From positions 1 to 64,000 of the forward strand of contig NZ_BJVC01000004.1 of NCBI RefSeq assembly GCF_007988945.1: a stretch of 64,000 nucleotides of DNA. The letters run 5' to 3'. The stretch is from Swaminathania salitolerans (GTDB taxonomy: Bacteria > Pseudomonadota > Alphaproteobacteria > Acetobacterales > Acetobacteraceae). The notes beneath the pieces were generated by a model. The model saw nothing but the letters and a program-made list of their open reading frames with translations, was not told the origin of the DNA and did not search any database. Both the position numbers and the translations under genes were made by a program. Of the stretch, positions 1 through 64,000 are shown piece after piece. Position 1 is the stretch's first letter, and each line of letters starts with the position of its first letter.

Positions 1-2
1 CC

Positions 3-2036
3 TTCAGCACCGTGATCTCGCGCGGCGGTTCCCTGACTTTCATGGGAGGCGGTTCGGGGGCTTACACCACCCTCCTGCCCGGTGGCACCATGAATATCGG
101 ATCGGGCACGATATACGACAACCAGCACCAGACGTCCCTGGTCGCAACCTCGGGTGCCAGCTTCAATGTCTTCTCCGGTGGTGTCCTGTCGCGTGCCGAT
201 ATCGGGGATGGAGGCACCTTGACGGTCAGTGCCGGTGGCGTTCTCCATGACGTCAATGTCACGAATGGCGGGGCCCTTTCCGTGAACTCGGGCGGAACAC
301 TCTCGGGCGCGACGATCGATACCGGCGGCACGGCCATTTTTGCCGCAGGCGCAGACGAGACGGGCGTGACGCTCAATGGCGGAACGATCAGCGCCTTCAA
401 TTCGCCGCCTTCCGTAATCTGGGGCAGTGGCGGAGGAACGCTGGTTCTGGAGAGCGGGTCGGTCGATAACGAGGAAAGACCGCTGGCAGGCGATGCCAGG
501 ATCGTGGTCAATTCAGGGGCAAGGCTTTCCAGCGCCGTCCTGCAGTCAGGCAACTCACTGATCGTCTCGGCTGGTGCCAGTGTCGCAGAGGCGAGCGTGT
601 CCGGCGGAGCCACGTTCTCCGCAGCCAGCGGTGCCTCCCTTACCGGAGTCGTCACGCTCCAGGATGGCGGCACTGCCACGATCTGGGGCACCACGGGCGG
701 CGCAATCAATCTGGTTGGCGATCGCAATAACGGCCTGACGATCTCGGGAATGGAAAACGGCGGCACGGTGGGAACGGCCATCATCGGCTGGAGCGGCAGC
801 GGACCCGGAAATTCGGACCGGATCGCCCTGGCAGGCGTCTCCCCCGCAGGGGCGATCTATACCTATCCCTCCAACGATCAGGTCGTCATCACGCTGGGTA
901 ATGGCAAGACCGTCACCCTCACGATCCCCGGCGTCAGGAGCACCGGCTTCCTTCTCGTTTCCGACGGTTCGGGCGGCGCCTTTGCCGAGGTGTGTTTTCT
1001 CGCGGGCAGCATGATTCGCACAGAGGAAGGAGATGTACCGATCGAGACGCTCCGGATCGGTGACACCATCACGACCCATGACTGGCGCACGAATCGCCCC
1101 GCAACCCGCCCTGTCGCCTGGATCGGAAAGGCACGCTGCCAGATCCGCCCGCATCTTCCCGAAAATGCCGCCGGCTATCCCGTGCGCGTCCTGAAAGATG
1201 CCATTTCAGACGGCGTCCCTTACAAGGACATGCTGATCACGGCTGAGCACTGCCTCTTCTTCGAGGGGAAATTCATCCCTGTACGTATGCTCGTGAATGG
1301 CCGGTCGATCTTCTACGACACGTCGATCACCGCTTACGACTACTATCATGTGGAAACGGAAGATCATGCCGTCATCATGGCAGATGGCATGCTGACGGAA
1401 AGCTATCTCGATACCGGAAATCGCTCCGCCTTCCGACAGGAAAGAAAGATCGTCGCCTTCCCCGGACATGCGAAAACATGGGACAGGGATGCAGCCGCAC
1501 CGGTCGCCGTCTCCCGTCCGGAGGTCGAGCCGCTTTTTCGCCGTCTGGAAAACAGGGCTCGCGATGCCGGTCTGGCGGCGGTCGCAGAGAGGCCGGAGCT
1601 CACGGATGACAGCAATCTTCATCTCGTGACGGAGGGCGGCGTCGTCATCCGACCGGCGCGCGAGTCGAACGGACGGGCAATCTTCCTGATTCCGTCGGAT
1701 CTCGGAAGCGTTCGCATCGTCTCCAATGCGAGCTGCCCCAGCGACGCCATCGGCCCCTTTGTGGACGACCGGCGAACCCTCGGCGTCCTGATCGGTGAGA
1801 TCACTCTGTTCGAAGGCGCAAGCGCGCGCAGGCTGACGGCACATCTGACGAATCCCGACCTCGCCGGATGGGAACGTGTCGAATCGCAAACCATGCGCTG
1901 GACCACGGGTTCCGCCTTGCTGCCGCTCGGACCTCGTTCGTGCAGCGACATCGCGGCTCTGGCGGTCGAGATCAGGGCTGCGGGCCCGTATCTCATTCAA
2001 CCGGCCCGGGAGATGCGGAGGAAGGACGTCTCCTGA
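3..2036 (+). CDS. Strand-loop-strand repeat protein with C-terminal Hint domain (5' end outside window)
   Basis: The frame is open to the left edge, so the N-terminus is missing; the first in-window start codon is a GTG at 12, probably internal. The first ~310 residues are Gly/Ser/Thr-rich tandem repeats of roughly 20 residues with GG cores (for example SGGVLSRADIGDGG), as in beta-helical passengers of autotransporter-like adhesins. At about residue 328 a Cys opens CFLAGSMIRTEEG, followed by LRIGDTITT and TAEHCLFF, which match the N-terminal Cys block and the T-x-x-H block of Hint (Hedgehog/intein) domains. Another ~200 residues follow with no motif I recognise. No C-terminal beta-barrel is evident, so export would need another route. 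Hint domains normally self-cleave, which suggests self-processing of a surface protein; this is inference. A strong hairpin terminator follows. Confidence 0.8.
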   Translation, partial: FSTVISRGGSLTFMGGGSGAYTTLLPGGTMNIGSGTIYDNQHQTSLVATSGASFNVFSGGVLSRADIGDGGTLTVSAGGVLHDVNVTNGGALSVNSGGTLSGATIDTGGTAIFAAGADETGVTLNGGTISAFNSPPSVIWGSGGGTLVLESGSVDNEERPLAGDARIVVNSGARLSSAVLQSGNSLIVSAGASVAEASVSGGATFSAASGASLTGVVTLQDGGTATIWGTTGGAINLVGDRNNGLTISGMENGGTVGTAIIGWSGSGPGNSDRIALAGVSPAGAIYTYPSNDQVVITLGNGKTVTLTIPGVRSTGFLLVSDGSGGAFAEVCFLAGSMIRTEEGDVPIETLRIGDTITTHDWRTNRPATRPVAWIGKARCQIRPHLPENAAGYPVRVLKDAISDGVPYKDMLITAEHCLFFEGKFIPVRMLVNGRSIFYDTSITAYDYYHVETEDHAVIMADGMLTESYLDTGNRSAFRQERKIVAFPGHAKTWDRDAAAPVAVSRPEVEPLFRRLENRARDAGLAAVAERPELTDDSNLHLVTEGGVVIRPARESNGRAIFLIPSDLGSVRIVSNASCPSDAIGPFVDDRRTLGVLIGEITLFEGASARRLTAHLTNPDLAGWERVESQTMRWTTGSALLPLGPRSCSDIAALAVEIRAAGPYLIQPAREMRRKDVS

Positions 2037-2263
2037 AGCTGCGCCCGGAGTCGAATGCCTCGGGAGCGGGCGCCTCCGGGCGAGGGGGAGGTTCTCCCTC
2101 GGGAGGGCGCCGCGTTCGTCACCCGGACAGGCGGATGGGTGCATCGCACCTCCGCTTTCCCGCCCCATCCCGTCAGGCACGACCGATCGGCCCGGATCGG
2201 ATCGGGTCGGACAGTTCCGGCAAATTCCGTGACATTGCAGCCGGGCCCGACAGCGGAAACAGA

Positions 2264-2291
2264 AAAAGGGGGACGTTTCCGTCCCCCTTTT
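2264..2291. terminator. Bidirectional intrinsic terminator
   Basis: A perfect 11-bp stem, AAAAGGGGGAC at 2264-2274 with GTCCCCCTTTT at 2281-2291, encloses a 6-nt loop. A-runs and T-runs flank it on either strand, so it can end both the Hint-protein gene (rightward) and the small secreted-protein gene (leftward), which converge here. Confidence 0.8.
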
Positions 2292-2313
2292 CCCTCGTCG
2301 ATGACAGGACCGA

Positions 2314-2619
2314 TCAGTTGCCGGACGCATCCTTCTCGGCGGCGGCTTCTGCGCTCTTCTTGTGATGCTTGTGCTTGTGCTTATGCTTGTGCTTGCCCTT
2401 GTGGCCGTGCTTGCCCTTGGAGGACATGGCCTTCTCCTCAGGCTGGGCGGCGGGTGCAGCCTCGGAAGCGGGCGCAGGCGGTGTCGCTTCCGGCGTGGCT
2501 GCCGTCGGCGCAGCGGCCGCGGGCGCCGGATCCTGTGCGGTCTGGGCGAAAGCGGGGGCGCTCAGCGACATGGCGAGTGCGGTGACACCGGTGAGAAGCC
2601 GACGATTGAAAACGAGCAT
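2314..2619 (-). CDS. Small secreted Ala/Pro-rich protein with His/Lys-rich tail
   Basis: This 101-residue protein has a typical signal peptide (MLVFNRRLLTGVTALAMS, cleavage expected after the AFA motif near residue 25). A low-complexity Ala/Pro/Glu stretch follows, then from about residue 65 a very basic His/Lys block with repeated GKHGHK and KHKHKH, and a short Ala/Lys tail. I recognise no family. The His-rich tail could bind metals such as Ni, Cu or Zn, or a polyanion in the periplasm; both are inferences from composition. It is a single-gene unit that converges on the Hint-protein gene through a shared terminator. The next gene upstream is typA, which has its own terminator, so expression is probably independent. 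Confidence 0.7.
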   Translation of the reverse strand: MLVFNRRLLTGVTALAMSLSAPAFAQTAQDPAPAAAAPTAATPEATPPAPASEAAPAAQPEEKAMSSKGKHGHKGKHKHKHKHKHHKKSAEAAAEKDASGN

Positions 2620-2804
2620 GGAACGCGCTCCAGAAAAAAGATTCGGAAAGTCACAGCCTGCATCCCGACCGTAATCCGGAGGGGCGTTCTAATGACCGAC
2701 CTGACGATATCAGTCTTTTTTCTTGCCGTCTCGAGGGAAAATTTGATGAAATGACGGTAATTACACAGTAAAGGCGCCATTTTGCCCTAATGCCGACATG
2801 TTGA

Positions 2805-2842
2805 CGAAAAGGGCTGCCGGATCACTCCGGCAGCCCTTTTCG
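2805..2842 (-). terminator. Intrinsic terminator after typA
   Basis: A perfect 16-bp inverted repeat, CGAAAAGGGCTGCCGG at 2805-2820 and CCGGCAGCCCTTTTCG at 2827-2842, has a 6-nt loop. Read leftwards it lies just after the typA stop codon, with TTTTCG in the distal arm. Confidence 0.75.
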
Positions 2843-2864
2843 TTGAACACGGATATCGACAGGA

Positions 2865-4688
2865 TCAGTTGTCGCTCTTGACCTTGGACATACGCTTGCG
2901 CTCGTTCGGGTCGAGATAACGCTTGCGGATACGCACGGCTGAGGGCGTGACCTCCACCAGCTCGTCATCCTCGATATAGGCAATGGCCTGCTCGAGGCTC
3001 ATCTTGCGCGGCGGGATCAGCAGAAGCGCGTCGTCCTTGCCGGCAGCGCGGATATTGGTCAGCTTCTTTTCACGGATGGCATTCACTTCGAGGTCGTTCT
3101 CTCGCGAATGCTCGCCAAGGATCATGCCCGTATAGATCTTCTCGCCTGCCTCGACGAAGAGCGTGCCGCGATCCTGCAAGGAGAACAGGGCATACTGCGT
3201 GGTCGCACCGTCTTCCGCCGAGATCAGCGAGCCGTTGCGACGGCCGTCGATCGTGCCTGCATAGGGCTTATAGCCCGCGAACAGACGGTTCATGATGCCG
3301 GTACCGCGCGTATCGGTCAGGAACTCACCGTGATAGCCGATCAGGCCGCGCGACGGGATGAGGAAGGTCAGGCGCACCTTGTCGCCGCCCGACGGACGCA
3401 TGTCCTGCATCACGCCCTTGCGGATCGACATCTTCTCGACGACCACGCCCGAATAGGGCTCGTCGACATCGACCAGAACCTCTTCGTAGGGCTCTTCCCG
3501 CTCGCCGGTTTCTTCGTTGTTCCGGAAAAGAACGCGCGGACGCCCGATGGTCAGCTCGAACCCTTCGCGACGCATCGTCTCGATAAGGACGCCGAGCTGG
3601 AGTTCACCACGACCGGCGACCTCGAAAGCCTCGCTTTCGGCGCTCTCGGTCACCTTGATGGCGACATTGCCTTCGGTTTCCTTGAACAGACGGTCACGGA
3701 TCTGGCGCGACGTTACCTTCTTGCCTTCGCGACCGCCCAGAGGGCCGTCATTGATGCGGAAGGTCATCGACAGGGTCGGCGGATCGACCGGGGTCGAGGG
3801 CAGAGGCGCATCGAGCGACGGATCGGCGATGGTGTCGGGAATGGTCGCGTCGGACAGACCGGCCACGGCCACGATGTCACCGGCTTCGGCTTCATCCACC
3901 GGCACGCGGTCCAGACCGCGGAACGACAGCAGCTTGGTCAGGCGACCCGTCTCGACTATCGTGCCATCGGGACGCAGCACGCGCACCGGCATGTTCACGC
4001 GGGCGCGCCCCTGCTCGATACGTCCCGTCAGGATGCGGCCAAGGAAGTTGTCGCTTTCGAGAATGGTCGAAACCATGCCGAAAGGCGCATCCTTGTCGAG
4101 GCCCGGCGTGGGCACATGGCGCAGCACCAGATCGAACAGCGGCGACAGATCCTTGCGGGGGCCGTTCATTTCCAGATCGGCCCAGCCCTGACGGCCCGAA
4201 GCGTAGAGCATCGGGAAGTCGAGCTGATGCTCGTCGGCGCCCAAAGCTGCGAACAGGTCGAAGATCTCTTCATGAACCTCGTCGGGGCGTGCATCGCCAC
4301 GATCGATCTTGTTCACGACCACGATCGGACGCAGGCCGCGGGCCAGTGCCTTGCCCAGCACGAACTTGGTCTGCGGCAGAGCGCCCTCGGCCGAGTCGAC
4401 CAGGATGATCGCACCGTCCACCATGCTCAGGATACGCTCGACCTCGCCGCCGAAATCGGCATGGCCCGGGGTATCGATGATGTTGATGCGCGTCTCGTTC
4501 CAGACGACCGAGGTGCATTTGGCAAGAATGGTGATGCCGCGCTCACGCTCGAGATCGTTGCTGTCCATGGCGCGCTCGGCGACATGCTGGTTTTCGCGGA
4601 ACGAGCCGGATTGCTTGAGAAGCTGGTCGACAAGGGTGGTCTTGCCATGATCGACATGCGCGATAATGGCGATGTTACGGATTTCCAT
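2865..4688 (-). CDS. typA: Ribosome-associated GTPase TypA/BipA
   Basis: TypA is a translational GTPase of the EF-G/LepA group that binds the ribosome and helps 50S assembly and growth under stress. The start is set at the ATG giving [17 protein letters not shown], because the longer frame adds 39 residues that do not resemble the family. The resulting 607 residues match the usual TypA length. Visible motifs are the P-loop AHVDHGKT (residues 10-17), switch [21 protein letters not shown] (G3), NKID (G4), the domain II/III and EF-G-like V domain, and the C-terminal TypA-specific region ending in a basic tail. It is monocistronic by appearance, with its own terminator and a ~320-bp gap upstream. 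Confidence 0.97.
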
Positions 4689-5010
4689 GAAGCGGTCCTG
4701 ATCGGGCTTGCAGGGTCGTGCCCTGCCGGATCGCTCCCTGGGAACGATACAAAGCCGGGACTGACGGATTGGCCGTGTTCTGCACAATTTCGCGGCGCAA
4801 CGCAATCGAAGGTTCGATTACAACGCCGGGGAAGCGGCCAGGGGATGGATCGGATGGTCGATTATTCCCCTTTTGCGGAGGGAAACGCAAAGGCGACCGA
4901 AGCGGCGCGGATCGGGATCGCGACCGGGTCGACCCGACAGGATCGAACCCGGACACCGCATGCATTCCGGCCCGCAAGGCCTGCGTCAGCCCGTTGCGGA
5001 CCGTGCGTCT
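4689..5010. other. Intergenic region upstream of typA
   Basis: These 322 bp hold no convincing gene. They should contain the typA promoter and leader (leftward). A GGGTCGACCC palindrome (about 4926-4935) and a short hairpin GCGTCT-TC-AGACGC over the end of the kinase gene (about 5006-5019) are visible. I could not assign a terminator or a clear promoter. Confidence 0.4.
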
Positions 5011-5988
5011 TCAGACGCGCAGAGTGAATGTTTCCGACGGGCGGGCGCCCATATGGGTGATGATCGCGGCAGCGGCGCGATTGCCGAGCGCGGCGCAGGC
5101 CTCGAGCGTATGCGCGTTTGCCAGGGCGGCAAGGAAGCCCGCCGCGAACGCATCTCCGGCACCTGTCGTGTCCACCACCGCCACGGAATCGGTCGGCACG
5201 GCGCGGCTTTTCCCTTCCGAGATCACGACGGCGCCTTTCTCGCTGCGGGTGAGCACGACGAGCGCTGCATCCCGACCCGCCGCTTCTGCGGCGACATCGA
5301 AGGACTCGGTCTCGTACAGCGCGCAGATTTCTGCCTCGTTCGCAAAAAGGATATCGATATGACCGGCCACGAGCGCACGGAAGGCAGCGCGGTGACGCGC
5401 CACGCAGAATGTGTCGGACAGGGTCAGGGCAACGCGACGCCCGGCAGCATGGGCGGTTCTGGCAGCGAGAACGAAGGCCTCCTGGGCGCGCTCCTTGTCG
5501 AAGAGATAGCCCTCCATATACGTCACCGCAGCGCTGGAGACGGCATCGCGATCGACATCCTCGGGGCCGAATTCCGTGCAGATCCCGAGATAGGTATGCA
5601 TGGTGCGCTGGCCGTCCGGCGTCACGAGAATGATACAGCGGGCCGTGGGACGATCGGCATTCTCGACCGGCACGGACGGATAGGCCAGCCCCTGGGCGGA
5701 GAGATCCGCTGCATAGCCGAGACCGGCCTCGTCTGCCGCTACCTTGCCCAGATAGCCCACCCGGGCTCCGAGACGGGCGGCGACCACCGCCGTATTGGCG
5801 GCGGAACCGCCTCCCATCACCTCTTCCGGCACGATCCGCGCCTCGATATCGGCGGCCTGCGCGGCGTCGATGAGCGTCATGCTGCCGGCAGGCGAGCCGA
5901 GTGCCGCCAGGGTCTCGTGCGAGACCGGCGCAAGGATATCGACGATGGCATTTCCGATGCAGAGAAGGTCGAGAGTTGGGGCTGTCAT
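5011..5988 (-). CDS. PfkB-family sugar/nucleoside kinase, adenosine-kinase-like
   Basis: This is a ribokinase-fold kinase that transfers phosphate from ATP to a sugar or nucleoside hydroxyl. The start is the ATG giving MTAPTLDLLCIGNAIVDI, preceded by a GGAG site, rather than 15 codons upstream; this gives 325 residues, normal for the family. Signature 1 is GGGSAANTAVVAARLGA near residue 55. Signature 2, DTTGAGDAFAAG, starts near residue 273 and carries the catalytic base Asp (~279) and the anion hole GAGD. Alphaproteobacterial homologues of this type are usually called adenosine kinase. Substrate cannot be settled by eye, so ribokinase- or fructokinase-like activity is possible. It is divergent from the bactofilin gene across ~300 bp. 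Confidence 0.88.
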   Translation of the reverse strand: MTAPTLDLLCIGNAIVDILAPVSHETLAALGSPAGSMTLIDAAQAADIEARIVPEEVMGGGSAANTAVVAARLGARVGYLGKVAADEAGLGYAADLSAQGLAYPSVPVENADRPTARCIILVTPDGQRTMHTYLGICTEFGPEDVDRDAVSSAAVTYMEGYLFDKERAQEAFVLAARTAHAAGRRVALTLSDTFCVARHRAAFRALVAGHIDILFANEAEICALYETESFDVAAEAAGRDAALVVLTRSEKGAVVISEGKSRAVPTDSVAVVDTTGAGDAFAAGFLAALANAHTLEACAALGNRAAAAIITHMGARPSETFTLRV

Positions 5989-6202
5989 GAGGTCTCCGGA
6001 AGAGGGAAATTTCGACGTGGAACGGACATGCACGCCATGAAATCAACACGATCGCGCCGGAATGTTCCGGGTACGTGAATGACGGGTCCGGTGCCGATCG
6101 GAACAGGCCATGACACAAGACGCAGCCAGGGTCAAAAAACCGCGGGAAACCGCAGGAAACCGGCTTGTCGGTCCCGTCCCTTAACGTGTAAGCCGGGTTG
6201 GG

Positions 6203-6219
6203 GTGAAAATTGTTTTCAC
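6203..6219. promoter_or_regulatory. 17-bp palindrome upstream of the bactofilin gene
   Basis: GTGAAAA (6203-6209) and TTTTCAC (6213-6219) form a perfect inverted repeat around TTG. A further half-site, ATTTCAC, lies at about 6224-6230. It sits in the ~308-bp divergent region between the PfkB kinase and the bactofilin gene, 78 bp before the bactofilin start. This is an operator candidate; the regulator is unknown. Confidence 0.4.
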
Positions 6220-6296
6220 GATGATTTCACTCCGTAATCCAAGCCGCCAGCGGCACCCGAACCGCCAACACTCAAAGAACGCGCAGCGGGGTTAAC

Positions 6297-6992
6297 TTGT
6301 TCAAAAGACGCAAACCAGAAGAGACAGCCCCTCCGGCCTCATCCGCCGGATCGATGGCCGGTGCCGGTCAGAAACCCTCCGCCTCAGGCCCGGGCGGCTC
6401 CTCGATCTTTCCCGAACGTCCGAACCAGTCGACGGACGCCTCTTCCCCCTCTCTCGCCAAGGACTCCGCCGCGATGGGTCGTACGCCGTTCCCTGCCCCT
6501 CCCTCTCCTGCCACACCGGCCACGCCAGCCCGCCCGGCGGCCTCGGCCCCCGCATCCGCCGCGCGGCGCGATGCAACGGAACGCCGGACACTGGTCGTCG
6601 GACGCGGCATTTCCGTCCAGGGCTCGATCCAGGACGCCGAACGGCTCGTCGTGGAAGGAACGGTCGAAGCGACCCTCCTCCAGGCCACCGAGCTCTCGGT
6701 AACCCAGGGTGGCGTCTTCCGTGGTGAAATCGAGGTCGAGGACGCCGATCTGGCAGGCACGATCGACGGTACGCTGACCGTTCGCGGCAATCTGACCGTT
6801 CGCGCCACCGGGCGCCTGATCGGCAAGACGCGCACCCGCCGCCTTCAGGTCGAGGATGGCGGTCAGATCACGGGTCATCTCGAAATGATCACGGGCGACA
6901 TGCCGGAACGCGCCAAGCCGGTCGAGCCGGGCCTCGCTGCCCCGCATTCCGGCGCTTCGGAACCCGCCGAGGAAAAGACAGCCACCGCCTGA
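6297..6992 (+). CDS. Bactofilin (polymer-forming cytoskeletal protein)
   Basis: Bactofilins polymerise without nucleotide into membrane-linked filaments that place cell-wall enzymes or stalk machinery. The start is a TTG preceded by a G-rich site (GCGGGG); no better in-frame ATG precedes the domain. Residues 1-95 are Pro/Ala/Ser-rich and probably disordered. Residues ~98-200 show the short repeating beta-helix pattern of the family (LVVGRGISVQGSIQ, LVVEGTVEATLLQ, DLAGTIDGTLTVRGNL, with regularly spaced V/I and G). A charged tail follows. The long disordered N-terminus is unusual compared with compact bactofilins of ~150 residues. The gene is single, ended by a strong terminator, and divergent from the kinase gene. 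Confidence 0.88.
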   Translation: MFKRRKPEETAPPASSAGSMAGAGQKPSASGPGGSSIFPERPNQSTDASSPSLAKDSAAMGRTPFPAPPSPATPATPARPAASAPASAARRDATERRTLVVGRGISVQGSIQDAERLVVEGTVEATLLQATELSVTQGGVFRGEIEVEDADLAGTIDGTLTVRGNLTVRATGRLIGKTRTRRLQVEDGGQITGHLEMITGDMPERAKPVEPGLAAPHSGASEPAEEKTATA

Positions 6993-7012
6993 TCCGGCCT
7001 CACACGAAGCAC

Positions 7013-7051
7013 GAAAAAAAACCCGGCCTCGAACAGGACCGGGTTTTTTTT
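7013..7051 (+). terminator. Intrinsic terminator after the bactofilin gene
   Basis: An eight-A run and CCCGG, with inner CCT, pair with AGG and CCGGG plus an eight-T run: a GC-rich stem flanked by long A/T tracts. The symmetry means it may also stop leftward transcription from gcrA. Confidence 0.8.
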
Positions 7052-7119
7052 CATCTTTCGATCGGAACGATCCTGCCGGTCCCGGCCCCCGCTGGAGGCG
7101 CCGGAACGGGATCGCCTTT

Positions 7120-7833
7120 TCAGCCGTTGCTTTCGCGCCGATCGCGCAACTTCACATAGGCGATCGCACAATGCTCGGCGCAATACGGCTTGCCCGGCAC
7201 GGGCCTCGCACCGCAGAAATGAAAACCCGGCGTGCCCGGATCCCCGTTCGGCCAGCAGCAGGAGGGACCGCGCCTCGGTGAGGTCTCTGTCGTGAGCGGA
7301 CGGAGAAGAGGACGGAGCATGAGATCTGGCGCCATGGTCTTGGTCTCTGCTGGTTTGCGGGTCTGTGCGGCTTTGGGGGCGGTCGGCGCGGAGGAAGAGG
7401 CCGGTGCGGGCTGATCCTGAGCCGCGGCTGTGCCTGCGGCGGAGGGCGAACGTCCTGACGGCTCGGCAGAAGCGGCGTGCCCGGACGCCGGAGCCGTCTC
7501 GGCGGCCACCATCGGCTCGGCAGGGGCCATGACCGGCGCGCTCTCCCGGACCGGCGCCGTCATGACGGTTTCGGGCAGCTCCGTCCGGGCCTGGGGCGCG
7601 CCGGAAGCGTCTTCGGAGGCGACGGCATCCTGAGAAGGCGACGCAGCCCCTGCGTCCTTGCGGCTCTTTGCCATTGCCCGGATCGGCGAAGGACGGGGCG
7701 GAAGACCGAGACGATGGGCCTTGCCGACGACGGCGTTCTTGGTGATCGAGAGCTGACGACCGATTTCGGCCGTGGACAGTCCTTCCTGCCAAAGCGTCTG
7801 AAGACGGGTAATTATTTCGTCAGTCCATTCCAT
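7120..7833 (-). CDS. gcrA: GcrA cell-cycle regulator
   Basis: GcrA is an alphaproteobacterial transcription cofactor that binds sigma70 holoenzyme and promoters carrying CcrM-methylated GANTC sites. The N-terminus has the diagnostic helix-turn-helix: MEWTDEIITRLQTLWQEGL, then STAEIGRQLS and NAVVGKAHRLGLP (residues 1-45). The C-terminus carries the conserved Cys-rich RNA-polymerase-binding part with CCWPNGDPG, FHFCGA and YCAEHC (about residues 185-230). Between them lies an Ala/Pro/Ser-rich linker of over 120 residues, longer than in the ~170-residue Caulobacter protein. It lies 163 bp downstream of rnd on the same strand, so it probably has its own promoter there. No GANTC was spotted in that gap. 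Confidence 0.95.
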   Translation of the reverse strand: MEWTDEIITRLQTLWQEGLSTAEIGRQLSITKNAVVGKAHRLGLPPRPSPIRAMAKSRKDAGAASPSQDAVASEDASGAPQARTELPETVMTAPVRESAPVMAPAEPMVAAETAPASGHAASAEPSGRSPSAAGTAAAQDQPAPASSSAPTAPKAAQTRKPAETKTMAPDLMLRPLLRPLTTETSPRRGPSCCWPNGDPGTPGFHFCGARPVPGKPYCAEHCAIAYVKLRDRRESNG

Positions 7834-7996
7834 CGCCCGTGCTCCTCACTCAGTCCCGTATCGTAAAAACTGGGTCTCTCGACGCGTTGCGCAATCCGTC
7901 TCGCGGATTTTTCTTTACTGAGACTGGCCGATAAACACACAGCTCTTGTCCAAGTCAATCTGAACCCGCAAGAATTACCGCTTTATGAAGAAAATC

Positions 7997-9187
7997 TCAG
8001 TCATCGCGCCGGTCACTGCGGATCAAACGCACCGATCGCCCATCGACGGCCAGATGGATCTCTCCGCGGAGCAGGGCAAGCGCATCCTCGCCGAAGACCG
8101 CGCGCCGCCATCCCTGGAGTACCGCACCGTCGGTTTCTCCCAGTGCGAGGGCATCGAGATCCTCTCCGGTCGCGACGAGCTTGGGTGCCACGCGGTTGGC
8201 TTCGCAGGCGGCGGCAAGCACCACCTTGAGCAAGGCGACCAGAGCCGCTGACGGCTTGGCGCCCTCGGGTTTGCGCGGGGGGCGCGGAAGCTCTTTCTCG
8301 TCCAGCGCGAGACCGGTCTGGACCGCGGCGAGAAGACCGGGCGCAGCCTTGCCTTCGGCAAAGCCGCGGGAAACACCCCGGACCCGAGCGAGCGCTTCGG
8401 CATCCTGCGGACGCACGGCCGCGATTTCGAGCAGGCTCTCGTCGCGGATCAGGCGCTGGCGGGGGATGTCGAGGGCTTGCGCCTCCAGCTCGCGCCAGGC
8501 CGCGATCTCGCGCAATATACCCAGCATACGACGGTTGTTGGTGCGGGCCTTCAGTCGCTCCCACTGGCGGCGGGGATCGGGACGGAAAGTGGCCGGATCG
8601 TTCAGGATCGCCAGTTCGGCATCGGCCCAGTGCAGGCGGTTCTGCTTTTCGAGCTCCTGCCTCAGGGCGAGATAGACATCGCGCAGATGCGTGACGTCGG
8701 CGGCGGCATAGGCGATCTGGGCCTTCGAGAGCGGGCGGGCAGACCAGTCGCTGAAGCGGTGGGTCTTGTCGATCGTCGCGCCCGTAATGGCGCCGACCAG
8801 CGTGTCGTATCCCACCTGATCGCCATATCCGCCCACCATGGCAGCGACCTGCGTATCGAAGATCGAACGCGGCAGGACATCGAAGAGATGGAGGAAGATC
8901 TCCAGATCCTGCCGCGCTGCGTGAAAGACCTTCGTGCAGCTTTCCGTCGCCAGCAGATCGGCCAGAGGCGCAAGATCGAGTCCGGGCGCCAGCGTGTCGA
9001 TGACCGCGACATCCTGAGCGCCGCCGAGCTGAACGAGGCACAGTTCCGGCCAGTATGTATGCTCGCGCACGAATTCGGTGTCGATCGTAACGAACGACTC
9101 CTGCTTGAGTCGCGCGCAGAGTTGCGCCAAATCCTCGGTAGAAGACACGATGGCTGGGGCTGGGAAACCGGCTTTGGTCAGTTGCAT
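7997..9187 (-). CDS. rnd: Ribonuclease D
   Basis: RNase D is a 3'-5' exoribonuclease that matures tRNA and other stable RNA 3' ends. The DEDD residues are visible: [11 protein letters not shown] near residue 35, AARQDLEIF near 85, and YAAADVTHL near 160. An HRDC-type helical region follows (about 205-290), then a less conserved C-terminus. The start is the ATG of MQLTKAG because it follows GGAAGG closely; an ATG five codons upstream (9202) lacks a clear site. The start is only 29 bp from the divergent queF start, so the promoters must overlap or lie within the coding regions. Confidence 0.94.
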
Positions 9188-9216
9188 TTTCCTTCCATAC
9201 ATCAGGGCGGACCCTC

Positions 9217-9687
9217 ATGACCACATCAGAGAACGATCTCGCCGGGCTGAGTCAGCTCGGCCGTCATACCGTGCAGCCGGACAATCCCGAAACCGCGACG
9301 CTCGAGAAGGTTCCGAGCCCGCATCGGGGCCGCGACTATGTCGTGCGCTTCACGGCGCCCGAATTCACCTCGCTCTGTCCGGTGACCGGCCAGCCCGATT
9401 TCGCCCATATCGTCATCGACTACATTCCTGACGAATGGATCGTCGAGAGCAAGTCGCTCAAGCTCTATCTCACGAGCTTCCGCAATCACGGAGCATTTCA
9501 CGAGGATTGCTCCGTCAGCATCGCGACGCGGCTCGTCGAGGTCCTGAACCCGAAATGGCTGCGGATCGGCGCCTACTGGTATCCGCGCGGCGGCATTCCG
9601 ATCGATGTGTTCTGGCAGACGGGAAATGCGCCGGAAGGCGTCTGGATTCCGGCACAGGACGTTCCCGGTTATCGCGGTCGCGGCTGA
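9217..9687 (+). CDS. queF: NADPH-dependent 7-cyano-7-deazaguanine reductase QueF
   Basis: QueF reduces preQ0 to preQ1 with NADPH in queuosine biosynthesis for tRNA wobble modification. At 156 residues it is the short, unimodular type. The nucleophilic Cys is in [13 protein letters not shown] (about residue 50). The substrate Glu is in [10 protein letters not shown], the QueF motif, followed by [11 protein letters not shown]. The C-terminal [14 protein letters not shown] is also typical. No other queuosine genes are adjacent. It is divergent from rnd and followed at once by a hairpin terminator. Confidence 0.96.
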
Positions 9688-9696
9688 GACAGGCCA

Positions 9697-9731
9697 GAAA
9701 AAACCCGGCCTCCTTGCGGAGCCGGGTCTTT
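9697..9731 (+). terminator. Intrinsic terminator after queF
   Basis: ACCCGGC (9703-9709) pairs with GCCGGGT (9721-9727), extended by CTCC/GGA in the loop. The stem is preceded by an A-run and followed by CTTTC. It lies between queF and the converging atpC. Confidence 0.65.
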
Positions 9732-9819
9732 CGGGTCGGTGGGCCAGGATGACCCGGGCGGCCTGATAAGATCGATCCTGCGGGGCTGTCCCTGTCGGTC
9801 CCTGCCCCGCCCGGACGCG

Positions 9820-10239
9820 TCAATGCGTCGGGTGACTGATCTCGGCCGCCTCGATCTCCGCACGGGCGGACTGGATGCGGCGGGACAGGCTGTCCTGATG
9901 GGAGATGTCGTCGGCAGCCACATTGGTGAACTGCGTCTCGAGCCTCTCGAGCCGTTCCTGCGCCTCGCTGAGAACGATCTCGGTCACCGGGAGGGCTTCA
10001 TCGGCCAGAATGGTACAACGCTGCGACGTGATGTCCGCAAATCCCCCGGAAACGAAAAAGCGCTCGGTGACCTGGCCGTTTTCATACAGGGAGACGACAC
10101 CGCCGCGCAGCAGGAGCATGATCGGCGCGTGATCGGGCATTGCCGCGATATCGCCGTCCTCGCCCGGGAGCACTGCCATCTCGACTTCCTTGCGGAAGAG
10201 CAGCTTCTCCGGGCTGATGATTTCGACCTGGACCGGCAT
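9820..10239 (-). CDS. atpC: ATP synthase F1 subunit epsilon
   Basis: Epsilon is part of the central stalk of F1 and damps ATP hydrolysis. The 139-residue length and the N-terminal beta-sandwich are typical: VQVEIISPEKLLF, VLPGEDGDIAAMPDHAPIM, then FFVSGGFADIT. The C-terminal helical hairpin is present (VLSEAQERLERLE). It is the last gene of the leftward operon, 4 bp after atpD. Confidence 0.96.
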   Translation of the reverse strand: MPVQVEIISPEKLLFRKEVEMAVLPGEDGDIAAMPDHAPIMLLLRGGVVSLYENGQVTERFFVSGGFADITSQRCTILADEALPVTEIVLSEAQERLERLETQFTNVAADDISHQDSLSRRIQSARAEIEAAEISHPTH

Positions 10240-10243
10240 GATG

Positions 10244-12600
<2,357 letters not shown>

Positions 12601-12609
12601 GATCCGTCC

Positions 12610-14148
12610 TTAGGCTTCGAAGCGCTTGTTGAACGTCGTGAGCAGCTCGGTCAGCTTGGCTTCCGTTTCCGGCTTGATCTGACGATCGTTGCGGATGGCA
12701 TCGAGAATGGGCTTGCCCGAGCTGCGCATCTCGGCCAGCAGGGCCGCCTCGTAGCGGACGACCTGATCGACCTTGACCACATCCACGAAACCGCGCGTTC
12801 CGGCAAAGAGAATCACGACCTGCTCCTCGACCGGCAGCGGCGAGGTCTGGGGCTGCTTCAGCAGTTCCGTCAGGCGGGCACCACGCTCGAGCTGCTTGCG
12901 CGTGGCGGGATCGAGATCGGAAGCGAACTGCGAGAACGCCGCCATTTCGCGATACTGGGCAAGGTCCAGCTTGATCTTGCCAGCAACCTGCTTCATCGCC
13001 TTGATCTGGGCGGCAGACCCGACGCGCGACACCGAACCGCCGACATTCACGGCCGGACGGATGCCCTTGTAGAACAGATCGGTCTCGAGGAAGATCTGGC
13101 CGTCGGTGATCGAGATCACGTTGGTCGGGATATAGGCCGCGACATCGCCAGCCTGGGTCTCGATGACCGGAAGGGCCGTGAGAGAACCGCCACCGAATTC
13201 GTCGGACATCTTGGCAGCGCGCTCGAGCAGACGCGAGTGCAGATAGAACACGTCACCCGGGAACGCCTCGCGGCCCGGCGGACGACGCAGCAGCAGCGAC
13301 ATCTGGCGATAGGCCACGGCCTGCTTGGACAGATCGTCGTAGCAGATCAGGGCGTGCATGCCGTTATCGCGGAAGAACTCGCCCATCGAGCAGGCCGAAT
13401 ACGGTGCGAGGTACTGCATCGGAGCCGGATCGGACGCGGTGGCGGCGACGACGATGGAATAGTCCATCGAGCCTTCTTCCGTCAGCGTGCGAACGAGATT
13501 GGCCACCGTGGAGCGCTTCTGGCCGACGGCGACATAGATGCAATAGAGCTTCTGCTTCTCGTCACCCGTGGCGTTGACGGGCTTCTGTGCGACGATGGTG
13601 TCGATCAGGATCGCGGTCTTGCCGGTCTGGCGATCGCCGATCACCAGTTCGCGCTGGCCGCGCCCGATGGGCACGAGGGCGTCGATCGCCTTGATGCCGG
13701 TCTGCATCGGCTCGCAGACGGACTGACGCGGCATGATGCCCGGCGCCTTCACCTCGGCGCGCTTCATCACGACATCGGTCAGCGGCCCCTTGCCGTCGAT
13801 CGGGTTGCCGAGCGCATCAACCACGCGCCCGAGAAGCCCCTTGCCGACAGGCACCTCGACCACGGCCCCCGTGCGAGTGACGGTGTCGCCCTCGCGGATG
13901 CCGTCGCCGTCACCGAACACGACGATGCCGACGCTGTCCTGCTCGAGATTGAGCACCATGCCGCGATCGCCGGTGGCCTCGAAGGAGACCATTTCGCCCG
14001 CCATGGCATTGCTCAGACCGTAGACGCGCGCGATGCCGTCGCCGATCGACAGGACGCTGCCCGTCTCCGAGACCTGCGCTTCGTCATTGAAGGACGCGAT
14101 CTGCTGCTTGAGGATGTCCGAAATCTCTGCGGGACGGATATCCATCAC
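12610..14148 (-). CDS. atpA: ATP synthase F1 subunit alpha
   Basis: This is the non-catalytic nucleotide-binding subunit. The P-loop GDRQTGKT is near residue 170. The stretches [19 protein letters not shown] and [18 protein letters not shown] are highly conserved. Length is 512. Its start overlaps the atpH stop by 4 bp, so the two are translationally coupled. Confidence 0.98.
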
Positions 14149-14732
14149 GCGGCTCCCTTCATGGCATTCTGGATGCGGGCCAGACGCCCGCGAATGGAGG
14201 TATCAAATAGCTTCGCGCCGATCTGCACGACGAGGCCGCCGATCAGCGCGGGGTCAACGTGCTCGACCATGGCGACACGGGCATAGCCCGCTTCGGCCAG
14301 ACGGGCCTGCAGGGCGCTGCGCTGGGCAACGCTCAGCGGCTGCGCGCTGCGCACTTCGGCCACGGTCTCGCCACGACGCTTCGCGTCGAGGGCCAGAACG
14401 GCACCGAGGATTTCGTCGAGACGGGACAGACGACGGTTCTGTGCGATCACGCCGACGAAACGCTGGATGCTCTCGCCGAAGCCCTGGGCACGGAGAACGG
14501 CATCGAACGCCTTTCCGGCCTGACGCGATTCGAGGCTCTGATCGCCCAGAAAACGGCGGAGCTCGGCGCTCTCGGCCAGAAGCTTGCGCAGGGCGCGCAC
14601 CTGATCCAGCACCTCGGGGAGCGCCGACCGGTCCCCCGCATATTCATAGAGGGCCAGAGCATAACGATGCGCTACACCGCCTGCCGCATTCGAGCTGACC
14701 TGCGGCGCTTCGGCTGTTTCGACCACTGTCAC
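14145..14732 (-). CDS. atpH: ATP synthase F1 subunit delta
   Basis: Delta links F1 to the peripheral stalk. The conserved core is [12 protein letters not shown] near the N-terminus and the C-terminal [22 protein letters not shown]. The start is uncertain: the frame runs up to a GTG at 14780 (211 residues), but a GTG at 14732 (VTVVETAE..., 195 residues) is nearer the usual family length and is used here. Neither has a strong ribosome binding site. It is the first gene of the operon, with about 400 bp of gene-free DNA upstream for the promoter. Confidence 0.9.
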
Positions 14733-15175
14733 GTCCGGCGTTCCCACCCCAATTACACAAACTTCCTGATGACCACCCACGCCTGTCGGGCATGGCGCCC
14801 GTCACGGGACAACCGGTCATGACTCAGGTAACGAGACTGTTCGTCCCGATTCCGCAATAACGGATCAGGCCTCGCGGCGCGTCTAGCACGCAGGGCTTAT
14901 CGAGCGCAACTGACACTGCCAGGAGCGCGCCGCAAATCCTGCGATCCGCGATCACGACCGTCGCCACGGGCGGACATGTCGGGCCGGACGGATGGAAGCG
15001 CCCTTGCGACTCCCGTCCGATGACAGCAATCCGGCCGCTGCCGGGCCAAAGACCGGAACAGAAACCAGGTCAGAAACCGGTACAGAAACCCGGGGATTTG
15101 CTTTTCGCGAGGCTTTTTTGGCAGAAGAAGCCCGCTCCTGAGAAAAACCATCGAAACAGAAAGCAGGTTCGACGC
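14733..15175. other. Intergenic region, atp promoter side
   Basis: These ~440 bp separate the divergent atp operon and the cupin gene. They hold no convincing gene; a frame that reads into the cupin gene from 15020 is Lys/Gln/Pro repeats caused by a DNA repeat. They should contain both promoters, but I could not pick convincing boxes. A short tandem repeat is listed separately. Confidence 0.5.
15059..15094. repeat. 12-bp tandem repeat, three units
   Basis: Units CAGAAACCAGGT (15059-15070), CAGAAACCGGTA (15071-15082) and CAGAAACCCGGG (15083-15094) share CAGAAACC. They lie ~80 bp before the start of the secreted cupin gene. Confidence 0.7.
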
Positions 15176-15712
15176 ATGACCTTCCGTTCACGCGCCTTTC
15201 TTCTCCTTGCCCTGACCGGTCTCGCAAGCGCGACTCCGCTTCACCAGGCCCGCGCGGAAACCGATCAGCCCCAGCCGCCGAGCGTCTCCTACTGGGACAG
15301 CTGGACCGACACGCACGGTGTCACGCATCTGACGAAATGCAAGCTGAGCAATTTCTCGCTCTCGCGTCTCTCCCCGCATACGGACCCGCTCTGGACCAAC
15401 CACGCCCAGAAGGGCATGGCGCGCATGGTGACCAGCGTCCAGCCGGCCCATTGGGAGGGAGGATGGCATGCCCCGGAGAACGTGCAGTGGATCATCCCGC
15501 TCATGGGGATCTGGTACGTCGAGACGATGGATGGAACGCGCGTCGAGCTGAATCCCGGAGACGCATTGCTGAGCGAGGATGTGAAGGCGATTGCCGACAG
15601 CAAGGGTCATGTCGGTCATCTTTCGGGCAATGTCGGAGACGGTCCCGTGGCGCTCATGATCACGCAATTCGCTTCGGCACATGCGCGCAACAAACCCTGC
15701 CTGACCCGCTAG
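15176..15712 (+). CDS. Secreted cupin-domain protein
   Basis: This is a small beta-barrel (cupin) protein exported to the periplasm. The start is the ATG of MTFRSRAFLLLALTGLAS, preceded by an AGCAGG site; it gives 178 residues with a signal peptide cut near the QARA motif (residue ~27). The cupin part lies in the second half: IIPLMGIWYVETMDGT, VELNPGDALLSEDV and GHVGHLSG carry the G-x-x-x-PG motif and possible metal-binding His/Glu. The substrate is unknown. The Trp-rich N-terminal half (SYWDSWTDTHGVTHLTKCKL) recalls uncharacterised periplasmic cupins. The gene stands alone between the atp operon and tRNA-Gly. Confidence 0.78.
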   Translation: MTFRSRAFLLLALTGLASATPLHQARAETDQPQPPSVSYWDSWTDTHGVTHLTKCKLSNFSLSRLSPHTDPLWTNHAQKGMARMVTSVQPAHWEGGWHAPENVQWIIPLMGIWYVETMDGTRVELNPGDALLSEDVKAIADSKGHVGHLSGNVGDGPVALMITQFASAHARNKPCLTR

Positions 15713-15919
15713 AGCCAGGATACCGACGGTGGATTCGGCACGAATGGCGCCCTTCCGGCGGCGCCCCGCCCGCCGGTGCAGGACGCCACGTGTCCGGGGC
15801 GCGCGAAGCCGATCGTGTCGGAGCCGGGCGTGATGGAGCCGGGCGTCATGACGCCGACCGTCACGGGGAGCGCGTTGCGCGCAGGATGCAATATCGGAAA
15901 TTTTCGGGGGAAGATCGAC
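15713..15919. other. Gene-free spacer between cupin gene and tRNA-Gly
   Basis: I see no supported gene. A 60-codon leftward frame (15709-15891) would need a TTG start and looks like no known protein. Repeated GGAGCCGGGCGT blocks (about 15829-15848) are present. Confidence 0.4.
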
Positions 15920-15993
15920 TGGAGCGGGCGAAGGGAATCGAACCCTCCTCAGAAGCTTGGAAGGCTACTGCATTACCACTATGCTACGCCCGC
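15920..15993 (-). tRNA. tRNA-Gly(TCC)
   Basis: On the minus strand GCGGGCG (15987-15993) pairs with CGCCCGC near the 3' end. The D-loop has GTGGTAAT, the anticodon loop CTTCCAA gives anticodon TCC, and the T-arm has GGTTCGATTCC. CCA is encoded (15920-15922). Confidence 0.95.
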
Positions 15994-16009
15994 GCTCTGT
16001 CGATGGCTT

Positions 16010-16038
16010 TCCCTAGCGCCGATCGCATTCCGAGGCAA
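16010..16038 (-). promoter_or_regulatory. Candidate sigma70 promoter for tRNA-Gly(TCC)
   Basis: Read leftwards: TTGCCT, 17-bp spacer, TAGGGA, about 17 bp before the tRNA. The -35 is good and the -10 weak. Confidence 0.45.
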
Positions 16039-16073
16039 GATGCAGTTTCGGCAAATCGGAATGAAATGAGCTC

Positions 16074-16102
16074 TTGACTTCATCTCGATAGGGACGCATT
16101 AC
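16074..16102 (+). promoter_or_regulatory. Candidate sigma70 promoter for tRNA-Trp-secE-nusG
   Basis: TTGACT (16074-16079), a 17-bp spacer and CATTAC (16097-16102) lie 75 bp before tRNA-Trp. The -35 matches five of six bases; the -10 is weak. Confidence 0.45.
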
Positions 16103-16176
16103 GCCGCAAGTGGTCTCGTCACGAGCCAGTCGCCCCGGTCCAAGGTCCGGATGGCTGGAATGGAGATGATGACTTC

Positions 16177-16253
16177 AGGGGTGTAGCTCAATTGGCTAGA
16201 GCGCCGGTCTCCAAAACCGGAGGTTGAGAGTTCGAGACCCTCCGCCCCTGCCA
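16177..16253 (+). tRNA. tRNA-Trp(CCA)
   Basis: Acceptor stem AGGGGTG/CGCCCCT, D-loop AGCTCAATTGGCTAGAGC, anticodon stem CCGGT/ACCGG with loop CTCCAAA (anticodon CCA), T-arm with GTTCGAGAC, and encoded CCA. tRNA-Trp next to secE is the common bacterial arrangement. Confidence 0.97.
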
Positions 16254-16334
16254 CCACGCCGCAGCCGCTGGCCTTTGCGCCAGCGAGCGGAGTCGGGCGC
16301 GGTCCTCCGCCACGCGCGGCTTTTCACAGCATAG

Positions 16335-16637
16335 ATGAGGATGACGGTGTCGGTCACACCCCCAAAACACGGGTCGCAGCAGTCTTCGCCCTCCAAGGGT
16401 GGCGCATCGAAAGAGACGCCCAAGCCGTCCTCCAAATCCGGCCCACGCTTCAATCTGGTCCAGTATCTCAAGGATGTCCGGACCGAAGCGACCAGGGTTA
16501 CCTGGCCGACGCGTCGCAACACGCTGGTCACCACGGGCGCCGTGCTTGCCATGGCCGCCCTCACCTCTGTTTTCTTTTTCGTCGTCGACCAGGTCATCGG
16601 GCTTGGCGTTCGCGAACTTTTTGGCGTTGGAGGCTAG
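16335..16637 (+). CDS. secE: Preprotein translocase subunit SecE
   Basis: SecE is the small clamp subunit of SecYEG. The 100-residue protein has a ~35-residue Ser/Lys/Pro-rich extension, then the conserved amphipathic segment FNLVQYLKDVRTEATRVTWP with the TWPTRRN motif, and one membrane span at about 65-88 (TTGAVLAMAALTSVFFFVV). The position between tRNA-Trp and nusG (11 bp) fits. Translation may start at the first or third codon (both ATG). Confidence 0.95.
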   Translation: MRMTVSVTPPKHGSQQSSPSKGGASKETPKPSSKSGPRFNLVQYLKDVRTEATRVTWPTRRNTLVTTGAVLAMAALTSVFFFVVDQVIGLGVRELFGVGG

Positions 16638-16648
16638 GACGAACAACC

Positions 16649-17179
16649 ATGGCTAAGCGTTGGTACGTCGTACATGTCTATTCCGGATTCGAGAAGAAGA
16701 TCGCGACCCATATCAAGGAACAGGCAGCCCAGAAGGGCCTGACGGATCAGTTCGAGGAAGTTCTGGTACCGTCCGAGGATGTCACCGAAGTGCGTCGTGG
16801 CCGCAAGGTGAATGCGGAGCGCAAGTTCTTTCCCGGTTATGTTCTGGTCAAGATGGAACTCACCGACGATGCCTGGCATCTGGTCAAGGACACACCGAAG
16901 GTCACGGGATTCCTCGGGACGCGCAATCGTCCCTCCCCCATCACCGAGGCCGAGGCCGAGCGTATGCTCAAGCAGGCGGAAGAGGGCGTCGAGCGTCCGC
17001 GTTCCGCGCTCACCTTCGAGGTCGGCGAGCAGATCCGCGTGGCCGACGGTCCGTTCACCTCGTTCAACGGCGTGATTGAGGAAGTGGACGAAGAGCGTAC
17101 CCGCCTCAAGGTCAGCGTTTCGATCTTCGGTCGCTCGACACCGGTCGAGCTCGACTACACCCAGGTCGAGAAACTCTGA
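16649..17179 (+). CDS. nusG: Transcription antitermination factor NusG
   Basis: NusG binds RNA polymerase, stimulates elongation, and couples it to Rho or ribosomes. The NGN domain (KRWYVVHVYSGFEKK, residues 2-16; FFPGYVLVKMEL) and the C-terminal KOW domain (GPFTSFNGVIEEVDEERTR) are complete in 176 residues. Unlike the common order, no rplK follows: a terminator lies 45 bp downstream and the next genes run the other way. Confidence 0.97.
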   Translation: MAKRWYVVHVYSGFEKKIATHIKEQAAQKGLTDQFEEVLVPSEDVTEVRRGRKVNAERKFFPGYVLVKMELTDDAWHLVKDTPKVTGFLGTRNRPSPITEAEAERMLKQAEEGVERPRSALTFEVGEQIRVADGPFTSFNGVIEEVDEERTRLKVSVSIFGRSTPVELDYTQVEKL

Positions 17180-17224
17180 GCGATCCGTTCAGGGGCCTGT
17201 GTCGGGCCCGGTCGCATCTCCAAA

Positions 17225-17257
17225 TAAAAAACCCGCCTTCGAAAGGCGGGTTTTTTT
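17225..17257. terminator. Intrinsic terminator after nusG (bidirectional)
   Basis: The hairpin AAAAAACCCGCCTT / AAGGCGGGTTTTTTT has a 3-nt loop. Long A and T tracts on both sides make it usable for nusG and for the converging pqiC. Confidence 0.85.
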
Positions 17258-17374
17258 GTGCCTGTCTGCCGGATCGGGGCCATCCGGATCTGGCAAGGAA
17301 GAGGAAGAACGCCCCTGGAAGAAACGGAGCCCCCGATGAGCCCCCTCCAATGGTCGGAAGGGGATCCGGAAGCA

Positions 17375-18013
17375 TCAGGGCCGGGAGCAGCAGGGCAGAA
17401 CGGGCAAGGCCCGCAGTTTCGCCGCGGCCTGATCGGCCAGCTGGCCGGTAAGACGGCTGAGAGCCGCCACGAGCGTGTTGGTCCTGGCATCGGGCAGATG
17501 CGTCCGGAGCTGAACCGGATAAGCGAGATTCGGTCCTATACCGGATTTGTCTCCATGAACCGAGAGCGATCCGACGAGCGCGGCATTGCCGTTCTGGTCG
17601 GCATTGAAGGCAGTGACCGTCAGCTCGACATAAGCGCGCGGCTTTGTCGAAACGGCATCGTTCTGGGCGAAGACCGTCGTGCCCGGCAGACGTTGCGCGA
17701 GATCCTGCGTGAGAACCCGGCCGATCATATCGCCGATCGGTTCGCTCCACGCGGTCCCGTGTGCGATCCCGAGCTTGTAATCCTTGTCCTGCCGGACGAT
17801 CTCGTCCCGGTCGAGACTTGCGGTCACGACAGGCGTACGCACCTCCACCACGACAGGACCGCCCGGCTGAACCTGGCCGGATACGGGCTGGATGGCATAC
17901 AGCGTCGGATCGCTGCCGCACCCTCCCAGCCCTGCCGCCACGAGAACGGAAAGACCGAGAAGCGCTGCGTAGCGACGGGGCCGGTTCAGGCCGGCAGGGA
18001 GAAACATCTTCAC
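17375..18013 (-). CDS. pqiC: PqiC-like outer-membrane lipoprotein of an MCE transport system
   Basis: PqiC-type lipoproteins (ABC-type transport auxiliary family) sit in the outer membrane and dock the PqiB tube. The signal peptide ends in a lipobox, AAGLGGC, with Cys32. The mature part has the typical SDPTLYAIQPVSG opening and a mixed alpha/beta core (RAYVELTVTAFNADQNGNAAL). It follows pqiB with 1 bp between genes and is the last gene of the three-gene operon. Confidence 0.85.
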   Translation of the reverse strand: MKMFLPAGLNRPRRYAALLGLSVLVAAGLGGCGSDPTLYAIQPVSGQVQPGGPVVVEVRTPVVTASLDRDEIVRQDKDYKLGIAHGTAWSEPIGDMIGRVLTQDLAQRLPGTTVFAQNDAVSTKPRAYVELTVTAFNADQNGNAALVGSLSVHGDKSGIGPNLAYPVQLRTHLPDARTNTLVAALSRLTGQLADQAAAKLRALPVLPCCSRP

Positions 18014-18014
18014 G

Positions 18015-19700
18015 TCAGTGGCGTCCCGTAATCAGTGCCGAAGGGTGATGGTTGAGATAATCGGTGAGGAAGCGGATAGAGCGCGCGGCCTGACCCAGCT
18101 GCGTGATCATGGCCTGGAGATCCCGATGGAAATCGGTATCGCCGCCATAGCTCGCAAGCACGGTCTGCGCGTTCCTCAGCGTTCCCTCCAGCGCATCGCT
18201 CATGGCGGGAAGCTTCTTGAGGAAGGGCTTCATGCCCTGATCGGCGTTTCTGGTCAGCGCGGAAATATGGCGCAGCGAATCGCGCAGGGCGACAATCGAC
18301 TGCTTTACCTCCGGGCTGGACAGGCGCTGGTCGGCATGGGCGAGGAGCCCGTTGAGATGCTCGCCGATCTGGGTCAGCGGCATGGCGGCGACCTTGTCCA
18401 TGGTCGTGGCCGCCGAGGCCATGATCCCGTCGAGACCGCCCGGCTGGCTGGGCAGGATCGCGACATCCCCTTCATAGGTCAGCGTCGCGGGTTTCGCATG
18501 TTTGACGAACTGGAGACCGATCATCGATTCCCCGGTCAGGAAACTCGCGCTCTCGACCGAGGCGCGCATCCCCCGCTGCACGAAGGCGGTGAGCAAGGCG
18601 TGCTGCGACTCGCGCGACACCTCGTCGGAATTCATCACGCGTTCCGGCTCGAGTTCCATCTCGACGCGAACCCTGGCCGAACCCTCCTTCTCGTTCACCT
18701 TGAGAGAGACATCCGTCACGGTTCCGACCTGGATGCCGAACATGCTGACCGTGGCGCCCGATGTGAGCCCCTTGACCGAGCTGTCGAGATAGGTCGCCGC
18801 CTTGACGCGCTGATGATAGCGCGCGTTATCGGCATCGGCCTTGCTCGCATAGAGCCTGAAAACGGAATTTGCCGGTGCCTGCGGGGCGTCGATTTTCAGG
18901 CGACGGGCGGGCAGACCGAAGGCGACGCCTCCCGATAGCAGCGCCTGCAGCGAGGTGAGCTGGACCTTGAGTCCGCCGGCGCCGAGCCCGACCTGCACGC
19001 CGGAGACGTTCCAGAATCGCGTATCGGTCCGCAGATAGTGATCGTAGGGGGATTTGACGAAGACCTGCACCATGATCGGGCCTTCGCCCCCGGGTGGCAT
19101 GGTGTAGCCCAGAACCTCGCCCACCGACATGTCGCGGAAGAAGACCGGCGCGCCCTCGCCGATCGAGCCGAGCGTCGGCGTCACCAGCATGAACGTCGAA
19201 CCCGGCTGATCCGAGCGGACGCCGGGAGCGGTCTCGAGCCCGGTGAAGTTGCTCTCGTAGCGCCCGCCCTTCTCGCCGGGATCGATCGCGATATAGGCGC
19301 CCGATAGCAGGGTTTCGAGACCGGTGATGCTGGCACCGTTGATCCTCGGACGCACGACCCAGAAGCGGGTATGCTCGGTCAGGATATCCTCGGTATCGGC
19401 ATTCATGCGGACATGGACGATCACGCGCCGCATATCGGGCGTGAGGCTGATATCCTGCACCGTACCCAGCGTGACCGCCTTGTTCTTGACCTGGGTCTGT
19501 CCTGCAGTCAGACCCGAAGCGGTATCGAAGGTGATCGTGATATCCGGCCCACGATTGGCAAGGCTGCGCCAGGCCAGCCATCCCGCGATGACGATGGCGA
19601 GAATCGGGATCAGCCAGATGATCGAGAAACGGGTCTTCCTGATCCCGGCCTTCTTCGGCGCAGGCGAGGAACTCCGGGATTGATCGTTTTGGTCGCTCAC
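18015..19700 (-). CDS. pqiB: PqiB-like intermembrane transport protein (MCE family)
   Basis: PqiB forms a needle of stacked MCE hexamers that carries lipids between inner and outer membranes. At 561 residues it has a short cytoplasmic N-terminus, one membrane span (IIWLIPILAIVIAGWLAWRS, about 28-47), then several MCE modules. MCE cores are visible as ITFDTASGLTAGQTQVK and VKGLTSGATVSMFGIQVGTV, plus a long helical C-terminus (HLNGLLAHADQRLSS). It overlaps pqiA by 4 bp. Confidence 0.92.
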   Translation of the reverse strand: MSDQNDQSRSSSPAPKKAGIRKTRFSIIWLIPILAIVIAGWLAWRSLANRGPDITITFDTASGLTAGQTQVKNKAVTLGTVQDISLTPDMRRVIVHVRMNADTEDILTEHTRFWVVRPRINGASITGLETLLSGAYIAIDPGEKGGRYESNFTGLETAPGVRSDQPGSTFMLVTPTLGSIGEGAPVFFRDMSVGEVLGYTMPPGGEGPIMVQVFVKSPYDHYLRTDTRFWNVSGVQVGLGAGGLKVQLTSLQALLSGGVAFGLPARRLKIDAPQAPANSVFRLYASKADADNARYHQRVKAATYLDSSVKGLTSGATVSMFGIQVGTVTDVSLKVNEKEGSARVRVEMELEPERVMNSDEVSRESQHALLTAFVQRGMRASVESASFLTGESMIGLQFVKHAKPATLTYEGDVAILPSQPGGLDGIMASAATTMDKVAAMPLTQIGEHLNGLLAHADQRLSSPEVKQSIVALRDSLRHISALTRNADQGMKPFLKKLPAMSDALEGTLRNAQTVLASYGGDTDFHRDLQAMITQLGQAARSIRFLTDYLNHHPSALITGRH

Positions 19701-21172
19701 GCGCGCTCAGGCTCCATATCGTGAGGAGGAAAAGGATGAGAGGGCCGGGAGATGCCTCCCGCTTCGGAATTATCCTGCGCCTCGAGAGGGGCGTCCACCG
19801 GTCCGTTCTGGCCGGCAGCATCCCACATGCTTCTCGGATCGAAGCAATGCACCGCAAAGATCGTCACGATCACCACGATGGTGAAGAATACGACACCCGG
19901 ATCGGCCAGGACATTGGCGAGAAAATTAAAATGTACGATGGCCACGAGAATCGAGATCATGAACACATCGATCATCGACCAGCGTCCGATGATATCGATG
20001 ATCCGGTAAAGCTTCGTCAGGGGACGCAGGCCGCGCTTCTGCCCGAACCAGGTGCCGAGCACCATGACGGCAAGGGAGATGATCTTGAGCACAGGAACCG
20101 TGATCGATGCGAACAGCACGAGAAGGGCCAGAGGCACGAGCCCTGACTGCCAGAGCTCGATCACGCCATGGATGATGGTGCTGGTGTCCGGCTGACCCAT
20201 CTTCGTATAGGTCATGACCGGCAGGAGATTGGCCGGAATATAGCAGATGATGCCGGCCACCAGCAGAGCCGCCGCATTGGTCAGGCTCTTCGTCTTCCGG
20301 CGCCGGAGAATCTGATGGCAGCGCGGGCAATCTCCCATATCCGCCTCACGCGGAACGACGTGATCGAACGCCATCACGAGGCCGCAGGCATGACAGGACA
20401 GCATATGCGTCACGGACGGCATGGTCTCGTCCGTCGCCGTCACATGCTCGACCGGCAGTTTGCGTCCCTGGCCGTCCTCCATCTCCTCGCGGATATCCCG
20501 GTTATGCCAGACGCGTTCGACATCCAGCGTCGAATCGGTTGCCGCCATGGTGATCATGAGTGCCGCGATGAGAAACACGCCCGCCTGGAGATCGACGATC
20601 GCGAGATCGATCAGCTTGGTATAGGCGACGAAAACGCCGAGAATATAGACCTCGATCATGGACCATTCGCGCAGACGCTCGTACCAGGACATCAGACGGG
20701 GCGTCCAGTCGGGCATGTGCCGTTTGCTGGCACCGAACAGGATCGCTCCCATCAGCGCTATCACCACGCCCGGCATGACGAGTGTCGTCAGTCCGACGAT
20801 CAGCCCGATCTCGCCGAAGCCTTCCCGCGCGAGTTCGATCGGCCCGGTCAGGATGGTGACGGTATTGACGCGCCCGTGCACGTTGATCGTCAGGAGCTGG
20901 GTCAGAAGCAAGGCGAGATACAATGCCGCAGAAGCGATGCAGAACGCGGCCGGTGCTGCAATGGGCGCCGTACGTCGCCGACGCGCCAGCTGCGCATCGC
21001 ATCGCGTGCAATACGCCACATGCCCGGGCTTGAGCCGGGGCACCGTCTGGAAGAGACCGCAACAGGGACATTCCCTCAACCCCTCGACGATCTGGAGCGT
21101 CGGGGTCGATGGCGCAGGCGAGGCCATCGTGACGGCATTGCGCCACAGACGCTTGTGGAAGCGATCAGACAT
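19697..21172 (-). CDS. pqiA: PqiA-like membrane protein
   Basis: PqiA is the inner-membrane partner of PqiB in envelope lipid homeostasis. The 491 residues contain two homologous PqiA domains, each with a zinc-ribbon and four membrane spans. The first ribbon is ECPCCGLFQ...YCTRCDAQL (about 34-62) and the second SCHACGLVM...DCPRCHQIL (about 258-290). It is the first gene of pqiA-B-C. Its start is about 90 bp from tRNA-Thr, which is read in the opposite direction. Confidence 0.93.
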   Translation of the reverse strand: MSDRFHKRLWRNAVTMASPAPSTPTLQIVEGLRECPCCGLFQTVPRLKPGHVAYCTRCDAQLARRRRTAPIAAPAAFCIASAALYLALLLTQLLTINVHGRVNTVTILTGPIELAREGFGEIGLIVGLTTLVMPGVVIALMGAILFGASKRHMPDWTPRLMSWYERLREWSMIEVYILGVFVAYTKLIDLAIVDLQAGVFLIAALMITMAATDSTLDVERVWHNRDIREEMEDGQGRKLPVEHVTATDETMPSVTHMLSCHACGLVMAFDHVVPREADMGDCPRCHQILRRRKTKSLTNAAALLVAGIICYIPANLLPVMTYTKMGQPDTSTIIHGVIELWQSGLVPLALLVLFASITVPVLKIISLAVMVLGTWFGQKRGLRPLTKLYRIIDIIGRWSMIDVFMISILVAIVHFNFLANVLADPGVVFFTIVVIVTIFAVHCFDPRSMWDAAGQNGPVDAPLEAQDNSEAGGISRPSHPFPPHDMEPERA

Positions 21173-21221
21173 GGAGACCAGTGTAGCCGGAGAATCGGGG
21201 AAGAGATAGGTGTTTGACCTG

Positions 21222-21250
21222 TTGCAGTCTCGGCCAGTCTCGGCTATAGC
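21222..21250 (+). promoter_or_regulatory. Sigma70 promoter of tRNA-Thr
   Basis: TTGCAG (21222-21227), 17-bp spacer, TATAGC (21245-21250), placed 14 bp before the tRNA. The region 21225-21244 is an exact tandem duplication of CAGTCTCGGC. Confidence 0.65.
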
Positions 21251-21264
21251 ACCGCGCCAAGGAC

Positions 21265-21339
<75 letters not shown>

Positions 21340-21495
21340 TTCTCCCCACCCGAAGCGGTCACTTGCCGGAAAAGACGACGCCGCTGGAATATCGGCGTTC
21401 TCCGTCCGCGATGTACTCATGGCGGAGGAACGGCTGGCGGAGGAACGGCAGAACGGGTCCGTTTCCTACGCGGGATTGCCGGAAAGCGCCCCCTC

Positions 21496-22188
21496 TCACA
21501 ATCCGTTCACGGTGAAGTCGCGACTGCCGTTCCACTCGAGCTCCCATTTTGCGCCCGGTCGTACATTCTGGATTGCCGAAGGATCGAACGCCACGAGGCA
21601 CTGGCCGCCGGAATGGCGGACCGAAGGATAAATCAGTCCCCGCGCGCCCTCCCGTTGCAGGTCCAGGGCAAGCTTCTGACCGGCAGGATACCCCGTCCTT
21701 GCGTCCGGGGAGAGGCAGGGCGTATCGCGCTCATCGGTGATATCGGGAAACTCACCGATGAAATCGGCCAGAAGCTCGACATAACGGGTTTTGTCCCTGA
21801 AGACATTGATATGGGCGAGCTCCCTGGTCTTGTGGAAAGCGACCTCCTCGATGGCGGTCGGAAGGGTCCAGGCGCAATACCAGGCGCCGCGATCCTCCGC
21901 ATTGAACCGGCTTCCGCCTGCCCGCGTGTATGTGAATGCCGCGTTGATATGACTGACTCCATACACGCGCAGGTCGTTGGCCCGACGCTGCCACGCAAGC
22001 TCCCGGCGATCCAGATGCCGGTTGCGTCCTGCCTCGGCAATCAGCCTGCCGCTGGTCATGGCCTCGATTTCTGTCAGAAGATCTGCCTCCGCATCCGTAT
22101 CGACCAGCCCCCGGAGGATCGGCGGCTTGTGACAGGTGGCCGGTATCAGACGGATCAGACCGCGCTCGCAGATCGCGGTCGTCTTCAT
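21496..22188 (-). CDS. RES-domain toxin (NAD+ phosphorylase/ADP-ribosyl-type)
   Basis: RES-family toxins degrade NAD+ or modify targets and stop growth unless bound by a partner antitoxin. The three defining residues are visible: Arg in GGSRFNAEDRGAWYC (about 92), Glu in AIEEVAFHKT (about 115), and Ser in YPSVRHSGGQCLVAF (near 197). Length is 230. Its start overlaps the stop of the upstream antitoxin gene by 4 bp, giving antitoxin-first coupling as in other RES-Xre pairs. The pair lies just beyond the 3' end of tRNA-Thr. Confidence 0.88.
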   Translation of the reverse strand: MKTTAICERGLIRLIPATCHKPPILRGLVDTDAEADLLTEIEAMTSGRLIAEAGRNRHLDRRELAWQRRANDLRVYGVSHINAAFTYTRAGGSRFNAEDRGAWYCAWTLPTAIEEVAFHKTRELAHINVFRDKTRYVELLADFIGEFPDITDERDTPCLSPDARTGYPAGQKLALDLQREGARGLIYPSVRHSGGQCLVAFDPSAIQNVRPGAKWELEWNGSRDFTVNGL

Positions 22189-22577
22189 ACGCCGCCCCTC
22201 AGGGCATCGAGATGACCGCGCACGCTCAGGAAATGCGGCAGACCGTATTCGATGAGCGAATCGACCGGGGCGCTGCCACCGAATAGCGGCCCTCCGTTCG
22301 GAAGCCTGATCCAGGACAAGGCCAGCTCGTCATCGAAATACAGCCTCAGCGATTTATAGATGCCGATGAGCGCGCTCAGCCTGAGCATCTGGTCGCGCGT
22401 GAGCTCGCCTGTGAAACCGGGTTTGCGTGCACGCTTCCACGTACTCTCGGACATGTCGCATAACTGCGCCGCCTTCGAAACGGGCATAGCCCACTCGGTC
22501 ATGATGCGATTGACCGCCTTGAGGGCAACGCTGGTCAGGTCCCCGGCAGGGGCGGGAAGGGACAGGGCCGTCTGCAT
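22185..22577 (-). CDS. MbcA/ParS/Xre-type antitoxin (DUF2384)
   Basis: This is the partner of the RES toxin. The start is the ATG of MQTALSLPAPAGDL, because AAGGAG lies 5-6 bases before it; the longer frame would be translated through the operator palindrome. The 130-residue protein has an N-terminal helical Xre-like part (SKAAQLCDMSESTWKRARK) and a C-terminal toxin-binding part, SLIEYGLPHFLSVRGHLDAL, as in the MbcA/ParS family, where the C-terminal tail plugs the toxin active site. It probably represses its own operon by the upstream palindrome. Confidence 0.85.
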   Translation of the reverse strand: MQTALSLPAPAGDLTSVALKAVNRIMTEWAMPVSKAAQLCDMSESTWKRARKPGFTGELTRDQMLRLSALIGIYKSLRLYFDDELALSWIRLPNGGPLFGGSAPVDSLIEYGLPHFLSVRGHLDALRGGV

Positions 22578-22605
22578 GAGAGCTCCTTGTGTCATCGGCC
22601 TATAC

Positions 22606-22647
22606 TTCGGATCATATGGACCGGTTGACAAGTCCATATGATCCGAA
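22606..22647. promoter_or_regulatory. 16-bp perfect inverted repeat, toxin-antitoxin operator
   Basis: TTCGGATCATATGGAC (22606-22621) and GTCCATATGATCCGAA (22632-22647) are exact inverted copies separated by 10 bp. The repeat lies 29 bp before the antitoxin start. Each arm contains CATATG. A -10-like TATGAT lies inside an arm on the leftward strand, so binding would block the promoter. Confidence 0.75.
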
Positions 22648-23042
22648 ATGCCGAAACGTTGTCGTTGTGCAGGGTTCGGGATGCAAAGTCTGTATCGCGT
22701 CGTCAGCGGATATCGGAACCGCCGCCGGTCGGAACGACCGCGCGCAGTGCCGGAGACAGCGCCAGGGACAGCGCCAATCATGAGCACCGGGAAAACCGAT
22801 ATCAGGGAAAAAAACGAGGACGCATCACTCTGATATATCTTCTAGCATGAAACGCCGTTTCTGGCACGTTCGGCCATGCTCCGGGATCCGGGGGCGGCAT
22901 CGCAGACGCTGCGGTTGCGCCCCCGCTTCGGGATATGCGAGGTATGACCCTGCCTGCCGGATCCGTCGGGAAAGGAACGGCCAGTCCCTGTGCCCGCCTC
23001 GAGCTGCCTGCGATCGCCCTCTGTGCCGACGAGGCACGTCTC
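22648..23042. other. Gene-free region upstream of the toxin-antitoxin pair
   Basis: About 395 bp hold no gene I can support. The rightward acetyltransferase frame is open from 22935, but the upstream 36 codons do not look like the family. The segment should contain the acetyltransferase promoter. Confidence 0.4.
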
Positions 23043-23681
23043 ATGACGAACGAGACGGGACGCACGAAACAGGAAGAGACGCCCGTGACCTTCGGTACGA
23101 ATGCTTTCACCCTGCTCACCCGCTACGCACTCTCCTACCAGATCGACGAATACGGATGGCGGATCGGTGCGCATAGCTACGGGACGCCACGCGTTCTGGA
23201 ATCGGGAGAGGCCGGGCTGGAAATCGGCGATTACTGCTCGATCGGCCCCGAGGTCACGCTCATTCTCGGCAATCACGCCACCGATCTCATCACGACCTAT
23301 CCTTTCCGCACCCTCTCCCGGTTCTGGCCTTCGGCCGCCTCGGGCGCGCCCGACCATGCGAGCCGGGGCGCACTGGTCATCGGAAACGATGTCTGGATCG
23401 GCGCAGGCGCGACGATCATGCCCGGCGTCACGATCGGTGACGGAGCCATCATCGGCGCGGCAGCGGTCGTCACGCGTCCGGTGCCGCCTTATGCCGTCAT
23501 GGGGGGCAATCCGGCCCGGATCATACGCTATCGTTTTCCGGAACCCGTCATAGCGCGGCTTCTTGCCCTGGCCTGGTGGAACTGGCCCGAAGCGCTTCTC
23601 GAATCGCGCCTTCCCGATTTGCTGAGCGGCGACGTCGAGGCATTCCTGTCCCGCTACGAGGAGGCTCCTCCCGGCACCTGA
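23043..23681 (+). CDS. CatB-like hexapeptide O-acetyltransferase
   Basis: Left-handed beta-helix acetyltransferases of the xenobiotic/CatB class move acetyl from acetyl-CoA to hydroxyls of antibiotics, sugars or other small molecules. The catalytic His region GNHATDLITTYPF is present. Hexapeptide turns run through LVIGNDVWIGAGATIMPGV and TIGDGAIIGAAAVV, ending with the family motif GGNPARIIRYRF. The start is placed at MTNETGRTKQEE behind a GAGG site (212 residues). Substrate is unknown; homologues include chloramphenicol and virginiamycin acetyltransferases, but most chromosomal members act on sugars. It is unrelated to its neighbours. Confidence 0.85.
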   Translation: MTNETGRTKQEETPVTFGTNAFTLLTRYALSYQIDEYGWRIGAHSYGTPRVLESGEAGLEIGDYCSIGPEVTLILGNHATDLITTYPFRTLSRFWPSAASGAPDHASRGALVIGNDVWIGAGATIMPGVTIGDGAIIGAAAVVTRPVPPYAVMGGNPARIIRYRFPEPVIARLLALAWWNWPEALLESRLPDLLSGDVEAFLSRYEEAPPGT

Positions 23682-23771
23682 CCGGGCTTTCCTCTCCCCC
23701 GTATCGGCCCCGTGCCGACCGGTCCGGCGTCATCCGGGCTTACCTCCGGGCAGCGCTCACCCGAACTCGGC

Positions 23772-25199
23772 TCAGCGCGGCAGGCGACGCCACAGCACGC
23801 CCCCCGCGAGGCAGTAGAGCGCGAGAAACGACAGGGGGATCCAGTCTCCCCCGAGACACTGGGTGACCAGATCGGTCAGAACCGTGCCGAGATTCACGAG
23901 ACAGGCCAGAATCGAGAGCACGGGAACCAGTCCGATCCAGTATTGGCCGAGAACGATCCCCGGGAAGGGAACACGGAAACGCGATGGCGGGCGTGTCGTC
24001 TCACGACGCAGTCGCATGACAGCCACCGCTATGAACAGAAAGCCGATCATCGTCCCGATACTCACCAGATCGGCCAGCAGCGTTATGGGCAGGAACGCGG
24101 CTGTCAGAGCCGTCAGCGCAGCGATCGTCACGATGGCCGGGACCGGCGCGCCGCTTCCGGGATCGACCTGCGCGAATCGTGCGGCGATCAACCGGTCCCG
24201 TGCGAGAATATGGCAAAGACGCGATTGCCCGTAGAGGCTGACGAACAGCACCGAGGTCAGCCCGATGACAGAGCCGAATTGCAGTACGAGACCGAGAAAG
24301 GGCATTCCGAGCGCCTGCACCGCGAGAGCGACCGGGCTTGCCACGCCGAGCTGACGGAACGGCACGAGGCCCGTCATGACCAGAGACACGGCGACATAGA
24401 GAACGGCGCTGGTGGCCAGGGCGCCGATGAGGCCGAGCGGGACATCCCGCCCGGGATTGCGTGCCTCGGATGCGGCGATGGAGATGGAATCGAAGCCAAG
24501 ATAGGCAAAGGACACCACAGCGACTGCACGGAGCAGACCAAGCCAGCCGAAGGAAAACCCACCCTCGGAAGGCGGTAGAAACGGATGCCAGAGTGTCGGA
24601 TCGACATGGCCGCAGCCGACGAGAACGAAAACGAGAAGAACGGCAAGCTTCAGCAGGACGAGACAGCCATTGGTCCAGCTGGCCTGACGGATCCCCCGCG
24701 TCAGTACGATCCCGAGAGAGACAACGAGCAGAAACGCGACGAGATTGACCTGGGGAACGAGATGGAATGCGCCACCCTGCCACTGGATCGTCGCGTTGAT
24801 GAGACGCGCGGGCAATACGAGGCCGCATGACGCAAGAAAGCCGGAGAGATACCCGGTCAACCCGACCGATACGGCCGACCCGGCCAGGGAATATTCCAGA
24901 ACGAGCATCCAGGCGACCCACCACCCGGCCCCGATCCCGAGAATGGCACGCGCATAACCGTAAGCGCCTCCCATCGCATCGGGCAGGGCGGAAGCGAGTT
25001 CGGCGTAGCACAGCCCGGTGAAGCCGCAGCTGATCGCAGCAAGAACGAAGGAGAGAGAGACAGCCGGTCCTGCGAAATGTGCCGCAGCGATTCCGGGCAG
25101 AACATAGATACCCGCGCCGACGACGCTTCCGATCCCCATGAGCAGCAGGCTGACCGGGCCGAGCTGACGGTGCAGGTCGCGGGACTCACCATTCGCCAT
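23772..25199 (-). CDS. APC-superfamily amino acid permease
   Basis: This is a 475-residue inner-membrane transporter with about 12 spans. The start is the ATG of MANGESRDLHRQLG; the frame extends 67 codons further without family similarity. The first span carries the substrate-site motif GIGSVVGAGIYVLPG, typical of APC transporters, and TM6 carries VVSFAYLGFDSISIAASEARNPGRDVPL, where the F-x-G-F-D pattern marks the cationic amino-acid/YjeH-like branch. Substrate is not determined by eye. It is a single gene, convergent with the acetyltransferase. Confidence 0.9.
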   Translation of the reverse strand: MANGESRDLHRQLGPVSLLLMGIGSVVGAGIYVLPGIAAAHFAGPAVSLSFVLAAISCGFTGLCYAELASALPDAMGGAYGYARAILGIGAGWWVAWMLVLEYSLAGSAVSVGLTGYLSGFLASCGLVLPARLINATIQWQGGAFHLVPQVNLVAFLLVVSLGIVLTRGIRQASWTNGCLVLLKLAVLLVFVLVGCGHVDPTLWHPFLPPSEGGFSFGWLGLLRAVAVVSFAYLGFDSISIAASEARNPGRDVPLGLIGALATSAVLYVAVSLVMTGLVPFRQLGVASPVALAVQALGMPFLGLVLQFGSVIGLTSVLFVSLYGQSRLCHILARDRLIAARFAQVDPGSGAPVPAIVTIAALTALTAAFLPITLLADLVSIGTMIGFLFIAVAVMRLRRETTRPPSRFRVPFPGIVLGQYWIGLVPVLSILACLVNLGTVLTDLVTQCLGGDWIPLSFLALYCLAGGVLWRRLPR

Positions 25200-25410
25200 C
25201 GTAAAGCGCACCTCTCTGAAAAACGACCGACGCGTGCCGCAAGAGCCTCTCGCCCTCCAGACGGAGAGACAAGGTAAGGATCTGATGCGACTCGGCAACG
25301 ACGACCTCGCCGTCGGGGCAAGAGACCGCGTGTGCATTGCCTGCCACACTATCGTCTTTTGTTTTTTCGGATGATTTTCGGAAAACGCCGCTCCAGACAT
25401 CCTGTGTGTC

Positions 25411-25485
25411 TGGAGCGGGCGATGGGATTCGAACCCACGACCCCAACCTTGGCAAGGTTGTGCTCTACCCCTGAGCTACGCCCGC
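25411..25485 (-). tRNA. tRNA-Gly(GCC)
   Basis: On the minus strand: acceptor GCGGGCG/CGCCCGC, D-arm AGCTCAGGGGTAGAGC, anticodon stem CAACC/GGTTG with loop TTGCCAA (anticodon GCC), T-arm GGGTTCGAATCCC, encoded CCA at 25411-25413. Confidence 0.97.
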
Positions 25486-25500
25486 GTTCCGTTGGACGGG

Positions 25501-25529
25501 TGAATACTGCCTGAGGCGCTGCGGTGCAA
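25501..25529 (-). promoter_or_regulatory. Sigma70 promoter of tRNA-Gly(GCC)
   Basis: Read leftwards: TTGCAC, 17-bp spacer, TATTCA, ending 15 bp before the tRNA. This is the same architecture as at tRNA-Thr. Confidence 0.65.
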
Positions 25530-25690
25530 GGGGGTTTTTTGAAAAAAATCCATTTCTTTTCATATTCCTTGCCGCCCGGATGCGCGGGCTTGCGCGCGCA
25601 CCGCTTCGGAACGATCTTGTGGGCATGATCGAAGACGGCAGCGCTTCGTCACGTCGCTGCCTCGGGACACCGCCTCAGGACAGGGAAACC

Positions 25691-26734
25691 ATGGAATACA
25701 TCATCGGCCAGAACCGCCCCGCGCAGAATCAGACCGCCCCCCGGGGATCGGGCGCCGCTCCGATCGTGAACGGGGCGGAACCCCACGGTCTGCAAAATAC
25801 CGGTCCGGGGAATGCCGGTCTAGGGAATGCCGGTCCACGGGAAGGCGCCCTCATCGTGGATGCCGACCAGAGAAGCTTCATGCCGGAAGTTCTCGAGGCG
25901 AGTCGCCAGATCCCTGTGCTCGTCGATTTCTGGGCTCCATGGTGCGGCCCCTGCAAGCAGCTCACTCCGGTGCTCGAGCGTGTCGTGACTGCGGCAGGCG
26001 GTCGGGTGAAGCTCGTCAAGGTCGATATCGAAGCCAACGCCGCCCTCGCGGCCCAGCTCGCCCAGATCGGCCTGCCGATCCAGTCCATCCCGCTCGTGGC
26101 CGCGTTCTACAAGGGCCAGATCGTCGATATCATGCAGGGCGCGCAACCCGAGAGCGGAGTGCGTCGCTTCGTCGAGCAGATCGTCAAATCTACGGGCGCC
26201 TCGCTCCCGAGCGCGGATATCCTTGCCGCGGCTCATGCAGCATTTCAGGACGGACAGACGGAAGAGGCAGCGGGTCTTTATGCGTCTCTCCTTGAGATCG
26301 AGCCGGAAAATGCCGAGGGCTGGGGAGGAATGATCCGCGCCCTGACTGCCCTCGGTGATACGGAAGGTGCCGAGGAAGCCCTGAGTCAGGTGCCGCCGAA
26401 ACTCGCCGGGCATCCGGCCATTTCGGGCGCCCGCGCCGCACTCGCCCTGCAGGGGGAAAGTGCTGCCGCAGCTGCCGCTCTGGACGGATTGCGTGCTGAG
26501 GCCGCCTCTGCCCCCGACGATCTCTCAGTTCGCCTGCGTCTCGCAGGGGCGCTCAACGGGGCAGGCCACAGGGAAGAGGCTGCGGAAACGCTGCTATCCA
26601 TCATCAGGGCCGAGCGCGACTGGAACGAGGGCGCCGCCCGCGCGGAGTTGCTGCGGTTCTTCGAGGCCTGGGGACATACGGATCCCGTGACCCTTGCAGC
26701 CAGACGCAAGCTCTCCGCCCTTCTCTTCTCCTGA
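25691..26734 (+). CDS. Thioredoxin-TPR protein (CnoX/YbbN-like co-chaperone)
   Basis: CnoX-type proteins hold unfolded proteins, protect cysteines during oxidative stress and hand clients to GroEL or DnaK. The start is the ATG of [12 protein letters not shown] behind AGGGAA (347 residues). Residues ~15-50 are a low-complexity linker with [10 protein letters not shown] repeats. The thioredoxin domain follows with an intact WCGPC (84-88). The C-terminal ~200 residues are tetratricopeptide-like helices ([35 protein letters not shown]). E. coli YbbN lacks an active CxxC, whereas alphaproteobacterial relatives keep it, so reductase activity is likely here. Trm112-like follows 52 bp downstream and may be co-transcribed. 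Confidence 0.88.
25801..25840. repeat. 15-bp tandem repeat inside the thioredoxin-TPR gene
   Basis: Units CGGTCCGGGGAATGC and CGGTCTAGGGAATGC, plus a 10-bp partial unit, encode the [12 protein letters not shown] linker. The unit is a multiple of three, so copy-number change would keep the frame. Confidence 0.7.
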
Positions 26735-26786
26735 TCCGGTCGTACCGGATCCCCTTGTTTCTGCACGCGAGATCGAGAACGACATA

Positions 26787-26966
26787 ATGGCCCAGGACAT
26801 CGACCCCCGTCTGCTTTCCATGCTTGTCTGCCCGGTAACCAAGGAGGCCCTGATCTACGATCGGGACGCCCAGGAGCTGATCAGCAAATCGGCGCGCCTC
26901 GCTTTTCCCGTTCGGGACGGCATCCCCATCATGCTCCCAGAAGAAGCACGAACCCTCACCGATTGA
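26787..26966 (+). CDS. Trm112-like small protein (UPF0434 family)
   Basis: At 59 residues, with [17 protein letters not shown], then [20 protein letters not shown], it matches the YcaR/UPF0434 family, related to the Trm112 zinc-ribbon activator of methyltransferases. Only one Cys (in CPVTKEAL) remains, as is common in bacterial members. The start is the ATG of MAQDIDPRL; the frame reads further upstream inside the preceding gene. It probably shares a transcript with the thioredoxin-TPR gene. Function in bacteria is not established. Confidence 0.9.
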
Positions 26967-26983
26967 GTATCGGCGCCCCGGCG

Positions 26984-27289
26984 TTATCGCGATCCGGGCG
27001 CGCCGTATGAGACTTCTGCATCCGGCACGGCATATTCGGGCTTGACCTCGCGTGTGACCGTCTCTGTGGCGAGACCGGGCAGGGTCGGCGGTCCGAACTG
27101 CCCGTCAGCGCCGGGCATGGCCGGAGGCAGGAACGCATAGGCGCGCGCCCCGCGATCCCGCCCGGGAGGACGACCCGGAGGATGACCGGGCGGCCCGTCG
27201 ACGGCGAGATCCGCTTTGGGGGGGCCGAAAGCCTCTGCGGAGCAGGCGGTCAGAACCGTCAGGGCGACAAGGATCAGGCTTCGGCGCAT
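26984..27289 (-). CDS. Small Pro-rich lipoprotein, unknown function
   Basis: The 101-residue product starts MRRSLILVALTVLTAC, a signal peptide with a lipobox (LTAC, Cys16). A Gly/Pro/Arg-rich stretch follows (GPPGHPPGRPPGRDRG) and then an acidic C-terminus. I recognise no family. It converges on the Trm112-like gene with 17 bp between stops and is divergent from the phosphatase gene. Confidence 0.65.
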   Translation of the reverse strand: MRRSLILVALTVLTACSAEAFGPPKADLAVDGPPGHPPGRPPGRDRGARAYAFLPPAMPGADGQFGPPTLPGLATETVTREVKPEYAVPDAEVSYGAPGSR

Positions 27290-27381
27290 GAGTCTTTCTT
27301 AACAACCCCCTTTCCCGGCGGCAATTGACGGATGCAAGCGTGTGCGGCAGGCAGCTCCGGTCGTCTCAAGGAGCATCAGCC

Positions 27382-28044
27382 GTGTTCGAAGGTCCTCTCG
27401 TTTCTCCCCGTGACCGCCGGAAGGCATGGATCGACAGCCTGTTCGTCGATCATGCGATTTTCCGTCTTCCCTGGACCAATCTCGCTCCGGTGGTGCCCGG
27501 GAAAGTCTGGCGGTGCAACCATCCGACCCCGGCGCGTCTGGCACGGCTCAAACGTCGTCTGGGCCTCAGAACGCTCGTCAATCTGCGCGGCCATCGTCGT
27601 TGCGGGTCGGATGCACTCTCCCGCAACGCCGCGGAAAAACTGGGGCTCGCCCATGTGGATATGGCATTCGAGAGCCGCGGCGCCCCGCATCGGGACCGGA
27701 TCCTGCGTTTTTTCTCCCTGTATCGCCAGATCGAAACGCCGATGCTGATGCATTGCAAATCGGGCGCGGATCGTGCCGGGCTCGCCTCAGGCCTCGTTCT
27801 CATGTTCGAAGGCGGACGCGCCGAAGACGCGCTGCGGCAGCTGCACTGGCGGTTCGGCCATTTCAACCGCTCGCGAACGGGCATACTCGACGCGTTCTTC
27901 CTGCGTTACCAGACCGATGCGGAGGACAGAATGGGTTTTCTCGACTGGGTCGAGAACGAATATGACGAATCCCGCCTCAAGGCCGATTTCGTCGCGGGCA
28001 AGCTCTCTTCCTTCATGACGGATCGCGTGCTGCGCAGGGAGTGA
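27382..28044 (+). CDS. Dual-specificity/tyrosine phosphatase-like protein
   Basis: The product is a protein-tyrosine-phosphatase-fold enzyme of 220 residues. The start is taken as GTG because AAGGAG lies eight bases before it; an earlier ATG at 27325 has no such site. The P-loop is HCKSGADRAGL (C-x5-R), with a possible general-acid Asp in LAHVDMAFESRG. VNLRGHRR is the substrate-entry strand seen in DSP-like proteins of Acetobacteraceae and rhizobia, several of which act in exopolysaccharide control or phosphoinositide-like hydrolysis. The actual substrate is unknown. It is monocistronic and converges on the XRE regulator. Confidence 0.82.
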   Translation: MFEGPLVSPRDRRKAWIDSLFVDHAIFRLPWTNLAPVVPGKVWRCNHPTPARLARLKRRLGLRTLVNLRGHRRCGSDALSRNAAEKLGLAHVDMAFESRGAPHRDRILRFFSLYRQIETPMLMHCKSGADRAGLASGLVLMFEGGRAEDALRQLHWRFGHFNRSRTGILDAFFLRYQTDAEDRMGFLDWVENEYDESRLKADFVAGKLSSFMTDRVLRRE

Positions 28045-28086
28045 CGCTCTCCTGTCGCCCCGGGCCGTTACCGGAGAGGCGCCGCG

Positions 28087-28554
28087 TTACGCAGCCCCCG
28101 AGAGTGTCCGGACGAGATCGAGGATCTGGCGCTTGATACGGGGATCCTCGATGCTCCGGTAAGCGCGCAGAAGCTCGAGCGTGTCGTCATCGAGCTGCGC
28201 CTCGGGATCGTAAAGATCGTGCTTGCTGCCCGATGGCTTGAGCAGGCCGAAACTCGGGACGATCTCTGCGAAACCCGTCGGCTGCCCGCCGACGCGCGCA
28301 CCCGCACGCCCGGCGATATCGTCGAAAAAGAAACCGATCGGAACATCGAGAACCCGGGACAGCTCGTAGAGGCGGCTTGCACCGACCTTGTTCGTGCCGC
28401 GCTCGTATTTCTGCACCTGCTGAAACGTCAGCCCGAGCGCTGCGCCCAGCTTCTCCTGGGACATGCCGAGAAGAGTCCGGCGCAACCTGATTCTCGCCCC
28501 GACATGGGCGTCGATCGGGCCTGCCGCCGAGGCGCTTTTCGCAACGCTGTTCAT
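28087..28554 (-). CDS. XRE-family transcriptional regulator
   Basis: The 155-residue protein has one helix-turn-helix: VGARIRLRRTLLGMSQEKLG, ALGLTFQQVQKYERGTNKV, residues ~18-72. The helical C-terminus ends RIKRQILDLVRTL. This size and the QKYERG motif are shared by many alphaproteobacterial XRE regulators (PraR/SinR-like in rhizobia). It lies 46 bp downstream of lnt on the same strand. Targets are unknown. Confidence 0.88.
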   Translation of the reverse strand: MNSVAKSASAAGPIDAHVGARIRLRRTLLGMSQEKLGAALGLTFQQVQKYERGTNKVGASRLYELSRVLDVPIGFFFDDIAGRAGARVGGQPTGFAEIVPSFGLLKPSGSKHDLYDPEAQLDDDTLELLRAYRSIEDPRIKRQILDLVRTLSGAA

Positions 28555-28600
28555 TTATGTGGACTCGCAAAGGTTTATTTCGAGAATCGAAAGCAGAAAA

Positions 28601-30139
28601 TTAACCTTCTATTATCATCCGACGCCGACGCCCAAGCGAAACCGTCACAAGAACGACCACCATACACAGAGAAAAAGGCACGATACGACCGAGGCGTGAA
28701 AAAACGGTGGGCACGCGAGGCGGAGGAACGGAAAGAACGAGGCTGTCCGGCTTGCCCCAGGGCAGACGCGCGAGTTCGTGTCCGGACGAGTCGAAAGCTG
28801 CCGTTATCCCCATATTCGCCGCCTGGACGACCGGCAGCCCCTCCTCGACCGCACGCATCCTGACGGTCGCAAGATGCTGTCGCGGCCCCGCACTGTTCCC
28901 GAACCAGGCATCGTTCGTGATATTGGCGAGCCAGTCCGGGCGCTTCTTCCCGGTCACATGGCCCGAAAAGATGATCTCGTAACACACCATGGGCCCGACC
29001 GAGCCGAGGGCGGGAAGCGTCCAGGTTTCAAGCCCCTTCCCGGGAGTCAGCTGTTCGGGCAGCAGATTGAACGGTATGAAACGCGGCTGATATTCGCCGA
29101 ATGGAACCAGAGTGGCCTTGTCGTAGGTCGCCCGCACCCGTCCCGATTCGTCGAGTGCCATGATGCTGTTATAAAAACGCCCCTGCGCGTCCCGTCTGTC
29201 CGAGCCGATCATTCCCCAGCTGCCATCCGCGGCCCGGGCGATCAGATTCCGCGCCGCCTCGTCCTCGTCGAGCAACCCTGGGAAACCCGATTCGGGCCAG
29301 AGATAGACGACATTCCGATCGGGAGCGTCCTCCCGCGCCTTGGCGACCCCCTCGGCCGTCAACCGCAGATACAGACGGAACGCCTCGATGGCGCCCTCTC
29401 GCGACAGAATATCCTGTTCGCGGATATCGCCCTGGATCAGGGCCACTTCCGGATTGACGACAGGCAGAAGATCCGGATGGTCGAGCCGGAACCAGCCCCC
29501 CGCACCCCAGGCCAGAAGACCGAGCGCGACCGCGACCCGGGCACGATGGCCATGCCAGACGAGAAGCCCGAAAAACACGACGAGAAAACCCAGACCGTCG
29601 ACACCGATCAATGCGGCAGGCTGTATCAGGATATCCCCGGCCAGACCCGGGAGTTCGAGCGTACTCCCTGTCGGGTTCCAGGGAAAACCGGTGAAGATGA
29701 AGACGCGCGCCATGTCGGCCAGCGTCCAGCTTGCGGCAAAAAGCCCCATGCGCGCGATACCGGCCGGCACGAGAGCCGCAACGAGCACGGGTACCATGAT
29801 GAACGGCGCCAGAATCAGCGCACAGCCAGGGGCTGCGATCGGCACGGCCCACCAGAAATCGTGAGCGCGCGTCAGTATGGCGTTGGTCAGCCAGGAAAGA
29901 GCGGCCGTATGATAGCCCAGGCCGAAAAAGAAGGCATGTATGCCACGTTCGCGCGCGCCCGAGGCATCGTCGATACAGCGATAGAGATAGAGCAGTCCGA
30001 CAGCCAATGCGGGAACGAAACAGACCGGCGGCAGGGCAAGCGTCGAAAACGCGCCGATGACGAGATCGGCCAGGACCATCTTCCAGAAGGAAAGCGGAAG
30101 CCGGCCCGGCGAGCCTGATCCTCTCCGAAGCCGGAACAT
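28601..30139 (-). CDS. lnt: Apolipoprotein N-acyltransferase
   Basis: Lnt adds the third acyl chain to the N-terminal Cys of outer-membrane lipoproteins. The first ~220 residues form about six to seven membrane spans, followed by a nitrilase-like domain. Catalytic residues are visible as Glu in YLWPESGFPG, Lys in TYDKATLVPFGE and Cys in GPMVCYEIIFSG; TNDAWFGNSAGPRQHL is also conserved. The ATG at 30139 is preferred over a GTG one codon before it, because GGGAGA lies eight bases upstream. That site is part of a 21-bp tandem duplication. Confidence 0.95.
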   Translation of the reverse strand: MFRLRRGSGSPGRLPLSFWKMVLADLVIGAFSTLALPPVCFVPALAVGLLYLYRCIDDASGARERGIHAFFFGLGYHTAALSWLTNAILTRAHDFWWAVPIAAPGCALILAPFIMVPVLVAALVPAGIARMGLFAASWTLADMARVFIFTGFPWNPTGSTLELPGLAGDILIQPAALIGVDGLGFLVVFFGLLVWHGHRARVAVALGLLAWGAGGWFRLDHPDLLPVVNPEVALIQGDIREQDILSREGAIEAFRLYLRLTAEGVAKAREDAPDRNVVYLWPESGFPGLLDEDEAARNLIARAADGSWGMIGSDRRDAQGRFYNSIMALDESGRVRATYDKATLVPFGEYQPRFIPFNLLPEQLTPGKGLETWTLPALGSVGPMVCYEIIFSGHVTGKKRPDWLANITNDAWFGNSAGPRQHLATVRMRAVEEGLPVVQAANMGITAAFDSSGHELARLPWGKPDSLVLSVPPPRVPTVFSRLGRIVPFSLCMVVVLVTVSLGRRRRMIIEG

Positions 30140-30145
30140 CACATT

Positions 30146-30187
30146 GTTCTCCCGATGATTCGAGGGGTTCTCCCGATTATTCGAGGG
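30146..30187. repeat. 21-bp tandem duplication at the olsB/lnt junction
   Basis: GTTCTCCCGATGATTCGAGGG (30146-30166) and GTTCTCCCGATTATTCGAGGG (30167-30187) differ at one base (units described over 21 positions, key element GTTCTCCCGAT). On the coding strand each unit supplies GGGAGAAC, a ribosome-binding-like site. One copy contains the olsB stop and the other precedes lnt. Confidence 0.8.
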
Positions 30188-31076
30188 CGTCTCTCAGACG
30201 ACGCTCGTAATGCCGATAATACTTGTCGGCCAGCAACTCGCTCTTCACGAGGACAGCGACATCGGTCGTGTTGAACTGCTCATCCACGACCGCCCCGTCA
30301 CCGATGAAGCCGCCCAGGCGCAGATACCCCTTGATGAGGGGCGGCAGGCGGGAGAGGCATTTCCGGTGATCGAGCTGATGCGGATCGCTGCGCTGCATGT
30401 CGACATAGCGATGCGGCAGTGCCCGGATACGCAGCGCGGGCGGTGCGAGATGGTTGTGATAGAGATAGGTGAGTTCATCGCCCATCGCTTCCGGATCGGT
30501 GCCCGGCAGGCTTGCACACCCGAAAAGAACGTCGATCCGGTGGAGGAAGATATAGGACGCGATTCCCCGCCAGAGGAGCTGCATGGCGGAACGACCGCGA
30601 TACCGGCGATCGACACAGGAGCGACCGACCTCGAGCAGGCGTCCCGGAAACTCGGTCAGCGCGGAGATATCGTATTCGTTGGAGGTATAGAAGCGGCCGA
30701 TCTGGGCCGCCTTGTCGCTTGTCAGCAATCTGTATGTGCCGACCACGCCCTCAGCCCCCGAGGACACGGCGTGATCGATGACCAGAAGATGGTCGGCAAT
30801 CTCGTCGAACTCGTCGCAATCGCGTTTGAGCCGTGCGGTTTCCTGATCGGCATGGGCGCCCATCTCCTCGAAGAAGACACGGTAGCGCAACGCCTGGGCT
30901 GCTTCCCTTTCCGCCTTCGTGGTCGCGATGCGCACCCCGAGCTGTCCGCCCCTGAGCTCGGGGAAGCGCTCGCGTGCCAGTTCGAGCGTCGAGAGGGACT
31001 GCCCGCTTTGCGTCGGCTCGGCACCGTCGGTAACGAGAAGGCGGAAGATATCTGCGTGAGAGGGTTTGGTATTCAT
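30177..31076 (-). CDS. olsB: Ornithine N-acyltransferase-like protein (OlsB family)
   Basis: OlsB transfers a 3-hydroxyacyl chain from ACP to ornithine, the first step to phosphate-free ornithine lipids. The 299 residues carry the acyltransferase core: REAAQALRYRVFFEEMGAHA, DHLLVIDH, VVGTYRLL, EVGRSCVDRRYRGRSAMQLLW and FGCASLPGTDP. The last two are the family hallmarks. No olsA is adjacent, so the pathway would be completed elsewhere. Its start overlaps the fur stop by 4 bp, so it is translated together with fur. Confidence 0.87.
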   Translation of the reverse strand: MNTKPSHADIFRLLVTDGAEPTQSGQSLSTLELARERFPELRGGQLGVRIATTKAEREAAQALRYRVFFEEMGAHADQETARLKRDCDEFDEIADHLLVIDHAVSSGAEGVVGTYRLLTSDKAAQIGRFYTSNEYDISALTEFPGRLLEVGRSCVDRRYRGRSAMQLLWRGIASYIFLHRIDVLFGCASLPGTDPEAMGDELTYLYHNHLAPPALRIRALPHRYVDMQRSDPHQLDHRKCLSRLPPLIKGYLRLGGFIGDGAVVDEQFNTTDVAVLVKSELLADKYYRHYERRLRDALE

Positions 31077-31567
31077 CCGTCCTGACCTGTCGGTTCCCCC
31101 GCCTTGACGGGCAGCCGACGACCGAAGAGTTCCAGACGATGCGAAACGAGATCGAAACCCAGACGACGCGCCAGGGTCTCCATCAGGGCGGCGTGGTCTT
31201 CGTCCTCGAATTCCACGACATGCCCGGTCTCGACATCGATGAGATGATAATGATGCTGATGTCCCGGCTCGCTGGCCTCGTAGCGCGCGCGTCCGCCACC
31301 GAAATCACGACGCTCGAGAATGCCTTTCTCCTCGAGCAGTCTGACGGTGCGATAGACGGTGGCGATGGAGATGCGATGATCGAGGGCGGAGGCTCTCCGA
31401 TAGAGCTCCTCCACATCGGGATGATCCTCCGCATCGGAAAGCACGCGCGCGATGACACGGCGCTGCCCTGTCATTTTAAGGCCCCGTTCGATGCATAATT
31501 GTCCGATACGGGACTCTTCCTGAGCCCGCCCGCTTCGCCTTGCGTCAGCTTTCGCTTCAGATACCAT
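31073..31567 (-). CDS. fur: Fur-family metal-responsive regulator
   Basis: Fur-type proteins bind a divalent metal and repress promoters. The start is the ATG of MVSEAKADARR (164 residues); an earlier in-frame start adds 14 residues. The winged helix runs through KMTGQRRVIARVLSDAEDHP and SIATVYRTVRLLEEKGIL. The metal site HQHHYHLIDVETGHVVEFEDE is intact, with the His cluster and acidic ligands. The structural-site CxxC pair is absent, as in many alphaproteobacterial Fur/Mur proteins, so manganese (Mur) rather than iron response is possible. It shares a transcript with olsB. Confidence 0.9.
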   Translation of the reverse strand: MVSEAKADARRSGRAQEESRIGQLCIERGLKMTGQRRVIARVLSDAEDHPDVEELYRRASALDHRISIATVYRTVRLLEEKGILERRDFGGGRARYEASEPGHQHHYHLIDVETGHVVEFEDEDHAALMETLARRLGFDLVSHRLELFGRRLPVKAGEPTGQDG

Positions 31568-31596
31568 GAAAGATGGCGTAGCCGAAAAAACGACGT

Positions 31597-31610
31597 TTTG
31601 CCAACGCAAA
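31597..31610. promoter_or_regulatory. Inverted repeat in the fur promoter
   Basis: TTTGC-CAAC-GCAAA lies 30-43 bp before the fur start and overlaps a possible -35 (TTGGCA, read leftwards). It could be an autoregulatory site; the match to known Fur or Mur boxes is only partial. Confidence 0.3.
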
Positions 31611-31647
31611 GTCGCGAACGGAAACCGGGTTTCTCACCTGATGCCCT

Positions 31648-32046
31648 TCAACGCCGATGACCGAGGCCGATCTTGCGCGCGAGATTGGAACGGTGGCTCG
31701 CATAATTCGGTGCCACCATCGGATATTCAGGCGGCAGATCCCAGCGCTCGCGATATTGCTGGGGGGTCATATCATAGACCGTCTGCAGGTGACGGCGCAG
31801 CAATTTGAGCTTTTTTCCATCCTCGAGACAGATGATATAATCCGGAAACACCGATTTCTTGGGGGGAACGGCCGGGACGGGCTTGGTCGCTTCGGGCTTG
31901 GCGGAAGCAACGCTGGAAAGGGTCTGATGGACGGTACGAATAAGATTGGGCAGATCCTGACCCGTTACTTCATTATGCGCGACATAAGCGGAAATGATCT
32001 GCGTCGTCAGCTTCTGCAGGACCAAATTATCGGGTTCGTCAGACAT
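31648..32046 (-). CDS. mucR: MucR/Ros-family transcriptional regulator
   Basis: MucR proteins are zinc-finger, H-NS-like regulators that bind AT-rich DNA and control envelope, polysaccharide and cell-cycle genes in alphaproteobacteria. The 132 residues show an N-terminal oligomerisation part, a Pro-rich linker and the conserved VFPDYIICLEDGKKLKLLRR finger with HLQTVYDMTPQQYRERW. The ending YPMVAPNYASHRSNLARKIG is conserved. The finger has only one of the two expected Cys ligands (ICLEDG), the Caulobacter MucR arrangement. The upstream region is very AT-rich with a good promoter. Confidence 0.93.
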   Translation of the reverse strand: MSDEPDNLVLQKLTTQIISAYVAHNEVTGQDLPNLIRTVHQTLSSVASAKPEATKPVPAVPPKKSVFPDYIICLEDGKKLKLLRRHLQTVYDMTPQQYRERWDLPPEYPMVAPNYASHRSNLARKIGLGHRR

Positions 32047-32079
32047 CTATTATTCCCCAGCTGGATGAATCCCGTCTTA

Positions 32080-32107
32080 TATATAATGATATTTCAATTT
32101 TTCTCAA
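32080..32107 (-). promoter_or_regulatory. Sigma70 promoter of mucR
   Basis: Read leftwards: TTGAGA, 16-bp spacer, TATATA, about 34 bp before the start codon, inside a notably AT-rich stretch. MucR homologues bind such AT-rich DNA and repress their own gene, so autoregulation is plausible. Confidence 0.5.
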
Positions 32108-32147
32108 GAAGTATGTCAATGATTCCCAGTCGAGGAGAAGCATAGTT

Positions 32148-32375
32148 TTGCATACCGTCGATATAACGCAACAGACATGCCCCATGACCACGGTATATGT
32201 TCGCCTTGCGCTCGACAGAACGCCGGTTGCCCAGACTCTCGAAATCGTTCTGAAAGGAAAAGAGCCGCATGACAATGTCATCCGGCTTCTCAAAACATTG
32301 CAGCAAGAAATCGTGCAGGAAGCCGTGCTCGACGAGCAGGAACTTCTTTATCGTATAATAGTTAACAAATCGTAG
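32148..32375 (+). CDS. TusA/SirA-like small sulfur-carrier protein
   Basis: TusA-family proteins carry persulfide sulfur on the Cys of a CPxP/T motif for tRNA thiolation or cofactor synthesis. This 75-residue frame starts with TTG behind GAGGAG and shows VDITQQTCPMTTVYVRLAL, then QTLEIVLKGKEPHDNVIRLL, the expected beta-alpha-beta-alpha-beta order with the Cys near residue 11. The CPMT version rather than CPLP is seen in TusA-like paralogues. It is encoded opposite to rimI, and the two 3' ends overlap by 28 bp. No other sulfur-relay gene is nearby. Confidence 0.72.
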   Translation: MHTVDITQQTCPMTTVYVRLALDRTPVAQTLEIVLKGKEPHDNVIRLLKTLQQEIVQEAVLDEQELLYRIIVNKS

Positions 32376-32812
32376 CGGAGAAGTCTAGCATCGCTGCCAT
32401 CCGGATAATAATGTCGCCTTATCCCGCAGGACATGAATCCCGCCCGCTCATACAAGGAACAGGCCGGGCGATTGTTTACCGACACTTCAAGAAAAAGAGA
32501 TGTAGCATCCTGCTCTTTCAGCGTCCTTATACAGGCGTCAAGGAGATGTCGGGCGATCCCTTTCCGGCGCGCATCGGGATGCACCGTAAGCGTCAGGATC
32601 TCCGCTTCGTCGAGACAGAGCCGCGCCATCAGGAAGCCGACCGGTACGGAACCGCAGCAGGCCATCGTGACCTGTGTGCCGTTCATTGCCATGAGCGCGC
32701 GGAACGCTTCCACGTCCCATCGCTCCCCGATGGGGAAACCGGCCTCGTGCAGGGCCGCGAGAATGTCCAGATGGGCCATTCCGGCGGGATGCAGGGTGAT
32801 CGGCCCGCTCAT
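32348..32812 (-). CDS. rimI: Ribosomal-protein-alanine N-acetyltransferase RimI-like
   Basis: This GNAT-fold enzyme of 154 residues acetylates N-terminal Ala of ribosomal protein S18 or other proteins. The acetyl-CoA motif is VHPDARRKGIARHLLDACI (R/Q-x-x-G-x-A), with LEVSVNNRPACSLYERAGF after it, the RimI signature. The start (MSGPITLHPAG) overlaps the tsaB stop by 4 bp. The tsaB-rimI pairing is widespread and supports the call. Confidence 0.9.
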   Translation of the reverse strand: MSGPITLHPAGMAHLDILAALHEAGFPIGERWDVEAFRALMAMNGTQVTMACCGSVPVGFLMARLCLDEAEILTLTVHPDARRKGIARHLLDACIRTLKEQDATSLFLEVSVNNRPACSLYERAGFMSCGIRRHYYPDGSDARLLRYDLLTIIR

Positions 32813-33462
32813 ACGGGCGACGGGCGCAACCCCTGCGACGGGAGCCTGGCCTCGGGCGCGTCGATATAGAGCGGCTGCAGCGAGGGCCGATCGTCGGCGT
32901 GACATGCCGCGCGATAGATATCGCGCGGATCGGGAGAGGTGCAGTCCGCACGGATGAGCGTCTCATGCTGCGGCAGATCCAGCATCGAGACCCCGTTGCC
33001 CACGACGAAAGCCCGCGCCGGAAGGGCGATCGCTCCGGAAGGCCCTGCCCAGACTGTGCCGTCCGGCCGCTCCATGAAGAGACGATCGCGACGCGCCCGG
33101 GTGATGCAATAGGCCTCGCTCCACCCCTCCCGGGCCCGGTAGGCCTGACCGAGCGTGACCCCGCAAAGGGAGGCGGAATAGCCCAGAGCCAGGCCCTGGG
33201 CGAGAGCGAGGGTCGCCCTCAGCCCCGTGAAGGAACCCGGGCCGGTAACCGCGACGATACGCCCGGGTCCGTCTTCCCACCCTGCTTGCTCGAGAAGCAC
33301 GCGACAGAGCGAGGCCATTCCGGCCGTGGCGGAGAGGCCCTCGAGCGCGGCTGACGAGAGCGGATGCCCGCCGGAAAACAGGGCGAGCACGCCCGAACCG
33401 GTCGCGCCGAGCGTTGCACCGTTCAACACGAGGCAGCGGGCTCCCTTGTCCACCGCCATCAC
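32809..33462 (-). CDS. tsaB: tRNA threonylcarbamoyladenosine biosynthesis protein TsaB
   Basis: TsaB is the scaffold partner of TsaD in t6A37 synthesis. The 217 residues carry VAVTGPGSFTGLRATLALAQ, diagnostic of TsaB, in the usual N-terminal ASKHA-like fold. The C-terminal half is divergent, as in the family. It overlaps the upstream nitroreductase gene by 4 bp and the downstream rimI by 4 bp, so all three are translationally coupled. Confidence 0.93.
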   Translation of the reverse strand: MMAVDKGARCLVLNGATLGATGSGVLALFSGGHPLSSAALEGLSATAGMASLCRVLLEQAGWEDGPGRIVAVTGPGSFTGLRATLALAQGLALGYSASLCGVTLGQAYRAREGWSEAYCITRARRDRLFMERPDGTVWAGPSGAIALPARAFVVGNGVSMLDLPQHETLIRADCTSPDPRDIYRAACHADDRPSLQPLYIDAPEARLPSQGLRPSPV

Positions 33463-34076
33463 AGGACCAGGCAGGCTTCGTCGAAACCCAGACGCATGGC
33501 ACGGGGGGGCGAAGGGCCCTCTTCCGGATAGCCGAGCCCGACGATGAAATTGATGCGCCAGCCCGTCTCTTCGAGGAAGGTCTCTTCCACCGCAAACGAA
33601 TCGAAACCGGAGAACGGCGCGACCCCCAGACCGAGCGCGCGCGCGGCCATGATGAGATAGGCGCCCTGGAGCGTTCCGTTACGAAAGGCGGTCTCATCCG
33701 AAAGCCCGACATCGGCAGCGAACCAGTCCCTCAGGCCCGGCTCGCTGTTCAGCCGTGGCAGATGTTCGAAAAACAGGGCATCGTGACAGACGAGCGCAAT
33801 GACAGGCGCGCTGAGACACGGCTCCAGATTCCCCTGGGACAAGGCGGGACGCAGACGCGCCTTCATGTCGTCGGAGGTCAGGAAGACGAAGCGCGCGGGC
33901 GTGGTGTTGCCCGAGGTCGGCCCCAGCTTGACGAGATCGTAGAGAGAGGCGAGCAGGGCTGTCCCGACCGGACGCGACGACCAGCGCCGGGTCGTACGAG
34001 CCTCGCGGAACAGGCGATCGAGTGACGCTTCATCCAGGGCTTCGGGGATATTCTGCTCTGGAGAAGGGTCACTCAC
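33459..34076 (-). CDS. RutE/HadB-like malonic-semialdehyde reductase, nitroreductase fold
   Basis: This 205-residue flavoprotein belongs to the nitroreductase superfamily. The N-terminal EASLDRLFREARTTRRW, DLVKLGPTSGNTTPARFVFL (FMN-phosphate binding), FRNGTLQGAYLIMAARALGL and DSFAVEETFL match the RutE subgroup, which reduces malonic semialdehyde in pyrimidine breakdown or acts as a generic NADH/flavin reductase. No other rut gene is nearby, so the physiological substrate is open. It lies between the NifU-like gene (3 bp) and tsaB (4-bp overlap). Confidence 0.85.
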   Translation of the reverse strand: MSDPSPEQNIPEALDEASLDRLFREARTTRRWSSRPVGTALLASLYDLVKLGPTSGNTTPARFVFLTSDDMKARLRPALSQGNLEPCLSAPVIALVCHDALFFEHLPRLNSEPGLRDWFAADVGLSDETAFRNGTLQGAYLIMAARALGLGVAPFSGFDSFAVEETFLEETGWRINFIVGLGYPEEGPSPPRAMRLGFDEACLVL

Positions 34077-34079
34077 GTC

Positions 34080-34643
34080 TCAATCCTCGACCTGTTCGAC
34101 TGCGACGACTTCGGGAACGTAGTGACGCAGCATGTTTTCGACACCGTGCTTGAGCGTTGCGCGGGAAGACGGGCATCCGGCGCAGGCTCCCTGCATGGTC
34201 AGGCGCACGACGCCATCCCGATACCCCCTGAATACGATATCCCCCCCGTCACCCGCAACGGCAGGTCTCACCCGGGTGTCGAGCAATTCGCGAATCTGGG
34301 CCACGACGGCTTCGTCTTCAGGCGCGATCGTCTCTTCTCTCGTCTCTGTCGCGAGATCGAGGCAGGGACGCCCGGATTCGAAATGGGCCGTCATCGCCGC
34401 GAGGAGGAGAGGCTTGAGCGCGGGCCAGCCGAATTCGTCGTTCTTGGTGACCGATACGAAATCCGATCCGAGAAACACGCCAACGACGCCATGCACGTCG
34501 AAAAGTGCCGCCGCCAGAGGCGAGCGGGCCTCGGCCGTACGGGAATCGGCGAAATCCGCCGTTCCGCGATGCCCTGTCACGGCACGGCCGGGCAGGAATT
34601 TAAGGGTGGCGGGGTTGGGGGTATCCTCGGTCTCGATGAACAT
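34080..34643 (-). CDS. NifU-family Fe-S cluster scaffold/carrier (Nfu type)
   Basis: Nfu proteins deliver Fe-S clusters to target enzymes. The N-terminal Nfu_N domain (MFIETEDTPNPATLKFLPG, LFDVHGVVGVFLGSDFVSV) is followed by the NifU C-terminal domain with the cluster-binding C-x-x-C in MQGACAGCPSSRATL (about residue 150). Length is 187 from the ATG preceded by GAGAG; an alternative start lies five codons earlier. It heads the NifU-rutE-tsaB-rimI run. Confidence 0.92.
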   Translation of the reverse strand: MFIETEDTPNPATLKFLPGRAVTGHRGTADFADSRTAEARSPLAAALFDVHGVVGVFLGSDFVSVTKNDEFGWPALKPLLLAAMTAHFESGRPCLDLATETREETIAPEDEAVVAQIRELLDTRVRPAVAGDGGDIVFRGYRDGVVRLTMQGACAGCPSSRATLKHGVENMLRHYVPEVVAVEQVED

Positions 34644-34730
34644 CACGGCTCTCAGCATTCAGTTATGGCCTCGAGATGTGCCATCAATCGCGACTGCGCA
34701 AGTCCCTATTGCTGAAAACTGCGCCGCCGT

Positions 34731-36092
34731 TCAGCCCTGTGCGGCACCGAGCGGCAGGGAAACCCTCACTCTCAGGCCACGCCCGGGAACGTTGTCGAGC
34801 GCAACCTGACCGCCTGCCCGGGCGACCTCTCGCGTGACGATGGCCAGCCCGAGCCCCATGCCGCCGGTCGCACGCGAACGCGACCCCTCGACGCGGTAGA
34901 AGGCGGAGAGAACCTTCTCGAGCTCGGCTTCCGGGATGCCGGGGCCGTCATCGACGACGGAAATCACCGCGTTGCCGTCCTTCGCCTCGAGCGTGACATG
35001 CGCATCGCCCCCGTAATTGCAGGCATTGTCGATGAGGTTGGCAAAGACGCGCTTGATGGCAAGCGGACGCACGCGGGCCTGACACCGGTCGGGGCCGGTA
35101 TAGCTGGTTTCCCTGCCGCGGTCGCTCTGCGAGTCCAGCAGGGTGTTCAGGATGGCCACGAGATCGACCTGTTTGATGGGCTCCGGATCGAGATCCCCCG
35201 CCAGATAGGCGAGCACGCCGGTCACCATGGCCTCCATCTCGGTGATGTCGTCCTCGATAGCCGCCTGGGTTTCTGCATCGTCCATGAAACCGGCCCGCAG
35301 CCGCAGCCGCGCCAGAGGCGTACGCAGATCGTGAGACACCGCCGCGAGAATCTCGGTCCGGTCGTTGATGAGGCGCTTGATGCGATCCTGCATCGCATTC
35401 AGGGCACGGGCGAGGCCACGGACTTCGCGCGGGCCACGCTCGTCAAGGACGGTCCATCGCATATCGTCGGATTTGGCGATGCTGTCGGCAACCTGGGCCA
35501 GGGCACGCAACGGCGTGGACAGCGATCGCACGATCATCGCGGCAGCGAGAGCTACCGCCCCGGCCGTGATCGCAGCGGAGGCGAGCCCGCCCGTCATGTG
35601 CCGGTGCTTGAGAATGCCCGGCACGCTGAAGGCGAGACGACTGCCATCGGCCAGAAGCAGGGTGCCGTGAATGCTCGACGAATCCGCCCGGTCGGCCCAG
35701 ACCCTGATATCGGCCCGACCCAAATCGCGATCGTTCAGGACCAGACTGTCCTCGACATGGCGGAGCCGATGCGGCTGCTCGAGATCGACCGGCTGATTGG
35801 CCGGACGCCATGAAACGGTAATGCCGTTATCGGAAAGCAACGCGCCCAGAAGCCCACGCTGGCTGATCGGCGTGGTCCGCAGGACGCGAAGATCCGTGCT
35901 CAGCTCCTCGGCGAGCTGGGTGATACGGGTATCGTCGTCGATATAGGTCTCGGCCTCCTCGTAGAAGAAGGCGCTGGCCAGGAAGACGAGCACCACCGCC
36001 GCGAGAAGAACCATGCTGACCCGCCCGACCAGCCCGACAGGCCACAGGCGGATCGTCCGCGTATGCGCCTTGCTCCCGATGGTTAACGGCAT
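34731..36092 (-). CDS. Two-component sensor histidine kinase (EnvZ-like)
   Basis: This is an inner-membrane kinase of 453 residues, started at the ATG of MPLTIGSKAHTRTIRLW; the upstream frame is a shadow of the regulator gene. It has two spans (about 24-46 and 180-200), a periplasmic sensor between them, a HAMP region (STPLRALAQVADSIAKSDD), the H-box VSHDLRTPLARLRLR, an N-box (LIDNACNYGG), G1 (VVDDGPGIP) and G2 (GGMGLGLAIV). The layout is that of EnvZ-type kinases. It follows its response regulator with 7 bp between genes. Confidence 0.93.
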   Translation of the reverse strand: MPLTIGSKAHTRTIRLWPVGLVGRVSMVLLAAVVLVFLASAFFYEEAETYIDDDTRITQLAEELSTDLRVLRTTPISQRGLLGALLSDNGITVSWRPANQPVDLEQPHRLRHVEDSLVLNDRDLGRADIRVWADRADSSSIHGTLLLADGSRLAFSVPGILKHRHMTGGLASAAITAGAVALAAAMIVRSLSTPLRALAQVADSIAKSDDMRWTVLDERGPREVRGLARALNAMQDRIKRLINDRTEILAAVSHDLRTPLARLRLRAGFMDDAETQAAIEDDITEMEAMVTGVLAYLAGDLDPEPIKQVDLVAILNTLLDSQSDRGRETSYTGPDRCQARVRPLAIKRVFANLIDNACNYGGDAHVTLEAKDGNAVISVVDDGPGIPEAELEKVLSAFYRVEGSRSRATGGMGLGLAIVTREVARAGGQVALDNVPGRGLRVRVSLPLGAAQG

Positions 36093-36099
36093 GATATGC

Positions 36100-36879
36100 C
36101 TAGACGCGTTCGACTTCGGCGACGAAAATGTAACCGAGACCGCGAACGGTCCGGATGAGCGAATCGGCATCCGCGCCGAGCTTGCGACGCAGGCGGCTGA
36201 CGAGCACGTCGATGCTGCGATCGGACACATCGCCAAGACGCGTACGGGACAGCTCGAGCAGACGGTCGCGCGCAATCACGCGCTGGGGATTGTCGAGAAA
36301 GCTCGTGAGAAGATCGTGCTCGGCCCCGGAGATATCGACCACGGCCCCCGACGGGTCGGTCAGCTCCCGACGACGGAGGTCGAGCTTCCAGCCTGCAAAC
36401 AGGATCGTCTCCTTGCGGGAGACTTCGGCCGCAGGGGCGGACTGACCGCGGCGCAGGACGGCTCGGACGCGCGCCAGCAGCTCGCGCTGTCCGAACGGCT
36501 TGGCGACATAGTCATCGGCGCCGATCTCGAGCCCGAGAACCCGATCGCGCTCCTCGCCACGGGCAGAGACCATGATGATCGGCGTCTGGGCGAGCGGCAA
36601 TTCGCCGACATGGTTCGTGCCCTGACCGTTGCGTATCGCACGGCAGAGCTCGATACCGCTGGTCTTCGGCAGCATGACGTCCATCACCAGCAGATCGACG
36701 GGTCCGACTGCGAGGGCATCCCACATCTCATCACCCGAAGCGACGCTGCGGACGCGGAACCCGTCACCCTGGAGCGCGCGCTGGATCAGGGTGCGCATGC
36801 CCGGGTCATCTTCGACTATGAGGATACGGGCAGGCAGGTCAGGCGTGGTGTTTGCTGTCGTCATCATCCCATCGATCAT
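36100..36879 (-). CDS. OmpR-family response regulator
   Basis: The receiver domain has ILIVEDDPGM (acidic pocket), the phosphorylated Asp in LLVMDVMLPK (about residue 66) and Lys in DDYVAKPFG. The winged-helix output domain (about 160-255) ends with RSIDVLVSRLRRKLG and IRTVRGLGYIF. It probably works with the EnvZ-like kinase just downstream. The stimulus is unknown. The start may be any of three closely spaced ATGs. Confidence 0.95.
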   Translation of the reverse strand: MIDGMMTTANTTPDLPARILIVEDDPGMRTLIQRALQGDGFRVRSVASGDEMWDALAVGPVDLLVMDVMLPKTSGIELCRAIRNGQGTNHVGELPLAQTPIIMVSARGEERDRVLGLEIGADDYVAKPFGQRELLARVRAVLRRGQSAPAAEVSRKETILFAGWKLDLRRRELTDPSGAVVDISGAEHDLLTSFLDNPQRVIARDRLLELSRTRLGDVSDRSIDVLVSRLRRKLGADADSLIRTVRGLGYIFVAEVERV

Positions 36880-36963
36880 GCTGTAGTAAACCAGATTTGA
36901 TACAATCTATGTCTGGTTGGAAGCAAGAACAACGATTTCAGCAACGTCCGACGCCAGATTACC

Positions 36964-38220
36964 TCATTTTGATGGTTTCGTTATGAGAAGGGTCCAGAGC
37001 TGGGCGAGATCCTGCGAACCGTGATCGCCATGGACGGTCTCGAGGGTCTTGACGGCGTCGCTCTTGCGCCCGCCATCCATCTCCGCCATGCCGTACTGGA
37101 GCTTCGCCCCTTCCGGCGCGGTCGGATGTTTCGCGAGCCCCTCGCGCATGAGAGCGAGCCCCTCATCCACCTTCCCGTCGAGCACGAGATTATATCCTGC
37201 GGTGAGCGACGGCGCCGCATTGGGCATCTTGCGCGCTGCAGCGGCTTCCTGGGCAAGCTTCGCCCTGGTCTCGGCCACGCGCTTGACCACGAGCGCCTTG
37301 AGGCGGGCCTCTCTTGCCGCACCGGCATCCTTGCCGAGGGCGCCGGAGGCATAGGCCTGGTTCATCAGGTTCAGCCCGAGCTGGGGCAGACCGGCCTGAA
37401 CCGCGCGCTCGACCATGTCCATGTAGTCGGACGGGTCTTTCAGCACGCCCGTCGCCATGCGCAGACGCTCGAGGTTGAACTGGAGGGAATCCGGCATCTG
37501 GTTGTCGGCGGCCAGATTATGGATCAGCATCGCCCAGTAATTCGGCTTCGAATAATATTTGGCCAGAAGCACATAGGCGTGCGTCTCGTTGGCCGTGTCC
37601 TTCATCTCGTGATAGCAGGTGGCGAGAAACTGCAGCTGGTTCTCGCTCGGGACCTTCTTCGCCTTGATCTCGGCGTTGATCTGGTCCTGCTGCACGCGTG
37701 CCGCGTTCTTGTAGTCCTTCTGCAGATAATAGGACTGCACGAGCAGTGCCTGCATCTGCGCATTGGGGCCCGCCGCCTTCAGGTAACGTTCGATCGCGGG
37801 GACAGCGCGCGCGTAATCCTTGGCGTTGTAGGCCATGGTCGCATTGGCCATCATCATCTGATGCTTTGCCGCACCTGGTGTGCGCGGTGAGGCGATCAGC
37901 ACGTCATAGGCCTTCGACGCAGCCGCGACATCGCCGGATTGTGCCGCAACGGCCGCGCGCATCTGCGCCACGGTATAGGTCTCGTAATCGGTCTTCCCCG
38001 AAACCGCATCGGCCGCGTTGACCGCGCTCATGGCCTTTGCGTAGTTCTTCGCGCTCAGAGCCGACTGGGCCTGCTGAAGAGGCTTGCCTACCTTGGCGCT
38101 GAGTTCGTCGGCCGCATGGGCGGCAGGAAGGACGAACGGCGTCAGAGCGGGAACGGAGGAGGAGATCGCCAGCAGGGAGCCGGCGACGAGGAGGGCGCGA
38201 GGACGACGGGGAAAACGCAC
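36964..38220 (-). CDS. Periplasmic TPR-like protein of the TonB cluster
   Basis: The product has a signal peptide (RALLVAGSLLAISSS, cleaved after AAHAA near residue 36) and 418 residues of helical repeats: LSAKNYAKAMSAVNAADA, NAKDYARAVPAIERYLKAAG, LQKDYKNAARVQQDQINAEI and others, fitting tetratricopeptide repeats. Its start abuts the exbD stop directly. Similar TPR proteins sit at the end of other TonB-ExbB-ExbD clusters (for example the TonB2 system of Vibrio), where they assist energy transduction; that role here is by analogy. Confidence 0.82.
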   Translation of the reverse strand: MRFPRRPRALLVAGSLLAISSSVPALTPFVLPAAHAADELSAKVGKPLQQAQSALSAKNYAKAMSAVNAADAVSGKTDYETYTVAQMRAAVAAQSGDVAAASKAYDVLIASPRTPGAAKHQMMMANATMAYNAKDYARAVPAIERYLKAAGPNAQMQALLVQSYYLQKDYKNAARVQQDQINAEIKAKKVPSENQLQFLATCYHEMKDTANETHAYVLLAKYYSKPNYWAMLIHNLAADNQMPDSLQFNLERLRMATGVLKDPSDYMDMVERAVQAGLPQLGLNLMNQAYASGALGKDAGAAREARLKALVVKRVAETRAKLAQEAAAARKMPNAAPSLTAGYNLVLDGKVDEGLALMREGLAKHPTAPEGAKLQYGMAEMDGGRKSDAVKTLETVHGDHGSQDLAQLWTLLITKPSK

Positions 38221-38655
38221 TTATTGTCCTTCCATGAACTGGTCTTGGCCGACAATGCCGAGCTTCGTGATACCGAGACGCTGCGCGTCGGCAAGCACGT
38301 GGGCAACAGTCTTATAATCCGCCAGTCGATTGGGGTGAATATGCATCTCGGGCTGATCGGGCATGTTGGCGGCGTTCATGAAACGCGCCTGAAGATCGGC
38401 CTCGGAAGAGACGGGCTCGCCATTCCAGCTGATGGAGTTGTCGAAATCGACCGCAACGGTCACGACTTTGGGCTGTTCGGTGCTCGGTGGAGGATTGCCC
38501 TGCGGCAGATCGAGCGCGACGGAATGGGTCTGCAACGGAATTGTGATGATCAGCATGATCAGCAGCACGAGCATGACGTCGATCAGGGGCGTCGTGTTGA
38601 TATCGACGATGCCCTCGTCTTCATGCGTGCTGTCGGATCCGACGCTCATGGCCAT
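38221..38655 (-). CDS. exbD: ExbD-type biopolymer transport protein (first copy)
   Basis: ExbD couples the proton motive force to TonB. It has a short cytoplasmic N-terminus with INTTPLIDVMLVLLIMLI, whose Asp lies in the single membrane span (residue ~27), and a periplasmic domain to 144. It starts after a 117-bp gap containing a strong hairpin and directly abuts the TPR gene. Paired ExbD copies may have split roles. Confidence 0.93.
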   Translation of the reverse strand: MAMSVGSDSTHEDEGIVDINTTPLIDVMLVLLIMLIITIPLQTHSVALDLPQGNPPPSTEQPKVVTVAVDFDNSISWNGEPVSSEADLQARFMNAANMPDQPEMHIHPNRLADYKTVAHVLADAQRLGITKLGIVGQDQFMEGQ

Positions 38656-38700
38656 GAGAGAACTCTCCAGCAGGCGGAAGGCCGGCGCGTGCCGGCATCC

Positions 38701-38750
38701 GGAAAAAAGGAGCCGGAGCCTCCTGCCGTCACGTGGCGGCAGGAGGCTCC
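38701..38750 (-). terminator. Strong intra-cluster hairpin, terminator-like
   Basis: A perfect 14-bp stem, GGAGCCTCCTGCCG (38715-38728) and CGGCAGGAGGCTCC (38737-38750), has an 8-nt loop. Read leftwards it is followed by GGCTCC and a run of six T. It lies between two exbD genes, so it may stop or attenuate the transcript before the second exbD and the TPR gene. Confidence 0.7.
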
Positions 38751-38772
38751 TCGACTGGAATCCTGACCGGGA

Positions 38773-39195
38773 TCAGGAGTGGGGCTGCTCGGTGATGAAA
38801 TCGATGCGATAAATGCCAGCTTCCTGACATGTCGCAACGATCTTGCCGACCGCCTCGTACCGGGCCTTGCCGTCACCCCGGATCTGGATCTGGGGCTGAG
38901 GCTTGATGACTGCGATCTTCTCGAGACGATCGAGCAGATCCTGGTGACCGCGCAACGGAATCTCGTTCCAGTATGCCTGACCGTTCGCCGTGACCGCCAG
39001 GACGACATTGCCTGGCTTGGTCTGGGTCGGCTGGTTGGCATCGCGCGGCAGCTGCACCTTCACGGTATGCGTCGCAACCGGGATGGTGATCAGGAAGATG
39101 ATGAGGAGAACAAGCATCACGTCGACGAGCGGCGTCGTGTTGATCGCCGAGACGACTTCGTCCTCTTCACCACCCCCACCGACGTTCATTGCCAT
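38773..39195 (-). CDS. exbD: ExbD-type biopolymer transport protein (second copy)
   Basis: This second ExbD has 140 residues, with INTTPLVDVMLVLLIIFLI in the membrane span and the same domain order as its neighbour. The periplasmic part differs (RLEKIAVIKPQPQIQIRGD), so it is not a recent duplicate. It starts 2 bp after exbB and is followed by the hairpin at 38701-38750. Confidence 0.94.
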   Translation of the reverse strand: MAMNVGGGGEEDEVVSAINTTPLVDVMLVLLIIFLITIPVATHTVKVQLPRDANQPTQTKPGNVVLAVTANGQAYWNEIPLRGHQDLLDRLEKIAVIKPQPQIQIRGDGKARYEAVGKIVATCQEAGIYRIDFITEQPHS

Positions 39196-39197
39196 GA

Positions 39198-40271
39198 TCA
39201 GGCAACTCGCGAGCTGGTGGTCGTGGTCGTCGGGCTGTTGTCGGGCGTCACGGTCGGCGCGACACCATGGCGGAAGCCACCCAGAAGGACCGACTGGACG
39301 TCTGCCGCAAAGTTGCGCACGCGATCCATCGCGCCCTTGTTGCGGCGGACCAGCAGGTTGTAGCCGAGCACGGCCGGAACGGCGGTGGCGAGACCGATAG
39401 CCGTCATGATGAGCGACTCACCGACCGGACCGGCAACCTTGTCGATCGATGCCTGGCCGGCAATGCCGATGGCCGTCAGAGCGTGATAGATACCCCAGAC
39501 GGTGCCGAACAGACCGACGAACGGCGAGGTCGAACCCACGGTGCCGAGGAAGGCAAGACCGCCCTGCAGACGCGTGTTGATGGTGTCGACCGAACGCTGA
39601 ACGGACATGGCGGTCCAGCTGTGCAGGTCGATCGAATCGCGCATCGATCCTTCATGATGCTCGGCAGCGACGATGCCCGTCTCGGCAATATAGCGGAACG
39701 GCGAGGCAGGCTTCAGCGCAGCCGCACCTTCCTGCACCGTCGGCTTCGTCCAGAACTCGCGAGCGGCTTCCTTGGAGGCAGCAAAGACCTTGGACTGCTC
39801 GAGGAACTTGGTGACCATGATGATCCAGGTACCGGCGGACATGATCACCATGATCAGCAGAACGCCGCGCGCGATCGCATCGCCGTTCGACCAGAGCGCG
39901 CTCAGGCCATACGGGTTTTCCTGTGACTTGGTCGCAGGCGCTGCATCGGCGGCAGGCGCGGCAGCCTCGCCCTGATCGGCCGCGGGAGCCGCCGCGTCAG
40001 GGGCAGCTGCATCGGGAGCTGCGGGCGCTGCCGCATCCGGGCCGGCCGGCGCAGAGGCATCGGGGGCGGCTGCGTCGGGGGCAGCTGCATTCGGGGCGGC
40101 GGCATCCGGGGCCGGAGCGGCCGCGTCAGGAGCAGGGGCATCCGGTGCGGGCTGCGTAGCCTGCGCTTCCTGGGCAAGAGCAACGGTCGGCACGACCACA
40201 CCTTGCGCCACGGCAAGCGTGACTGCCAGGGCCGGGGCGGCGAGAGCGGGAAGGCGGAACAGTCTCGTCAT
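39198..40271 (-). CDS. exbB: ExbB/TolQ/MotA-family proton channel protein
   Basis: ExbB forms the proton-conducting pentamer around ExbD. The start is the ATG of MTRLFRLPALAAPAL (357 residues); the frame continues 128 codons upstream without similarity. A signal-like hydrophobic N-terminus is followed by about 90 residues of Ala/Pro/Asp low complexity (repeats of PDAAAP). The ExbB core has three spans: GVLLIMVIMSAGTWIIMVTK, FLGTVGSTSPFVGLFGTVWG (signature) and GEALSLIMTAIGLATAVPA-like. The Ala/Pro insert makes it longer than classic ExbB. Confidence 0.93.
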   Translation of the reverse strand: MTRLFRLPALAAPALAVTLAVAQGVVVPTVALAQEAQATQPAPDAPAPDAAAPAPDAAAPNAAAPDAAAPDASAPAGPDAAAPAAPDAAAPDAAAPAADQGEAAAPAADAAPATKSQENPYGLSALWSNGDAIARGVLLIMVIMSAGTWIIMVTKFLEQSKVFAASKEAAREFWTKPTVQEGAAALKPASPFRYIAETGIVAAEHHEGSMRDSIDLHSWTAMSVQRSVDTINTRLQGGLAFLGTVGSTSPFVGLFGTVWGIYHALTAIGIAGQASIDKVAGPVGESLIMTAIGLATAVPAVLGYNLLVRRNKGAMDRVRNFAADVQSVLLGGFRHGVAPTVTPDNSPTTTTTSSRVA

Positions 40272-40371
40272 TAACTCCAAATCCTCTGAAAAAGAGCCCC
40301 TCGAAACGTAACAGGACTCTGGCAGTACCGCCCCGCTTGCGGGCGAGGTCGGCTTGGTTTTCGGTCTCGTC

Positions 40372-40428
40372 GCGATCGTACAGACTGCCTGCCTGACGAT
40401 CGCAACCGGGAAGACCGCCTTCCGGCGG
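40372..40428. other. Inverted repeats between tonB and exbB
   Basis: In the 211-bp gap, GCGATCGT (40372-40379) is repeated inverted as ACGATCGC (40396-40403), and CCGCC-TTCC-GGCGG (40415-40428) forms a tight hairpin, with a GGAA loop when read leftwards. These could be a processing or attenuation element between tonB and exbB. Evidence for function is lacking. Confidence 0.35.
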
Positions 40429-40482
40429 AGCCTCCCCTCTTGTCTGGTTCCCCCCCTCCCGGAAGAGGAGCGGAGACTCACA

Positions 40483-41142
<660 letters not shown>

Positions 41143-41469
41143 CGGTTGTGTCACTCCAAACCCTCTGTCCTGTGCCCCACCCCTCTCATGGAGAGGAGGC
41201 GGACCGACTTGAAATATTCGCAACCGCCCCATGCGACTTGCGTTCCGGTCAGGCGTCAGTCTGGCCGACACATCCCGAAATGTTTACCATGCTCCCAATG
41301 CATGGCACCCGTGCAAATTGGGCAAAGGTAGGGCATCTCTGTCAAGTCAGTTTCGTTTCAACTCTGCCGTTTTCAGGGGGGAGCAACACTGCGTCCCGTC
41401 GCACGGCACCGTCGCCCACACTGAAACGGAACATTAATTCACTGCAAGAGTAATATTTGTGAAAGCGGC
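41143..41469. other. Intergenic region upstream of tonB
   Basis: The ~330 bp between tonB and the prfB terminator hold no supported gene. They should contain the tonB promoter. AT-rich blocks such as TTAATTCACTGCAAGAG (about 41433-41450) could be promoter or regulator sites; I found no clear Fur box. Confidence 0.4.
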
Positions 41470-41506
41470 AAAAACCCTCCTCGCCGCGCTGCGGGAGGAG
41501 GGAAAA
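41470..41506 (-). terminator. Intrinsic terminator after prfB
   Basis: Read leftwards: CCCTCCTC, a 12-nt loop region, GAGGAGGG, then TTTTT. Arms are at 41475-41482 and 41495-41502. Confidence 0.75.
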
Positions 41507-41526
41507 CAGGTAACGATCTCCGTCGC

Positions 41527-42658
41527 TTACTGAGCCGTGGCGCTGGCCTCCGACCGCGTCGCCCCCACACGCTGGGCCAGGGCCGCAGACATGAACTCAT
41601 CCAGGGCACCATCGAGAACCGCATCGGGGTTGCCCTTCTCGACGCCGGTCCGCAGATCCTTGACCAACTGATACGGTGCCAGAACGTATGAACGGATCTG
41701 ATGCCCCCAGCCGATATCGGTTTTCGCCGCCTCGGTCTGCGCGGCAGCCGCCTCGCGTTTCTGGAGCTCCGCCTCGTACAGCCGCGCCTTGAGCATCTGC
41801 ATCGCAGTCGCGCGGTTCCGGTGCTGGGACCGGTCGGTCTGGCAGGCCACGACGATCCCGGTCGGGATATGCGTGATGCGAATCGCCGAATCGGTCTTGT
41901 TGACGTGCTGACCGCCCGCGCCGGAAGCCCGGAACGTATCGACCTTCAGATCGCCGTCATTGACCTCGATCTCGATCGTGTCGTCCACGACCGGATAGAC
42001 CCAGACGGAAGCGAAAGAGGTCTGACGCCGTGCCGCCGCATCGAAAGGCGAGATACGCACCAGACGATGCACCCCCGCCTCGGTCTTGAGCCAGCCATAG
42101 GCGTTCGCCCCGCTGACGAGAAGCGTCGCGGACTTGATGCCCGCCTGCTCTCCTTCGCTGGTCTCCATCATCGTGACCTTGTAGCCGCGCTGCTCGGCCC
42201 AGCGCGTGTACATCCGCAGCAGCATCTCGGCCCAGTCCTGAGCCTCGGTCCCGCCAGCGCCCGCATTGACCTCGATATAGCAGTCATTGCTGTCGGCCTC
42301 ACCCGAGAGCAGGCTCTCGATCTGGCGCGCATGAGCCTGCTCGGCCAGCTTCCTGAGTGTCGCGACGATCTCGGCAATGGTGTCCTGATCCTGCTCGGCC
42401 TCCGCAAGCGCGACGAGCTCGATCATATCGGCAGTATCCTGCTCGATCTTCTCGACGCCCTCGATCTGGGTGGCCAGAAGCGTACGCTCGCGCATCAGCT
42501 TCTGCGCGGCCTCCGCGTCGTTCCAGAGATCCGGATCCTCTACGCGGTGATTGAGCTCCGCAAGACGTGTCTGTGCAGCATCCCAGTCAAAGATGCCTCC
42601 TCAGCAGTGCCACCGACTGCTTGATCTGCTCCGATAGGGCCTCGGTTTCGGCCGACAT
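41527..42658 (-). CDS. prfB: Peptide chain release factor 2, programmed +1 frameshift
   Basis: RF2 releases peptides at UGA and UAA. The gene starts at the ATG 42658-42656 (MSAETEALSEQIKQS), reads 23 codons to CTT, then meets an in-frame TGA at 42589-42587. A +1 shift (skipping 42589) enters the frame that runs to 41527, giving about 376 residues. An AGGAGG (42601-42596) three bases before CTT-TGA-C is the known frameshift stimulator. The SPF codon-recognition motif (RISPFDAAAR) and the catalytic GGQ (SGAGGQHVNKTDSAIR) are intact. Simple gene callers would give only the second frame (from 42495). Confidence 0.95.
42586..42601 (-). promoter_or_regulatory. prfB autoregulatory frameshift site
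   Basis: Minus-strand sequence AGGAGG-CAT-CTT-TGA-C: an internal Shine-Dalgarno, slippery CTT and slow UGA codon, as in the classic E. coli prfB site. Low RF2 raises the shift and so RF2 synthesis. Confidence 0.93.
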
Positions 42659-42687
42659 GTTTCATGCTCCTGCGTGTTCGTTGCGTC

Positions 42688-45462
42688 TCAATAAAGCCCG
42701 CCCATGCCGATGTCACCCTGTGGCTGCGCATTCGGGGCCTGAAGTTTCTTCGAGTCCCCGGATGTCTCGCCACCGGAATCCGTGGACATGGCGGTACCGG
42801 ATCCTCCTGCCATATCGCTTTCCGAATCGTAGAGATCCGTTCCCGTATCGGCGGCGGTCAATGCCTCGGTGCCTGCACCGAAGCCATGAAGCGCGATGCT
42901 CATGCCCGGAACCTGATCGGCCTTGAAGCCATCGACCGCCATGAGGCGTCCGGTGTCGTAGCGGGCGAGGGTTATTCCCTCCGGAACCCGGAAATGCAGC
43001 TCAGGACGTCCCGCCAGCGCCACTTTCATGAAGCGGTTCCAGATGGGACCTGCGATTCGCCCACCCGTCTCGCTCTTGCCCAGGGATTGCGGCGTGTCGA
43101 AACCGACCCAGACCACAGTCACGATATCGGGAGAGAACCCGGCGAACCAGGCATCCCGGAAATCCTGGCTCGTTCCGGTCTTGCCGGCGATCTCGCGCGT
43201 GATGTCCTTTCCGGCGATGGAACCGGTGCCACGCTTGATCACGTCCTGCATCATCGCGACGATCTGATAGGCGCTGTCCGCACTGGCGACCTGACGTCGC
43301 CCGTCGATCAGACGGGGCACCTCGATGCTGCCCGGAACCGGCTGGGCCTGAACGGGCTGAACCTGAGCGGGCTGAGTCCGGGAGCCGATGGGAGATGCCG
43401 GAGATGCTGCGGATGCGGGCTCCTTGCCGGGAGACGCCGGATCGCCTGCGCCCGGCTCTCCCGGGCGGGGGGCTTCCTCCTGCGAGGCCGGGGGCGGCTG
43501 CATCGCCGTCCCGAGCGTCAGCCCCTCCGGCTTCCACAGGACCGAGCCGTCCCGGTCGAGCACCGTGTCGATGAGGGAGGGCGTCACGAGATGCCCTCCC
43601 GAGGCGATCGTGGCATAGGCCGCCGCTTCCCGAAGCACGGTCGTTTCCACCGCGCCGAGTGCGGCGGGCAGAACATGCGGCATCTTCTCCACGAGGCCGA
43701 TCGAGGTGGCCATGTCCGCAACCGATTTCATACCCAGATGCGCGGCAAGACGGATGGTCACGAGATTGCGGCTCTCACGCAGCGCGTCATGCAGCGTCGT
43801 CGGCCCCCAATTGTCCTTTTCGTAGTTTTTCGGATGCCAGTCGCCATAGGAAACCGGAGCATCGTCGAATTTCTCGGAAGGAGGGATCCCCTGCTCCATG
43901 GCATCGAGATAGACGAAGGGTTTGAAAGACGATCCGGGCTGACGCAGCGCCTGGGTCGCGCGGTTGAACTGGGATTCTTTGAACGACCAGCCCCCGACCA
44001 TGGCCAGGACGCGCCCCGTTCGCGCATCGAGACTGACGAGCGCCCCCTCGACCTTGGGCACCTGACGCACCGCAACGCGATCCGATCCCGCCTGGGGTTC
44101 GATCATGACGACTTCCCCGGTCGAGATGGCGCCGTGTCCGTGCAGCCAGCCCATATCCTTCGCCAGAATCTGCCCTTCCCGCGGCGTTTTGCCCTCGAGC
44201 CAGCCGACACGGCCCTGACCGGGAGACAGAACGACCGCAAGGCGCCACTGATCGATCATCCCCGCAGGCGCTTTGACACCGGCCAGAGCGGTCGCCCAGT
44301 CCCCCATCGCATCTGCGGGCAGCGTGGCCACAGGCCCGCGCCAGTGCGCATGGCTGCGATCGTATTCCATCAGGCCCTGACGCAGGCTCTGGGTCGCGGC
44401 ATCCTGCAATCTGCGGTTCAGACTCGTATGGACCTCCAGCCCGCCCTGCATGGCCTGTTCCGGCCCGTAGCGATCGATCAGCTGGCGCCGCACCTCGCTG
44501 CCGAACCATTCGGCATTCGCCAGCGGGCCGAATCGCTTCGCGTCGTGCGGAATGAGCGGTTCTTTCTGCCCGGCCTCCGCTGCCTCGCGGGAAATGGCAT
44601 GAATCTCGGCCATGCGATCCAGCACCCAGTTGCGTCGTTCGATCGCGCGTTCGGGGTGGCGGTAGGGGTTGTAGTTTGCGGGCGATTTCGGCAGGGCGCC
44701 GAGAAAGGCCGCCTCGGCATCCGTCAGCTGGTCGAGACGCTTGTTGAAATAGGTCTGGGCCGCAGCAGCCACACCATAGGCGCCGTTCCCGAGATAGATA
44801 CCGTTCAGATAGATCTCGAGAATCTTGTCCTTGCTGAGCGTCTGCTCGATCCGGAGCGCGAGAAGCGCCTCCTTTTCCTTGCGTTCGAGAGTCCGCGCAT
44901 TGCTGTTGAGCAACATGTTGCGCGCGACCTGCTGGGTAATGGTCGAGGCGCCGAGCGCCCTGCGCCCGCGATGCGTCAGATTGGTCAGTTCGGCGCGGAG
45001 AATCGCCAGAGGGTCGAGCCCCCCATGGGTATAGAAGTTCTGGTCTTCCGGCGCGATGAACGCATTCTTGACCCGCTCGGGAATCGCCGAGATCGGGATA
45101 TAGATCCGCCGCTCGGCGGCCAGCTCCGCCATGAGCCGGTCATCCGCGGTGTAGATACGGCTCACCGTGGGCGGCTGATAGGTCTTGAGCGTCTCGACGC
45201 TCGGCAGGTCCGAGGCGATCCGTTCGTATTCGTGCCAGAGGAACAGCCCTCCTCCGGCCGCGCCGATCAGGACGAGACCCGCCGCCACGGCAAGCCCCTG
45301 GCGCCAGCGGCGATATCGCGGGCCGCGGGGCGGACGGGCGCCACGACCGGATGACGACCCGCCTCCCCCTGCAGGACGGCCGGCACCGCCGCCATCCGAC
45401 GCGGCGGAGAACCAGACGAGGGGAGAATCTGCTGTCGAAAGGGCAGTAGAGGCGCGGATCAT
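42688..45462 (-). CDS. mrcA: Penicillin-binding protein 1A (bifunctional PBP)
   Basis: Class A PBPs polymerise and cross-link peptidoglycan. The 924 residues comprise a Gly/Ser/Arg-rich cytoplasmic tail, one membrane span (QGLAVAAGLVLIGAAGGGLF, about 55-75), a GT51 glycosyltransferase domain (FIAPEDQNFYTHGGLDP; ALGASTITQQVARNML) and a transpeptidase domain with the active-site SSFK in RQPGSSFKPFVYL. KTGTS is present in EIAGKTGTSQDFRD. A Pro/Ala-rich stretch (~100 residues) splits the transpeptidase domain and varies within the family. It lies 29 bp upstream of prfB on the same strand. Confidence 0.95.
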   Translation of the reverse strand: MIRASTALSTADSPLVWFSAASDGGGAGRPAGGGGSSSGRGARPPRGPRYRRWRQGLAVAAGLVLIGAAGGGLFLWHEYERIASDLPSVETLKTYQPPTVSRIYTADDRLMAELAAERRIYIPISAIPERVKNAFIAPEDQNFYTHGGLDPLAILRAELTNLTHRGRRALGASTITQQVARNMLLNSNARTLERKEKEALLALRIEQTLSKDKILEIYLNGIYLGNGAYGVAAAAQTYFNKRLDQLTDAEAAFLGALPKSPANYNPYRHPERAIERRNWVLDRMAEIHAISREAAEAGQKEPLIPHDAKRFGPLANAEWFGSEVRRQLIDRYGPEQAMQGGLEVHTSLNRRLQDAATQSLRQGLMEYDRSHAHWRGPVATLPADAMGDWATALAGVKAPAGMIDQWRLAVVLSPGQGRVGWLEGKTPREGQILAKDMGWLHGHGAISTGEVVMIEPQAGSDRVAVRQVPKVEGALVSLDARTGRVLAMVGGWSFKESQFNRATQALRQPGSSFKPFVYLDAMEQGIPPSEKFDDAPVSYGDWHPKNYEKDNWGPTTLHDALRESRNLVTIRLAAHLGMKSVADMATSIGLVEKMPHVLPAALGAVETTVLREAAAYATIASGGHLVTPSLIDTVLDRDGSVLWKPEGLTLGTAMQPPPASQEEAPRPGEPGAGDPASPGKEPASAASPASPIGSRTQPAQVQPVQAQPVPGSIEVPRLIDGRRQVASADSAYQIVAMMQDVIKRGTGSIAGKDITREIAGKTGTSQDFRDAWFAGFSPDIVTVVWVGFDTPQSLGKSETGGRIAGPIWNRFMKVALAGRPELHFRVPEGITLARYDTGRLMAVDGFKADQVPGMSIALHGFGAGTEALTAADTGTDLYDSESDMAGGSGTAMSTDSGGETSGDSKKLQAPNAQPQGDIGMGGLY

Positions 45463-45560
45463 GACGTCCTCTCTAGCATTGTCCTTTCAGCACGTCGCCC
45501 CCGCAATCGCGTCCCGGGATTTCGGGCGGCAATCGCGCTTCCGCAGGCGGACCGCCCGCC

Positions 45561-46799
45561 TCACGAGGGCGCGGCCCCCTGCACGCCGACCTGGAGCATG
45601 AAAAGGGACGACCCTGCACACATCACGATGTGATCCCGCTTGGGACCGGCGAAGGTGAGATTGGAGCATCCCTGCGGCAGGCGTATGCGTCCGATCAGCA
45701 CGCCCCGCGGATTGAAGACGAAAACACCGCAAAGCCCGAGAGGACCGGTCACGCCACACCACAGATTGCCGAACACGTCCGCCCGGAAGCCATCCGGATT
45801 CATCTGGGCGCCCTGAAAGCGCATATCCGCAAATATCCGGCCGTTCGTCAGCGTATCGCCCTCTACGTCGTAGACATGGATCGCCTGATCGCCGCCCTTT
45901 TTCTGACCCGGCCCCGCAGGGGTCGACGCGATATAGAGCTTGCGGAAATCGGGCGAGAAAACGAGACCGTTCGGACAGGCGAGCGCGCGCTCGTCCAGAA
46001 CGGCCTTCAATGTTCCGTCGGGCGCGAGGCGGAACACATGATCCTGCTGACGCCGTACGCCGCCGATCGCCCCGATCAGCTCACGCCCCACCTGCCACCT
46101 GATCCGGCCATCCGGATTGGTCGGCCCTCCCGGCTCGTCGGCATGACCTTCGCTGATATTCGTCCCGTAACCGGGATCGGTAAACCAGACGCTGCCATCG
46201 GGATGGGGCACGACGTCGTTCGGGGAATTGAGCCCCTTGCCCTCGTAACGATCCGCCAGGACGGTGACGCTGCCGTCATGTTCCCAGCGCACCAGACGAC
46301 GGAAAAAACCCTCGCAGGTCAGAAGTCGCCCCTGATAGTCGAAGCAATTGCCGTTGGCAGAATAGCTGTCGGGACGGAACTGTGTGACCTCTCCCGTCTC
46401 CCATATATAGCGCAGCGCCCGGGACTGCACGACATCGCTGAAGACCAGATAGCGTCCCTCGCTGCTCCATGCCGGCCCTTCGGTCCAGTCTCCCTTGTTC
46501 CAGATGCGCCGTATGGGTGCCGCGAAATAGGTCAGATCGCGAAAGGCCGGATCGAGCGCGATCACATCGGGATCGGGAAAAAAAGCGGGTCCGGCCTGCG
46601 CGCCCCATTGTCGCGGCGGCTGGCTGATCACGGTCGGCGGACTGGCGCGCATTGTCTCCGTTGCCGCTTCCGCGTGCCTGACGGGGCCGAGAACACGGCC
46701 CACAGTCCCGCCGAAGGCACCTCCGAGGGCGGCAGTCAGGAGCTTGCGACGACGAAAGACCGATCCGCCTGGCGGATCCTGCGGAACAGGGGATGTCAT
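45561..46799 (-). CDS. SMP-30/gluconolactonase-like protein with Tat-type signal
   Basis: SMP-30-family six-bladed beta-propellers hydrolyse sugar lactones and related esters with a divalent metal. The start is the ATG of MTSPVPQDPPGG behind GGAG. VFRRRKLLTAALGGAFGG is a twin-arginine-like signal. The mature part has propeller blades with WTEGPAWSSEGRYLVFSDV (metal Glu), SPNDVVPHPDGSVWFTDPGY (metal Asn/Asp) and NPDGFRADVFGNLWCG. Length is 412. Periplasmic lactonases are common in acetic acid bacteria, whose membrane dehydrogenases make aldonolactones; that link is inference. Divergent from pgm. Confidence 0.87.
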   Translation of the reverse strand: MTSPVPQDPPGGSVFRRRKLLTAALGGAFGGTVGRVLGPVRHAEAATETMRASPPTVISQPPRQWGAQAGPAFFPDPDVIALDPAFRDLTYFAAPIRRIWNKGDWTEGPAWSSEGRYLVFSDVVQSRALRYIWETGEVTQFRPDSYSANGNCFDYQGRLLTCEGFFRRLVRWEHDGSVTVLADRYEGKGLNSPNDVVPHPDGSVWFTDPGYGTNISEGHADEPGGPTNPDGRIRWQVGRELIGAIGGVRRQQDHVFRLAPDGTLKAVLDERALACPNGLVFSPDFRKLYIASTPAGPGQKKGGDQAIHVYDVEGDTLTNGRIFADMRFQGAQMNPDGFRADVFGNLWCGVTGPLGLCGVFVFNPRGVLIGRIRLPQGCSNLTFAGPKRDHIVMCAGSSLFMLQVGVQGAAPS

Positions 46800-47003
46800 G
46801 ACTGTATCTCCGGAAAGCATAACCCTGCCATCATGCGCCAGCCGCAGCCGACCGACGATCAAGATTCTGTCAGAAAGTTCATCCCTGCCTCAAATCGACC
46901 GCCTTCATGGGTCATCTGACCGAAACCCCGGGATTGACTCGCCCTTTCGCAGCGGTTTCACCTGAAGAGATCCCACCGTTTTTCGATCGAGGACCGTGTT
47001 TCC

Positions 47004-48674
47004 ATGACTTCCGTAAGCCCTCTCGCCGGCAAGACACTGCCACCGTCCGATCTTGCGGATATTCCGGCCCTGATCAGCGCGTATTACAACCGCAAGCCGG
47101 ACCCGGCCATCGCGACCCAGCGTGTCTCGTTCGGAACGTCGGGGCATCGCGGCTCCTCGCTCCATACCAGCTTCAACGAGAACCATATTCTCGCCATCTG
47201 CGAGGCAATCTGCCGCCATCGCAAGGAACGGGGCATCGACGGGCCTTTGTTCATCGGCATCGATTCCCATGCCCTGTCCGAACCGGCGCAGCGTTCGGCG
47301 ATCGAGGTCTTCGCCGCGCATGGCGTGGAGGTACGCATCGATGCCAACGGGCGTTTCACCCCGACCCCGGTCGTCTCGCATGCGATCCTCTCCTACAACA
47401 GGGGGCGCGATACGGGTCTGGCCGACGGCGTGGTCATCACCCCGTCGCATAATCCGCCAGTCGATGGCGGTTTCAAATACAATCCCCCCCATGGCGGTCC
47501 CGCCGATACCGACATCACGGGAACCATCCAGACCATGGCCAATGCGTTCCTGACGTCCGGCCTTCAGGATGTCCGCCGCCTGCCCTATGAGGAGGCGCGC
47601 CGCGCCGATTGCGTGCAGGGCCATGATTTCATCACGCCCTATGTCGAGGATCTGGGCGCAGTGATCGACATGGAGGCGATCCGCAACGCGCCGATCCGTA
47701 TCGGCATCGACCCGCTGGGCGGTGCCGCTCTGGATTACTGGCCTGCGATCATCCGGCGCTACGATCTGAAGGCCACGATCGTCAGCGATGCGCTCGATCC
47801 GGCTTTCGGATTCATGACGGCCGACTGGGATGGACAGATCCGCATGGATTGCTCCTCCCCCTATGCGATGGCACGTCTGATCGGCATGGGGTCGCAATTC
47901 GATGTCGCTTTCGCGACCGATACCGATGCGGATCGGCACGGCATCGTCGCCCGTCCCGACGGGTTGATGAACCCGAATCACTATCTGGCCGTGGCCATCT
48001 GGTATCTCTTCACCCATCGCAAGGCCTGGCCCGCGACCGCCAGGATCGGCAAGACGCTGGTCAGCTCGGCCCTGATCGACCGCGTCGCGAACAGGATCGG
48101 ACGCTCTGTCGTCGAAGTGCCGGTCGGGTTCAAATGGTTCGTCGACGGTCTTTATGACGGCACGCTCGGTTTCGGCGGCGAGGAGAGCGCAGGCGCCTCT
48201 TTCCTCCGGCAGGACGGCAGCGTCTGGTCGACGGACAAGGACGGGCTCATTCTCGGCCTTCTCGCTGCCGAGATCACCGCAGTCACGGGAAAGACGCCGG
48301 CAGAGCATTATCATGCCCTGACGGCCGAACTGGGCGCCCCCTTCTACCAGCGGATCGATGCGGCGGCGAACCCGGCACAGAAAGCCATCCTGTCGAAGCT
48401 CACCCCGGAGCAGCTTCCCATGACCCATCTGGCCGGAGACGCGGTGACCGCCAAGCTCACGCGTGCGCCGGGCAACGATGCGCCGATCGGCGGTCTCAAG
48501 GTCACCACGGAAAACGGCTGGTTTGCCGCGCGCCCCTCGGGGACGGAAGATGTCTACAAGATCTATGCCGAGAGCTTCGTCAGCGAGGCCCATCTGCGTC
48601 AGATCCAGACCGACGCCCAGTCGGCCATTTCCGCATTGTTCGCGCAAAAGACCGATGCGCGCCCGGAAAACTGA
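47004..48674 (+). CDS. pgm: Phosphoglucomutase (alpha-D-glucose phosphate specific)
   Basis: Pgm interconverts glucose-1- and glucose-6-phosphate for glycogen, UDP-glucose and exopolysaccharide synthesis. The 556 residues carry the phosphoserine loop GVVITPSHNPPVDGGFK (Ser near 148), the metal loop DTDADRHG, the sugar-binding GGEESAGAS and the C-terminal phosphate-binding ARPSGTEDVYKIYAESF. The opening SFGTSGHRGSS is typical. It is divergent from the SMP-30 gene. Confidence 0.97.
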   Translation: MTSVSPLAGKTLPPSDLADIPALISAYYNRKPDPAIATQRVSFGTSGHRGSSLHTSFNENHILAICEAICRHRKERGIDGPLFIGIDSHALSEPAQRSAIEVFAAHGVEVRIDANGRFTPTPVVSHAILSYNRGRDTGLADGVVITPSHNPPVDGGFKYNPPHGGPADTDITGTIQTMANAFLTSGLQDVRRLPYEEARRADCVQGHDFITPYVEDLGAVIDMEAIRNAPIRIGIDPLGGAALDYWPAIIRRYDLKATIVSDALDPAFGFMTADWDGQIRMDCSSPYAMARLIGMGSQFDVAFATDTDADRHGIVARPDGLMNPNHYLAVAIWYLFTHRKAWPATARIGKTLVSSALIDRVANRIGRSVVEVPVGFKWFVDGLYDGTLGFGGEESAGASFLRQDGSVWSTDKDGLILGLLAAEITAVTGKTPAEHYHALTAELGAPFYQRIDAAANPAQKAILSKLTPEQLPMTHLAGDAVTAKLTRAPGNDAPIGGLKVTTENGWFAARPSGTEDVYKIYAESFVSEAHLRQIQTDAQSAISALFAQKTDARPEN

Positions 48675-48722
48675 CGCGCGCCCGGGGCGCCCTCCTTGCG
48701 CGCCCCCCTCCCGGCCTTCTCA

Positions 48723-48763
48723 CCCGGGGGTTTTCGCAACCAGCGGATGACGAAAACCCCGGG
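48723..48763 (+). terminator. Hairpin after pgm
   Basis: CCCGGGGTTTTCG and CGAAAACCCCGGG (one extra G in the left arm) form a stem around a 14-nt loop. No T-run follows, so it may be a weak terminator or transcript end stabiliser. Confidence 0.5.
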
Positions 48764-48802
48764 AAGACAGAAGGCACGGGACAACGGACAGAAAGGGTCG
48801 GT

Positions 48803-50500
48803 ATGCGCTTCTCGCGACATCTCGTCACGCTCACGGTACTCTCGCTTTTCGGCGCCCTGCCTCAGGGGCGAACCACAGCCCTCGCAGCCGTTGCGCCGCC
48901 CGGGCGGACGGACGGGCAATTACCGGGCCCGACGTGTGATAAAGAGATCGAGATCGACACGCGCGCCGCCGGGTCGCCCTTCGTTCACAGCTGGGAGAAA
49001 AGCTTCGGATCGGATCGCGCGGATATGGTCCTGACGGAAGGCTATCTCAGGAATGCCGACCGCGCGCGTGCAGCCACGGGTTTCGGTTATGTGCGGTTCC
49101 ACGGGATTTTCGATGACAGCATGGGAATCGTGATACCGGACGGAACCGGTGGCGTGCGCTATAATTTCCGCAAGATCGATGCCGTCTATGACAGTCTCCT
49201 GCGCCATCATCTCCGGCCTTATGTCGAGCTTTCCTTCATGCCCAGCCTGCTCGGCAGCAATCCGCTTCGTCGCAATGGCGGTCTGGAACCGCTCACGAAA
49301 ACCGGCGAGAACGAACCCGCAAGACCGGTCACCGATTTCAGCAAGGGAACGCTCTGGTATCGGGCCAATGTGACGCCCCCGGCACGCATGGCGGAATGGA
49401 ACGCCCTCATCCATGCCTTCGTCACCCATCTCGAGACACGATACGGTCGGGAGGAAATCCGGCGCTGGCCGTTCGAGGTCTGGAACGAGCCGGATCAGGC
49501 GACATGGACGGGCACGCCGCGCATGGCCAGCTATTTCGCCCTGTATGACAATACGGCACGCACCATCAAGAGCGTCGATCCGGCCCTGAAGGTCGGCGGC
49601 CCCGCAACCGGGGCAATACACTGGGTCAGGGAATTCACCGACCATGTGGCCCGGGCGCATGTTCCCGCAGATTTCGTCTCGACCCATATCTATGCGAACG
49701 ATCCGCCCGCTCTGCTTCGCCTCCCTTCCTCGCCCCGGAATACAGGCAATACCGTCTGCGATGCGACGCGCCACGCCCGGGAGATCGTCGATCGTTCCGC
49801 CCGCCCCGGCCTGCCGCTCTATATCTCCGAATTCGGTGCCGACTGGGACATTCACAACGGCAGCGCGGATCGTCCCTGGATCGCTCCCTGGCTGGCCGAG
49901 ACGATCCGGGACTGCGACGGTCTCGCTCCCCTCATGTCCTACTGGACGTTTTCCGATGATTTCGAGGAGCAGGGCATCATGGAAAACGAGCTGCCCGGGG
50001 CCTATGGCCTGCTGAGCACGCATGGCATCCCCAAACCCGCTTTCAACGCTTTCGCCCTGCTTCACCGTCTGGGCACGCAGCGCCTGAAGACCCCCTCGAA
50101 TGCCGATATTCTCGCAACGCGACGCAGGTCGGGCACACTCGCCCTGGCCTTGTGGAACCGTGACAACGCGCGAGAAAAGACGGTCGCCCTCAGGCTCGAG
50201 GGCGTGTCGGACACCACGCAGGCACGGATCGTGATTCTGGATCGCGATCATGGAACGGCCACTGCACGCTTCGACGCCATGGGGCGCCCCGACACCCCGA
50301 CAGAGGCTCAGGCCCGAGCCCTGAGATCGGCAGCCCGTCTGCCGTCACCCCGGACCGCCCCCGAATGCAGGGCGGCGGATCGCTGCGTCGTGACCCTGCC
50401 ACCGGAGAGCCTCGCCCTGCTTGAGATTCCCGCGCAGGGTTCTCGCCGGAACGTGTCCTCGCCTGACGCGACCGATCACTCCCGGGCCGATCACTCATAG
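48803..50500 (+). CDS. Secreted GH39-like glycosidase
   Basis: The product (565 residues) is a clan-A TIM-barrel glycosidase resembling family 39 (beta-xylosidase, alpha-iduronidase). A signal peptide covers about 28 residues (FSRHLVTLTVLSLFGAL). The acid/base Glu is in WPFEVWNEPDQATW (about 235) and the nucleophile Glu in LPLYISEFGADWD (about 343). GFGYVRFHGIFDD is a typical barrel-entry strand. A C-terminal beta-sandwich follows. The substrate is open: xylooligosaccharide, iduronide or an own exopolysaccharide. It follows pgm and its last 10 bp overlap the end of the opposing receptor gene. Confidence 0.85.
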   Translation: MRFSRHLVTLTVLSLFGALPQGRTTALAAVAPPGRTDGQLPGPTCDKEIEIDTRAAGSPFVHSWEKSFGSDRADMVLTEGYLRNADRARAATGFGYVRFHGIFDDSMGIVIPDGTGGVRYNFRKIDAVYDSLLRHHLRPYVELSFMPSLLGSNPLRRNGGLEPLTKTGENEPARPVTDFSKGTLWYRANVTPPARMAEWNALIHAFVTHLETRYGREEIRRWPFEVWNEPDQATWTGTPRMASYFALYDNTARTIKSVDPALKVGGPATGAIHWVREFTDHVARAHVPADFVSTHIYANDPPALLRLPSSPRNTGNTVCDATRHAREIVDRSARPGLPLYISEFGADWDIHNGSADRPWIAPWLAETIRDCDGLAPLMSYWTFSDDFEEQGIMENELPGAYGLLSTHGIPKPAFNAFALLHRLGTQRLKTPSNADILATRRRSGTLALALWNRDNAREKTVALRLEGVSDTTQARIVILDRDHGTATARFDAMGRPDTPTEAQARALRSAARLPSPRTAPECRAADRCVVTLPPESLALLEIPAQGSRRNVSSPDATDHSRADHS

Positions 50501-52794
50501 GTTGCGGACAGACCGACGATCGCCGCGAAACCGGAGCCGATCTCATAGGTCGGCTGCGACCCGGCAAGCCGACTGCCGAACACGCCGCGCTGGGGTCTGG
50601 CCGCCGCCGTGTAGCCGTAAACAGACGAGAGATAATGCTGATCGGTCACGTTGATCAGGTTCAGCTGGAGAGAGGGCGCAACACGCCCGATCTTCGGCAG
50701 CCTCCGTCCGAGAGAGAGATCGGCCGTCATATAGGCGGGAATACCCTGATCGTTCATGAGCGTGGCGTATTGCGCATCGGAATAGCGGAAATTGAACGTT
50801 CCGAAATTGGCTCCGTCATCGTAACTCAGCCCGAAATTCGCTAGGAATCTGGGCGCGCCGGGCTCCTGCTTGCCTTTGGTCGGCAGATAGTCACCCTGAT
50901 AGGCAATGTTGTTGCCGATCCTGCTTTTCATGAACTGGCCGGACGCATGCAGACTGAGCCCATGCCAGGGGCGCGTCCCCAGCTCGAGCTGCACACCGTC
51001 CGCCGACTGCCCGCCCGCATCGATCGCCTGTGAAATCAGGTTCGTCGTTCCGGGAACGTAGCTCGTACTCGTGATCTGGTGATGGGTCATGTTGTAGTGG
51101 AAATAGGCGAGATTGGCGATCAGGGCGCCGGAATAGCGATAGCCGATTTCCTCCCCGATCATGTATTCCGGCTCGTATGGGTCGAGCGGCCGGGATTGCG
51201 GCCTGCCCGTGAACACGGAATAGGTCGAGACCTGCGAGGACAGGGTATTGGGCATGCGATACCCTGTGGTCCCGTTGACATAGATCTGATGCGCGTCGGC
51301 GAAACGGTAGCTGAGCAGGATCTGGGGCACCGGGACGAAGACATTGCGCACGGATTTGTAGGGATCGGCTCCGGGCAGGTCCATCGTGTATTGTCGGCTG
51401 ACCATGGCCGTTTTCAGCCCTGCATCCACGGTCAGCTTCCCGCCGAGAAGACTGATCCGGTCGTTGAGCGCGATGGCGTTGAGCTGTTGCATCGCATTCT
51501 GCGCGTCTTCGGTCAGGCGCCTTCCGCCGAAAACCGTCAGATATCCCGAAGACCGCGTCCATTGGCCCTGGGCGCTGAGCGGATAATAATAACGCTCCAC
51601 CGCCTGGTTCGCATAGGAATACCAGTAGGAAACGCTGAGCGTATTGAAGGATTTCTGCCAGCGACCGACAAGGCTGAGACCCGATGAGATCGTGAACCAG
51701 GGATTGTTCACCACGGCCTGGATCCTCCGGGAGGAGGGCGGATAACCGTCGAGATGATCGTAGCGCTGCGTGCCCAGATACCCGTTCGATACGGGAACCG
51801 GCGTACCCCAGCTGTAAGGTCCGTTGAACCGGACCGAATAGGCGGTGGCGTCGAGCGAGAGACCATGAGCGAAGGCGAAATGGTTCTTGAGTGCACCGAA
51901 GACGGTGCCGGTATTGGATTTGTAGATCTGGTAATAGCCCGGCGACGTCGGATCGGTATTGGCCGTGTATCCTATGCCGTATTGCTGCCACTGCGCCTGG
52001 GTCGGATAGAGCCAGGATGTCTGGTCGGCCTTGGTGTAGCCGAAGACCAGCTCGGACTCGCTCTTGTGGCCCCATTGACGCGTCAGGGCAGCATCCATAT
52101 GCCACCGGCTCACCGATCCGGGGCCACGCCAGAGATTGCCGCTGGAATACGAACCCGAGACGAAGCCGTAAACCTTGCTGTGTCCGATCTCTCCGGTATC
52201 GAAACGGACGAATTCCTTGTTCACGCTGCGCGTTCCGCCCGAGGCCTGACCAAAAAGCACCGGATGGGTCGCGGGCCGACGCAGGCTCATGCTGATCTGG
52301 GCTCCGACAGCATTATAGACCGGCGCATTCATATCGGACGATCCCTGCATGACCGAAATGGCCCCCATGTTCTCGGGATCGACCATGGACGTCGTATAGA
52401 CGCTGTAGGTAAACGGATTGGCGGCAGGAATCCCCTCATAGATCACTCCGATCTCCGTCCGGTCCAGTCCGCGGATATGGAAGGATTCGAACGATGTCGT
52501 CAGAGGGCCCTGGCTCGAGGCGACGACGCCGGGCAGGTTGGCAATCAGCCCGGCAGGGGTAGACATGGGCGATTGCTTCGAGATGAAGTCCGAGGTCAGG
52601 GTGCTGACGGTCTTGGGCACGGTATGCACGACCATCATCCCTCCACCGGCCTGATGATGGCGTGCCGTGACCCGTACATGCTCGACCGGAGCCTTGTCGG
52701 CCGGACGCAGTGCCGGGGGAGGTTCGGAACCACGAGCGAGTGCAGAAGAAAGATACCCGAAAGCGAGTATCGTCGAAGAAAGAAAATATCTCAT
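50491..52794 (-). CDS. TonB-dependent outer-membrane receptor
   Basis: The 767-residue receptor has a signal peptide (~20 residues), a plug domain (PAGLIANLPGVVASSQG, FHIRGLDRTEIGVIYEGIPA) and a 22-strand barrel ending with LQLNLINVTDQHYLSS and a short terminal strand. No TonB box was identified with confidence (VEHVRVTA is a candidate). The ligand is unknown; the gene opposes a glycosidase. The last codons give TYE, so the terminal aromatic is not the final residue. Likely partner: the TonB cluster at 37-41 kb. Confidence 0.92.
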   Translation of the reverse strand: MRYFLSSTILAFGYLSSALARGSEPPPALRPADKAPVEHVRVTARHHQAGGGMMVVHTVPKTVSTLTSDFISKQSPMSTPAGLIANLPGVVASSQGPLTTSFESFHIRGLDRTEIGVIYEGIPAANPFTYSVYTTSMVDPENMGAISVMQGSSDMNAPVYNAVGAQISMSLRRPATHPVLFGQASGGTRSVNKEFVRFDTGEIGHSKVYGFVSGSYSSGNLWRGPGSVSRWHMDAALTRQWGHKSESELVFGYTKADQTSWLYPTQAQWQQYGIGYTANTDPTSPGYYQIYKSNTGTVFGALKNHFAFAHGLSLDATAYSVRFNGPYSWGTPVPVSNGYLGTQRYDHLDGYPPSSRRIQAVVNNPWFTISSGLSLVGRWQKSFNTLSVSYWYSYANQAVERYYYPLSAQGQWTRSSGYLTVFGGRRLTEDAQNAMQQLNAIALNDRISLLGGKLTVDAGLKTAMVSRQYTMDLPGADPYKSVRNVFVPVPQILLSYRFADAHQIYVNGTTGYRMPNTLSSQVSTYSVFTGRPQSRPLDPYEPEYMIGEEIGYRYSGALIANLAYFHYNMTHHQITSTSYVPGTTNLISQAIDAGGQSADGVQLELGTRPWHGLSLHASGQFMKSRIGNNIAYQGDYLPTKGKQEPGAPRFLANFGLSYDDGANFGTFNFRYSDAQYATLMNDQGIPAYMTADLSLGRRLPKIGRVAPSLQLNLINVTDQHYLSSVYGYTAAARPQRGVFGSRLAGSQPTYEIGSGFAAIVGLSATYE

Positions 52795-52887
52795 CGCAGA
52801 ATCCGGCTGAACAGGAAAAACCCGGATTAGGCAGAAATATGCATTCCTTCTACCGATTCAGATAAATTTCATATCGGTGACAGTATA

Positions 52888-52912
52888 ATATTCACGAACG
52901 ACACATGAATAT
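52888..52912. promoter_or_regulatory. Inverted repeat before the TonB receptor gene
   Basis: ATATTCA (52888-52894) and TGAATAT (52906-52912) face each other over 11 bp, near a TATAAT-like element. It may be an operator of the receptor gene or the end hairpin of the b561 gene. Confidence 0.3.
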
Positions 52913-53505
52913 CATTTCGGTGTTTTTTTCTTTCCAACATCCCCTGCGAACATCATGCGCCGCATGACCCCGTCGCGTCGCACCAGACCGTGCCAGAGCG
53001 CCGCTCCCGCATGGAGTACGATCAGCGCGGCAAACATCCATCCGGACCAGCGATGCACGACCCCGAGCACGGGCTCGAACCGGATTGCGCCGGAGAGCGG
53101 CAGGAGCGGCCAGTCGAACAGGCCGAAAACGCCGATCGGCATGTCGGGATCGTCGATCGAGGCCAGAGCCCAGCCGGTCAGGGGGGACAGGATCTGGCAG
53201 ACATAAAGTCCGCCATGAGTCCCCGATGCGAGCCGTGGGAGAAGCGACGGCACAGGCCCGGCATGGAAACAGGAGGACGGCAGGGCGGGAGGTCGATGGG
53301 TCAGGCGCCATGCGATGCGACATGCGACCAGAGCCAGAATCGTCACGCCCAGCGCCCTGTGGGTCAGGAAAACGGAAAACGACAGCTCGCCCGGAAGAGC
53401 GAGATGAACCATGGCGAGGCCGATGACGATCTGGGTCCCCACCAGGGCGGCGATGGCCCAGTGCAAGCCGATCGCCACAGCGGAATACCGCGCCATCGCG
53501 CTCAC
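52912..53505 (-). CDS. Cytochrome b561-type membrane cytochrome
   Basis: CybB-type cytochromes move electrons between quinol, superoxide or partners across the inner membrane. The 197 residues form about four membrane spans with likely haem His ligands in AIGLHWAIAAL, FLTHRALGVT, VVHRWSGWM and IVLHAGAALWHGL. It starts 15 bp after the pseudoazurin stop and is the last gene of katG-pseudoazurin-b561. The context suggests delivery of quinol electrons to the periplasmic copper protein; this is inference. Confidence 0.88.
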   Translation of the reverse strand: MSAMARYSAVAIGLHWAIAALVGTQIVIGLAMVHLALPGELSFSVFLTHRALGVTILALVACRIAWRLTHRPPALPSSCFHAGPVPSLLPRLASGTHGGLYVCQILSPLTGWALASIDDPDMPIGVFGLFDWPLLPLSGAIRFEPVLGVVHRWSGWMFAALIVLHAGAALWHGLVRRDGVMRRMMFAGDVGKKKTPK

Positions 53506-53520
53506 GGGACCCGTTCCGGC

Positions 53521-53985
53521 TCAGTGATGATCGACATCGTCGAAGAGCTTCGCAAAGCGCGCCTTGGCCGCACCGGGCTGGGAGACTGCCTTGAGCTTCG
53601 CCTCGTTATCGGCATTGTCCACCTCGACAAGCCCGACCATGCCCAGGAAATAATGGGGCAGGCATTTGTAGCCATACAGGCCGGGCTTCGTGAAAGTCAC
53701 GTTCAGATCATGTCCGATCCGGCCGGAAAAACCCTGCGCGCCCTCCGGGATCATGCCCGGGATCGACTGGACGTTGTGCCCCGGATCGGCGGCGATGAAA
53801 TGGACGGTATCGCCGGAATGGATATGGACGACGGCCGGGTCGAAACCGCGTCCGCCTTCTTTCGTGTGGCTGAGCATACGGACGTCCACCGTGGCGGCGT
53901 TGGCCGGAGATGCGGCCCCTGCAGCGACGAGAGACGCAAGAAAAAGGGAAGCGGAAAGCGCATGACGCATGATCGTGTGTCTCAT
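53521..53985 (-). CDS. Pseudoazurin-type blue copper protein
   Basis: This is a small periplasmic electron carrier. A signal peptide (to ANA near residue 31) precedes a cupredoxin fold with the four copper ligands visible: His in DPGHNVQSIPG, Cys in YGYKCLPHYFLGM, then His and Met in the same segment. Length is 154, or 149 if the second ATG is used. A C-terminal extension of ~30 residues (ADNEAKLKAVSQPGAAKARF) is typical of pseudoazurin. It lies between katG (56 bp) and the b561 gene (15 bp). Confidence 0.93.
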   Translation of the reverse strand: MRHTIMRHALSASLFLASLVAAGAASPANAATVDVRMLSHTKEGGRGFDPAVVHIHSGDTVHFIAADPGHNVQSIPGMIPEGAQGFSGRIGHDLNVTFTKPGLYGYKCLPHYFLGMVGLVEVDNADNEAKLKAVSQPGAAKARFAKLFDDVDHH

Positions 53986-54041
53986 GATGGGAGGCCCGCC
54001 TGCGTCCGGAAGAGGCAGGCGGGCCGGGTTTCGGGAGAGGA

Positions 54042-56297
54042 TCAGTCGCGACGCAGGTCGAAACGATCGAGGGTCATGACCTTCGTCCAGGCCTTGGCGA
54101 AATCGTTGACGAACTTCTTCTGCCCGTCATCGGAGGCATAGACCTCGGCAACGGCGCGGAGTTCGGCATTCGCTCCGAAGATCAGATCGACCGAGGAGGC
54201 GCTCCAGCGCTTCTTGTCGGACTCGCGGTCGAAACCTTCATAGACCCCGGGCCGGGCAGAGGATTTCTGCCAGCGTGTCGACATGTCGAGCAGGTTGACG
54301 AAGAAGGCGTTGTCCAGCGTTCCCGGATGGGTCGTGAGCACGCCTTGCTGCGAGTGACCGCTATTCACGTCGAGAACACGCAGCCCACCGAGAAGCACCG
54401 TCATCTCAGGCACCGTCAGCTCGAGATTGCTCGCCCGATCGACAAGCATCTGGGTCGGCGATTTCTCGTCGGGCACCGAGCGGTAATAATTGCGGAAGGC
54501 ATCCGCATCGAGCTCGAGCAGAGAGAAGGAAGCCTTGTCGGTCTGCGCGGCTGTGGCATCGACACGACCGGGCGCGAAAGGCAGGTCGAGTGTGACACCG
54601 GCCTTTCTGGCCGCCTGCTCGACCCCGACATTGCCGGCAAGCACGATGACATCGGCGAGCGAAACCTTCCGCCCCTGATGATCGCCCGCGTTGAAGCGCT
54701 TCTGGATCGCCTCGAGACGCGGCAGGACCTTGCGCAGTTCGGACGGATCGTTCACCGCCCAGTTGCTCTCAGGGGCAAGGCGGATCCGCGCCCCGTTGGC
54801 GCCGCCACGATGGTCGGATGTGCGGAAAGACGCAGCCGACGCCCAGGCCGTCTTGATCATCTCGCGTCCGGACAGCCCCGAACCGGCGATCATGTGCTTG
54901 AGGGTCTCGATATCCGCCTTGTTGACGGCAGCCCCCTGGGCGGCAGGCAGGGGATCCTGCCAGAGGAAATCGGCGGCCGGAACCTCGGATCCGAAATAGC
55001 GCGACTTCGGTCCCATGTCGCGATGGGTGAGCTTGAACCAGGCCCGGGCGAAGGCATCGGCGAACTGCTCGGGATGCTGCGCCCAGCGTGCGATGATGGC
55101 GTGATAGGCCGGATCGGTCTTCAGCGCGATATCGGTGGTGAACATCATCAGCGGATGCAGCTTGTTCGGGTCGCTCGCATCGGGAACGATGTTTTCGGCA
55201 TCCTTCGGCTTCCACTGCACCGCGCCGGCCGGGCTCCTGGTCTTTACCCAGTCATGCCCGAGAAGATTGTCGAGATATTGCGAGGTGAAGTGGATCGGAT
55301 CGGCCGACCAGGCGCCCTCCAGACCGCTCGTGATGGCATCCGTGGCCTTGAGCTTTCCCTTGACGCAATGATTCGCCCAGCCAAGCCCCTGCTGCTCGAC
55401 CGGTGCACCGGCGGGTGCGGCACCGACGCATTTATCGGCGGGCGCGGCGCCATGCGACTTGCCGAAGGTATGGCCGCCTGCGATGAGTGCGACGGTTTCC
55501 TCGTCGTCCATCGCCATGCGTCCGAAGGCAAGCCGGATCATCTTGGCGGATTCGGCCGGATCAGGCACACCGTTCGGCCCTTCCGGATTGACGTAGATGA
55601 GCCCCTTGGTGGTCGAGGCGAGCGGCTTCTGCAGATGTCCGGCCGCATTGACGCGCGACGATTTTACCTGCGCATCGACGTTCGAGGTCATGAACCTGGT
55701 GCCCGGGCCCCAGTAGATGAGCTCCGATTCCCAGTCATCCGGACGACCTCCGGCAAAGCCGATCGTCTTGAATCCCATGGATTCGAGCGAGACGTTTCCG
55801 GTCAGGACCATCAGGTCGCCCCAGGAGAGGTTGCGACCATATTTCTTCTTGATCGGCCAGAGCAGACGACGCGCCTTGTCGAGACTTGCATTGTCAGGCC
55901 AGCTGTTGAGCTGCTCGAAACGCTGCTCGGCACCCTCTTCGCCGCCGCGGCCATCCATCGCACGATAGGTTCCGGCAGCGTGCCATGCCATACGGACGAA
56001 GAAAGGCGCATAGGTGCCGTAATCGGCAGGCCACCAGGGCTGGGACTGCGTCAGGATCTTGCGTATGTCGGCCTTGACGGCCTCGAGATCGAGCTTCTGG
56101 AAATCGCGCGTGTAATCGAAATCCGCGCCGTAAGGGTTGGATTCACTGTCATGCATCCGCAGCGGGGCAAGACTCAGGCGGGTCGGCCAGAAGAAATCGT
56201 TGGGTTTTTCGATACCATCGGCACGGGCGGCGTGCGGCGTGGCCGTAAGGGTCGTGGTCGCAATCAGTGCGGCCATACCGAATTTCAGAATTTTCAT
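54042..56297 (-). CDS. katG: Exported catalase-peroxidase KatG
   Basis: KatG removes hydrogen peroxide by catalase and peroxidase activity. The start is the ATG of [17 protein letters not shown], behind GGAGTCCGGAA; the N-terminus is a clear Sec signal peptide (cleaved near ARADG, residue ~27), so this version is periplasmic. The distal site [11 protein letters not shown] (Arg, Trp, His), the Tyr of [11 protein letters not shown] and the proximal His of [11 protein letters not shown] are all intact, as is the second, non-haem domain. Length is 751. Periplasmic KatG (KatP-like) is less common than cytosolic KatG. It heads an operon with pseudoazurin and b561. Confidence 0.95.
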
Positions 56298-56366
56298 TTC
56301 CGGACTCCACAACAGGAAGCAGCGACCTCGAAACTCTATTGGCCACTACTGTTGCCCTCCTCCTAG

Positions 56367-56403
56367 ATAGTCCCGACTTATTGCTCCAACCGTTTGTTTC
56401 TAT
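56367..56403 (-). promoter_or_regulatory. OxyR-like binding site upstream of katG
   Basis: On the minus strand: ATAG-N7-CGGT-N7-ATAA-N7-CTAT. Compared with ATAG-N7-CTAT-N7-ATAG-N7-CTAT it matches 13 of 16 core bases with exact 7-bp spacings. It lies about 70 bp before the katG start. No oxyR is in the window. Confidence 0.5.
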
Positions 56404-56798
56404 ATCTCTGACAGGAATTACCCCGTTGGAAACATGAGGACGAACGGTGTCGACAGACTCTCGGCGATATCCGCCCGCGCGGGGATCGCGTGACCGATCG
56501 TCACCGGTACGACCGCGGGAAAGAAAGGCTGGGAGAAACCCTGAAAAAAAACCGACTCATGAAACGGGAGCGCAAGCGCCAGAGACAGAGGCGCCAGAGA
56601 CAGCGGCGCCAGAGGCAGCGGCGTGAGACACAGGGAGCGGAGACGACGGCCAGAAAGCACAGCCGGAGAGGGCGCCCGGAAAGCGAACCCGTTAACTGCG
56701 CCCGGAAACTGCGCCTTGGGACGGCAGCCGGGGACAGAAAGCCGGGGACAACGCAAGGCTACGTCACCGCCATTCGCGATCCATCCTGAGGCAGAACG
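56404..56798. other. Gene-free region between katG promoter and hemC
   Basis: I see no supported gene in ~395 bp. Two overlapping frames (rich in Arg/Gln, or in Leu/Ala/Pro) are created by a 15-bp DNA repeat. A direct repeat of AGCCGGGGACA occurs at about 56727-56751. No hemC terminator is evident. Confidence 0.5.
56576..56635. repeat. 15-bp tandem repeat, about four units
   Basis: Units begin GCGCCAGAGACAGAG (56576), GCGCCAGAGACAGCG (56591), GCGCCAGAGGCAGCG (56606) and GCGTGAGACACAGGG (56621, degenerate). Confidence 0.8.
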
Positions 56799-57851
56799 TT
56801 ACCAGCCGGGCTGTCCGATCAGGCGTGCGAACAAGTCCGGTGGCGTGTCGCGACGCAGGATGGCGGCCAGTTCGGCCCCCAGACCGGCCCCCTCTTCCGG
56901 CGCGCCGGACAGGGAGCGGCGCAGAACGAAACTGCCGTCTTCCGCCGCGATCAGACCGTGCAGGACGAGCTCACCCTTCACGATCCGGGCGAACCCGCCG
57001 ACAGGCGTCCGGCACGACCCGTCCAGCCCTTCCAGCAATGCGCGCTCCGCCCTTGCCGCAAGCCGGCTTTCCCGGTCCTCGATAGCGGGCATCAGGGACA
57101 GGAGACCCGCATCGGACCGCCGCAAGGTGATTCCGATCATGCCCTGACCGCATGCAGGAAGCATGTCTTCGGGTTCGAAAATCACATCGGCACGCGCGCC
57201 CAGACCGAGGCGGTTCAGCCCGGCCAGAGCGAGAAACGTCGCATCGCAGGCCCCTGCCTCCAGCTTGGCCAGACGCGTCTGGACATTCCCCCTGATCAGA
57301 CAGAATCGCAGATCGGGGCGCCGCGCCAGAAGCTGGGCCTGACGACGGATCGAGGCACACCCGATGACGGCGCCCGCAGGAAGGGCATCGAGCGGGTCGC
57401 CTCCCGGCCGCAGGGAGGCACGATCGCGCAAAACGAGCGCATCGCGCGGATCTTCCCGACGGAGGACGCATCCGAGAACCAGATCGTTCGGCAGGAAGGT
57501 TTCGAGATCCTTGAGACTATGCACCGCGAAATCGATTTCACCGGCCCGGAGCGCCTGATGGATCTCCTTGGAGAACAGGCCCTTGCCACCGATCTCGGCC
57601 AGCCGCCGGATCTGGTCGCGGTCGCCTTTGGTCGATATCCGCTGCTCGCGCAGGCCGCCGAAGAGCTCGAGAAAGGGAAAGCGCTCACCCAGCTGTGCCA
57701 TGAAACTGCGCGTCTGGACCAGAGCCAGAGGAGAGGCGCGCGTGCCGATACGCAGCGTCTGTCCGAAAAGCGGGTGCCCCAGCACGTCGGGTGACAGCGT
57801 GGTCGCGCCATGCAGATCGTGTATCGGGGATCGGGCGGGCGATATCGTCAT
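56799..57851 (-). CDS. hemC: Porphobilinogen deaminase (hydroxymethylbilane synthase)
   Basis: HemC joins four porphobilinogens into hydroxymethylbilane in haem synthesis. The 350 residues include a ~30-residue N-terminal extension before LRIGTRASPLALVQT. ISTKGDRD, AVHSLKDLE, GCASIRRQAQLL and the dipyrromethane-cofactor Cys in LDGSCRTPVGG (around 277) are intact. Normal proteins are ~310 residues, so the extension may not all be translated. It lies next to katG, a haem user, on the same strand, but 500 bp apart. Confidence 0.95.
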   Translation of the reverse strand: MTISPARSPIHDLHGATTLSPDVLGHPLFGQTLRIGTRASPLALVQTRSFMAQLGERFPFLELFGGLREQRISTKGDRDQIRRLAEIGGKGLFSKEIHQALRAGEIDFAVHSLKDLETFLPNDLVLGCVLRREDPRDALVLRDRASLRPGGDPLDALPAGAVIGCASIRRQAQLLARRPDLRFCLIRGNVQTRLAKLEAGACDATFLALAGLNRLGLGARADVIFEPEDMLPACGQGMIGITLRRSDAGLLSLMPAIEDRESRLAARAERALLEGLDGSCRTPVGGFARIVKGELVLHGLIAAEDGSFVLRRSLSGAPEEGAGLGAELAAILRRDTPPDLFARLIGQPGW

Positions 57852-57885
57852 GGGTACGGGGATAACGCCGCGGCACTCTGCGGTA

Positions 57886-57910
57886 TAACTGATAATTCCG
57901 TGCTCAGTTA
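57886..57910. promoter_or_regulatory. Inverted repeat upstream of hemC
   Basis: TAACTGA (57886-57892) and TCAGTTA (57904-57910) are inverted over 11 bp. GGGATAAC (57859-57866) and GTTATCCC (57914-57921) form a second, offset inverted pair. Candidate operator; function unknown. Confidence 0.3.
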
Positions 57911-58029
57911 ACGGTTATCCCTGTCTCCGTTCCCGTCGCGTCTCCTCCCCGGGCGTCAAGGGCGGTCGAATCCCGGCAAGACCGGGGATCTGAGAGGGAC
58001 AAGGGGGAAACGAGAGCGGAACGACACGC

Positions 58030-58716
58030 TCAGGCGAGAGCCTCGTGCAATCTGTCATGCCGGTTGCTGCGCGCGCGATTGCGCAGGGCTCTCTCGAGAT
58101 GGACCAGATGATCGCGGGTGATGCGAAGCGCGGCGTCCCGATCGCCTCGATCCATCGCCTCGATGAGAGCCGCATGATCGTGACAGGATTGCTGGGCGTC
58201 CTCATCGGACTGGTAGAGGGCCGCGATCAGGACCGTGCGCGCCGTCAGGTTCTCCAGAATCGTCGCGATGACCGAGTTGCCGAGCACGTCGGCGATATGA
58301 ACGTGAAAATGGCCGAGCAGATAGGATCGCCTGGCGAGATCCTGCCCCGCGAGAGCATTTTCCTGTGCCACGAGATGTCGGCGCAACCGGAGGATCGCCG
58401 TCCGGTCGACCCGCTCATGATCCATGATCAGCCCCGTCTCGACGGCGCGCCTCGCCTCGATCACCTCGCGCGCTTCCGGCACGCTCGGCTCGATGACGAA
58501 CCAGCCGCGTCTCGGCGTTACATCCACGAGGCCCTTGCTGCTCAGTCGGATCATGGCCTCACGGACCAGCGTGCGCGAGACGCCGAAAATCTCGCAGAGT
58601 TCCTTCTCGCCGAAACGTTCACCGGGCGAGATCCGGCCCGAGAGCACCGCGCGGATGATCTTCTCCTCGATGACGAGGCCGCTCGCGCGCTCCGGTTCTG
58701 GTCTGGTGATGTCCAT
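58030..58716 (-). CDS. GntR-family regulator with FCD ligand domain
   Basis: FadR-subfamily repressors sense organic acids and control their uptake or breakdown. The N-terminal winged helix is VIEEKIIRAVLSGRISPGER, FGEKELCEIFGVSRTLVREA, MIRLSSKGLVDVTPRRGWFV. The C-terminal FCD domain (about 90-215) shows the helical bundle with metal-ligand-type His (FHVHIADVLGNSVI, DHAALIEAMDRGD). It is divergent from the TonB receptor gene of the adjoining unit and probably controls it. Confidence 0.92.
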   Translation of the reverse strand: MDITRPEPERASGLVIEEKIIRAVLSGRISPGERFGEKELCEIFGVSRTLVREAMIRLSSKGLVDVTPRRGWFVIEPSVPEAREVIEARRAVETGLIMDHERVDRTAILRLRRHLVAQENALAGQDLARRSYLLGHFHVHIADVLGNSVIATILENLTARTVLIAALYQSDEDAQQSCHDHAALIEAMDRGDRDAALRITRDHLVHLERALRNRARSNRHDRLHEALA

Positions 58717-58795
58717 GACGTTTTTATGCGCCTCCCCGGGAGGCGCTGCAAGACGAAGGATCCTGCCCGCCTCGCATCGCGACCCTGTAATTTAT

Positions 58796-58818
58796 TAACG
58801 AAACGGTTCATTTCGTTA
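58796..58818. promoter_or_regulatory. 8-bp inverted repeat in the GntR/receptor gap
   Basis: TAACGAAA (58796-58803) and TTTCGTTA (58811-58818) are exact inverted copies over 7 bp, about 80 bp before the GntR start. Candidate operator or promoter element. Confidence 0.4.
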
Positions 58819-58845
58819 TGGCATGGAAACAGCAGGTATTCTAAG

Positions 58846-58855
58846 TAGTATACAA
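58846..58855. promoter_or_regulatory. FadR-subfamily-like operator
   Basis: TAGTATACAA (reverse TTGTATACTA) fits the short TNGT-N-ACNA type palindromes bound by FCD GntR regulators. It lies 54 bp before the TonB receptor start. Confidence 0.45.
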
Positions 58856-58908
58856 GATCGTCCATCAGGAGCCGCCCCACGGCCTCCTGCCTATGCCGGG
58901 AACCTCCG

Positions 58909-61275
58909 ATGTCGCGTCAGCCGAAACGCTTTTTCCTGAATTCCTGCAGCCGCCCCACCCTCCTGGCCTCGATGACGCTTGGCATTACCGTCGTGCTCTC
59001 GCTCGCCGGGTCCGGCGGCGGGGCTCATGCCCAGGGCACGACAACGGGCATGCACCACCCGACCCCTCATCGTCAGACCGTACGCCCGCGTCATGTTTCC
59101 TCCGGCGCGCACAAGCCGATACCGGCCGGGGGTGAGACCGTTCAGGTCTCGGCGAGACGGGGCGTGACCAGCGCCGGCCAGCACAACGCACATTCCGAGA
59201 CCGTTCTCTCTCGCCAGGAGTTGCAGAACCGGAACGTTCGGCAGATGACCGATATCGTCCGTGTCGCTCCCAATCTCACGATTCAGCCGAGCTTCGGCAG
59301 TGCGGCGCTCAATTTCGCGCTCCGCGGCGTCGGGCTGATGGATTTCACCCAGAACAACACGCCCTCGGTCATGCCCTATGTCGACGGGGTCGCCTATCCG
59401 GTCAGCATCATGACGACGGGCATATTGTTCGACATGGACGATGTCTCGGTCGCACCGGGTGCCTCTGGCTTTACGCACGGTCAGTCGACGACGGGCGGAG
59501 AAATCAATTTCCATACCGGAGACCCGACGGAACGTTTCCATACCGGACTGACCGAGGATATCGCCAGTTACGGCCGCAACCGGGTCGAGGGCTTCGTATC
59601 GGGGCCGCTCTCGCGCAGCGTTTCCTATCGCATTGCGGGGCAATCCCTCACCGGTGGCGGATTCCAGCACAATGCGCAGGGAACCGGCTATGGCAACAGC
59701 AATATCGGCGCGCTGCGCGGCAAGCTGCGCTGGCAGATCGACGAGACCTCTCGCCTCGATATCGGCGGTCACTGGACCACCGATCAGTCCGAATCGTCAT
59801 CCGGGCATAATCTGTACAACTCCTACGGCGTGCCCGTCACCGGCGATATCTACCAGACAGCCTGGGGGCTCGATCCGCGTTTCGCGAAGATCATCGGAAT
59901 CGATCCCGGCAATGCCAAACCGCGCGAGGACAATCTCTTCTGGGGCGCGAATATCCGTTATACCAAGACGTTCTCCTGGGCGCGCCTGTGGTCGCAGAGC
60001 GCCTATGAGATGGTCGACGAGCACGAGCTGACCAATCAGACCAACTCGGTCAGATCCTTCGGCAACATGTTCCGCAACAACCAGACCAATGTCTTTTCGC
60101 AGGAAGTGAAGCTGGAATCGCGCGATCCCAAAGCGCGCTTTCACTGGGAGACCGGTCTTTATTACAGTCGCGCGCGCATGGCCCAGAGCTTCTGGTACGA
60201 CAGTTCGGATCGCCCCGGCACCACGCCCCTGAACGAGACCAGCTACCGGCAGAACCAGCAGAATTTCAACCAGTACGTTCAGCTCAGCTACCGCATCCTG
60301 CCGAAACTGACCCTGATCGGCGCGATCAATCATGAATCAGACGACCGGCAGATGCTCAATCTGACGAGCACCAATGTCAATCTCGATACAGGGCTTGCCT
60401 ACGGGCAGACGAATTTCGGCAATTCCGGCGCCCTGACGAACCAGTTCGGCGGCAGGGTCGGTGCGCAGTACCAGTTTACGCCCAATGTCATGGGCTATGC
60501 GATCTTCTCGAAGGGATTCAAGCCCGGAGGCTTCTCGGCCAATATCACGCAGAACGCCAATCAGCTCCGCCCCTTCAAGCCGGAATCGGTCCTGACCTAT
60601 GAAGGCGGGTTCAAATCGATGCTTTTCGATCGCCGCCTGCGTTTCAATGCGGCGGGATTCTATTACGATTATCGCGACCAGCAGATTCTCGGGAGCATCC
60701 TCGTGCCTCCCTACGGCGTTCTCGGCGGTTATGTGAACGCGCCGCGCTCCTACATCTACGGCGCGGAATTCGACATGGAAGCGCATCCCTTCCACGGTCT
60801 CGTCCTGACACAGAATTTCGGTTACCAGAATGGCGTCTTCACCCAGTTCCAGAGCCTGAACAGAAGCGCCACGACGGCGCAATTCGCCAATACGGGCCGA
60901 TGGTCGCCAATCTATACCAACTATAACGGCTACAATATGGGGCTCGCCAATCTGACGCTCTCCGGTGCTGCGGTCTATAGCTGGCACGTTTTTCGCGATT
61001 ACCGCATGACCTTCGACGTCGATTACAATTATCGTGGCGCCCAGACCCAGCCCCAGCATATCGGCGATGGCGGGATCTATCGTGCGCCAGCCTATTTCCT
61101 GGTCAATTCCTTCCTGACCTTTGCCGCGCCAAGACAGCACTGGGCGCTGACGGTCTACGGACAGAATCTCGCCGATCGCCGCTACTGGCTGTCGGGCGGC
61201 ACACAGGCGACCTTCTATGGCGTCATTCCGGGTTTGCCCCGTTTCGTCGGCGCAAAGATCAACGTAACCTACTGA
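58909..61275 (+). CDS. TonB-dependent outer-membrane receptor of the GntR unit
   Basis: The 788 residues have a signal peptide (ASMTLGITVVLSLAGSG, ends AHAQG near 42), a Pro/His-rich linker, a TonB-box-like segment ETVQVSARR (about 77), a plug (LSRQELQNRNVRQMTDIVRV) and a barrel ending in AKINVTY, a good C-terminal signature. It lacks the CYC/haem or CobW-type features I would recognise, so the ligand is open. Its place beside a GntR regulator, a DAACS symporter and a dehydrogenase suggests an organic-acid-type ligand rather than iron. Confidence 0.92.
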   Translation: MSRQPKRFFLNSCSRPTLLASMTLGITVVLSLAGSGGGAHAQGTTTGMHHPTPHRQTVRPRHVSSGAHKPIPAGGETVQVSARRGVTSAGQHNAHSETVLSRQELQNRNVRQMTDIVRVAPNLTIQPSFGSAALNFALRGVGLMDFTQNNTPSVMPYVDGVAYPVSIMTTGILFDMDDVSVAPGASGFTHGQSTTGGEINFHTGDPTERFHTGLTEDIASYGRNRVEGFVSGPLSRSVSYRIAGQSLTGGGFQHNAQGTGYGNSNIGALRGKLRWQIDETSRLDIGGHWTTDQSESSSGHNLYNSYGVPVTGDIYQTAWGLDPRFAKIIGIDPGNAKPREDNLFWGANIRYTKTFSWARLWSQSAYEMVDEHELTNQTNSVRSFGNMFRNNQTNVFSQEVKLESRDPKARFHWETGLYYSRARMAQSFWYDSSDRPGTTPLNETSYRQNQQNFNQYVQLSYRILPKLTLIGAINHESDDRQMLNLTSTNVNLDTGLAYGQTNFGNSGALTNQFGGRVGAQYQFTPNVMGYAIFSKGFKPGGFSANITQNANQLRPFKPESVLTYEGGFKSMLFDRRLRFNAAGFYYDYRDQQILGSILVPPYGVLGGYVNAPRSYIYGAEFDMEAHPFHGLVLTQNFGYQNGVFTQFQSLNRSATTAQFANTGRWSPIYTNYNGYNMGLANLTLSGAAVYSWHVFRDYRMTFDVDYNYRGAQTQPQHIGDGGIYRAPAYFLVNSFLTFAAPRQHWALTVYGQNLADRRYWLSGGTQATFYGVIPGLPRFVGAKINVTY

Positions 61276-61337
61276 CCGCCATCCGAAACGTCGCCCTGCC
61301 AGACACAGCCATTTTCCTGCCGGACCGGAGATCCCTC

Positions 61338-62627
61338 TTGAGCGCACGCGAAACCGCATCGGCCGCCCCGACCAGGCCGGGCATCTTCATCCAGGTCATC
61401 GTGGCAACCCTGGCCGGCATCCTCCTCGGGCTGTTCGCACCGCATCTCTCGCTGTCCTGCCGATGGCTGACCGACCTCTTCCTGCGGCTCATCCTCATGA
61501 TCGTGGGGCCGCTCCTGTTCTGCATCGTCGTGACCGGAATCACAGGAGCAGGCTCGCTCGGCTCCGTCGGGCGGCTCGGGAGCCGTTCCCTGATCTATTT
61601 CGAGGCCATGACCACACTCGTTCTGCTTCTCTCCGTCGGGGCCGCCCTGCTGATCCATCCGGGGCGCGGCATGAACTATACGCCGAGCGCGGAAGATGCC
61701 CGGGCCGTCGCCAGCTATGCGGCAAACGCCCATGCCCTTCACGCCCAGGGTTTCACGGGTTTCATCCTGAATCTCGTCCCCCGGTCGCCGGTCGCGGCGT
61801 TTGCGGAAGGCAATATCCTCCAGATCCTGTTCTTTGCCGTGCTTCTGGGCTGCTGCCTCTCACGTCTCGGCGAGACCGGCGCGCCGGTCACCCGGCTGAT
61901 CGAGAGTCTCTCTACCCTGTTTTCCCGCATGATGCGGGTCATCATCGCGACCGCGCCTCTGGGCGTCTTTGGCGCGGTCGCGACCACCGTCGCCGAATAC
62001 GGGCTCGATGCGATCATTCATCTCGCAAGCTTCGTCGTTCTCTATTTCTCCGCGATCGGTTTTTTCATCGTGGTCATACTGGGCGGTCTGCTGGCCCTGT
62101 GCGGTCTCAATCCCCTGCGCTTCGCCCGCTATTTCCGCGAGGAGATCCTGATCGTCACCGCAACCACGAGTTCCGACTCCGTTCTGCCGAGCATCATGGC
62201 AAAGCTCGAAGCGCTCGGCATGACGCGTCAGGTCGTGGGACTCGTGGTTCCGGCCGGCTACAGCCTCAATCTCGATGCGCTCTCGATCTATCTCGGCTTT
62301 GCCGTCGTGTTTCTGGCAGAGGTCACCCATACCCCCCTGACCGTGACCCAGATCCTGTCCATGCTGGCCACGGCGCTCATCACCTCCAAAGGCGCGCACG
62401 GGGTTCCGGGCATCGCGATCGTGGTGCTTGCCGCCACCCTGGCGGCGGCGCCGTCGATCCCGCTCTCCAGTCTCGTCCTGCTGATTGCGGTGGACTGGTT
62501 CAGCGGCATTGCCCGGGCCGTGGGCAATCTCGCCGGAAACTGCGTGGCACCGGTCGTCATCGCCGCCTGGGAGGGGTCGCTCGACCGGGCACAGGCCCGT
62601 CGGGTAATGGAACAGGCAAACTCCTGA
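61338..62627 (+). CDS. Dicarboxylate/amino acid:cation symporter (DAACS, GltP/DctA-like)
   Basis: This 429-residue inner-membrane symporter imports C4-dicarboxylates, Glu/Asp or similar acids with Na+ or H+. The start is TTG behind GGAG. The re-entrant-loop motif TTSSDSVLPSIMAKLEALG and the C-terminal VPAGYSLNLDALSIYLGF and VDWFSGIARAVGNLAGNCV match the family; the last carries the conserved Asp (VDW) and Asn. It lies 62 bp after the receptor gene and 26 bp before the dehydrogenase gene, probably one transcript. Confidence 0.92.
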   Translation: MSARETASAAPTRPGIFIQVIVATLAGILLGLFAPHLSLSCRWLTDLFLRLILMIVGPLLFCIVVTGITGAGSLGSVGRLGSRSLIYFEAMTTLVLLLSVGAALLIHPGRGMNYTPSAEDARAVASYAANAHALHAQGFTGFILNLVPRSPVAAFAEGNILQILFFAVLLGCCLSRLGETGAPVTRLIESLSTLFSRMMRVIIATAPLGVFGAVATTVAEYGLDAIIHLASFVVLYFSAIGFFIVVILGGLLALCGLNPLRFARYFREEILIVTATTSSDSVLPSIMAKLEALGMTRQVVGLVVPAGYSLNLDALSIYLGFAVVFLAEVTHTPLTVTQILSMLATALITSKGAHGVPGIAIVVLAATLAAAPSIPLSSLVLLIAVDWFSGIARAVGNLAGNCVAPVVIAAWEGSLDRAQARRVMEQANS

Positions 62628-62653
62628 GACACAAGGCCCGATACGCCCCCGCC

Positions 62654-63700
62654 ATGACCGATCCGAACCGATACGCCGCCCCGATTCTCGCGCGCGCCTG
62701 CCAGAAGAGACTGGAACAGGCCGGAGCCGCTCCGCAGGATGCTGCCCAGACCGTTCGTGCCCTCCTGCACGGTTCGATGCTCGGCACGGACAGTCACGGC
62801 GTCCGGCTGATCGGCTATTACGCCGACATGCTGGAAAACGGAGGGGTGAACCGCCATCCGGACAGGCATTTCGTCCGGACCGCACCGGCTACCGGACGCT
62901 ACGATGCGGATTTCGGTCTGGCCCATGCGGCGTCCTACGACGCCATGGATCATGCGGTCGCCCTCGCCCGTCAGAGCGGAATCGGTGCCGTCACGGTCCA
63001 TCGCTCCACCCATTACGGGGCAGGAGGCGCCTATGCCCTGCCTGCGGCAGAGCAGGGTTTCGTCGCTCTGGTTCTCAGCAACTCCGATCCGGCCGTGGCC
63101 CTGGCCGGAGGGCGCGGCGCCTTTCACGGCACGAACCCGATCGCGATGGCGGCGCCGGTGCGCGGCCGCAGGCCGTGGCTGCTCGACATGGCGACCTCCT
63201 CGATCCCGTTCAACCGGGTGAAGCTGTTCCGCAGTCTCGGCCTGACTCTCGATCCCGATGTCGCACTCGACGAGGAAGGGCATCCGACCCGGGACGCGCA
63301 TCGTGCCCGGGTTCTCCAGCCACTGGGCGGCACGGCATTCGGACATAAGGGCGCGGCACTGGCAGGCGTGGTGACGATCCTCTCCGCGATCCTGTCGGGC
63401 GCCGATCCCGACCCGGTCATGGCCTCGACCTCGGACGCCCAGACAGGCCGGGCGCGGCAGAATGTCGGCCATATCATGCTGGCCATCGATCCCGCCCGTT
63501 TCATAGGGCAGGAGGCCTTCGAATCCGAAATGGACCGCTATCTCGCGCTTCTGCACGAATCACCCGGAACCGAAGCGGCGCACCCTCCGAGAGCCCCCGG
63601 CGATATCGAATGGGCGCATTTCGACGCACGCAGCGAGCACGGCATTCCGGTGGATCCGGATACGGAGCGGTTTCTCGGGCTTTCCCCCCGGAGCGAATGA
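62654..63700 (+). CDS. Ldh_2-family malate/lactate/ureidoglycolate-type dehydrogenase
   Basis: NAD(P)-dependent 2-hydroxyacid dehydrogenases of the YlbC/AllD fold, distinct from classical LDH/MDH, oxidise malate, lactate, sulfolactate, ureidoglycolate or tartrate-like acids. The start is the ATG of MTDPNRYAAPIL (348 residues); an open frame continues upstream inside the symporter. ALLHGSMLGTDSHGVRLIGYY (catalytic His), TVHRSTHYGAGGAYAL, VLSNSDPAVALAGG, NPIAMAAPV and LLDMATSSIPFNRVKL are family motifs. The acid imported by the adjacent symporter is the likely substrate. Confidence 0.9.
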   Translation: MTDPNRYAAPILARACQKRLEQAGAAPQDAAQTVRALLHGSMLGTDSHGVRLIGYYADMLENGGVNRHPDRHFVRTAPATGRYDADFGLAHAASYDAMDHAVALARQSGIGAVTVHRSTHYGAGGAYALPAAEQGFVALVLSNSDPAVALAGGRGAFHGTNPIAMAAPVRGRRPWLLDMATSSIPFNRVKLFRSLGLTLDPDVALDEEGHPTRDAHRARVLQPLGGTAFGHKGAALAGVVTILSAILSGADPDPVMASTSDAQTGRARQNVGHIMLAIDPARFIGQEAFESEMDRYLALLHESPGTEAAHPPRAPGDIEWAHFDARSEHGIPVDPDTERFLGLSPRSE

Positions 63701-63768
63701 CGTTCCGCCCCGGGGCAGGAGCGCTCCCGGAAGAAGAGCTCCGGGGGAAGAGCCTAGGGGGGGGAGCC

Positions 63769-64000
63769 CTATCCTGCCTTCGTCCGGCGCCTGTCCCACA
63801 AGCGCAGCCCGCGCAATGCCAGATCGGCAATGCCGGGCAACAGACGAGGCTGCATCAGAGCGGGATCGAAAGCGGTCATGCGGCGGGCATTCTCGCGATA
63901 GCAATCCTCGACGAACCCGCGAAAGGAAAAGCCATCGAGAAAGAGATTGGTCTGGGTCACCGCGAAATCATGGCCGTCATTGGGCTGCTGCCCGCGACGT
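63769..64000 (-). CDS. C-terminal part of an unidentified protein (cut at right edge)
   Basis: The leftward frame is open from the window edge to a stop at 63769-63771. The visible ~76 residues read NDGHDFAVTQTNLFLDG, FSFRGFVEDCYRENARR, MTAFDPALMQPRLL, ending in a basic tail. I do not recognise the family. The composition looks like a real coding tail: strong third-position GC and no low complexity. It converges on the dehydrogenase gene, with a possible hairpin (CCCGGA/TCCGGG, about 63728-63747) between. Confidence 0.6.
   Translation of the reverse strand, partial: RRGQQPNDGHDFAVTQTNLFLDGFSFRGFVEDCYRENARRMTAFDPALMQPRLLPGIADLALRGLRLWDRRRTKAG

Follow-up and report, generated by a model that had tools for sequence, protein, structure and literature searches.

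A GntR-linked TonB-dependent receptor, SDF symporter and Ldh_2 dehydrogenase of acetic acid bacteria as the predicted uptake arm of a ureide regulon

TonB-dependent uptake usually serves siderophores, cobalamin, nickel and oligosaccharides, whose size or scarcity makes porins insufficient. A locus of Swaminathania salitolerans, in which a TonB-dependent receptor (TBDT) is encoded with an SDF symporter and an Ldh_2 dehydrogenase, raises the question of which compound such a unit would bring into the cell. We analyzed this locus within a window of 64,000 nucleotides (contig NZ_BJVC01000004.1, positions 1 to 64,000; the genome comprises 2.92 Mb on 9 contigs). An earlier note on this DNA had placed an FCD-GntR gene divergent from the TBDT, SDF and Ldh_2 genes at 58030-63700, and the locus bore this out, with all four open reading frames present and passing Pfam:

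58030..58716, minus strand: FCD-type GntR regulator of 228 aa, predicted to repress the unit (Pfam; orthologues in the same place at 57-88% identity)
58909..61275, plus strand: TonB-dependent receptor of 788 aa, predicted ureide (allantoate) receptor (Pfam; orthologues 70-95% identical in acetic acid bacteria)
61338..62627, plus strand: SDF/DAACS symporter of 429 aa, predicted importer of an anionic ureide (Pfam SDF; nearest to DctA models, below their cut-offs)
62654..63700, plus strand: Ldh_2 NAD(P)-dependent dehydrogenase of 348 aa, predicted ureidoglycolate dehydrogenase (Pfam; best NCBIfam model, below its cut-off)

The regulator scored 64.6 bits for the GntR helix-turn-helix and 55.0 bits for FCD, both above the gathering cut-off, and the receptor scored 90 bits for the barrel and 36.2 bits for the Plug, likewise above cut-off. 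The symporter reached 316.9 bits for SDF (PF00375; gathering cut-off, 27.9) and the dehydrogenase 308 bits for Ldh_2 (PF02615; gathering cut-off, 38.8), covering profile positions 6-328 of 333. Translation of SDF starts at TTG 61338, with GGAG ahead, and that of Ldh_2 at ATG 62654. Since gaps of just 62 and 26 nt separate TBDT from SDF and SDF from Ldh_2, these three genes very likely form a single operon, and a divergent gap of 192 nt lies between GntR and TBDT. The sole match to a sigma-70 promoter consensus was at chance level and was rejected.

For conservation, Ldh2 was searched in 398 Acetobacteraceae genomes and TBDT in GTDB contigs. The complete arrangement, with GntR divergent from TBDT-SDF-Ldh2, occurred in eight Asaia genomes (one split over contigs) and in Gluconobacter, Gluconacetobacter and Acetobacter, and Komagataeibacter retained TBDT-SDF-Ldh2 as a fifth genus. 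Identities to the window's proteins were 70-95% for TBDT, 64-87% for SDF, 54-76% for Ldh2 and 57-88% for GntR. All 26 TBDT loci found were in acetic acid bacteria; across 385 genomes sampling the wider Alphaproteobacteria, TBDT matches at E 1e-90 came from the window's genome and one other member of the Acetobacteraceae. The same order in four genera, together with TBDT-SDF-Ldh2 in the fifth, indicates a gene arrangement beyond chance, and this conserved order, like the genes themselves, is directly observed. Conservation in homologous loci had been set beforehand as the test of both the unit and its palindrome, and for the unit the order recurred in four genera. The unit was not uniform in composition. 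Ldh2 directly follows TBDT without SDF in G. albidus and G. kondonii, and A. garciniae has GntR, TBDT and SDF with Ldh2 missing beside the unit. No GntR adjoins the unit in Komagataeibacter and A. orientalis; a LysR gene takes the place of GntR at two loci (L077 and L081), and a LysR-like gene lies farther upstream at a third (L083).

The gap between GntR and TBDT contains two candidate regulatory elements, both pointed out in the earlier note:

58834..58856, plus strand: operator AGGTATTCTAAGTAGTATACAAG, with a form of palindrome CTTGTATACAAG making up its 3' part (consensus and 24/24 GntR-bearing loci)
58796..58818, no strand assigned: 8-bp inverted repeat TAACGAAA-N7-TTTCGTTA (by-eye comparison with upstream sequences)

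The palindrome in the window, TAGTATACAA, is located at 58846-58855, and TBDT promoters of Asaia, Gluconobacter and some Acetobacter share the consensus TTGTATTCTANNTNGTATACAAG. All 24 TBDT upstream regions that bear GntR contained a match to CTTGTATACAAG with at most two mismatches; the four intact regions lacking GntR (L075, L077, L081 and L083) contained none. The element proposed as a FadR-type palindrome was thus conserved in every homologous locus with GntR and missing where GntR is missing. This dependence of the operator on GntR is directly observed and supports the palindrome as the predicted operator through which GntR governs the unit. We infer the direction of control and the effector, with GntR assumed to be a repressor from how FCD-GntR proteins usually behave. 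The 8-bp inverted repeat exists as described but was not conserved. By eye, Asaia upstream sequences do not retain its left arm, and we rejected the repeat as an operator; it is probably a chance repeat.

The operator also linked the unit to a second operon. Exact TNGTATACAAGA occurred twice in the 2.92-Mb window's genome, and allowing up to one mismatch gave seven matches, including the TBDT promoter and the start of AllC, where the site, at 165893-165904 of the contig that bears the unit, lies 24 bp ahead of the AllC match, followed by the aminotransferase UGAT. We then counted exact CTTGTATACAWG across 21 related whole genomes, with the reversed pattern as control. The motif was found in 13 of the 21, each time in one place only: six Gluconacetobacter genomes and A. 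garciniae have it ahead of AllC/UGAT beside GntR, four Asaia genomes have it where AllC begins, and in two (L069 and L079; Acetobacter sp. and G. albidus) it belongs to the TBDT promoter. It was missing from all four genomes of this set without GntR at the unit, and the reversed control matched once across the 21 genomes. At the Asaia AllC sites, the 12-mer was invariant among the compared loci while the flanking codons varied. The unit and the AllC/UGAT genes therefore share a rare operator in the window's genome, Asaia, Gluconacetobacter and A. garciniae. Of the two operons, only that of TBDT carries the site in Gluconobacter and most Acetobacter, so the extent of the regulon varies between genera.

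Because the operator is common to the AllC-UGAT operon, we read the substrate of the unit as a purine-derived ureide. The earlier proposal of one unit for outer-membrane uptake, inner-membrane import and first oxidation under GntR is supported in its architecture, with its substrate changed. Among the acids listed there as candidates, ureidoglycolate fits a ureide reading (allantoate or ureidoglycolate), and malate, tartrate, sulfolactate and amino dicarboxylates are probably not the substrate.

The downstream pathway is present in the host. AllC of the window's genome scored 519 bits against the NF006775 cut-off of 479, is followed by UGAT 11 nt away, and lies approximately 100 kb from the unit on the same contig. 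UGAT shares 90-92% identity with its Asaia counterpart, placing the host close to Asaia. For a Gluconacetobacter UGAT copy, the best PDB matches were ureidoglycine-glyoxylate aminotransferase (3nnk, 496 bits) and PucG (3isl, 426 bits), with the next at 309 bits. Some Gluconacetobacter matches were fragments at contig ends, and such genomes have two UGAT copies each, which may break assemblies. A further contig of the window's genome carries a cluster of an FAD oxidoreductase, HIUase, OHCU decarboxylase, PuuE, AtzE and an HpxW-like GGT, and an NCS1 allantoin-type permease lies close to this urate cluster. The FAD oxidoreductase is possibly urate-acting from its position in the cluster; none of the curated models confirmed it as such. 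With this putative enzyme included, the urate-to-oxalurate gene set of the window's genome appeared complete. AllC homologues were found in 33 of 33 genomes tested and HpxZ in 32 of the 33. In A. garciniae, UGAT, AllC and GntR are followed by TBDT and SDF on the opposite strand, and the A. orientalis unit is embedded in a cluster that also contains an oxalate/formate antiporter, AllC, UGAT, AtzE and HpxZ (132.3 bits, slightly below the cut-off of 135). UGAT was present in 73 of the 398 family genomes, a wider spread than that of the unit, and the pathway therefore does not require the unit.

Two genomes pointed to the step at which an imported ureide would enter. A. garciniae and A. orientalis both have TBDT and SDF, yet the search found no PuuE allantoinase in either; this suggests that the pathway is entered at allantoate and not at allantoin. 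AllB as a route for allantoin was rejected, since none of 18 genomes had an AllB match that passed the cut-off. Since AllC is the first enzyme of the regulon and PuuE was not found in these two species, allantoate is favored as the specific imported ureide. We consider it unlikely that another ureido compound or cyclic amide (allantoin, hydantoin, ureidoglycolate itself or oxalurate) is imported instead. Such a compound would suit Gluconacetobacter locus L050, where an SDF-Ldh2 pair without TBDT follows a D-hydantoinase and hydroxyproline-catabolism-like genes, and K. melaceti, where a carbon-nitrogen hydrolase lies upstream of the unit and an ArgE-like M20 hydrolase within it. For allantoin, the absence of allantoinase matches and the NCS1 permease already near the urate cluster argue otherwise.

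The best NCBIfam model for the dehydrogenase of the unit was ureidoglycolate dehydrogenase. Its scores missed the AllD equivalog cut-offs (TIGR03175, 177.0 versus 496.2 bits; NF011599, 186.3 versus 356 bits). Six of nine AllD active-site residues are kept in Ldh2 (Ser43, His44, Tyr52, His116, Ser140 and Asp141); the Arg48 column holds Leu, with an Arg one residue earlier, as in the SHGxRL signature of the clade, and Met251 and Arg259 are replaced by Thr and Gln. Ser140, Asp141 and Arg48 have been reported to be conserved among AllD-like enzymes (PMC3527362). The Ser-Asp pair was kept in the aligned unit-linked Ldh2 proteins and missing in three unlinked homologues (L045, L056 and L057). This limitation to unit-linked proteins supports ureidoglycolate activity, with AllD membership not given by the curated model. 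E. coli AllD (PDB 1xrh and 4fjs; PMC3527362) belongs to the same Ldh_2 fold family, whereas the Ldh2 of the unit is coupled to UGAT, TBDT and an SDF carrier. We also tried Ldh2 as a Delta1-piperideine/pyrroline-2-carboxylate reductase, an idea that came from the hydroxyproline-catabolism-like genes of L050 in one genome only; it was rejected at 88.8 bits for DpkA versus 140 for AllD and 262 for 1z2i.

The best PDB match of Ldh2, 1z2i, is deposited as a malate dehydrogenase, and the Ldh_2 family includes malate dehydrogenases. The nearest curated models for the symporter are those of the C4-dicarboxylate symporter DctA, with which it shares the SDF family. Both points would suit a C4-dicarboxylate or hydroxy-acid unit, in which a DctA-type SDF and a malate/L-lactate-type Ldh2 act on an acid whose chelate or conjugate is imported by TBDT. 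We regard this alternative as quite improbable: the symporter missed both DctA cut-offs (NF009587, 503.8 versus 570 bits; NF002461, 467.2 versus 513 bits), the operator is common to AllC-UGAT and not to C4 metabolism, and the place of the Ser-Asp pair is taken by Ser-Arg and Ala-Glu in the malate dehydrogenases 1v9n and 1vbi. Unlike DctA, the symporter is operator-linked to ureide genes. An anion is a plausible cargo for an SDF carrier, and binding of carboxylates is established for SDF-family relatives of it.

For the receptor, the best NCBIfam model was the TonB-siderophore subfamily and the best PDB matches were FyuA and FpvA, as would be expected were TBDT an iron-siderophore receptor merely neighboring a carboxylate uptake operon. 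This explanation appears very improbable, since TBDT missed the siderophore-receptor model TIGR01783 (102.8 bits versus a cut-off of 223.5) and TBDT, operator and GntR stay linked across four genera. Fur control was also rejected, with the best Fur-like site no better than those in shuffles.

Returning to the ureide reading, we judge it probable that the unit supplies the import and entry steps of a ureide regulon, with TBDT and SDF taking up allantoate (or a close ureide) and Ldh2 converting ureidoglycolate to oxalurate. From the shared operator and the downstream genes, both observed here, we infer the transported compound and the Ldh_2 substrate. Allantoate, or a close ureide, would cross the outer membrane through TBDT, and the anion would cross the inner membrane through the SDF symporter. 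AllC would then form ureidoglycine from allantoate, and UGAT would transaminate ureidoglycine to yield oxalurate. Loss of ammonia from ureidoglycine would give ureidoglycolate, which Ldh_2 may oxidize to oxalurate, the same product as that of UGAT. AtzE/HpxX, HpxW and HpxZ would carry oxalurate toward oxalate and ammonia. FCD-GntR would repress both operons at CTTGTATACAAG-type operators until a compound of the pathway released repression.

Several observations weigh against a ureide as the substrate. Ldh2 scored below the AllD cut-offs and has Leu at the column of the essential Arg48 of AllD, and the AllC operon is without the operator in Gluconobacter and most Acetobacter. SDF is missing in G. 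albidus and G. kondonii, Ldh2 is missing beside the A. garciniae unit, and the L050 SDF-Ldh2 pair stands without TBDT after a D-hydantoinase. In addition, allantoate is small enough to pass porins.

If the receptor serves a small nitrogenous acid, active transport across the outer membrane also scavenges nitrogen waste. Plants move nitrogen as ureides and insects excrete purines as waste, and acetic acid bacteria live on both; genes for degrading uric acid have been linked to their association with flies (PMC8358223). We propose, with somewhat more doubt than belief, that acetic acid bacteria possess a TonB-dependent high-affinity route for allantoate, made up of TBDT, SDF and a new clade of ureidoglycolate dehydrogenases under a dedicated GntR that also governs AllC-UGAT. 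If true, this would extend TonB-dependent systems to a purine-derived ureide for the first time. In open-licence papers, where absence counts as weak evidence, we found no description of a TonB-dependent route for allantoin, allantoate or other ureides, nor an assembly of a GntR-governed TBDT and SDF carrier tied to ureide breakdown; a Methylobacterium paper treats TonB and ureides separately. The individual parts all come from known families. The reading also offers testable names for the SDF carrier, the Ldh_2 clade and the GntR regulator, whose homologues curated models could not name.

Comparable units are known for plant carbohydrates in Xanthomonas, where a TonB-dependent receptor is combined with an inner-membrane carrier and an enzyme (cited in PMC5017803). 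These units likewise place receptor, importer and catabolic enzyme under common regulation, whereas the substrate predicted here is a small nitrogen-rich acid and not a sugar, siderophore or cobalamin. The host has AllC, UGAT, AtzE, an HpxW-like protein and HpxZ in common with the Klebsiella hpx and Bacillus puc systems (UGAT 3nnk and PucG 3isl; HpxZ), and part of this set adjoins the unit, as in A. orientalis. To our knowledge, import in the hpx and puc systems relies on NCS1 or similar permeases, with no dedicated outer-membrane receptor.

At three loci among Komagataeibacter and A. orientalis (L077, L081, and L083), the GntR gene was missing beside the unit, and the short palindromic operator CTTGTATACAAG, the predicted GntR site in the receptor promoter of GntR-bearing loci, was likewise gone. 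A LysR gene adjoined the unit at L077 and L081, and a LysR-like gene lay farther upstream of the unit at L083.

We also observed variants of the unit with fewer transport genes. The loci of Gluconobacter albidus and G. kondonii (L079 and L086) contained no SDF symporter gene, with the TonB-dependent receptor gene followed directly by that for the Ldh2 dehydrogenase. A Gluconacetobacter locus (L050) had an SDF-Ldh2 pair without the receptor, preceded by a different GntR gene, a D-hydantoinase gene, and genes of the DHDPS and DAO families reminiscent of hydroxyproline catabolism. Ldh2 homologues outside the unit at L045 and L056 were adjoined by an M20 hydrolase resembling ArgE and by a DUF1028 protein, together with a sodium:solute-type permease at L045; this could be a pathway for a ureido or N-acyl compound.

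The genome of the window also encodes a receptor with 43% identity, paralogous to that of the unit, at the following locus:

L202:7069-13290 (contig C3, 86-92 kb): paralogous TonB-dependent receptor locus

Its neighbors, as read from translations without family-library comparison, were a LysR-like gene, an apparent MFS/MHS importer, and an M20 amidohydrolase. This locus looks like the same receptor-importer-first-enzyme layout as in the unit, for a different substrate.

Both the window's genome and Asaia have a further large receptor next to the cluster of urate-to-allantoin genes:

L195:13985-17230, minus strand: large TonB-dependent receptor
L196:2651-5614, plus strand: large TonB-dependent receptor

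Some Asaia loci (L034, L035, L036, and L039) had a receptor of ~22% identity between GntR and hemC, which was missing from the window. Upstream of hemC in the window lay the following row:

50491-56312, minus strand: TonB-dependent receptor, apparent cytochrome b561, cupredoxin, and KatG-type peroxidase
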